This document shows positions 1 through 35,960 of a stretch of 35,960 nt of DNA, one piece after another. The notes below the pieces were generated by a model that worked only from the letters and a program-made list of their open reading frames with translations, searched no databases and was not told the DNA's origin. The first letter of the stretch is position 1. Every line of letters begins with the position of its first letter. The position numbers were made by a program, and so were the translations under genes. The stretch is from Christensenellaceae bacterium (lineage in GTDB: Bacteria; Bacillota; Clostridia; Christensenellales; DTU072). The DNA lies in assembly GCA_031259085.1 (NCBI GenBank), contig JAIRMA010000011.1:1-35960 (forward strand), written 5' to 3'.

Positions 1-349
1 ATGGAAAATTTATTAGTGGGCATGCTAGTGTTGGCAATATATATAGAAATCTAATAGCCGTTTATATTTATGACATTGGTGCTCTAATGGTATCTAAAAT
101 ATATGTTAGAGTATCGAATAATACATGATTTTCATCCTTTATAACGATGCTTTAATGTAAAACTTCTACATAATTAAGTATAAAATTTTGCTATTCGCAA
201 TTAAAACAGGCAAATCAATATTTTATGATTCAGTCTATAAATGTAGATTTTGTTTCCATTAAATTACAATAAATATCCCTAGTTATTATACATTCTCCAT
301 AAAATATACATAGATTCTGCATATTCTCATAAATCATGCATATTTTTAT
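1..349. other. AT-rich leader region upstream of argC, no convincing gene
   Basis: This stretch is very AT-rich. The window opens with an ATG that runs for only 17 codons, with no visible ribosome binding site because the window starts there. I see no longer reading frame, RNA gene or riboswitch-like structure. It probably contains the 3' flank of an upstream gene outside the window and the distal regulatory region of argC. Confidence 0.4.
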
Positions 350-378
350 TTGACATATCTGTCTATATTTAATATACT
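350..378 (+). promoter_or_regulatory. SigA-type promoter for argCJB
   Basis: TTGACA at 350-355, a 17-bp spacer, then TATACT at 373-378. This is a near-consensus vegetative promoter about 60 bp ahead of the argC start. The segment 335-354 (CATGCATATTTTTATTTGAC) overlaps the -35 box and loosely resembles an ArgR/AhrC ARG box, which would fit arginine repression. The operator part is inference; no argR gene lies in the window. Confidence 0.7.
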
Positions 379-437
379 AAGCGCGTTAAAGTACATTTTG
401 ACAAATTTTGTTATCATAATATTTGGAATGGAGATAG

Positions 438-1361
438 ATGCATAAGATTTTCATAGATGGCATGTCAGGCACAACTGGGTTGCAAATTCGGGATCGCCTA
501 TTAAAAAAAACAAACATCAAAATTCTTGAAATTTCTAATGAGTTAAGGAAAGATATAACTGCAAAAGTTGAGTTTCTTAATAATGCTGATGTCTCTATAT
601 TATGCTTGCCAGACGAGGCTGCAATTGAGGCAGTTAGTTTAGCAAAATCAGATGCACGTATTTTAGATGCATCAACAGCTCACAGAACGCTAGAAAATTG
701 GACTTATGGCTTTCCTGAGCTTAATCCTCTGCAGAGACAAAAGATAATGCACTCAAATCGGGTTTCTGTTCCAGGATGTCACGCATCTGGATTTATTGCA
801 ATAATGTATCCGCTTGTTTCACATAATATTGTAGATTCAAATTATACTGCCCATTGCTTTTCATTAACAGGTTATAGTGGCGGTGGTAAATCAATGATAT
901 CAGAGTATGAATCTTTTGATAGACATACGGTCATACCACCCAAAATGTATGCATTGAATGGAAACCATAAACATATTAAAGAAATGATGCTTATATCAAA
1001 ATTGAATAAACCACCAATATTTAATCCAATCGTTTGTGACTATTATCAAGGAATGGCCGTAACAATTAGTTTTTCGAGTGCTGATTTGAATGGTATAAAT
1101 AATTCTGAGAGCTTACAACGCTTTTATTCAAATATATATAACTTTAAACACAGCAAAATTTGTGTTTCAAAATACGATGAACGCGGTAGTAATGGTGGAG
1201 CTATGTATGTAGACCACTATAAAACAAGGGATGATATGATGCTTTATATAAATGGCAATGATATTAATATAACTGTCACAGCAGTTTATGATAATCTAGG
1301 CAAGGGTGCCGCTGGTGCCGCTGTTCAATGTCTTGATTTAATGTTAGAGAACAATAATTAG
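438..1361 (+). CDS. argC: N-acetyl-gamma-glutamyl-phosphate reductase (short, type 2)
   Basis: Catalyses NADPH-dependent reduction of N-acetylglutamyl phosphate to the semialdehyde, the third step of arginine synthesis, in the cytoplasm. The protein has 307 residues, matching the shorter AGPR form rather than the ~345-residue type. The N-terminus shows the dinucleotide-binding start (FIDGMSGTTGLQIRDRL), followed by the DASTAHR segment near residue 80 and the active-site cysteine C114 in VPGCHASG. GGAG lies only 4 bases before the ATG, a tight but usable ribosome binding site. argJ follows after 13 bases, so the two are surely cotranscribed. Function assignment is firm; the type-2 label rests on length and motif pattern only. 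Confidence 0.93.
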   Translation: MHKIFIDGMSGTTGLQIRDRLLKKTNIKILEISNELRKDITAKVEFLNNADVSILCLPDEAAIEAVSLAKSDARILDASTAHRTLENWTYGFPELNPLQRQKIMHSNRVSVPGCHASGFIAIMYPLVSHNIVDSNYTAHCFSLTGYSGGGKSMISEYESFDRHTVIPPKMYALNGNHKHIKEMMLISKLNKPPIFNPIVCDYYQGMAVTISFSSADLNGINNSESLQRFYSNIYNFKHSKICVSKYDERGSNGGAMYVDHYKTRDDMMLYINGNDINITVTAVYDNLGKGAAGAAVQCLDLMLENNN

Positions 1362-1374
1362 TGAGGAAAATTAA

Positions 1375-2598
1375 ATGACAATAAATAAAATAGCTGGGTC
1401 TGTAACCGTTTCTAAGGGATTCAAAGCAAATGGGATTCATTGTGGCATTCGTAAGAATAAAACAAAAAAGGATCTCGCAGTTATAATCTCAGACGTACAA
1501 GCAAACGTTGCAGCCGTCTATACGCAAAATTTAATTAAGGGGGCACCTATTACAATTACAAAGAAAAATATTGTTAATGGTGTTGCACGTGCAATTATTT
1601 GTAATAGTGGCAATGCAAACACTTGTAATGCTGATGGAATTGAAATTGCTGAAAAAATGTGCGAGTTAGTGGCTGACGCAACTAATATTGCCAAAACCGA
1701 TGTAGTAATTGCATCTACTGGAGTTATTGGACAAGCTCTTGATATATCCGTAATAGAAAAAGGAATCCCCTCATTAATTAGCGGACTAAACAATACTAAT
1801 GGTGGAACAAATGCAGCAGAAGCCATAATGACTACTGATACTGTGCCTAAAGAATGCGCTGTCTCTTTTGAATTAGATGGTAAGCTTTGTCACTTAGGAG
1901 GGATAGCAAAGGGAGTAGGGATGATTAATCCTAATATGGCTACACTTCTAGTCTTTTTAACAACAGACGTTGCTATATCATCTTCCCTTTTGCAAAATGC
2001 AATAAGTGATGATGTAAAAGGCACTTTCAATATGGTAAGTGTCGATGGGGATACATCTACTAATGATATGTTAGTTATTTTAGCAAATGGTCTAGCAGAA
2101 AATAATCTAATCACTACTACTGATTCAAACTATGCTATTTTCTGCAAAGCCCTCAATATAGTAACAGAAGATTTATGCCGTAAAATTGCGTTTGATGGTG
2201 AAGGAGCAACAAAACTGATTCAATGTGATGTCATAAATGCAAAAGATTTAGTGTCGGCACGCAAAGCCGCAAAAAGCGTCATTTCAAGCGCATTGTTAAA
2301 GTCTGCTTTGAATGCTTCAGACGCGAATTGGGGTAGGGTATTATGCGCACTTGGCTATAGTGGAGCAACACTAAATCCAGAAAAAATTGATGTCTCATTT
2401 GAATCTCAAAACGGAACAATTCTGGTCTGCAAAAACGGTTATGGGGTGGACTTTGATGAAAATATTGCTACCAAGATTCTAAGTGCCACAACAGTTATTG
2501 TTAACATTAATTTGAACGATGGAGATTTCAAGGCCAGTGCCTGGGGATGCGATTTGACTGAAGAGTATGTTCGAATAAATGGTGGGTATAGGACTTAA
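1375..2598 (+). CDS. argJ: Bifunctional ornithine acetyltransferase / N-acetylglutamate synthase
   Basis: Transfers the acetyl group from N-acetylornithine to glutamate and, in bifunctional members, also makes N-acetylglutamate from acetyl-CoA, giving the energy-saving cyclic pathway. The protein is 407 residues, the normal family length. The self-cleavage site is clear: KGVGMINPNMATLL, with cleavage expected between A189 and T190, T190 becoming the N-terminal nucleophile of the beta chain. The C-terminus ends in the family-typical EYVRINGGYRT. It is the middle gene of argC-argJ-argB. Whether it has kept the synthase activity cannot be read from sequence, but no argA is visible here. Confidence 0.95.
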   Translation: MTINKIAGSVTVSKGFKANGIHCGIRKNKTKKDLAVIISDVQANVAAVYTQNLIKGAPITITKKNIVNGVARAIICNSGNANTCNADGIEIAEKMCELVADATNIAKTDVVIASTGVIGQALDISVIEKGIPSLISGLNNTNGGTNAAEAIMTTDTVPKECAVSFELDGKLCHLGGIAKGVGMINPNMATLLVFLTTDVAISSSLLQNAISDDVKGTFNMVSVDGDTSTNDMLVILANGLAENNLITTTDSNYAIFCKALNIVTEDLCRKIAFDGEGATKLIQCDVINAKDLVSARKAAKSVISSALLKSALNASDANWGRVLCALGYSGATLNPEKIDVSFESQNGTILVCKNGYGVDFDENIATKILSATTVIVNINLNDGDFKASAWGCDLTEEYVRINGGYRT

Positions 2599-2630
2599 AG
2601 GACAACACTTCACATAACATGGAGATATTT

Positions 2631-3485
2631 ATGCATATGACAATTAGTGAAAAGGCTGAGGTCTTAATAGAGGCATTACCTTATATTCAAAGATATAATG
2701 ACAAAATTTTAGTAATAAAGTATGGCGGAAGTGCAATGACAGATGATACACTTAAATCTTCTGTTATGCGTGATATTGTGTTGCTTGCCCAAATCGGAAT
2801 AAAAGTAGTATTAGTTCACGGTGGTGGCCCAGAAATTACTGAAACTTTTAATCGAATGAATATAAAGTCTGGATTTATAAACGGTCTTAGGAAAACCGAT
2901 AAGGATGCTGTCGAAGTAGTCCAAATGGTGTTAGCTGGAAAGGTCAGTAAAAGCCTCGTGAACATAATAGGTAATATGGGGGGAGTTGCAATTAGTTTAA
3001 GTGGGGTTGATGCTCGATTGTTTGAGGCGAAAACAATCAGTGAGGAATTAGGCTACGTGGGGAATATAACAAAAGTAAATGCAAAGCCTGTATTAGATCT
3101 TCTTCAAATGGGTTATATTCCTGTTATTTCATCAGTTGGATGTGACTCTGATGGTAATATATATAACATTAATGCGGATATGGCGGCTGCAAAGCTTGCT
3201 TCCGAGCTTAAGGCATATAGTCTAATATCTATGACTGACACAAAGGGTATAATGAAGGATCAAAAGGATGAGAGCTCACTTATACGTGAAGTTACACCAT
3301 CACAAGCTGAAGAGCTCATAAATTGTGGAATAGTTTCTGGTGGTATGATTCCAAAGGTAAATTGCTGTATGGAAGCAGTTAGACAAGGTGTTAATCAAGT
3401 CTTTATAATAGACGGAAGAGTCCCACATGCCATTTTAATCGAGGTACTAAGTGATGAAGGAATTGGTACAATGTTTAAAATGTAA
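2631..3485 (+). CDS. argB: Acetylglutamate kinase
   Basis: Phosphorylates N-acetylglutamate with ATP, the second step of arginine synthesis. I chose the ATG at 2631 rather than 2619 because GGAG at 2621-2624 sits 6 bases before it and would be inside the coding region if 2619 were used; this gives 284 residues, close to the usual length. Visible amino-acid-kinase motifs are VIKYGGSAM near the N-terminus (ATP site lysine), LVHGGGPEI (substrate loop), NINADMAAA and the C-terminal SGGMIPKV segment with the conserved lysine. It is the last gene of the arginine operon here; argD and argF are not downstream, so the rest of the pathway must be elsewhere. Confidence 0.94.
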   Translation: MHMTISEKAEVLIEALPYIQRYNDKILVIKYGGSAMTDDTLKSSVMRDIVLLAQIGIKVVLVHGGGPEITETFNRMNIKSGFINGLRKTDKDAVEVVQMVLAGKVSKSLVNIIGNMGGVAISLSGVDARLFEAKTISEELGYVGNITKVNAKPVLDLLQMGYIPVISSVGCDSDGNIYNINADMAAAKLASELKAYSLISMTDTKGIMKDQKDESSLIREVTPSQAEELINCGIVSGGMIPKVNCCMEAVRQGVNQVFIIDGRVPHAILIEVLSDEGIGTMFKM

Positions 3486-3610
3486 TATCCTCAAGAATAT
3501 TTAATTTGACCTCTGTTTTCTCATATTAAATGCAGTTTTTTTAACATCTCAAGTTTAGTGCAGGATTTTCTTAAGGAATGCACTTACTCTGGTGATTAAC
3601 TATAATTAAC

Positions 3611-3673
3611 TTTAACTGTTAAATTTGACTCACTTTAAATTCATTATTGACTTTTTTTTATTTAACTGTTAAA
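3611..3673. promoter_or_regulatory. Two identical 13-bp palindromes, candidate operators
   Basis: TTTAACTGTTAAA occurs at 3611-3623 and again at 3661-3673. Each is a perfect palindrome around a central base, and their centres are exactly 50 bp apart. The second copy overlaps the spacer and -10 region of the promoter at 3647-3675 that faces the membrane-protein gene at 3743. This is the geometry of a repressor that binds two sites, possibly by looping. The regulator is unknown. Confidence 0.55.
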
Positions 3674-3675
3674 CT
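3647..3675 (+). promoter_or_regulatory. Possible promoter of the membrane-protein gene at 3743
   Basis: TTGACT at 3647-3652, a 17-bp spacer and TAAACT at 3670-3675. The -10 match is moderate, but the spacing is ideal and the downstream palindrome overlaps it. Confidence 0.45.
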
Positions 3676-3742
3676 ATATAGACAACATTGCATGTGTTTT
3701 CCACAATAAAATATCATTTTGATTTGATAATTATGAGATAAA

Positions 3743-4513
3743 ATGTATAGAATATTCAATATTGTCCATATATCATATATACTGCTATACCCTGTTATTC
3801 TTGTTTTGCTATTTTTAATTTTAAGAAATAGGACACACATAACAAAAACGATTGTACTTTTTTCGTGTGTTTTACTGTGCGCTGGATTTGAATTTTATTT
3901 TATGCTTGTAAATGTTCTATATAATTGGAAATCGATTTTTGCGAATCTGCCGATTGCTCTTTGCGATCTCAATATGTTCATTTTATCAATCGCACTTTTA
4001 AAAAAAGGGAAAAAAGAGCTTTTAAATAAATATATTCTCTATGTTACAGTTCTCGTACCTTTATTTGTAGTTATACGTCCAGAAATTAGGCCTGACTTGT
4101 ATACATGGTATTCGCCTATAGTTATGGGAAAATTACTTCCCCATATATTATACTCAGTTGTGGCTATCTTGTATTTATTATTCAATGTAAAACATATAAG
4201 TACAAAAAAATCTTATGAGGTTATTATAAATCTTATCCTTATAACAACAACATTACATATTATTAACATGGCTTTAGTTTATTCTGGGCTTTGCCCAGGA
4301 GCTAATTACTTTTATACAATTTCTGAGGGAAATCTAACATGGGTTACTAATATTGCTAGGCATTTAGGGAGCAATAATAAATTTATACGTAACTATTTAG
4401 TCATGATCTTAACGGTCACTTGTTGGGTTATTGTTCTAAATATAATACACAGAACGATTGAGTATATTTATTACAACAAGATTAAAAAAAATCATACCAA
4501 GCAAATAAACTAA
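3743..4513 (+). CDS. Multi-pass membrane protein, YwaF/TMEM164-like
   Basis: A 256-residue integral membrane protein with about seven hydrophobic segments (roughly residues 8-27, 33-53, 68-86, 97-114, 128-147, 157-178 and 216-236). The pattern of a LPIALCDLNMF segment after the second helix and a GANYFYTI segment before the last helix recalls the YwaF (TIGR02206) / TMEM164 family, whose biochemical role is uncertain. The segment after 240 is lysine-rich and probably cytoplasmic. The ribosome binding site is weak (GAGA shortly before the ATG). It is a single-gene unit behind two palindromic operator-like sites. The family call is tentative; the membrane character is clear. Confidence 0.6.
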   Translation: MYRIFNIVHISYILLYPVILVLLFLILRNRTHITKTIVLFSCVLLCAGFEFYFMLVNVLYNWKSIFANLPIALCDLNMFILSIALLKKGKKELLNKYILYVTVLVPLFVVIRPEIRPDLYTWYSPIVMGKLLPHILYSVVAILYLLFNVKHISTKKSYEVIINLILITTTLHIINMALVYSGLCPGANYFYTISEGNLTWVTNIARHLGSNNKFIRNYLVMILTVTCWVIVLNIIHRTIEYIYYNKIKKNHTKQIN

Positions 4514-4829
4514 CTTAAGCTGTTTGTCTTTAACATGAGAGCACAATAAACATTTTCTTTAATTTAAAAAATTTAATAAGTCAACATGTATAACTGTGGT
4601 TTAGCGATCAAATTAGTTGTCATACATAACTAATATTACTTCAATATATTCGTGATAGAACGTTTAATAGTGACATCTAGCTCATTGCTCATGTCCAAAA
4701 CATTTACTACTGTGATATTTAAATTCGAAAACACAAGATACCCCCTGTTAATTATGCTACTTGCAAATTTAAATACTCTAAATTGCGTTGTATGTATAAT
4801 CTCAAAAATCATATCTATTCAATTAACAA
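4514..4829. other. Intergenic AT-rich stretch without a supported gene
   Basis: A GTG-initiated reading frame of 61 codons crosses 4652-4837, but it has no ribosome binding site and no recognisable protein pattern, so I do not call it. I see no hairpin with a T-tract either. Confidence 0.4.
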
Positions 4830-4858
4830 TTGACTAAATTAATATTATGTGTTAGAAT
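4830..4858 (+). promoter_or_regulatory. SigA-type promoter for the FIST-kinase cassette
   Basis: TTGACT at 4830-4835, a 17-bp spacer and TAGAAT at 4853-4858, about 60 bp before the first FIST gene. It is the only strong promoter seen before the cassette, so the three genes may share it. Confidence 0.65.
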
Positions 4859-4920
4859 ATCTTATGAGATTTTAAAATTACTTTAAAAAACTATTCACTT
4901 AACTTAATTATGGAGCTTTT

Positions 4921-6063
4921 ATGTTGAAAACAATTTCAGCTTATACTACGGAGGGGGATGAATTCGAATACGCTCTATCTGATCTTTTAGAACAAATCAA
5001 GCCTTCAGAAAATCTATTATCCAATACGATTGGTCTTTTAACTTTTTATGAGGGTTTTCAAGCCAACCATTTTATATCTAAACTTTGCAATGCGCTACCG
5101 TTTGATGTGATTGGCTGTAGCACATGCGCTAACACAACTGGTAAGGTTGTCGAGCCAATGTCTATAATCTTAACAGTCTTAACTTCTGATGATGTTTATT
5201 TTTCTGCATTTTCTGCAGATATTCGCGATACTGATGCATTTAAGGCGAAATATCAAAAAGCATTATCAAACCTTAATGGATGCGCCCCTGTTATGGCATT
5301 TACGTATATGCCAGTTTATGATGGTATATTCGGCAATAGTGTAACTATCGCATCTGATATCATGAACAATTTACCATTGTTTGGAACTTGCGCAATAACT
5401 AGAGATTCACTGCTAAAGGGATTTGTCTCTCATAATGGGCTTGTTTCTAAATCACTATGCGCGTTTGCGCTGATTGCTGGCAATGTGTCTCCGAAATTCT
5501 TATATTATTCAACACCAGACGAAAGCCTACAGAGTTTTGATGCTTGTGTTTCAAAATCTGAAGGGTTTTTGGTTAAGCAAATTAATAACATGTCCGCACG
5601 TGATTACATGTTATCAATAGGCTTTAAATTAGATCCGGATGATCATAACTCAATAGTTGAGTATAAACATACTATAGTGCGAATCATTAGCCAGAAATCC
5701 GAATATGCATTAGGAATAATAGCTTTTACTCCTGAAGGTTATATGGTTTTTGCCAAACATATACCAGAAGGTTCAATTATTTCATTAACTACTGTTGATG
5801 AAAAAGGCGTCCTTGATACGGCAAAAAAAATGATAAATGTTATAACTAGTGATCCAGACAAAACAGCTATTTGTTTTTCTTGCCTCATAAGACGTATTAC
5901 ATTAACTGATGCCTTTGCAGAAATTGATGTCGTGACTAAAAACGCAAAGAATTCTAATTACCAATTCTCATATGCAGGTGGGGAAATATGTCCTGTTTGC
6001 GATGAAAATAATAATTTAGTGAATCATTACCATAATATTACAATAATCGCTTGCATAATTTAA
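4921..6063 (+). CDS. FIST-domain signal-transduction protein (first of two)
   Basis: A soluble 380-residue protein with the FIST N-terminal domain (about residues 30-200; LLTFYEGFQANHF, then VIGCSTCANTTG) and FIST C-terminal domain (about 215-360), ending in the highly conserved FSYAGGEICPV motif. FIST domains are thought to sense small ligands and are normally coupled to kinases or cyclic-di-nucleotide enzymes. There is no signal peptide or membrane helix. GGAG lies 6 bases before the ATG. The gene lies 49 bp ahead of a hybrid histidine kinase, and a paralogue lies just after that kinase, so it is likely the input protein of that kinase. The ligand is unknown. Confidence 0.85.
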   Translation: MLKTISAYTTEGDEFEYALSDLLEQIKPSENLLSNTIGLLTFYEGFQANHFISKLCNALPFDVIGCSTCANTTGKVVEPMSIILTVLTSDDVYFSAFSADIRDTDAFKAKYQKALSNLNGCAPVMAFTYMPVYDGIFGNSVTIASDIMNNLPLFGTCAITRDSLLKGFVSHNGLVSKSLCAFALIAGNVSPKFLYYSTPDESLQSFDACVSKSEGFLVKQINNMSARDYMLSIGFKLDPDDHNSIVEYKHTIVRIISQKSEYALGIIAFTPEGYMVFAKHIPEGSIISLTTVDEKGVLDTAKKMINVITSDPDKTAICFSCLIRRITLTDAFAEIDVVTKNAKNSNYQFSYAGGEICPVCDENNNLVNHYHNITIIACII

Positions 6064-6112
6064 CTATATAAGCATACTACGCTTGTTTAAGTTGATGAGG
6101 TACATAATCTAA

Positions 6113-8245
6113 ATGGACTTGACTAAAAACATAAACAACATAAGTGAAACTCCAGACGAGGAGTTGACACGGTTAAGAAGAGAGAATAGAAAGCTCTTGC
6201 GTCAGTTAAATTTCGCGGAGACTTTGCTCGACCGCAGTAAACGTATGTCAATTGCTAAAGCGAGTGTTGAATCCGTATTAATTTCCGAAAAATCTAAACA
6301 ACAGAAATACATGAAGCTTTTGCTTGACAATAGCCCAGATATTATAATCCTATTTGATCAAAGTGGACATTTCATGTATTGCACAGAAACTTTTGTCAAG
6401 ATTGCTGGGTATTCAAACTATAGTCTGATAAACGGCAAATCTTTTTCAGATGTTTTCTCTACATTCACGTCACCAGAATGGACACAGCGAATAGCAAATG
6501 TATTTAAAGATGCATTGAAAAATCAGACACCACTTGTAATGGAAGAAACTATAAAATTTGTTCATTTAAATATATCACGCCATTATTCAATTCATTTCAC
6601 ACCCATGATCAACACAAGTGGGGATAACGATGGGTCTATGGCTTTATTCCACGATCTAACTGATATTACATTAGAAAAAGAACGCGCAGAACAAGCAAAT
6701 AAAGCTAAATCTGAATTCCTAGCAAACATGTCACACGAAATAAGAACACCAATGAATGCAATAATTGGAATGACCAGTATAGGCAGGAACGCTGATGACA
6801 TTGAAAAGAAAGATTATTGTTTGAATAAAATTCAAGATGCGTCATCACATTTATTAGGAGTCATAAACGACATCCTTGATATGTCAAAAATCGAAGCTAA
6901 TAAGTTTGAATTATCCTACACGGATTTCAATTTTGAAAAAATGTTAATCCGTGTTACTAATGTTATTAATTTTCGTGTTGACGAAAAAAAACAGAACCTG
7001 TTCGTTCGTTTAGATCCCAATTTGCCTAAAATTATTAATTCTGATGAACAACGTTTAGCACAAGTTATTACAAATCTCTTGTCTAATGCTGTAAAGTTTA
7101 CACCTGAACGTGGGACAATTACATTGAGAGTGGATTTAGACTCATGTCTTAATGATATCTGTAAAATCAAGATATCTGTCATTGATACAGGGATTGGCAT
7201 AGCCGATGAGCAAAAAAACAAATTATTCAAATCCTTTTCTCAGGCAGATGGTAGTATATCTAGGAGATTTGGAGGAACAGGCCTAGGGCTTGCCATCTCA
7301 AGCAATATAATTAACCTGTTAGGCGGGGATATCTGGGTAGAATCCACCTTAGGAGAAGGCTCTTCCTTTATATTTACTATATCTACTAAATGCAAAGAAA
7401 CTTCTTCAAAACCACTCATAGCTAATATCACATGGAACGACCTAAGAATACTTGCAGTAGATGACTCTTCAGATGTAAGAGAATATTTTAAGACATTTGC
7501 AAAATCTATGCGACTTAATTGTGATATTGCAGAAGATGCCTATGATGCACTGAAATATTTAAATCAGCATAAAAAACACCCATATAATATAATTTTTGTT
7601 GACTGGATGATGCCTGGAATGGACGGAATCGAATTGACAAAGATAATCAAAACTAAAAAAACTGAGGTGGGTGCTCCAATTGTTATAATGATATCTGTAG
7701 GAGAATGGACTCAAATCGAATCTCAAGCGAAAGCTGCAGGCGTTGATAAATTTATTCCTAAGCCGCTTTTTTATTCCATTTTAGAGGACTGTATAAAAGA
7801 CTGTATTGGAATTAATACCCAGTCCTCAGATAGTAGCGACTCATCTAATAATTATACCAATAAATTTAAAGACTTTACTCTGTTATTAGCAGAAGACATT
7901 GAAATCAATCGTGAAATTGTTATAGAATTGCTTGATTATACAGGTATTAAAATTGTTTGTGCTGATAATGGTGTTATCGCTTGTGAGAAATTTCAAGAAG
8001 CCCCTGACAAATTTGATCTAATCTTCATGGATATACATATGCCAGAAATGGATGGATATAGTGCAACCAGAATTATTCGAGCGATGAATAATAAAAAAGC
8101 TAAAACTATTCCAATCATTGCTATGACAGCAAATGTTTTTAAAGAGGATGTTGAGAAGTGCCTAGACGCTGGGATGAACGACCACGTGGGTAAACCACTA
8201 GACATAGAGGAAGTATTAGGAAAATTAATTAAATATCTACTATGA
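6113..8245 (+). CDS. Soluble hybrid histidine kinase with PAS and two receiver domains
   Basis: A 710-residue cytoplasmic kinase without membrane helices. In order: a charged coiled-coil start (about residues 15-70), a PAS domain (about 65-180), HisKA with phospho-acceptor H208 in SHEIRTPMN, a HATPase domain with [16 protein letters not shown] and [10 protein letters not shown] boxes (about 310-435), receiver 1 (about 445-565, phospho-acceptor D497 in [10 protein letters not shown]) and receiver 2 (about 590-705, D640 in [10 protein letters not shown]). There is no HPt domain and no DNA-binding or enzymatic output, so a separate HPt protein or regulator must receive the phosphate. It sits between two FIST genes, which suggests FIST-borne ligand signals control its activity. 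Confidence 0.93.
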
Positions 8246-8321
8246 CGTGACTTTTAGTTATGCAAATAAATATTAAGGATCATCCAAAAATTTTGTGATT
8301 CTTAAATCAGGAGAATACAGT

Positions 8322-9494
8322 ATGATTAACTTATTATATGCCTCAACAACAGAATTAGATGATGTTGACCTCGCCATAAAAGAAATTCATGACGGCTTAC
8401 AAAAATCAGGAACTATCCTAAAGTATGCTGCTGGCATTATAACATGTCATGCGGAGTTTGTTCATTACGGCATCACAGAACGCCTTTGTAAGTCATTGCC
8501 CTTTAACATAGTAGGCACTACAACAAACGCAAGCTCACTTCCTGGACAAATTGATACAATACAACTATCGCTCTCAGTTTTAACAAGTGACACTGTTCAA
8601 ATGATTGCTGTAGCTACAGGAGAATTAACTGTTGAAAATAGCGATGAGCAACTTAAGAATGCTTACAATGAAGCCATTTCCAAGTTGACTGGCAATATTA
8701 AACCTAAAATGATGATCACGTTCGGTCCTCTAATGACTGTGTTAAGTGGCGAGGACTTGGTTGACAAATTAACAGTAATTACTGATGGTTTGCCTATTTA
8801 TGGATCTATTTCATTAGATCATAACGACGATTATCATCAAGCGCAAACTATATATAATGGCACTCCTTCATTTACCAAACTAAATTTTCTGCTCTTAGCT
8901 GGTGACTTTGATTTCAAATTCAAATGTGCCTCGATTTCACCAGCTTGCATAATTCTAACTAATGCTATTATAACTAAATCTAACGGTAGTATTCTTATGG
9001 AAGTGAATGACATGAAAGTCAAGGAGTACTTCAGAACGTTAGGTCTGATCACCGCTAATGATACATTAGAAGGATCAAATATAATACCTTTTGTGTTGGA
9101 TTATAAGGATGGGACGGAGCCTGTCGTTCGTGCCATTTTCATGCTAGATGAAAATGAACATGCAGTTTGTGGAGGGAACATGCCTGTCGGGTCATCGTTA
9201 TCAATAGGTTCACTTAATCGAGATGATGTTCTAAGTACAACCAAAAATCTAGTCCAACAGATAATTGCGGAAGATAACCCCTCATGTATATACTTATTTT
9301 CATGTATTGCAAGAAACTTTGCATTAGGTGTTGATATGCTAGCAGAAATGAATATGGTTGATCCATTGATGAAAAATGTACCTTATCATTTTTCATATGC
9401 GGGCGGCGAAATTTGCCCTGTATATAATAGCGCTTTGAAAAAATGGATAAACAGATTCCATAATGATACTATTTCAATCTGTATATTTCGCTAA
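8322..9494 (+). CDS. FIST-domain signal-transduction protein (second of two)
   Basis: A 390-residue soluble paralogue of the protein at 4921. Both share LPF[ND][VI][VI]G, LTSD and the C-terminal YHFSYAGGEICPV / YQFSYAGGEICPV block. I use the ATG at 8322 because AGGAG at 8309-8313 sits 8 bases before it; a GTG at 8295 would add nine residues and bury that site. The two paralogues have diverged strongly in the putative ligand-binding N-terminal half, so they may recognise different molecules. It probably forms one transcription unit with the kinase, 76 bp upstream. Confidence 0.85.
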   Translation: MINLLYASTTELDDVDLAIKEIHDGLQKSGTILKYAAGIITCHAEFVHYGITERLCKSLPFNIVGTTTNASSLPGQIDTIQLSLSVLTSDTVQMIAVATGELTVENSDEQLKNAYNEAISKLTGNIKPKMMITFGPLMTVLSGEDLVDKLTVITDGLPIYGSISLDHNDDYHQAQTIYNGTPSFTKLNFLLLAGDFDFKFKCASISPACIILTNAIITKSNGSILMEVNDMKVKEYFRTLGLITANDTLEGSNIIPFVLDYKDGTEPVVRAIFMLDENEHAVCGGNMPVGSSLSIGSLNRDDVLSTTKNLVQQIIAEDNPSCIYLFSCIARNFALGVDMLAEMNMVDPLMKNVPYHFSYAGGEICPVYNSALKKWINRFHNDTISICIFR

Positions 9495-9876
9495 CATAGA
9501 TTATCGCTATTTTTGATGCATCTAATTATTTAAAATAAACCAATTTTCATTAAACCTACATGCGTGGATATATGTTATCTGTTTGTATATTCGCCAATAT
9601 TTCAAAAATTTCTAACTAGATAATTTAAAGCGAAATACCCATAATACTAAGGCGCATCCGCCCGAGTCTACTGGATAATCTGCAAGAAAAACTAACAAAA
9701 TTTTACGAAATACATAGTCTGGTAAAACATACAAGACAGATTTAAATTTTACATTGATTAAAAATGTTTATATGATCCAATAAAACATTTGATTCCGTTA
9801 TCTTATTTTGGGCGTTTTGAAAAAACTCGGGTTCTCACAAAAAAATTGCTAAAACAAAATTAAGGAGGACAGCAAA
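9495..9876. other. Gap at the left border of the accessory island
   Basis: No supported gene. A short GC-rich patch near 9650-9680 (GGCGCATCCGCC, a 4-bp stem) stands out from AT-rich flanks and may be a remnant of the event that brought in the restriction gene. I could not recognise a tRNA fragment or attachment site in it. Confidence 0.35.
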
Positions 9877-10785
9877 ATGGCTAATCCAACCTATCAACAG
9901 GCAATGCAGCACATTCTCAAATATATGAATGATGAGCATGAACATTCGATAAAGGACTGCGTTGATCATTTAGAAGAAAAATTAGAATTGACCGCTGAAG
10001 ACATGCAGAGGCGTGTCCCGAGCGGAAGAGATCTAGAGATTTACAATCGCGTAGCGTGGGCACTTTTCTACTTGAAAAAAGCGATGTTGTTGAAATCTTG
10101 TCATAGAGGCTACTCCGCTATAGCAGAGGAGGGACGGAAAGTATTATCAGAGAACCCAGAAGTGCCTCTCAAACTTCTCAAGGATTACATAAGAAATAGC
10201 AACTCCGCTCAATCAGAAGAACAGTCAAGCGATGCTCTACTTCAAGAGAGCACTGAAGAAGATGATAAAACCCCAGAAGAGACAATAGGTGCTTTGTCCT
10301 TGCATTTGGATTCAAGGCTTGCAGGAGAACTCTTGGAATCAATTAAAAATATAAAGCCGTATTCCTTTGAGATTTTGGTCGTTGACCTTTTATTAAAAAT
10401 GGGATACGGTCTGGAGGGTTCAGGGAAAGTCACAAATGAATCTGGCGATGAAGGGATTGACGGCATCATCAAGCAGGACGAGTTAGGACTTGATATGATA
10501 TACATTCAAGCCAAAAAGTGGGATACAGAAACATCGATTCACCGCCCCGAAATCATGAAATTTGTAGGGGCTATGGCTGGTAAAAAAGCCTCGAAGGGCG
10601 TGTTCATTACGACAGCGCGTTTTTCAAAGGGAGCCGTTGATTATGCCAACGATCTAGCCAAAAGGATTATTCTGATTGATGGACAGGCGCTTGCTAGGCT
10701 GATGATTAAGCATGATTTAGGTGTCGAGACAAGTAACATAATCCGCATCAAGAAGATTAACTCGGATTATTTCAATGAGAAATAA
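9877..10785 (+). CDS. mrr: Mrr-family type IV restriction endonuclease
   Basis: A 302-residue protein with the two-part Mrr layout: an N-terminal winged-helix domain (about residues 5-95, the family's DNA-binding part), an acidic linker (about 108-140) and a C-terminal PD-(D/E)XK nuclease (about 160-290). The catalytic residues are present: D195 in GDEGIDG and Q211-A-K213 in YIQAKKW, so it looks active. Mrr enzymes cut modified foreign DNA and need no methylase partner. A perfect AAGGAGG lies before the ATG. The gene is visibly richer in G+C than its surroundings and is followed by a decayed rhuM gene, which points to horizontal arrival as part of a defence or restriction island. Confidence 0.9.
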   Translation: MANPTYQQAMQHILKYMNDEHEHSIKDCVDHLEEKLELTAEDMQRRVPSGRDLEIYNRVAWALFYLKKAMLLKSCHRGYSAIAEEGRKVLSENPEVPLKLLKDYIRNSNSAQSEEQSSDALLQESTEEDDKTPEETIGALSLHLDSRLAGELLESIKNIKPYSFEILVVDLLLKMGYGLEGSGKVTNESGDEGIDGIIKQDELGLDMIYIQAKKWDTETSIHRPEIMKFVGAMAGKKASKGVFITTARFSKGAVDYANDLAKRIILIDGQALARLMIKHDLGVETSNIIRIKKINSDYFNEK

Positions 10786-11005
10786 TAACTAATGAGCAAG
10801 CGATTCAGGGAGATATTGTTATTCTCCAAGGAATTATGATATCGGTATTTGCGGATTCGCACAAGCCATGTAATCTTCCCAGATTTTGAGTTGATAGCGC
10901 AGTATAAAAAAGACAGGCAAACCTCAACGCTGACATTAACCGCATTCTGATTGAAATCGTGAATCATTTGCCTATAAACGTATAAAAAAGAAAACTGGAA
11001 TAACA
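10786..11005. other. Relic sequence between mrr and the rhuM pseudogene
   Basis: This stretch has the higher GC of the island and pieces of reading frame (for example LNADINRILIEIVNHLPINV encoded around 10922-10981) broken by stops. It looks like the decayed end of another gene, but I do not recognise the family. Confidence 0.35.
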
Positions 11006-11840
11006 ATGAGCGTTGTTCAACTGGATAATGATAAAAGCATTAAGATGCGCTATCAGAATTAGAATATCTAGTTGACTAATAAGCTTATAGTAGCATTATA
11101 TCATGTGAGCGTTCAAAACATCGCGTAGCTCATCAATAAAATCTTTGAAAATGCTTAGCTGTCGACTGCTACAGTTATAAAGAAATACTTTATAACTGCC
11201 TCCGACTAAGTTTACTAAACAATCCACTACAATCTCCAATTGATTATAACTATGGGTTTTAAGGTGGATAAAGAGCGAGCGACACGTTTCAGCAAATTAT
11301 ATGGGAGATAATCAATGATAGTATTCAGAGGTGACAATGGATGTTGACTAGCTGAAAAAGGACATATGTTCAAAGATGATTATTTCGAGTGGAAACTACG
11401 GCAATCCGTGAGATTCGTCTGTCCGAGCGCAAGTATTACAAAATGTAACGGGCATCTATACCTCGCCGTTTGACTATGACAAGAATAACAGGATAACGCA
11501 GGAGTTCTTTAAGCTTGTATAGAACAATCTCCATTATGCAATTCACCGTCATACTACCGCCGAGTTAGCCGTCGAACGCGGACACAGACAAAGATCGCAT
11601 GGGACAGACAACGTATGAATCTGCACCACACGGCAAAATTAAAAGCGTACGTAAGGATTGCGAAGAAATATCGCAATGAGCGGAAGAAGAATTATTTTGA
11701 ATGAATTGTGTGTCTACCTATATTTTGTGTGGACAATTCGAGCAAAAAAAACTATGTAAATACAGGACTGGGCGAAGTGGCTTGATATTTTTGATGATGA
11801 AGATTATTATGATGGCGAGTTAAAAGAAAAAAACACATAA
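11006..11840 (+). pseudogene. rhuM: Decayed rhuM (virulence RhuM family) gene
   Basis: Piecewise translation recovers a RhuM-like protein from the ATG at 11006 to a TAA at 11838. Pieces in order: LYHVSVQNIA, INKIFENA, IHYNLQLIITMGFKV, DDYFEWKLR, REIRLSERKYY, IYTSPFDYDKNNRITQEFF, NNLHYAI, ADTDKDRMGQTTYESAPHG, VRIAKKYRNE and IQDWAKWLDIF, matching the family's usual order. The first ~100 codons stay in one frame but contain six in-frame stops (11060, 11069, 11126, 11156, 11207, 11216). Further on there are at least four frame changes (for instance near 11440, 11577 and 11643) and more stops (near 11503 and at the TAA in ATGTAA near 11757). It cannot encode a full protein. RhuM genes often accompany restriction systems, which fits the neighbouring mrr. 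Confidence 0.8.
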
Positions 11841-11865
11841 ATAACTAGTAAGTAAAATTTTATGC

Positions 11866-12035
11866 AAAGCATTAGTTGTGACTATAAAGGAAAATTATGA
11901 GATCCATGTAGGATGTAAGAACTTAAGTAAAAAAGATGGGAGTGCATCATTAGTTAAGCACAAAAACTATAATAACTAAATACAAAAAATAAAGAAACTA
12001 TTGACACTAGTTGTGATAAAAGGAAAATAATGAGA
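11866..12035 (+). repeat. Imperfect direct repeat of a leader/RBS segment
   Basis: The segment TTAGTTGTGACTATAAAGG continuing to AAAATTATGAGA (11873-11904) is echoed at 12008-12035 as CTAGTTGTGATAAAAGG continuing to AAAATAATGAGA. Each copy holds an AAAGGA ribosome-binding-like site and an ATG. The first copy opens only a four-codon frame; the second opens a 16-codon frame (12030-12080) that overlaps the start of the FtsK-like gene. This may mark the join where a second gene with the same leader was lost. Confidence 0.45.
12001..12031 (+). promoter_or_regulatory. Weak promoter candidate for the FtsK-like gene
   Basis: A perfect TTGACA at 12001-12006 is followed after 19 bp by AATAAT at 12026-12031. 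The spacing is longer than optimal, so this is only a candidate. Confidence 0.3.
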
Positions 12036-12066
12036 AATTTATTAAAATTAAAAGGATATTACTCAT

Positions 12067-13206
12067 ATGAACAGATTTAAAGTGGGGACAATTTTACAAT
12101 TACCGGGCTGGTCATTCTATGAAAAGCATATGCCGTCTTACACTAATGACACAAAAGAGGATATCATTGAAAAGGAAGTTATTATTAAATCGTTTGCAAT
12201 ATTGGATATTGCCATTGTTGTTAATCATGTCGTTGTAGCACCTCAGGTTGTTAAATATTATATTCTATATGATAATCCTAATGATAGCAAAAAAGCAAAT
12301 CAATCGCTTTCAATATTAAAATGTCTTTTGCATAGCGACATAATATTGAATTTTTCAAAATATGCTCACCATGAACTAGTCATGCCCCGAACAAAACGCC
12401 CACTGTACACTATTATGAATTTCATCGTAGATTCATACGGAGAGGAAAGCGAAGCTAGCATCCCCACCACCATTGGTGTTGATACTAACAATCATCATAT
12501 AATAGCGGATTTTGCAAAGCTACCGCACATGTTGATAGCGGGGGAGACTGGCGGAGGCAAAAGTGTGTTATTAAATGCTATTATAACCTCACTATTGTGT
12601 AAAAAGTTCCCTATGTACTTAAGAATGATAATGATTGATACCAAGAATACTGAATTATCTTTATATAAAAATATACCTTTTTTAGACGCGCCAATAATAA
12701 CAAGCTTCGATCAAGCTCACAATATTTTAACTAAAATGTCTAATATACTAGATAGCCGGTATGATTTTTTAGAAAAGGCAGGGGTGCGCGACATTTCAGT
12801 AACTAGCATGCCTAGATACTTAATTATTATTGACGAGCTCGCGGATCTTATGTTATCACATAAAACTTTGATTGAGCCAGTGGTTGTCAGATTAGCACAA
12901 CTGGGGCGCGCCGCTGGCATTCATTTATTAATAGCAACACAACGTCCGACGGTCAATGTGGTTACTGGTTTAATCAAAGCAAATATGCCAGCCCGCGTAG
13001 CATTAAAAACAGTATCATACCGGGATAGCATGACAATCATTGATTATAAAGGCGCTGAAACTTTAACAGGGCATGGGGATTGTTTAGTTAAATTACCTAA
13101 CACAACAGAAATAACACGGTGTCAAGTTCCTTTCGTAAGTGAAGAATTTATAAATAGCATTTGTGATTATTGGAAAGGCAAAGATTGCATTGCTGAAAAA
13201 AAATAA
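12067..13206 (+). CDS. Short cytosolic FtsK/SpoIIIE-type DNA translocase
   Basis: A 379-residue ATPase with the motor domain of FtsK/SpoIIIE: Walker A GETGGGKS at residues 159-166, IDTKNTELSLY after the second strand, Walker B IIIDELADLM with D256-E257, and the ATQRPTVNVVTGLIKANMPAR signature about residue 300. It lacks the N-terminal membrane helices and the C-terminal gamma winged-helix domain of full FtsK/SpoIIIE, and the first ~130 residues are not a recognisable membrane anchor. It could be an element-borne DNA pump (conjugation, plasmid or phage) or a domesticated paralogue. AAAGGA precedes the ATG. It lies just after the decayed restriction island and has no relaxase or integrase beside it, so its role is open. 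Confidence 0.8.
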   Translation: MNRFKVGTILQLPGWSFYEKHMPSYTNDTKEDIIEKEVIIKSFAILDIAIVVNHVVVAPQVVKYYILYDNPNDSKKANQSLSILKCLLHSDIILNFSKYAHHELVMPRTKRPLYTIMNFIVDSYGEESEASIPTTIGVDTNNHHIIADFAKLPHMLIAGETGGGKSVLLNAIITSLLCKKFPMYLRMIMIDTKNTELSLYKNIPFLDAPIITSFDQAHNILTKMSNILDSRYDFLEKAGVRDISVTSMPRYLIIIDELADLMLSHKTLIEPVVVRLAQLGRAAGIHLLIATQRPTVNVVTGLIKANMPARVALKTVSYRDSMTIIDYKGAETLTGHGDCLVKLPNTTEITRCQVPFVSEEFINSICDYWKGKDCIAEKK

Positions 13207-13235
13207 TAATAATACAATATGTTTAATAAAACAAG

Positions 13236-13260
13236 GAACGACTTCAATGGCCGTTTTTTT
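13236..13260 (+). terminator. Weak terminator after the FtsK-like gene
   Basis: AACG at 13237-13240 and CGTT in 13252-13255 can form a short imperfect stem ending in a run of seven T. It lies just behind the stop codon, in a convergent gap. Stem stability is poor. Confidence 0.4.
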
Positions 13261-13425
13261 GCTATAAACTATGTTTTAAAATTGCTCTCGTAAAAATGAG
13301 TTGTTTTTTTTGAATTAAATAGTGTTGTGCTACAATATCTATGTCAGTAGGGAGCTAGAAATAATCTAAAAAGGTGGTTTGATATATTTCTGTGAAGTTG
13401 TCTTAATAAATTACAAATTCTGAAT

Positions 13426-14604
13426 TTATGAGAGAGTACGTTCGTATATTGCTAATAATAATTTCTGTGAGTTTGAATAATTTATAACATAATGAATAAT
13501 TTCGCCAGGATTTTCTGGGTTTTCAATTTCAATGACATCGCTTGGTGGAGTATAACTATCGACACCATTTGTTGCTCCATTGCTTTTTAAATATAAATCA
13601 TTAATAAACTCCCCTATCTTATCAAGCAAGCCAAATTTCGTTGAGTAAATGTTATTAGCATAAGAAATATCGATCCAGCAACTCTTAGCTATTAATTGAT
13701 AAATTTCAGTATATACATCTGGCTCATCTGCATATATAGTCATTTGAAAAATATCATTTAAGAGACATGTCAACCCAGAATATTTAATATACTTGTTTTT
13801 AGAGGTTAATGTAATGTAATCTGCTACCAACTCCGCATCACTTTCCCACATTACACCTTTTGAGTGTGCAATTTCATGTGCCATAGTATGTGGTAAATAT
13901 AGTAGAGGTTGATTGCTATTAATATTTGGCTCTGCTGTTGGTTGGAAGGAAACACCTGTAATAGAAAAAGCAGACCAAATTGGGCTAGATAATAAAGTTT
14001 TCACTTTTGGAGTAAAACTGCTAAAGTAAGAATCATCGAGTTTATCAAATTCTAAAGCTATTAATTCATACAATTCACTATTTGTGTATGGAAATTTAAT
14101 ATTACCATTACTATCCCTGTCAAGAGATGCACTCAATTCGTTGTATTCATTAATATAATATCTTGCCATATTAAAAATATATTCATTATCTGGTATTTCA
14201 TTATATTGTGGTAAATAATTCTCTACCTGATTTCTTTTGTATGACATCGAGGCCGTTATTGAATATAACAAAGTGATAGCTAAAACTATATTAATTATGC
14301 GGACAAAATTTTTAGCAACCAAAAAATAGCATCTCTTGGATAACATTTTAACCATTTTTATTATCAAAATAATAATTGTGATTGCTGTTATTAGTATGAA
14401 TAATTCAAAGATTGAAAAAGGAAAAAGAGAAGTAATATTCCCTATTACATATATATACGCACGACTAATACCACGCGCAAAAACATATTCAGCAATGAAT
14501 TGATTATAACTTAAAATCCTTAATATTAATATAATAGCTAATAAAACTATACTAATAATTATAGCTTTCTTAATTTTTGAATATCTTAATGCCATACTTG
14601 TCAC
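13426..14604 (-). CDS. DUF3810-type membrane protein with HExxH metallopeptidase motif
   Basis: A 392-residue protein with three N-terminal hydrophobic segments (about residues 13-33, 62-82 and 100-120) and a soluble remainder. The zinc-protease motif HEIAH is at residues 243-247, followed by WESDAELVADYI, which supplies acidic residues for a third metal ligand; this matches DUF3810 proteins, a family of putative membrane peptidases without known substrate. The first 35 residues start with a lysine-rich positive end. It is the last gene of the - strand cluster, 17 bp after the DUF711 gene, and may be cotranscribed with it without a functional link. Confidence 0.75.
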   Translation of the reverse strand: MTSMALRYSKIKKAIIISIVLLAIILILRILSYNQFIAEYVFARGISRAYIYVIGNITSLFPFSIFELFILITAITIIILIIKMVKMLSKRCYFLVAKNFVRIINIVLAITLLYSITASMSYKRNQVENYLPQYNEIPDNEYIFNMARYYINEYNELSASLDRDSNGNIKFPYTNSELYELIALEFDKLDDSYFSSFTPKVKTLLSSPIWSAFSITGVSFQPTAEPNINSNQPLLYLPHTMAHEIAHSKGVMWESDAELVADYITLTSKNKYIKYSGLTCLLNDIFQMTIYADEPDVYTEIYQLIAKSCWIDISYANNIYSTKFGLLDKIGEFINDLYLKSNGATNGVDSYTPPSDVIEIENPENPGEIIHYVINYSNSQKLLLAIYERTLS

Positions 14605-14621
14605 ATCTCAAATATTGTATG

Positions 14622-15974
14622 CTAATTTCTGTTAGAATGTAGTGGGGCCGCAATCCGACCACCTCTTGATATAAATTTAAGTGGGCTTATATTAGACACA
14701 CTCATAATAGGTGCTCTACCTAATAACCCTCCAAATTCAATAAAATCCCCAACTTTTAATCCAACAGCAGGGATTAGCCTAACTGCTGTTGTCTTATTGT
14801 TAACGACCCCTATGCTTGCTTCATCGGCGATTATTGCAGATATTATTTCTGCTGAGGTGTCCCCTGGAATTGCTATCATATCAAGTCCAACACTACAAAC
14901 CGCAGTCATTGCCTCTAATTTTTCTATAGATAAAACCCCCGCATTTGCCGCATTTATCATACCAATATCTTCACTGACAGGAATGAATGCACCAGATAGT
15001 CCTCCAACATGTGAGGATGCCATTATCCCACCTTTTTTTACAGCATCATTCAATAAGGCTAAACATGCAGTTGTGCCCGCACCACCCACAGATTCTAGAC
15101 CAATTTCTTCTAAAATATGTGCTACAGAATCTCCAACTGCGGGTGTAGGAGCTAAAGACAAATCTACAATTCCAAAATTCGCGTTTAACATCTCACTAGC
15201 TGTTCTAGCTACTAATTGTCCTACGCGTGTGACTTTAAATGCGGTTTTTTTTATCACCTCACATACTTGTGCTAAGTCACCATCTGGAATAGATTCGAGT
15301 GCTGTCTTGACTACGCCAGGACCACTAACCCCCACATTTATAATCCTATCCCCTTCTCCGACTCCATGAAATGCACCCGCCATAAAAGGATTATCGTCTA
15401 CTGCATTTGCAAAAACAACAAGCTTTGCGCATCCTATGCTTGATTTGTGAGAGGTGAGTCTTGCAGTCTCTTTTATAATATGCCCCATTTTTCTTACGAC
15501 ATCCATGTTGATGCCAGCACGTGTGGAGGCAATATTAAGTGATGCGCATACCCTCTCAGTAGTAGCTAACGCTTCTGGGATAGTATCTATAAAGACATCC
15601 TCAAAGGCTGTAGCGGCTTTCTGTACAAGAGCTGTGTATCCACCAATGAAATTAACATTAATCTCAGAACAAGCCCTGTCAAGTGCTTTTGCCAACTCTA
15701 CATAATTTTGATGAGTAGCACCAATTATACTGATTGGGGTAACAGAAACCCTATTGTTTACTATTGGAACCCCGTACATTTTAGAGATTTTATTTCCAAC
15801 ATTAACTAAATCCTTAGCACTGTTAACTATTTTTTCATAAACTCTTCTTGCAGTAGCCTTGCCTGTTGCTCCGATACAATCAAATAAAGATATCCCCATT
15901 GTAATGGTTCTTATATCTAAATGATGCTCATTTATCATTTTGATTGTTTCTAAAATTTCGTAATTGTTTATCAT
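14622..15974 (-). CDS. PFL family protein, DUF711 (UPF0210)
   Basis: A 450-residue protein of the DUF711/UPF0210 family, structurally related to the pyruvate-formate-lyase barrel but with no established reaction. Conservation is obvious in [13 protein letters not shown] near the N-terminus, [21 protein letters not shown] and [17 protein letters not shown]. It contains no glycyl-radical sequence. Family members are almost always next to an ACT-domain protein of UPF0237, exactly as here, so the two very probably work together, the ACT protein binding a regulatory amino acid. Cytosolic, no signal peptide. Confidence 0.9.
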
Positions 15975-16019
15975 GTATTATCCGTATTATTATCTGAGTA
16001 ATGATCGTTCATATCTGTA

Positions 16020-16289
16020 TTAAATTCTATGCATAGCTTCAAAAATAGCCATGTGCCTAATTGATATTTCAAGATCCATACTTTCTCCCTTTTCTTTTAA
16101 TAATCTTGCTATCTCATCGAATGATTTAGCACCCTCGGAAAAACTTACTGCCATTATCATAGTAAATTGACCTGCTAATATAGTTTGACTGATATCTTCT
16201 ATATTAATTTTCTCAGCTGCTAATAATCCACTAACTTGAGCAATTATTCCAACTTTATCTTTTCCTATTACAGTTATAAATGCTTTCAT
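16020..16289 (-). CDS. ACT domain protein (UPF0237)
   Basis: An 89-residue protein made of a single ACT domain, beginning MKAFITVIGKDKVGIIAQVS, the usual UPF0237 start. I prefer the ATG at 16289 because it overlaps the TGA of the upstream phosphohexomutase as ATGA, a translational-coupling arrangement; an ATG two codons earlier (16295) is also possible. ACT domains bind amino acids and regulate partners. The partner is most likely the DUF711 protein immediately downstream. No clear ribosome binding site is seen, which agrees with coupling. Confidence 0.88.
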   Translation of the reverse strand: MKAFITVIGKDKVGIIAQVSGLLAAEKINIEDISQTILAGQFTMIMAVSFSEGAKSFDEIARLLKEKGESMDLEISIRHMAIFEAMHRI

Positions 16290-18031
16290 TGACATAATTT
16301 TTGTGTTTCTTCTCCAATTAATTCTGCTTTATCTAAAGCAATCTTTTTATTTTCTGCACATGCTAACACATATATTTTCAATTTGGGCTCAGTACCACTC
16401 GGCCTTATACAAATAAACTGACCGTCTTCTAATTCCCAATATATCATGTTAGAGATTGGCATGTTAAGAGGTTCAGTTATACCATTAGCAACATTAGTTT
16501 TAAACCCAGTCTTGTAATCTGATACGGATATTATCTTATTGCCTGCTATACTATTAATCTTAAGATTTCTAATCTTTTCAATGACTTCAGCCATCTCTTT
16601 CATTCCGTGGATACCTTTATATACAGTGGTTATATTTTTCTCCACATAATAGCCATATTTTTCAAACAACTCAATTAGTCTTTCATAAATTTGTTTTTTA
16701 ATGGATTTATAATAAATGTACATCTCAGCTACAAGCATGCACCCTACCACGGCGTCTTTGTCTCTGGCATGAGTCCCTCTTAAAGTACCAAAACTTTCCT
16801 CAAATCCGAAAATATACTCGTACTCACCACTAATCTCCCATTCTTTTATCTTCTCCCCAATGAATTTGAATCCTGTAGGCACACTGAATGGTGTGACCCC
16901 ATATCCTCTTGCTATTTTATCAGCAAGTGATGTAGAAACTAGACTTCTAACAACCGCACCATTTTTTGGAATCATATTCTGTTCACTAAGCCGCATCAGG
17001 ATGTAGTCTAATAACAACACACCAATTTGATTTCCTGTTAGCAAGGTATATACTCCATATTTATTCAATACAGCTACTCCTAAGCGATCGCAATCTGGAT
17101 CTGTTGCCATGGCTAATTCTGACTTGAGTTTAGAAGCTAATTCGATTGCCATATTCATCGTATCTTGATTCTCAGGATTTGGAACAAGAACAGTTGAAAA
17201 ATCAGGATCGGGTTTAAGTTGCTCCTTTACAACAGCAAAATCAACACCCATTTTTTTCAACATTGTTATTACAGGCACTTTCCCTGATCCATGGATTGGT
17301 GAATATACTATCTTATTATAACCTTTAAATGTATTTAAAGTGTCATTTGATAAAGTTAGTTTTGAAACTGTCTCATAGTAAGCATTATCTGGTGTCTCTG
17401 ATACTACTTTTGTATTTTTATCCAAAAGAATATTATTTACACCCATCGTGTTCTCCCCGTAATGGGCAGATGCATTCGCTTTTTTTCTAAACCAGGTCTG
17501 TTGTTCAATGTATTTTACAACCTCTGAGGTAGCTTCTGGTGACATTTGTGCCCCATCCTCACCATATACTTTATATCCGTTATATTCTTTAGGATTATGA
17601 CTAGCAGTTATCATAATACCAACCATAGCCTCGTAAAATCTAACTGCAAATGACAGCATTGGGACTGGCCTGACGTCCTCAAAAATATTAACTTTTATGC
17701 CGTCTAGAGACAATACCTGCGCTGCTTCAAAAGCAAACTCACGCGACATATGACGCGTGTCGTATGCTATAACGACGCCCCTTTTTTTTGCATTATCTCC
17801 TAGCTCCCTTATATACATAGCAATACCTTGTGTAGCACGGCGCACAGAATATACATTCATACGGGCTGGGCCTAATCCCAATTCACCGCGCATTCCAGCA
17901 GTGCCAAACTCTAATTCAGTCGAAAATCTATCTTCTATCTCTTCTAAATTATCTTCTATCTTGGCTAGCTGTTTACTGTCTCCGCGACTTACACTTTTGC
18001 GCCATATATTGTATATTTGTTTTGGATCCAT
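16286..18031 (-). CDS. Phosphoglucomutase / phosphomannomutase
   Basis: A 581-residue alpha-D-phosphohexomutase of the PgcA length class that interconverts hexose 1- and 6-phosphates, feeding cell-wall glycan, glycogen or lipid-sugar synthesis. The four active-site loops are visible: phosphoserine S144 in TASHNPKEYNGYK, metal loop DPDCDRLGVA, sugar loop FGFEESFG and phosphate loop RPSGTEPKLKIYV. Substrate preference (glucose, mannose or both) cannot be decided from sequence. It is the first gene of the - strand operon with ACT, DUF711 and DUF3810 genes, behind a good promoter. Confidence 0.92.
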   Translation of the reverse strand: MDPKQIYNIWRKSVSRGDSKQLAKIEDNLEEIEDRFSTELEFGTAGMRGELGLGPARMNVYSVRRATQGIAMYIRELGDNAKKRGVVIAYDTRHMSREFAFEAAQVLSLDGIKVNIFEDVRPVPMLSFAVRFYEAMVGIMITASHNPKEYNGYKVYGEDGAQMSPEATSEVVKYIEQQTWFRKKANASAHYGENTMGVNNILLDKNTKVVSETPDNAYYETVSKLTLSNDTLNTFKGYNKIVYSPIHGSGKVPVITMLKKMGVDFAVVKEQLKPDPDFSTVLVPNPENQDTMNMAIELASKLKSELAMATDPDCDRLGVAVLNKYGVYTLLTGNQIGVLLLDYILMRLSEQNMIPKNGAVVRSLVSTSLADKIARGYGVTPFSVPTGFKFIGEKIKEWEISGEYEYIFGFEESFGTLRGTHARDKDAVVGCMLVAEMYIYYKSIKKQIYERLIELFEKYGYYVEKNITTVYKGIHGMKEMAEVIEKIRNLKINSIAGNKIISVSDYKTGFKTNVANGITEPLNMPISNMIYWELEDGQFICIRPSGTEPKLKIYVLACAENKKIALDKAELIGEETQKLCQ

Positions 18032-18099
18032 AATGCATCTCCAATTATCCTAACGTTTTATCACATATTTTTCATTTTAAACTAGAATATGTTTAACTG

Positions 18100-18128
18100 A
18101 TTATATCAAATTATTCTTTTTTTTGCAA
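18100..18128 (-). promoter_or_regulatory. SigA-type promoter of the phosphohexomutase operon
   Basis: Read on the - strand: TTGCAA at 18128-18123, a 17-bp spacer and a perfect TATAAT at 18105-18100, about 70 bp ahead of the gene start. Confidence 0.7.
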
Positions 18129-18202
18129 TATTAATAATTAATGTGTTTAACCTATGCACATTTAAGTTAATAAATATATGTGTTTTCATGTTTTTAGATA
18201 AT

Positions 18203-19507
18203 TCATCTGTTTAACTCTCTAAAATTACTTATAACCACTGGGAATAGCCCTTCATCTTTTAGAATTGTAAAAAACTCTTTTTCAATAGCTGTTGAAACAA
18301 TGCGTCTGGTGAAGGAGACTACTACATTATCAGAATAAGATATCACGCCTACATTAATGGGGTTTTTAATTGATACGTTTGAATTAAAACAAAATCTATT
18401 AATAAACGGTTTAGCTCCACTAGGCATTTTGACTTGCCCTAAATTTGATATTATCATACTCTGTTTTGTGTTGAGACTTAGCATTTTACCTAATCTCATC
18501 ACAAACTTTTTTATAAACAATGGCATATATTTCGTAATCCATTTTGACGTCATAAATGAACTGAGACTTAATTTTTCAATCAAAACTTCTTTCTTAGTTT
18601 TTTCATTTAGTTGTTCCTTTATTGTTTTACAATATGCACTTAAATTATCAGGAAGATTTGGATCTATAACACACCTAGCTAGTGAGGTAAAGTTTTTAAG
18701 CGTTATACTATCAAAAAACCGTCTTAAATCAACTGGAATCATAGCGGTCAATGGATATTTTGATGGAGACTTTTTCTTGTAGGATTTAGCAATAGCAAGC
18801 ATTGCTACTGCTGCAATAAACATAGTAATTGTAACATCATACTTTCTGGCGATTTCTTTTAAATCGCTTAACTTTAAAAAGCCTTCTATTAGCCCATAAC
18901 CTAATCGTCTAAAGGTCTTATCGTGAATCTGATAAGCATTAGTACCGACCATTTCCCCAATAATTCCACCAAATAAATTATACTCTTTTGTGTGTGTCAG
19001 AAAACTATCCTCTGTTTCTTCAGGTAATGACTCTTGTCCCTTTTCCTTAATTGACGCGTCATTCTTAATTTGATGCCCCTCAACATTTAAATATTCATAA
19101 ATTAATGTCTTCATAAATTCCAACGCACCAGTCCCATCACAGAGCGCATGGAAAAAATCAATGGATATACGTTTTTTGTAATATGTAGTTCGAAATAAGT
19201 AATAATTATTTCTTGCAAAATTTATTTTTTGAAATAAAACACCGTCATCTTGTTTTACGACAGGCGAGTATGGATTGTGGTCAAAATAATGCCTAAAAAG
19301 TCCACTTCTTAGTTGTACACTAAATGATGGGAATCGTGGTAATATGTTAGTTAACGCTCTAAATAAAAACTCTTCGTCTACATAATCATTAAGTTCACAT
19401 GTCAGGCGAAAAAGACTCTGAGTAGTCATCGTTGCATTAATCGGATAAATAACTGCCGAATTATCTAATTTATACCATATATCTGAAATCTCTTGTTTTT
19501 GTGACAT
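18203..19507 (-). CDS. Condensation-type acyltransferase (alcohol acetyltransferase-like)
   Basis: A 434-residue protein of the CoA-dependent acyltransferase / condensation-domain superfamily. The catalytic motif HxxxDG is present as HALCDG at residues 120-125 (H120, D124, G125). The C-terminal half carries the strand and helix pattern seen in alcohol acetyltransferase-like and PapA-like proteins. There is no carrier-protein or adenylation domain here and no nearby biosynthetic cluster, so it is a free-standing enzyme that probably acylates a small or lipid alcohol; donor and acceptor are unknown. It is transcribed alone, its start weakly preceded by AGAAG. Confidence 0.75.
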   Translation of the reverse strand: MSQKQEISDIWYKLDNSAVIYPINATMTTQSLFRLTCELNDYVDEEFLFRALTNILPRFPSFSVQLRSGLFRHYFDHNPYSPVVKQDDGVLFQKINFARNNYYLFRTTYYKKRISIDFFHALCDGTGALEFMKTLIYEYLNVEGHQIKNDASIKEKGQESLPEETEDSFLTHTKEYNLFGGIIGEMVGTNAYQIHDKTFRRLGYGLIEGFLKLSDLKEIARKYDVTITMFIAAVAMLAIAKSYKKKSPSKYPLTAMIPVDLRRFFDSITLKNFTSLARCVIDPNLPDNLSAYCKTIKEQLNEKTKKEVLIEKLSLSSFMTSKWITKYMPLFIKKFVMRLGKMLSLNTKQSMIISNLGQVKMPSGAKPFINRFCFNSNVSIKNPINVGVISYSDNVVVSFTRRIVSTAIEKEFFTILKDEGLFPVVISNFRELNR

Positions 19508-19872
19508 TATCTTCTGCTCATCATTTATGTGTATCTTTTATTAAATTCTTCCATCTTCATAATTGCAAGTTCGATTTAAATTGATTAAAAACCGAATAAG
19601 ACCACTACAAAACATGCTTAAATTTTGATTGGATTAAAATAATTAGAATATGAGATACTGATAAAATTCAAAATTTGTATGAGATATAAATAATCCTGAC
19701 TTTTATATTGAATTATGCACTTGTCATGTAACAGGCACAGAAATCTCATAAATAACTCTCATCTAGAATTCAAAGCGCTGGTTGAATGTGATAGAATTAT
19801 AATATAAAACTCAATTCTATTAAATATTGCTTATTCAATTTGAATTTATTCATTTATATTTTAATATATAAG
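19508..19872. other. Divergent intergenic region without a gene
   Basis: It separates the - strand acyltransferase from the + strand yabP-like gene and must hold promoters for both. TTGAAT near 19783 followed after 17 bp by TAAAAC is one weak + strand candidate; on the - strand I find no convincing pair. Confidence 0.35.
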
Positions 19873-19903
19873 TCATATTTAGTCAATTTAAAAATATACT
19901 AAT
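19873..19903 (+). promoter_or_regulatory. Possible SigE-like sporulation promoter of the yabP-like gene
   Basis: TCATATT at 19873-19879 and TATACTAAT at 19895-19903, about 15 bp apart, partly match the -35 (KCATATT) and -10 (CATACA-T) boxes of mother-cell SigE promoters. yabP is SigE-controlled in Bacillus. The -10 match is incomplete. Confidence 0.35.
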
Positions 19904-19919
19904 TAAAGAGGAATTAAAC

Positions 19920-20189
19920 ATGAATGACCAAAATTTGGCTAATGAGCATACATTATCCTATGAAAAGAATACAATTACGATCACAGCTGTCGTTGATACA
20001 AATAATTTTGAAGAAAATTCAATCTGTCTAACCTTATCAACAGGCAAATTGTATATAAAGGGTAATAATTTTTCAATCTTAGAAATAAATTTAGGGAAAG
20101 GAATTGTGCGGATATCAGGCAAATTAACTTCTTTAGATTATAAAAACACCAGCACTAAAATTGGACTAATAAAGAGATTATTAAAATAA
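19920..20189 (+). CDS. YabP-like sporulation protein
   Basis: An 89-residue protein with the YabP/YqfC pattern: a short polar start, HTLSYEKNTITITAV, a central TGKLYIKGNNFSILEINLGKG strand run shortened here to its key features, then VRISGKLTSLDY and a basic end. YabP and YqfC belong to the SigE mother-cell regulon of spore-formers and are needed for normal spore coat or cortex assembly. AAAGAGGA precedes the ATG by 7 bases. In Bacillus and most clostridia yabP sits with hslR, yabQ and divIC; here it is alone, so it could be a displaced yabP or an extra YabP-family copy. It implies an endospore-forming ancestry. Confidence 0.75.
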   Translation: MNDQNLANEHTLSYEKNTITITAVVDTNNFEENSICLTLSTGKLYIKGNNFSILEINLGKGIVRISGKLTSLDYKNTSTKIGLIKRLLK

Positions 20190-20799
20190 CTATACGTATA
20201 CACAAAATTTGAATAATTCAAACTTAAAGCGCAGTTATAACAAAGCAACCATGAATTTGTAAATCACTTTAAAGAAAAATATGCAAAATGTAGAAAAAGA
20301 GATCTGCTAATAAAGACTCCTATTTAAAAACGGTAAAAATTGCATTATGATACTAACACATGCAAGGTAGTAATAATGAGTATACTTATAGAATTACTGA
20401 CGTTTCAATACCTGATAAATCGGAATTTAAGGAGAAAATTATCAAAAACTTAGAAAATGCATATAAAAAAAACCATATCTTAAAAGAAGCACACGCCCAA
20501 AACTGATCAAATTGAACCTGTCTTAAAAATTAACAGAGAAAAATAAAAAATATGCCAGTTGTTTTGGAATTAAAAAATAATATTGAATGCTGAACATTTT
20601 ATCTAAAACCGTGATGTATTTATGTTTTAATAAAGTGTAGTAATTAACGATCAAGTAGCGTTAATATTTCTATGTTTCAAATTTAATGATTTAGGAGAAA
20701 TTCCTTTTATAAAAGTAAAAATGCATAAATCTATGTTAGTTGTTTATACTAAGACTACCACCAAACGGTGAATTTAATAAAAGGAGACTTGAATCAAAT
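20190..20799 (+). other. Gene-poor stretch with a 48-codon ORF of uncertain status
   Basis: Over 600 bases of very AT-rich DNA. One small frame stands out: ATG 20360 to TGA 20506, 48 residues, containing YRITDVSIPDKSEFKEKI and then a lysine-rich helix. Its composition is protein-like, but there is no ribosome binding site, so it may be a fragment of a lost gene. CACC-aaac-GGTG (about 20759-20770) can form a small hairpin ahead of the next gene. Confidence 0.35.
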
Positions 20800-20922
20800 A
20801 TGGCAACAAAACAATGTAAGAGTTCTGCTAATTCTAATTCCTCTAGTAAAGTTAATAACAAGAGTGATAACAAAGAATCAAACAAAACTGACGCTTGTTC
20901 CAAAGAGAAAAACTGTAAGTAA
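20800..20922 (+). CDS. Small Ser/Asn/Lys-rich hydrophilic protein
   Basis: A 40-residue product starting MATKQCKSSANSN, made almost wholly of S, N, K and D/E, with three cysteines (positions 6, 33 and 39). AAGGAG at 20781-20786 lies 13 bases upstream, a long but possible spacing; the frame also continues 20 codons upstream without a site. It is followed by a perfect inverted repeat, as expected of a real gene end. No family is recognised. Its composition and its position near a yabP-like gene make a spore-associated small protein conceivable, but this is only a guess. Confidence 0.4.
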   Translation: MATKQCKSSANSNSSSKVNNKSDNKESNKTDACSKEKNCK

Positions 20923-20934
20923 TTATTAATTCTC

Positions 20935-20961
20935 TAGTTTTATAATCAAAGTATAAAACTA
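20935..20961 (+). terminator. Perfect 10-bp inverted repeat after the small gene
   Basis: TAGTTTTATA (20935-20944) and TATAAAACTA (20952-20961) pair completely around a 7-base loop. The stem is AT-rich and the T-tract is poor, so it is a terminator or a processing hairpin. Confidence 0.5.
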
Positions 20962-21007
20962 ATACTCAAACATTTATTTGCATGAATAATTTGTTTGATA
21001 TCAGCCT

Positions 21008-21041
21008 TAGTGAGATGTAGCATTCTTGATACATCTCACTA
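21008..21041. terminator. Perfect 12-bp inverted repeat, hairpin of unknown role
   Basis: TAGTGAGATGTA (21008-21019) and TACATCTCACTA (21030-21041) pair completely around a 10-base loop. It lacks a T-tract on either strand. It could be a terminator-like hairpin between the small gene and the HTH gene, or a protein-binding palindrome. Confidence 0.45.
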
Positions 21042-21138
21042 GTACATCGTAAAAATAACTTATAATCAAAATTATTATATTTGCACTATACGGCTAAATG
21101 ATGTAAAATATTTAGATATCATTAGAGAGTAGATTATT

Positions 21139-21507
21139 ATGTTAGGAATTTCTATATATTCAATTAATGAAAAGGAAGCAGCAGTAAAGTCCGCTATTTC
21201 TGGAGAGCTCACTAAGCATGAAATATGTATCAAATATGGTTGTGCTAGGTGCACACTAAACCGCTGGCTTAAATCATATGATGGTACTTTAGAGAGCATA
21301 TCCCCAAAACCAAAAAGACAAGAGGTGAGGCCTACACCACACTCCCCAGAAGAAAGAGTAATAATTATTGAAGCGTTATTAGAACACCCTAATTATACTT
21401 ACGCACAATTGTGGAATAAAATACGAACCGAGAAAAATTATTCTAGAAAGTATCTTTCTATGATAAATTTTATTAAGAAAGACAATCTCAGGGATTTATT
21501 ATTATAA
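21139..21507 (+). CDS. Transposase-like helix-turn-helix protein, probably a fragment
   Basis: A 122-residue protein that looks like the N-terminal DNA-binding part of an IS3/IS481-type transposase: an HTH about residues 14-45 (EAAVKSAISGELTKHEICIK, then YGCARCTLNRWLKSYDG), a basic linker, and a second helical segment about 70-105 typical of the region before the integrase core. No DDE catalytic domain follows in any frame, and no flanking inverted repeats or target duplication are visible. It may be an insertion-sequence remnant or a domesticated DNA-binding protein. The ribosome binding site is weak. Confidence 0.55.
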   Translation: MLGISIYSINEKEAAVKSAISGELTKHEICIKYGCARCTLNRWLKSYDGTLESISPKPKRQEVRPTPHSPEERVIIIEALLEHPNYTYAQLWNKIRTEKNYSRKYLSMINFIKKDNLRDLLL

Positions 21508-21601
21508 ATGCTACCGTTAATACTTCTGTATTATGTAATCTACCTTTTGTCCCCCTTAATTTGTTTACTCGTATAATAACTAATATCTTTTTTTAAATAA
21601 T

Positions 21602-21630
21602 TTGACAATTTTACATTAAAATAATAAAAT
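21602..21630 (+). promoter_or_regulatory. Strong SigA promoter directly abutting uvrC
   Basis: TTGACA at 21602-21607, exactly 17 bp, then TAAAAT at 21625-21630. Only six bases separate the -10 box from the uvrC ATG at 21637, so the expected transcription start falls on or next to the A of the start codon. Confidence 0.7.
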
Positions 21631-21636
21631 CTATAT

Positions 21637-23469
21637 ATGAGAGATTTTAGCGAAAAATTAAACTCGCTCCCAAAAAGTTTTGGCGTATATTTGATGCTTG
21701 ATGAATCAAGACAAATTATATATGTAGGCAAAGCTAAGAATCTCAGAAACAGAATCAAACAATACTTTAACGCATCTACTTCTAAAACACAAAAAACTCT
21801 GCAACTTGTCGACAAAATTGATGACTTTCGTTACATTTTGACTTCTAGTGAATTAGAAGCCTTGATTTTAGAAAACAACTTAATCAAAGAACATCAACCT
21901 AAATACAACATCCTCTTAAAAGACGATAAAACATATCCATATATTAAAATAGACCTTAAAAGTGATTTTCCTGCTTTGGAAATCACACGGCACCTCAAAA
22001 AAGATGGTTGTAAATATTTTGGACCATACATGGTCGGGATATCCGCTACTGCTGTGCTTGAGCTTTTACAAAGTGCATTTTCTGTTCGCAACTGTAAAGG
22101 AAACTTTAGGACCTTAAAAAATAGGCGTGAATGCTTAAATTATCATATTGATAGATGCCCAGCCCCATGTGTTGGAAAAATTACAGCTGATGATTATAAA
22201 ACACGCATTAAAAAGGTCATTAGTTTTCTTAATGGTGACGATAGAGAATTGAAAGAAGTGCTTGAGCTCAAAATGAAGAATGCATCTGATAATCTTGATT
22301 TTGAATTGGCATTAACCTATCGGGATTCCCTTGAGACATTAAACAAGATCTCTAGAAAGCAAATGATTAATTTCCCAAACAATCTTAACATTGATACTTT
22401 CGCATTTGCAACTAACGGACTAGTCGGTGTAATTAATTACTTGGTTTTAAGAGGTGGAAAGGTTTTAGGATCAGAAAACTATCTAGTAAACGAAGCAGGT
22501 AATCTACAAGATATACTGTCTAACTATATAGTACAGTTTTATGAAATAAATCCAATAATTGCAAGTGAAATAGTTCTCCCTGAGCAATTGGCATTTGCTA
22601 AGGAGCTAAAATCATATCTAGAGTCAAAAAAAGGATCCAAAGTTGATATCATCGCGCCAAAGGCTGGGCTTAAGTTTGCTTTAATGAAAATGGCCTCAGA
22701 CAATGCAACTGAGCATTTGCAAAACTCACTTGCCAAAATTGTATCAAAGGATACGTTGACACGGGTTGCAAGTGAAAAACTGGCAGAAGCTTTAGATATA
22801 AAAACTCCTTTGAGGCGTCTTGAATGTTATGATATATCTAATATTAGTGGAACTGATAAAGTAGCATCAATGGTGGTATTTATCAATGGATCACCTTACA
22901 ATAAGATGTATCGTAGATTTAAGATTAAAACTGTTGTAGGCATTGATGATTTTGCTTGCATGAAGGAAGTAATTAAACGTCGCACGGCACAATTAAACTC
23001 TGAAGATAATAGTTTTTCTGACATTCCTGACTTGATTGTTATAGATGGTGGAAAGGGACAGTTATCATCAGCTTATGATATAATAAAAGATCTTAATATT
23101 AATATTATTGGACTTGCAAAGCGTGAAGAGGAGGTCTTCGTCCCTAATCGATCTGATCCAATAATATTAACTAAAAATTCCCCAGAGCTTTCTCTTTTAC
23201 AACGGATCAGAGATGAGGCACATAGATTTGCAATAACATATCACAGAACACTTAGACTTGATCGACAAACAAAATCAAATTTGTTAAACATTGAAGGAAT
23301 AGGAAAGACAAAAGCTCGTGCTCTGTTAACACACTTCAAGCGGCTTGAGAATATAATCAATGCAACGCCTGAGGATATTCAAAAAGTTGATGGTTTTGGT
23401 AAAAATATTGCTAAGGTGGTATATGAATATTTTGAGGATGAACGTCAAGAGCTAAGAGGTTTAAAATGA
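21637..23469 (+). CDS. uvrC: Excinuclease ABC subunit C
   Basis: The dual-incision nuclease of nucleotide-excision repair, acting with UvrA and UvrB. The 610-residue protein has the complete layout: GIY-YIG nuclease at the N-terminus (GVYLMLDESRQIIYVGKAKN), a cysteine cluster (NCKG, ECLNYHIDRCPAPC) that binds an iron-sulfur cluster in UvrC proteins, a UvrB-interacting helix (about residues 200-235), the RNase H-like second nuclease (ECYDISNISG, then VIDGGKGQ) and tandem helix-hairpin-helix at the C-terminus. The start matches the family's normal N-terminus although no ribosome binding site precedes it. The stop overlaps the next gene as ATGA. Confidence 0.96.
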   Translation: MRDFSEKLNSLPKSFGVYLMLDESRQIIYVGKAKNLRNRIKQYFNASTSKTQKTLQLVDKIDDFRYILTSSELEALILENNLIKEHQPKYNILLKDDKTYPYIKIDLKSDFPALEITRHLKKDGCKYFGPYMVGISATAVLELLQSAFSVRNCKGNFRTLKNRRECLNYHIDRCPAPCVGKITADDYKTRIKKVISFLNGDDRELKEVLELKMKNASDNLDFELALTYRDSLETLNKISRKQMINFPNNLNIDTFAFATNGLVGVINYLVLRGGKVLGSENYLVNEAGNLQDILSNYIVQFYEINPIIASEIVLPEQLAFAKELKSYLESKKGSKVDIIAPKAGLKFALMKMASDNATEHLQNSLAKIVSKDTLTRVASEKLAEALDIKTPLRRLECYDISNISGTDKVASMVVFINGSPYNKMYRRFKIKTVVGIDDFACMKEVIKRRTAQLNSEDNSFSDIPDLIVIDGGKGQLSSAYDIIKDLNINIIGLAKREEEVFVPNRSDPIILTKNSPELSLLQRIRDEAHRFAITYHRTLRLDRQTKSNLLNIEGIGKTKARALLTHFKRLENIINATPEDIQKVDGFGKNIAKVVYEYFEDERQELRGLK

Positions 23470-24278
23470 AATATAAAATGATAGTTTCCGATTTGGATGA
23501 TACTATATTAGCTTCGGATCTAACTTATGATAAACAATTAAAAGACACAATCGCAAAATACAAATTGGCAGGAGGCACATTCGTTATAGCTACTGGGCGT
23601 ATGACATCGTCTGTGTTACCATACTGCAATAGATTTAATTTAAAAGGACATCTAATCAGTTATCAAGGTGCTCGAATCTCAGATATTGCAAAAAACAATA
23701 TTCTATTAGAAAAACATATAGATCATGAAGTTTTATATCATCTGCTAAAACAATTAGATGATGAAAAAATCTATCATCAGTTCTATTTGGATGAAAAAAT
23801 CTACGTTAAAAAGATAACTGATTATAGTCGTATGTACGCAAAATTTATAAGTGCTCCTTTTGTGGAATTACAATATCCTCTTTTCGATTTTGTTTTAAAT
23901 AATAGAGTGAATATTTTAAAGGCAATAATTATTGCAGATCCACAAGAAGTTAGTGCACATGTAATTCGCCTTAACAAGAAATACGGCGATCAACTCATAA
24001 TAAACACATCAAAACCATGGATTGTTGAATTAATATCAAAGAGTGCAGGTAAGGGATCTGCGGTGCACTTTCTTGCAAAACATTATAATCTATCCCCACA
24101 TGAGATCATATGTATTGGTGATAGCTCTAACGATGTTTCCATGATAGAATATGCTGGGATTGGCGTAGCAGTAGCTAACGCATCCCTTGAAGCTTATCGT
24201 GCTGCAAATATTATCTGTCCCTCCTGCAAAGCCAATGGTGTTAGAAGCATTATCGAAAAATACGGATTTTTAGATTGA
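23466..24278 (+). CDS. HAD-superfamily Cof-type hydrolase
   Basis: A 270-residue sugar-phosphate or nucleotide-phosphate phosphatase of HAD subfamily IIB. Motif I is SDLDDTIL (nucleophile and acid aspartates), motif II lies in IATGRM, the motif III lysine is in KGSAVHFLAKHY, and motif IV is IGDSSNDVSMI. A cap domain occupies about residues 85-190. It starts inside the uvrC stop codon (ATGA overlap), so it is translationally coupled. The true substrate cannot be inferred; members are often promiscuous, for example on flavin or pyridoxal phosphates. Confidence 0.85.
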   Translation: MKYKMIVSDLDDTILASDLTYDKQLKDTIAKYKLAGGTFVIATGRMTSSVLPYCNRFNLKGHLISYQGARISDIAKNNILLEKHIDHEVLYHLLKQLDDEKIYHQFYLDEKIYVKKITDYSRMYAKFISAPFVELQYPLFDFVLNNRVNILKAIIIADPQEVSAHVIRLNKKYGDQLIINTSKPWIVELISKSAGKGSAVHFLAKHYNLSPHEIICIGDSSNDVSMIEYAGIGVAVANASLEAYRAANIICPSCKANGVRSIIEKYGFLD

Positions 24279-24323
24279 TATGCTTTTAATGTCCAAATTT
24301 AACTATTATCAAAAGGAGTTCTT

Positions 24324-25250
24324 ATGTCAATCCCGTCTAATAATATTCAATCTTGTGACGTATCAATCACAGAATTTGCAAGTAAATTCGATTGCAAGTT
24401 GTTAAACAAGCCCTCAAGTGAGTTTTTGAAACTTGAGTCTGTTACAACAAACCGCCCAAGCTTCATTCTGGCTGGATGGCTCGACCACTTTTCTAGAGAT
24501 CGTATTCAGGTTTTTGGTCGGACAGAAATCACATATATCGCAACTCTAGACCAAGATACTGCACTAAGTCGACTTAATTGGTTATGCTCAAAAAAAATAC
24601 CATGTATAATTGTTACAAGAGGCATAAAAGTGCCAAATATTATTTTACAATGCGCAAAACAATACGATATTGCAGTTTTCTCATCTAAAAAAAATACACC
24701 GCACTTAATTCATGATCTCTTTGTGTATTTGAATGACTTATTAGCTCCTACTGATTCACTCCATGGAATTTTAATTGAGGTGTTTGGGATTGGGGTCTTA
24801 ATAAAAGGCAGAAGCGGGATTGGCAAAAGCGAGACAGCATTAGAACTTGTCCATCGTGGTAACAGATTAGTGTCAGATGACGTGGTTGATATTAAAAATG
24901 TAAATGGCGTCCTGTATGGATCATCCCCTAAAATCACAGCAGATATGATGGAGGTACGCGGTCTTGGGATCATAAACATTCGTGCTGTTTATGGGATCGG
25001 GTCAATACTAAAACGCAAACGTATACAGGTTATAATAGAGATCGAGGATTGGGACTCAATCAAGGATTACGCTAGGACTAGTAGTAAATGTTATTCTGAA
25101 AACTTATTAGGCGAGGAAATACCTAAATATATAATCCCAATTATTCCTGGACGCAATATTGCAATTTTAATTGAAGCAGCTGTCAGTGACTTTAGACTAA
25201 GAGAAGAAGAATATAATCCTGTAGACGAGATCGAAAGTAGAATGACATAG
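24324..25250 (+). CDS. hprK: HPr kinase/phosphorylase
   Basis: Phosphorylates Ser46 of HPr in response to glycolytic intermediates and dephosphorylates it with phosphate, the master switch of carbon catabolite control in low-GC Gram-positives. The 308-residue length is standard. The Walker A is GRSGIGKS (residues 162-169), followed by RLVSDDVVDI and the HprK signature MEVRGLGIINIRAVYG. The N-terminal domain (about residues 1-130) is less conserved, as usual. A clean AAGGAG lies before the ATG. hprK commonly neighbours uvrC in Clostridia. No HPr gene is in the window. Confidence 0.95.
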   Translation: MSIPSNNIQSCDVSITEFASKFDCKLLNKPSSEFLKLESVTTNRPSFILAGWLDHFSRDRIQVFGRTEITYIATLDQDTALSRLNWLCSKKIPCIIVTRGIKVPNIILQCAKQYDIAVFSSKKNTPHLIHDLFVYLNDLLAPTDSLHGILIEVFGIGVLIKGRSGIGKSETALELVHRGNRLVSDDVVDIKNVNGVLYGSSPKITADMMEVRGLGIINIRAVYGIGSILKRKRIQVIIEIEDWDSIKDYARTSSKCYSENLLGEEIPKYIIPIIPGRNIAILIEAAVSDFRLREEEYNPVDEIESRMT

Positions 25251-25358
25251 ATTTAAATCTGTTTTAAGGATATTCCCTGTCTAAGGCTTTTATACTTAAA
25301 TAGAAATGATGACTGAAATCAGATCAGATCCGCCTTTAGATAATTATTTCTTATTAAT
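25251..25358. other. Convergent gap between hprK and mnmG
   Basis: A 108-bp gap that must terminate both transcripts. CTAAGGC near 25280 and GCCTTTAG near 25335 are imperfectly complementary, but too far apart to make a good terminator. Confidence 0.3.
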
Positions 25359-27212
25359 TCAGGTTCGTCTTTTAAGAAAAACTATGAGTACATTTATATC
25401 AGCAGGAGTTACTCCACTTATTCTTGCAGCCTGAGCTAAAGTTAATGGTCTTACTTTGTCTAACTTTTGCCTAGCTTCTATTCTTAAACCATGAAATCCT
25501 AAATAATCGATGTCTTGAGGAATCCTATAGTCCTCCATTTTTTCCATTGCCTTTATTTCTCTAGATTGCCTTAGTAAATAACCCTCATATTTAACTTCAA
25601 CTTCATAATAATGCAGGACATCACTGCTAAATTTTTCAAGATCCTTAAAATATTTAATTAGTATGTTAAAATTAATGCTAGGGCGCTTAAGCAATTCTTT
25701 TATAGAAATATGCGATTTAGGGGTGCCCTCTGATGTTTCCTCAAATAATTGAATTATCTTGTCAGGACTAATTTTATTGCTACATTTTTTTTCAAGCTCA
25801 GTTAATTGGGATTTTTTCTCTAGATATTTTTGATATCTCACTATATCAGTAGACCCAGCAATTCTTGCTCGTTCTGACAACCTAAAATAGACATTATCCT
25901 GCCTCAATTTCAGTCTATATTCAGCCCTAGATGTCATCATTCTATAAGGCTCGTTTGTGCCATTTGTAACTAAGTCATCTATTAAAACACCAATATATGC
26001 TTCATCACGCCTTAAGACAAATCTTGGGGTATTGTCAATATAAGAATTTGCATTAATCCCGGCAACTATACCTTGTGCTGCCGCCTCCTCGTATCCACTG
26101 CTCCCATTAATTTGTCCACAAGTAAACAATCCGTTTATTGATTTGACTTCTAATGAGGATGTCAGGGCTAATGGATCAATACAATCATATTCTATAGCAT
26201 AGCCATATCTCGTTATCTTTGCATTTTCAAGGCCTGGTATTGTTTTGATTATCTCTTCTTGAATGTCAAACGGTAGAGAAGTTGATAACCCCTGTACATA
26301 CATTTCATTAGTCTCAGCCCCCTCAGGCTCAATAAACAATTGATGCCGTGTTTTGTCTTTGAAGCGCACAACCTTATCCTCAATTGACGGGCAGTATCTA
26401 GGACCTGTTCCCTCAATAGCACCATTATACAATGGAGCTTTGTCAAGATTTGCTAAAATTATCTTGTGAGTCTCTTCATTGGTATATGTTAAATAACACT
26501 TCATATCATTCCGAACAGGATTTTCGGTCAAAATGCTAAAATTAGGTAGATTTTCGTCCCCTACCTGTTCTACCATTTTAGAAAAATCAACACTGCGACC
26601 CATCACACGCGGTGGTGTGCCAGTTTTAAATCTACGCATAGGAAGGCCTAAGGCTTTTAGATTAGAACCTAAATTTTCACTCCGCATAAATCCATTAGGC
26701 CCAGATAATTTTGAATAATCACCAGTTATGATCTTTGCATTGAGATAAACCCCTGTAGCAATGATCACAGCTTTTGAGTAATATCTATCATTCAATGCGG
26801 TTATAACACCACAAACCTTCCCATCTTCAATTATTATGTCAGTCACATCAGCTTGCAGTATTGTGAGGTTTTCTGTGTTTTCTAAACGTCTTTTTATTGC
26901 TCTATGATACAAGTTCTTATCAACCTGGGCCCTTAAACTATGAACCGCCGGACCATTACTCAAATTCAACATTCTAATTTGAATAGTTGCAATATCTGCA
27001 ATCTCGCCCATTAAACCACCTAATGCATCAATTTCTTTGACTAAGTGCCCTTTAGCTGTGCCTCCGACATTCGGATTACATGCCATAAATCCTATCGCAT
27101 CTAGTGATAAAGATGTTAGTAATGTTTTTTTTCCAAGTTTTGATAACACATGGGCCGCTTCAATCCCTGCATGCCCTGCGCCTATTACTATTGAATCGTA
27201 TTTTTTATTCAA
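25359..27212 (-). CDS. mnmG: tRNA uridine-5-carboxymethylaminomethyl modification enzyme MnmG
   Basis: With MnmE it installs the carboxymethylaminomethyl group on the wobble uridine of several tRNAs, using FAD, NADH and methylene-tetrahydrofolate. The 617-residue length is normal. The FAD-binding GAGHAG motif is at residues 7-12, the family signature FMACNPNVGGTAKGHL follows, and the C-terminus holds the helical MnmE/tRNA-binding domain (FHGLRIEARQKL onward). It starts one base after the mnmE stop, the usual coupled pair. Confidence 0.96.
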   Translation of the reverse strand: MNKKYDSIVIGAGHAGIEAAHVLSKLGKKTLLTSLSLDAIGFMACNPNVGGTAKGHLVKEIDALGGLMGEIADIATIQIRMLNLSNGPAVHSLRAQVDKNLYHRAIKRRLENTENLTILQADVTDIIIEDGKVCGVITALNDRYYSKAVIIATGVYLNAKIITGDYSKLSGPNGFMRSENLGSNLKALGLPMRRFKTGTPPRVMGRSVDFSKMVEQVGDENLPNFSILTENPVRNDMKCYLTYTNEETHKIILANLDKAPLYNGAIEGTGPRYCPSIEDKVVRFKDKTRHQLFIEPEGAETNEMYVQGLSTSLPFDIQEEIIKTIPGLENAKITRYGYAIEYDCIDPLALTSSLEVKSINGLFTCGQINGSSGYEEAAAQGIVAGINANSYIDNTPRFVLRRDEAYIGVLIDDLVTNGTNEPYRMMTSRAEYRLKLRQDNVYFRLSERARIAGSTDIVRYQKYLEKKSQLTELEKKCSNKISPDKIIQLFEETSEGTPKSHISIKELLKRPSINFNILIKYFKDLEKFSSDVLHYYEVEVKYEGYLLRQSREIKAMEKMEDYRIPQDIDYLGFHGLRIEARQKLDKVRPLTLAQAARISGVTPADINVLIVFLKRRT

Positions 27213-27213
27213 A

Positions 27214-28536
27214 TCATTTACCTACACAGAATGTTGAGAAAATTTTATCGATCACTGATTCAGTTGCATTTTCTCCTGTTATCTCAGTTAAATTATTATA
27301 TGCCTGTTTTAGCTCGTATGATATTAAGTCAACTGTGATTGTATTAAAGGCACTCAATACATGCCCTATTGATTTAAGTGCCTGTCCTAACAATTGTATA
27401 TGCCTGTCACGCGTTAGACAACCATAATCACCATTTAGAGATAGTTTATTGAATATCATTTTGATTAATGAGTCGACACCTTCACCCGTCTTTGCACTTG
27501 TGTTTATATCAGTCTTTCTATTATACTTTTTAATATCTAACTTGTTTCCAATCAATAAATGATTATTATGGAATGTTTTCAATAATTCAACTTCTTCTTT
27601 AGATTGGGGCTTTGACAAATCCGTTATAAACAGTACAATGTCAGCAGACTTAATTGCAGTTTGAGCGCGGTCTACGCCAATTTTTTCTATAATATCACTC
27701 GAATCTCTTATCCCTGCTGTATCAATGAAATTGATCTTTATACCATCAATTTCAATACTCTCTCTCAAAATGTCCCGTGTTGTTCCAGGTATTTCGGTAA
27801 CAATAGCGCGCTCGTCCTTTATGATTGCATTAAGTAAACTTGATTTCCCGGTATTGGGCACTCCAGCAATTACAGCAGTCACACCGTCTGAGATATATTT
27901 GTTGTTTAAGCTAGAATTATATGTTTTAGATAAAGTGTCCTCTATATTTCTTAATATCTCTTTTATTGATTCTGTGTCTTCATCAGATGTCTCTTCTGGA
28001 TAATCTAACATGACATCAACTAATGCGAGGCAATCCAATAGGTTTTTTGAGAATTTATGAATTACTTTAGAAAATTCCCCAGTCATCATCCGAAATGATT
28101 GCATCACGTGCGCTTCGCTTTGTGCATTAATGATGTCAGCAATGCCTTCAGCTTCATTGAGAGTCATCTTACCATTTAAAAAAGCACGTTTGGTAAATTC
28201 ACCAGGTGTTGCTATTCTACACCCTATTTCTGATAAATGCCTTATGATACCATGCGCTATGGCCTTCCCTCCATGAAATTGGATCTCTGCCATATTTTCA
28301 CCTGTGTATGAGTTTGGTGCAAAAAATTTAACGGCGAAGGCCTTATCCTTAAAATTTTTTGTATTGATTATGCCAAGTTGCATTAATCCTGATTGGTTAC
28401 TAAAATCTTGATAAGGTTTAAAAATGTTTTCTAAATATGAATGAGCAAATTCCCCCGTCATTCTTATTATACCTATAGCACCCACCACATTAATTGGCGT
28501 AGCAATTGCCATAATAGTATCTGAATTATTATTCAT
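27214..28536 (-). CDS. mnmE: tRNA modification GTPase MnmE
   Basis: The GTPase partner of MnmG in wobble-uridine modification. The 440-residue protein has the N-terminal folate-binding domain (about 1-120), a helical domain and the inserted G domain with P-loop GVPNTGKS, DTAG switch and NKLD motif. It ends in CVGK, the conserved C-terminal motif carrying the functionally important cysteine. The start MNNNSDTIMAIATP is normal. It follows an octapeptide-repeat gene on the same strand. Confidence 0.95.
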   Translation of the reverse strand: MNNNSDTIMAIATPINVVGAIGIIRMTGEFAHSYLENIFKPYQDFSNQSGLMQLGIINTKNFKDKAFAVKFFAPNSYTGENMAEIQFHGGKAIAHGIIRHLSEIGCRIATPGEFTKRAFLNGKMTLNEAEGIADIINAQSEAHVMQSFRMMTGEFSKVIHKFSKNLLDCLALVDVMLDYPEETSDEDTESIKEILRNIEDTLSKTYNSSLNNKYISDGVTAVIAGVPNTGKSSLLNAIIKDERAIVTEIPGTTRDILRESIEIDGIKINFIDTAGIRDSSDIIEKIGVDRAQTAIKSADIVLFITDLSKPQSKEEVELLKTFHNNHLLIGNKLDIKKYNRKTDINTSAKTGEGVDSLIKMIFNKLSLNGDYGCLTRDRHIQLLGQALKSIGHVLSAFNTITVDLISYELKQAYNNLTEITGENATESVIDKIFSTFCVGK

Positions 28537-28618
28537 TGTTAAATTGGATTCCCTTAGTTATACAACTCTATCTTAGGTTTTTTTGTTTATATTATTTATT
28601 CTCATTAAATTGAGACTA

Positions 28619-29230
28619 TTACTCGGATTCTACAAATACTCTTGTTTTATCATGTGATATTACTTCGCGGCATTTTTTAACATGTATTATAGATGTGTCG
28701 CGACCATAGATTTTACAACCACTACCATCCGCAAACACAATACAAACATCAGATGCTGTAACATCACAACCATCATAAGCCTTAATTATCGTAACATCGT
28801 ATCCATGTATAACACATTCATCGTCTGCTACAACATAGCTATAGTCACGAGCTGTTATTCTGCATTGCCCACTCGCTAGTAAATGTGAGTTATCTTTTAA
28901 TTCTACCACACAATTATCAGTGGCATTAATTTTGCATTTATCATAACCCCTAATTAAACATTGATCGTAAGATACAATTTTAGATTGACCGTGCGCCTCG
29001 ACAACAGCTTTTCCATATGCTTTAACTGCGCAATGGTCTTTAGCAGTTATAACAGCATCATTATAGACACAGACACTACTCCTGCCAACCGCCGATACAG
29101 TAGCATTATATTTTTTTGTATCGTAAATGTTAATATTGACATCTGGTGAGGTGTTAATAACAATTGGTACGTCCCATCCCTCTGGCAGTTTGTCAAATTC
29201 AGTTTGATTAGTTATTAATACGCTAACCAT
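28619..29230 (-). CDS. Octapeptide-repeat beta-solenoid protein with a cysteine ladder
   Basis: A 203-residue protein with no recognised family name. After an N-terminal part (about residues 1-50, including LPEGWDVPIVINTSPDVNI) it is built of repeats of eight residues from about 66 to 187, with pattern x-hydrophobic-x-A-Y/x-D/G-x-C/S, for example KIVSYDQC, LIRGYDKC, KINATDNC and IIKAYDGC. Such repeats fold into a narrow beta-solenoid. Nine of its eleven cysteines (67, 91, 99, 107, 123, 139, 155, 163 and 187) fall at the same phase of the eight-residue period. There is no signal peptide or membrane helix. GGAG sits 8 bases before the ATG. It lies between jag and mnmE. Confidence 0.7.
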   Translation of the reverse strand: MVSVLITNQTEFDKLPEGWDVPIVINTSPDVNINIYDTKKYNATVSAVGRSSVCVYNDAVITAKDHCAVKAYGKAVVEAHGQSKIVSYDQCLIRGYDKCKINATDNCVVELKDNSHLLASGQCRITARDYSYVVADDECVIHGYDVTIIKAYDGCDVTASDVCIVFADGSGCKIYGRDTSIIHVKKCREVISHDKTRVFVESE

Positions 29231-29391
29231 ATTTAAATCTCCAGCTTTTTATATTATTGAAAACCAAAATAATAATTTGTCAAAACATTTAACATGTTAA
29301 CACATCTTGAAACAATAACTATTTAGCATTTAGATAAATTTATGTAATCTTATAATGACTAATGAGAAACAACTGAGCTTTTTTACGTCCC

Positions 29392-29422
29392 ATTAGCATA
29401 GACCAAAAAGGTCTATGCTAAT
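29392..29422. terminator. Perfect 13-bp hairpin behind jag
   Basis: ATTAGCATAGACC (29392-29404) and GGTCTATGCTAAT (29410-29422) pair completely around a five-base loop, 22 bases after the jag stop. It is a very stable hairpin, but neither strand has a T-tract after it, so it may be a processing or mRNA-protecting structure, or a weak terminator before the solenoid gene. Confidence 0.6.
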
Positions 29423-29444
29423 CAAAACGTAATCACTCTTGTAA

Positions 29445-30470
29445 TTATTCTTTATCTTGATCAGGATTTTGGTAATTCTTATCTTTATTATATCCAGAAT
29501 TATTGTATGGACGTGATTGATTTGGGTTGTATGGACGCTGTTGATAATTTGGATTATAAGGACGTTGCTGATTATTTTGATTATATGGCCTATTCTGTTG
29601 GTTAGGATTATATGGCCTGTTCTGTTGATAGTTTGGATTATAAGGGCGCTGTTGTTGATTAGGGTTGTTGTACGGTCTGCTTTGTTGATTAGAATTGTAT
29701 GGCCTATTTTGATTATTCTGATTATACCTATTATATCCACCTTCTGGCCTTGAGGTACCATCATGTTGTGGACGTTGTCCATAAGGTGCATTTGACCTGT
29801 TATCACCATAATTATTAGGGCGCCTGTTCTGATAATTATTATTCCTGTTTTGATTAGGATTTGGACGATAAGGCTTATTTCCATACCCAAATGACTTCTT
29901 TTCAACATGTGGTATGATTACTACGTGCCTTAGATTGCCTTCCCCAGTAGACTCAGTACGGGCATATTTATCATTGGCAAGCGCTGCATGTACAATGCGT
30001 CTTTCAAATGGATTCATTGGATCTAATGGTATCCTTCTACCTGTAACAGATGCCTTATATGCTTTCTGTAATGCGAGGTTTTTTAACGATTCTGAGCGTC
30101 TCTCCCTGTACATTCCAGCATTAACCAAAACTCTTAAGAAATCAGTATCTTTTTTGTTTGCAATAACTAACGTCATATACTGTATTGCATCAAGAACCTC
30201 GCCTCTAAATCCAATCGCTTGCGATGCACCATATCCAGATATCTGAACATGTATCTCTCCATCAACAATAGTTGTCTCTACCGAGCTAGATATATTTAAT
30301 TTAGCGAGGAGATTCTCTATGAAATTCGTGACTTCCTCTGACACTTCCAACAGATATTCTGGTGAACGTACTGGCTTACCATCTAATTCTGGGGCTGTAT
30401 CGTCTAGTAAATCCTGGACATCTTCAGACATTGTGACACCAATGTTGTCATTCGTATCTTCATTTCCCAT
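29445..30470 (-). CDS. jag: KhpB/Jag-family RNA-binding protein with a repeat-rich disordered tail
   Basis: A 341-residue protein in the usual yidC-jag-mnmE order. A KH domain (about residues 45-115, with GFRG at 87-90) precedes an R3H domain (about 120-187, R157xxxH161). Jag/KhpB with KhpA binds many RNAs and influences cell elongation and division in Firmicutes. Two oddities: the separate N-terminal Jag-N domain is missing, replaced by a short acidic start, and from about residue 196 there is a 145-residue tail made of N, Q, P, Y, R and G with eight RPYN repeats. Such prion-like tails often drive RNA-protein condensates. AAGGAG lies 13 bases before the start codon, rather distant. Confidence 0.88.
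   Translation of the reverse strand: MGNEDTNDNIGVTMSEDVQDLLDDTAPELDGKPVRSPEYLLEVSEEVTNFIENLLAKLNISSSVETTIVDGEIHVQISGYGASQAIGFRGEVLDAIQYMTLVIANKKDTDFLRVLVNAGMYRERRSESLKNLALQKAYKASVTGRRIPLDPMNPFERRIVHAALANDKYARTESTGEGNLRHVVIIPHVEKKSFGYGNKPYRPNPNQNRNNNYQNRRPNNYGDNRSNAPYGQRPQHDGTSRPEGGYNRYNQNNQNRPYNSNQQSRPYNNPNQQQRPYNPNYQQNRPYNPNQQNRPYNQNNQQRPYNPNYQQRPYNPNQSRPYNNSGYNKDKNYQNPDQDKE
29502..29705 (-). repeat. RPYN tandem-repeat region inside jag
   Basis: Codes for residues 256-323 of Jag, in which RPYN recurs eight times at 8-10 residue intervals (RPYNPNQQN-like units). The DNA shows matching tandem copies such as GGATTATAAGGACG. Such coding repeats are prone to expansion and contraction. Confidence 0.85.
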
Positions 30471-30666
30471 ATTTAAGTCTATGCTCCTTTTTATTTTTCA
30501 ATTTATACTAAACACAATTTTACAGTTAATATACACTGCATGTGCCATGTTATTGTTTTTATGATGATATCGCAAAATTAAATTTATATAGCCTTTAAAT
30601 GTAGTTTTTGATTTTTAGAAATTATATGATCCCACATTTTAACAATTAGCTATTTAGTCACTATAT

Positions 30667-30695
30667 ATTTTATCATGATATGTAGAATAATGCAA
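30667..30695 (-). promoter_or_regulatory. SigA-type promoter of jag
   Basis: Read on the - strand: TTGCAT at 30695-30690, a 17-bp spacer and TAAAAT at 30672-30667. The 261-bp gap to yidC thus holds an own promoter for jag, rather than simple readthrough from yidC. Confidence 0.55.
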
Positions 30696-30731
30696 CTTGT
30701 TTTTTAAGATTTTTCAATAATATTTAAATTT

Positions 30732-31808
30732 TTACTTTAATGTCGTACTCATCATTATCTGACGCTCTTTTGCATCAGCATGTTTTGCGTAAGTATTAAA
30801 GACAAGATTTAGTAATGTTGCTAACATACTACTAACTACCATGTATAAGGCAAATGCGGTACTATAGAACATCGGGAATATACCCATCATTATTGGCATA
30901 AGGTATTGCATCATTTTAGCCTGTGATTGAGCTTTTTGTTTTTGTTCTTCTGTTTGACTTATTTGCGCTATTTGTTCAGGTGGTTTCATGAATTTTGCAG
31001 ATATCAAACTTAACACTACAGCTAGAATGGGTAGTATAAACCATCCGTTTTGGGCTTTTTTACCGTTTTCTTTTGTATTATATTTATCAATGATAGGCTT
31101 CATGACTTTGGTATATTCGTTAGAATCAATGCCTTCGATTCTCAAATCACCTAATGAAGTACCAGTGAACTCTTTTATAGTAGGAATCGGCAATTTCATA
31201 GTATCAGGCATAAATATGTTTACAGTCAACAAAAACCGCTCTGGTTTATATGCTTCTAGAACAGCACCTTCTGCCGCCAAAGTGGCGTTATTTGATTGAT
31301 CTTCAGTAGCAGTAGAGTTACCATCAGCTTCTAAATATTCGTTTATCGTAGCTACATAAGTGGTCTCGTACACGTCTGTCAAATCTGCAAAAACTGTGTA
31401 GTTATGATATCTAACTGCAGAATTGAATCCAGTCAATACCACCATGAAAACTACTAAAGTGACTATGCTAGGTAAACAAGCACTTAAAGGGCTATATTTA
31501 TACTTCTTGTTGAGCTCTCGTTGTTTGATCATCATCATTTCGCGATTATCACCACATAGTTTTTTCGCTTTCTCTAAATCATCTTTCATTAAGAGGCTTT
31601 TCTTTGAATTTTTTCGTGTAATCTGTTTTTGCCAAATATCTAAAGGGAGAGTTAATGTTTTCAAAAAGATGGTAAATAAAATAACGGTAACTGCAAAACC
31701 ACCAATTACTTCATTATTAGTGACCCAGCCACTAACCCAACCATATAAATATTGATAAATCAGTTTGCCGATCCAATTAAGCTCGACAGCGAGCATCAAA
31801 CTACCCAT
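30732..31808 (-). CDS. yidC: Membrane protein insertase YidC
   Basis: Inserts and folds membrane proteins, alone or with SecYEG. The 358-residue protein has Oxa1-type topology: a short start, helix about residues 38-60, a cytoplasmic basic hairpin (KQITRKNSKKSL onward), helix near 107-127 with the hydrophilic-groove region, then a long extracellular stretch (about 128-245) rich in acidic residues, helix near 250-267 and two closing helices about 290-340. The outer loop is much longer than in YidC of Bacillus (about 260-290 residues total), as in several clostridia. No lipoprotein cysteine is seen. It overlaps yidD by 13 bases. Confidence 0.92.
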   Translation of the reverse strand: MGSLMLAVELNWIGKLIYQYLYGWVSGWVTNNEVIGGFAVTVILFTIFLKTLTLPLDIWQKQITRKNSKKSLLMKDDLEKAKKLCGDNREMMMIKQRELNKKYKYSPLSACLPSIVTLVVFMVVLTGFNSAVRYHNYTVFADLTDVYETTYVATINEYLEADGNSTATEDQSNNATLAAEGAVLEAYKPERFLLTVNIFMPDTMKLPIPTIKEFTGTSLGDLRIEGIDSNEYTKVMKPIIDKYNTKENGKKAQNGWFILPILAVVLSLISAKFMKPPEQIAQISQTEEQKQKAQSQAKMMQYLMPIMMGIFPMFYSTAFALYMVVSSMLATLLNLVFNTYAKHADAKERQIMMSTTLK

Positions 31809-32038
31809 TTAACTCTACCTCTTAAATTTTCTTTGACCGGGTCAAAACCGCCCTTCGCAAACGGATTACAACGAATGACTCTTTTTATTGCCATCAACCC
31901 ACCAACAATTACACCGTATTTGTCTATCGCGTCATAAGCGTACATAGAACAAGTCGGAGTATAGATGCAATCATTCCCAATATTATGACTAAACGTATTT
32001 TTATATATTAAGATTAATACTTTAATTAGTGCTTTCAA
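31796..32038 (-). CDS. yidD: Membrane protein insertion efficiency factor YidD
   Basis: An 80-residue small membrane-associated protein that helps YidC insert proteins. The family core CIYTPTCSMYAYDAIDKYG, with its conserved cysteines and aromatic residues, is present, followed by RVIRCNPFAKGGFDPV. It overlaps rnpA at its start by 17 bases and yidC at its end by 13 bases, so all three are translationally tied. Confidence 0.94.
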   Translation of the reverse strand: MKALIKVLILIYKNTFSHNIGNDCIYTPTCSMYAYDAIDKYGVIVGGLMAIKRVIRCNPFAKGGFDPVKENLRGRVKWVV

Positions 32039-32375
32039 TTGACGATAAATGCCTCGCTCCGCTTAATAACCTTTTTAACTCACTCGATATATAGTGATAA
32101 TCAAATTTTTCAATACCAGGCCTTGCAACAACTACATAGTTATAGCTATGTGGGGATTTAATGTATGGTATCAATAATCTAAAACTTTCTTTGATCCTGC
32201 GTTTAACTAGACTCCTAATAACACTATTCCCAACCTTTCGGCTTACACTAATCCCTACTTTTAAATTAGTAGCCTTAACATATATTATGTTAATGATTTG
32301 TGAAGAAATAGATCTCCCGTTTTTATAAATATAACTGAAACTTGCGTTGCTCTTAAGTCTGTAACACTTGTTCAT
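32022..32375 (-). CDS. rnpA: Ribonuclease P protein component
   Basis: The basic 117-residue protein subunit of RNase P, binding the 5' leader of precursor tRNA. KVGNSVIRSLVKRRIKESFR marks the conserved helix. The canonical RNR motif reads RSL here (RSLVKR in place of RNRxKR), a drift in a normally well-kept site. It lies 9 bp after the rpmH stop and overlaps yidD, in the near-universal rpmH-rnpA-yidD-yidC order. Confidence 0.93.
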   Translation of the reverse strand: MNKCYRLKSNASFSYIYKNGRSISSQIINIIYVKATNLKVGISVSRKVGNSVIRSLVKRRIKESFRLLIPYIKSPHSYNYVVVARPGIEKFDYHYISSELKRLLSGARHLSSIESTN

Positions 32376-32384
32376 CTAACTAAT

Positions 32385-32519
32385 TTAAGCCGACAAATTA
32401 GCCCGACCCCGATTTCGTCTATTTTTAAGTACAGCTCTGCCACCTTTCGTCTTCATTCTTTGTCTAAACCCATGTACTTTCTGCTTATGCCTCTTTTTGG
32501 GTTGGTATGTTCTTTTCAT
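32385..32519 (-). CDS. rpmH: 50S ribosomal protein L34
   Basis: A 44-residue, extremely basic protein, [20 protein letters not shown] onward, ending RANLSA. This is the L34 pattern along its full length. AAGGAG lies 9 bases before the ATG. It is the first gene of the operon, about 90 bases downstream of the expected transcription start from a perfect promoter. Confidence 0.97.
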
Positions 32520-32571
32520 TGTATCCTACTCCTTATTATATAGCAATTAATAAAATCTTTTAAATAAATAT

Positions 32572-32590
32572 TTTACTAACAATTAGTAAA
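32572..32590. promoter_or_regulatory. Perfect palindrome in the rpmH leader
   Basis: TTTACTAA (32572-32579) and TTAGTAAA (32583-32590) form 8-bp arms around three bases in the 5' leader of the rpmH transcript. It could be a small leader hairpin or a protein site near the transcription start. Confidence 0.4.
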
Positions 32591-32614
32591 GTCCTATTGT
32601 AAAATCATCATAGT

Positions 32615-32643
32615 ATTATACAAATTTTAATGTGCTCTGTCAA
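32615..32643 (-). promoter_or_regulatory. Perfect consensus SigA promoter of rpmH-rnpA-yidD-yidC
   Basis: On the - strand TTGACA at 32643-32638, exactly 17 bp, and TATAAT at 32620-32615. Both boxes match the consensus completely, fitting high expression of L34. Confidence 0.85.
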
Positions 32644-32824
32644 GTAAATTTCAATCTGTACTGAGAATGGATCCAATCATAAAATCGCTTTTCTGATAAT
32701 TTGCAAGCTAGCAATTTTGTTTTTAAATAATTTCTGGCTTTTTGTTTAAAGCACGTTTAATTGCAGTTTGCTTATATGATTATATGAGCATCTAATATTG
32801 AATTTTATCTCTATTCTAATATAT

Positions 32825-32853
32825 TTGTATATATTAAAATCTGATGATATAAT
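32825..32853 (+). promoter_or_regulatory. SigA-type promoter of the fused E1 dehydrogenase
   Basis: TTGTAT at 32825-32830, a 17-bp spacer and a perfect TATAAT at 32848-32853, divergent from the rpmH promoter. The gene starts at 32965, leaving a leader of about 105 bases. Confidence 0.7.
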
Positions 32854-32855
32854 TT

Positions 32856-32876
32856 AAATGCATAAAAAGTGCATTT
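32856..32876. promoter_or_regulatory. Inverted repeat at the E1 transcription start, candidate operator
   Basis: AAATGCA (32856-32862) and TGCATTT (32870-32876) form a perfect 7-bp inverted repeat with a 7-base spacer, placed from just behind the -10 box across the expected start site. A repressor bound there would block initiation. Confidence 0.45.
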
Positions 32877-32964
32877 GATTTAACCAAATCTCATATTACA
32901 ATACAAAATTCATTTTAAAAATAATTCCATTAAACCCTGTTAATAAGGACACATTAGGATAGAA

Positions 32965-35304
32965 ATGCCGAAAAATCAGATAATCAATCCAGAAACCAGC
33001 TTGCGCCCTGGACAGATTAAATTCAAAAATATTCCTGTTAATCAATACAATAAGTCTTTTTTAGATGAGTGTCAGACTTATTCAAAAGATGATTTGGTGT
33101 ATTTATATAAAGTTATGAAGTATATACGTGAATTCGAGACCGCCTTATCTAATATGCGTACTCCTAATGGTTATATGGGCGTATGTCATGATTATCATGG
33201 TGCTGCCCATCTTGCGATCGGACAGGAAGCACTCTCAGCAGGAGAAGCATATTCCTTATCAACTAATGATACAATATTTGGCAGTCATAGAGGGCACGGT
33301 GACTTGATTGCAAAATCAATGTATGCAATAAAAAGACTATCAAATCAAAATCTGTGTTCAATTTTGAAAAACTATAATGACGGTATAATATATGATCTCG
33401 TTAAAACTAACAACTATGAAAACATACCAAATAACATACCAGATTTGGCAATAGACTTTATACTATATGGTGGATTTTGTGAGATTTTGGGTAAGCCTAG
33501 TGGTTTTCAATATGGCGCGGCGGGCTCAATACATATGTTTTTCCCACCGTTTGGAGTTTATCCTAATAACGGAATAGTGGGTGGGAGCACGCCAATTGCC
33601 ACTGGGGCTGCATTATATAACAAAATACATAAAATACCATCTGTCATTGTTAATAACATAGGAGACGGGGCATTGGGCTGTGGTGTTGTTTTTGAGTCAA
33701 TGAATTTTTCGAGCATGGATCAGTTTGAATATCTTTGGGAAAACAAAGGTGGTATCCCCATAATATTTGCTGTTTCTGATAACGGCTATGGAATGGGAGG
33801 TCAGACTCGAGGGGAAACGATGGGCTATGATTTACTGGCTAGACTAGGTTCTGGAATATCACCTACACAAATGCACGCTGAGCGCATAAACGGGGAAAAT
33901 CCTTTTGCTGTAATCGATGCTTTCCAACGAAAAAGACAGCTCACTTTAGACAAGAAAGGCCCTGTCTTATTAGATATTGTGACATACCGATTTGAAGGTC
34001 ATTCTTTGTCAGACAAATCAACATATAGAATAATAGATGAAATCAAGGCATGGGAACAATATGATCCGCTGGTTACATATCCAAATAATTTGATTAAAAC
34101 TAATATTTTAAGTAGAGATGAAATTACCGAAATTAATTTAAATATATCTAATAACGTAAGAGATATGTTAATTAAGGCAATTAATTCTCCAGATTTTACA
34201 ACGGATGCCGCTAAGAAGCATTTTAGATCATCACTTTTTTCTAACACACGTCTAACTTGCCCATTAGAAACTAATGTAACGCTTGACAACACTAGATCCC
34301 AAATGCTTGCTCATCTAAGCCGCTTTGATATAACCATTAATCAAGCTCTCTACGAATCAGTTGCCATGGCGTTTAAGCGAATACCTAATTTGATCGCATA
34401 CGGAGAAGACGTAAGAGATTGGGGTGGAGTTTGTGGTGTTTATGACGGGCTCAGTGAATCATTGCCTTATGAAAAATTGTTTAACGCACCTATATCAGAG
34501 GCTACTATAGTAGGTTCCGCTATTGGTTATGCATTTATGGGGGGTAGGGTTATTATCGAAATAATGTTTGCAGATTTTTTGGCAAGAGCAGCTGATGAAA
34601 TCATAAATCAATTAGCAAAATGGCATTCCTTAAGCGGAAAATATTTCAAAATTCCTGTTATTATACGTGTCTGCGTTGGTTCAAATTATGGGGCTCAACA
34701 TTCACAGGATTTATTATCAATCTTAACAATACCAGGACTAAAAATTGTATATCCAGTAACACCTTATGATTGTAAGGGGCTTCTGAATCGTGCGCTGTCG
34801 TCAGATGATCCTGTTGTTTTCTTTGAGAGTAGAAAGATACACAATATGTCTGAAATTTTTGCAGATAATGGAGTGCCAATTGATTATTATGAAGTAGAAT
34901 TTGGCATCCCCGATATAAAATTAGAAGGCAATGACATGACAGTATTAACTATAGGCCCTGCCTTATACACAGCACTCGAGGTTGCAAAATTACTACAATC
35001 TAAATATAATCTATCAATGGAATTAATTGATGCGAGAAGCATCGTTCCGTTAGAGTATGATTTGATTTGTAAATCGGTTAAAAAAACAGGTCATTTCATT
35101 GTTTTGGGCGAATCTCCTGAAAATCATTCTATTATGAAAAATATCGCTTCAGATATCACATCCCTCTGCTTTGATCATTTAGTAAAAGCACCTTTAGTAA
35201 TAGGCTCTGAAAACACAATAGCCCCTCAATACACTTGTGAGACAGCTTTTTATCCACAAACATTAGATATATTAAATAGTATATTAACATTATTGAATGT
35301 CTAA
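32965..35304 (+). CDS. Fused alpha/beta E1 subunit of a 2-oxoacid dehydrogenase
   Basis: A 779-residue thiamine-diphosphate enzyme that carries both E1 subunits on one chain. The alpha part (about residues 1-400) holds the ThDP site with GDG at 233-235 and the paired asparagine N273 in DNGYGM; the beta part (about 450-775) starts DITINQALYESVA and contains YGEDV, GSNYGAQHSQD and the C-terminal ELIDARSIVPL. It belongs to a Firmicutes family of about 800 residues with start MPKNQIINPETSLRPGQIKF; members oxidatively decarboxylate a 2-oxoacid or acetoin. No E2 or E3 gene is adjacent, so partners lie elsewhere. The substrate is unresolved. AGGA precedes the ATG. Confidence 0.88.
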   Translation: MPKNQIINPETSLRPGQIKFKNIPVNQYNKSFLDECQTYSKDDLVYLYKVMKYIREFETALSNMRTPNGYMGVCHDYHGAAHLAIGQEALSAGEAYSLSTNDTIFGSHRGHGDLIAKSMYAIKRLSNQNLCSILKNYNDGIIYDLVKTNNYENIPNNIPDLAIDFILYGGFCEILGKPSGFQYGAAGSIHMFFPPFGVYPNNGIVGGSTPIATGAALYNKIHKIPSVIVNNIGDGALGCGVVFESMNFSSMDQFEYLWENKGGIPIIFAVSDNGYGMGGQTRGETMGYDLLARLGSGISPTQMHAERINGENPFAVIDAFQRKRQLTLDKKGPVLLDIVTYRFEGHSLSDKSTYRIIDEIKAWEQYDPLVTYPNNLIKTNILSRDEITEINLNISNNVRDMLIKAINSPDFTTDAAKKHFRSSLFSNTRLTCPLETNVTLDNTRSQMLAHLSRFDITINQALYESVAMAFKRIPNLIAYGEDVRDWGGVCGVYDGLSESLPYEKLFNAPISEATIVGSAIGYAFMGGRVIIEIMFADFLARAADEIINQLAKWHSLSGKYFKIPVIIRVCVGSNYGAQHSQDLLSILTIPGLKIVYPVTPYDCKGLLNRALSSDDPVVFFESRKIHNMSEIFADNGVPIDYYEVEFGIPDIKLEGNDMTVLTIGPALYTALEVAKLLQSKYNLSMELIDARSIVPLEYDLICKSVKKTGHFIVLGESPENHSIMKNIASDITSLCFDHLVKAPLVIGSENTIAPQYTCETAFYPQTLDILNSILTLLNV

Positions 35305-35806
35305 AGTCATAGCGTATTTTAACGCTTTATTGTCAAAATATGCTGACACTGTTAAAACATATTTGGGTTTATAATATATATGACTTTTACTTTATTTTAT
35401 ATATCATATTTTTTTTAAATCGTATAGTATTATGCTTGTCTTAAGAGCATTTGATATGTCTTGTGCATTAGTTCTAAAATCTTAAGAGAACAAAATTAGT
35501 CATACAAAGGATAATTTAATCACAAATAGGATAACTCCGCTCTTTTCTGAAAAAAGCATATTTTCCGGTCATTTTTATCTCAAAAAAAACAAGAAAAATC
35601 CGTCTGTAAATCTTTTTTAAGTCAAAATTATTATAATTTCTCTGTTCATATAAAAACTAAAAAGTATCATGATTTTGAGGTTAAAAGCTAAAATACAGAG
35701 CTTAGCTTTAATCTCTCTACATTATTCACCATTCCTAATTACTGCACAATTATATTTTTGTAGCTAATGCTGTTAAAGCGTTTAATCTAAAAAATTGGAT
35801 ACCTCA
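35305..35806. other. AT-rich gap with weak hairpins and no gene
   Basis: AGCGT (35311-35315) and ACGCT (35322-35326) form a short stem followed by T-rich sequence just after the E1 stop, probably its terminator. AAAGCTAA (35684-35691) and TTAGCTTT (35702-35709) form a second perfect 8-bp stem, possibly linked to the end of the - strand gene at the right edge. No reading frame here is convincing. Confidence 0.45.
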
Positions 35807-35959
35807 TCAATCATCCTCATCAATAGATATATCATTGTCATAATCATCACTATCTAGCGCAGAATTATCATCTATATGATCATAATTATCTGATTCACAA
35901 AGATTCCCAAAATCTAATTTTGGTAAATTTTTAATTATGTCGACAGTCTTTACACTCAG
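35807..35959 (-). CDS. Partial CDS, acidic C-terminus of an unidentified protein
   Basis: On the - strand an open frame enters from beyond the right edge and ends at a TGA (35809-35807), followed at once by a second TGA. The visible 50 residues begin LSVKTVDIIKNLPKLDFGNL and end in a run of Asp and Glu (SIDEDD). The highly acidic tail, free of hydrophobic stretches, looks like a genuine protein end. Its family cannot be told from this piece. Confidence 0.5.
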   Translation of the reverse strand: MSVKTVDIIKNLPKLDFGNLCESDNYDHIDDNSALDSDDYDNDISIDEDD

Positions 35960-35960
35960 C

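Follow-up and report, generated by a model that had tools for sequence, protein, structure and literature searches.

A gene encoding an octapeptide-repeat protein between jag and mnmE

The window analysed here is a 35,960-nucleotide stretch of a Christensenellaceae genome. It carries an ATG-initiated gene for a 203-residue protein, referred to below as X, within the gene order rnpA, yidC, jag/khpB, X, mnmE, mnmG (Table 1). The assignments of the genes around X were obtained with Pfam and bear out the original prediction that X interrupts a conserved housekeeping neighbourhood next to mnmE and mnmG. The GC content of X (0.363) is similar to that of the neighbouring genes and the protein is only mildly acidic (pI 5.5). 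No X-specific promoter stood out (15 promoter-like sites as compared to 11.9 expected) and no X-specific terminator was found, the single terminator-like site falling within the X gene on the opposite strand.

Table 1. Features of the X locus, in window coordinates
Feature	Position	Strand	Basis or remark
CDS of X, predicted octapeptide solenoid	28619..29230	-	Stop codon 28619-28621; ORF call and ortholog
N-terminal cap, residues 1-43, begins MVSVLITNQTEFDKLPEGW	29102..29230	-	DSSP of models, phage alignment
Octapeptide repeat region, residues 44-200	28631..29101	-	Periodicity and DSSP
Cysteine series C107, C123, C139, C155, C172 (every second rung)	28715..28912	-	All Cys in ortholog too
Putative ribosome-binding site GGAG, 8 nt upstream of the X ATG	29239..29242	-	Read from sequence
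Perfect 13-bp inverted repeat directly after the jag stop	29392..29422
Low-complexity tail of Jag/KhpB	29445..29860

After the N-terminal cap, X consists of about 17 octapeptide rungs that continue almost to the C-terminal end, with the consensus [DG]-x-[CSAT]-x-[VI]-x-[AG]-[YFHx], where column 8 is often Y, H or F. The eight-residue unit first read from the sequence was thus recovered as a period of 8. According to DSSP analysis of the models, the cap contains a single short helix besides a few strands. In alignments it resembles the starts of phage relatives (TQAELDQ, SQDELDK, SQADWDA).

Predicted structure

AlphaFold2 models of X were obtained with two alignments, of 9 and 2 sequences, at mean pLDDT values of 94.3 and 94.2, respectively. 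Both runs agree on a regular all-beta repeat with one short helix at the start; the predicted strands are 4-6 residues long and occur about every 8 residues. Judging from this strand periodicity and from weak structural matches, the prediction is consistent with a beta-solenoid, as had been anticipated. With Foldseek, no match to solved structures or viral models reached an E value of 0.001. The matches in the PDB were weak and mostly to beta-helix proteins, with rmsd values of about 10 Å or more. Among viral models, the best superposition was with a DUF7666-containing phage protein (TM 0.71, rmsd 3.7, Foldseek E 0.1), and a serralysin-like model matched weakly (TM 0.51). Searches of Pfam, NCBIfam and PADLOC gave nothing usable, and a sequence search of the PDB gave nothing significant. 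A match to Pfam Cthe_2159 (E 0.014) was rejected as it fails the cut-off of that family.

X is under purifying selection in a lineage-restricted slot

An ortholog of 204 residues, 44% identical to X, was found in the same jag-mnmE slot in a second species of the genus (Christensenellaceae MAG JAIRKT010000096.1, L043:6001-6615). Because this second species carries the same gene at the same place, X is not an artefact of a single assembly. Identities at the three codon positions were 62, 69 and 50%, and the NG86 method gave a dN of 0.45, a dS of 1.36 and a dN/dS of about 0.33. Therefore, the X protein is under purifying selection. Searches of the family, the order and the phylum recovered no further ortholog. 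Single-sequence scans of viral and genome contigs with X found nothing, and a scan with the two-sequence alignment of X and its ortholog recovered only the latter.

The jag-mnmE gap measures 864 and 908 nt in the two X-bearing genomes. In 11 of the 13 family genomes examined, comprising the third species of this genus and a further ten sampled members, X is absent and jag is directly adjacent to mnmE. The third species (genome 86% complete) has no match elsewhere in its genome either. The expectation that orthologs always sit beside mnmE thus holds for the sole ortholog-bearing species, whereas most of the sampled family lacks X altogether. The X slot is lineage-restricted and not old. Gain of the gene in the ancestor of the two species and loss in the third both fit these observations; gain is simpler because the rest of the family is without X.

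Some features of the adjoining jag gene were also recorded. A long low-complexity tail (RPYNPNQQ-like) is present in Jag/KhpB: beyond the aligned Jag core, all three species of this genus have about 127-143 residues, as compared to 5-84 in ten other family genomes. The spacer between jag and X folds far better than shuffled sequences (z -4.9). The inverted repeat at the jag stop occurs once in the genome and is not followed by a U-run; in the ortholog, the spacer has no unusual folding.

Cysteines of X occupy one column of the repeat

X contains 11 cysteines (residues 54, 67, 91, 99, 107, 123, 139, 155, 163, 172 and 187), or 5.4% of its residues, as compared to 1.4% across the 21 other ORFs of the window. 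Nine of them fall at positions 3 mod 8, as originally claimed. By a binomial estimate, nine cysteines would share any one phase with a probability of about 2.6e-6, and none of 200,000 random placements reached nine. Once a one-residue slip visible in the ortholog alignment is counted, C172 also comes into phase (10 of 11). The phase is kept in the ortholog: on a simple 8-residue grid, the nine column-3 cysteines of X correspond to 6 Cys, 2 Ser and 1 Ala. The five cysteines at successive second rungs (Table 1) are joined by C99 as the sixth column-3 cysteine common to both proteins. This every-second-rung pattern, seen in the two species alike, points weakly to a coil of two octapeptides; in a test of cysteine spacing, p values of 0.09 at lag 16 and 0.025 at lag 32 were obtained, uncorrected and with four lags tried.

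Identical cells between X and its ortholog were counted column by column. Columns 3, 5 and 7 were identical in 35 of 51 cells and columns 2, 4, 6 and 8 in 21 of 68 (Fisher p = 8e-5). Over the 17 rungs, columns 3, 5 and 7 gave 11, 12 and 12 identities, as compared to 5, 6, 4 and 6 for columns 2, 4, 6 and 8. Column 3 behaves as an inward column because it is conserved like columns 5 and 7. Residue alternation, from which the thiol direction, the coil length and the handedness were deduced, together with this conservation, suggests that the column-3 thiols probably face inward and pack the core. The idea of cysteine rows lining one face of the solenoid was therefore retained as regards the single phase but not as regards exposure, the column being probably inward, with core-like conservation.

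The same column was compared in 15 relatives from phages, viral contigs and other genomes (196 rungs). It contained S 107, A 68, V 9, T 6, G 4, N 1 and C 1; as the motif used to pick the rungs restricts column 3 to S, A, T, C, V, G or N, the counts compare these residues among themselves. Over such motif-selected rungs, the cysteine share is about 45% in the X lineage and about 0.5% in the relatives. The shift of column 3 from Ser/Ala to Cys is real and peculiar to this lineage, and it is the unusual part of X.

X is a distant relative of phage repeat proteins

Sequence searches supported the suspected likeness of X to phage repeat proteins. X matches the phrog_15773 profile with an E value of 3.6e-11 over residues 3-161, its ortholog matches with 1.2e-7, and tblastn with X gave matches in eight phage records. 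The relatives are scattered over unrelated phages (of Mycobacterium, Gordonia and P. gingivalis, and a microvirus), and a few Rhodococcus plasmids also carry them. Members of phrog_15773 such as Mycobacterium phage Squirty gp51 share with X the octapeptide solenoid and a related N-terminal motif. However, they are phage-encoded with Ser/Ala at column 3, whereas X is chromosomal and Cys-rich there; it lies not in a phage or prophage but among rnpA, yidC, jag, mnmE and mnmG. The relatives in Squirty (gp51) and Dulem virus 38 also have a C-terminal DUF7666 domain, which Pfam found in two of the phage members examined (L026 and L027) and in neither X nor its ortholog.

Further octapeptide proteins from viral contigs and another Clostridia genome (L023, L031-L041, L044) have a repeat like that of X, [DG]-x-[SA]-x-V-x-A-x, but their N- and C-terminal domains differ (DUF3310 in L037) and cysteine is almost absent from column 3. 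The octapeptide gene of the other Clostridia genome is similar to a gene from a viral contig. In a scan of 391 genomes of the class, five matched and, besides the window's own, only one looked genuine on reading. The profile matches G074 (an iron-dehydrogenase-like gene), G056, G832, G963 and G736 were rejected as chance or low-complexity matches after reading the frames. Apart from the SufB precedent discussed below, no paper was found on this octapeptide family. Family membership suggests a phage origin for X and a putative transfer into the chromosome; the GC content, similar to that of the neighbouring genes, does not point that way.

Other octapeptide genes were observed along the way. 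The X genome carries a second, diverged octapeptide-like gene (L019:6661-7446, profile E 1e-5), which may lie on a mobile island, as genes for a Y-family polymerase and an HTH repressor are found next to it together with an ImmA-like gene. The sister species likewise has a further octapeptide gene (L003:1384-2060), apparently split into two frames for cap and repeats, with a gamma-glutamyl cyclotransferase-like gene alongside. An octapeptide gene also occurs close to a gamma-glutamyl cyclotransferase in phage MW202615, which could be chance. The 5.5-kb microvirus PQ007062 contains a small octapeptide-repeat ORF (L050:1962-2528) between its replication initiator and pilot protein genes.

Interpretation

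We consider it reasonably probable that X is a solenoid of phage type, chromosomally fixed in one small lineage, with a core column changed from Ser/Ala to Cys, and acting as a rigid binding rod in the cytosol. An octapeptide solenoid of phage or prophage type would have been acquired by an ancestor of the two Christensenellaceae species, and the gene would then have become fixed between jag and mnmE. The chain would form short strands linked by three-residue turns, with columns 3 (small), 5 (V/I) and 7 (A/G) pointing inward and columns 2, 4, 6 and 8 outward. The cysteines would lie in the inward column 3, a position taken by Ser or Ala in relatives. In the reducing cytosol they would most likely fill the core as slightly larger, more hydrophobic residues and thereby stiffen the rod. 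The outward columns, which vary, may serve as the working surface and bind a macromolecule of the host or of a phage. However, core packing leaves unexplained why only the X lineage changed column 3 to Cys.

The strong, lineage-specific enrichment of cysteine in one column, and the five cysteines kept at successive second rungs in both species, would also suit a ladder of stacked thiols binding soft metal ions, polysulfide or small Fe-S species. X would then store or carry metal or sulfur, possibly for tRNA thiolation or Fe-S supply. A precedent is the beta-helical Fe-S scaffold SufB/SufD, in which the functional C405 of SufB lies inside the beta-helix core, as proposed for the cysteines of X, with a putative sulfur tunnel (PMC5571166). 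X, however, does not match SufB/SufD significantly in sequence or in fold (fold match E 0.75 or worse, TM 0.20 or less), nor does it have a significant fold match to any metal or Fe-S protein. The column is core-like, and three of the nine in-phase cysteines are Ser or Ala in the ortholog, which is loose for ligands. Moreover, MnmE and MnmG make cmnm5U-type modifications, in which no sulfur is used. Metal binding by such a ladder is unlikely, and core packing in a solenoid of phage type is the more probable reading; a slightly smaller chance is given to an internal wire of thiols, one per 16-residue coil, holding soft metal or sulfur in the cytosol.

The phage kinship of X, its absence from most relatives and the second octapeptide genes of both genomes, one of them beside polymerase, HTH and ImmA-like genes, could also mean that X is the remnant of a mobile element in a tolerant gap, with little or no host function. 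This is hard to reconcile with an open frame of near-equal length (203 and 204 residues) in the same slot, at 44% identity and a dN/dS of about 0.33, and we consider it improbable. Lastly, the predicted solenoid has no clear C-terminal cap, a strand at 197-200 lying near the end, so that X might join end to end into cytosolic filaments, with bactofilin-like behaviour. A cap is nevertheless predicted at the N-terminus and Pfam shows no match to bactofilin up to an E value of 10; we regard filament formation as the least probable of these readings.

Among known solenoids, the pentapeptide repeat proteins (Qnr/EfsQnr) are bacterial cytosolic beta-solenoids, as X is predicted to be, and EfsQnr is a weak structural match (E 0.71, TM 0.30). 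Their repeat is of five residues, whereas that of X is of eight and has no Pfam match; X also differs in being only mildly acidic. The RTX beta-roll differs by its nine-residue Gly/Asp calcium-binding repeats, and X has no Pfam RTX match. To our knowledge, no role has been assigned to the octapeptide solenoids that many phages encode. As a chromosomal gene, under selection and in a fixed slot, X provides a small, stable and probably well-folding member of the family for study. That one lineage exchanged Ser/Ala for Cys in a core column represents a natural experiment on beta-solenoid interiors, whether in packing or in chemistry.
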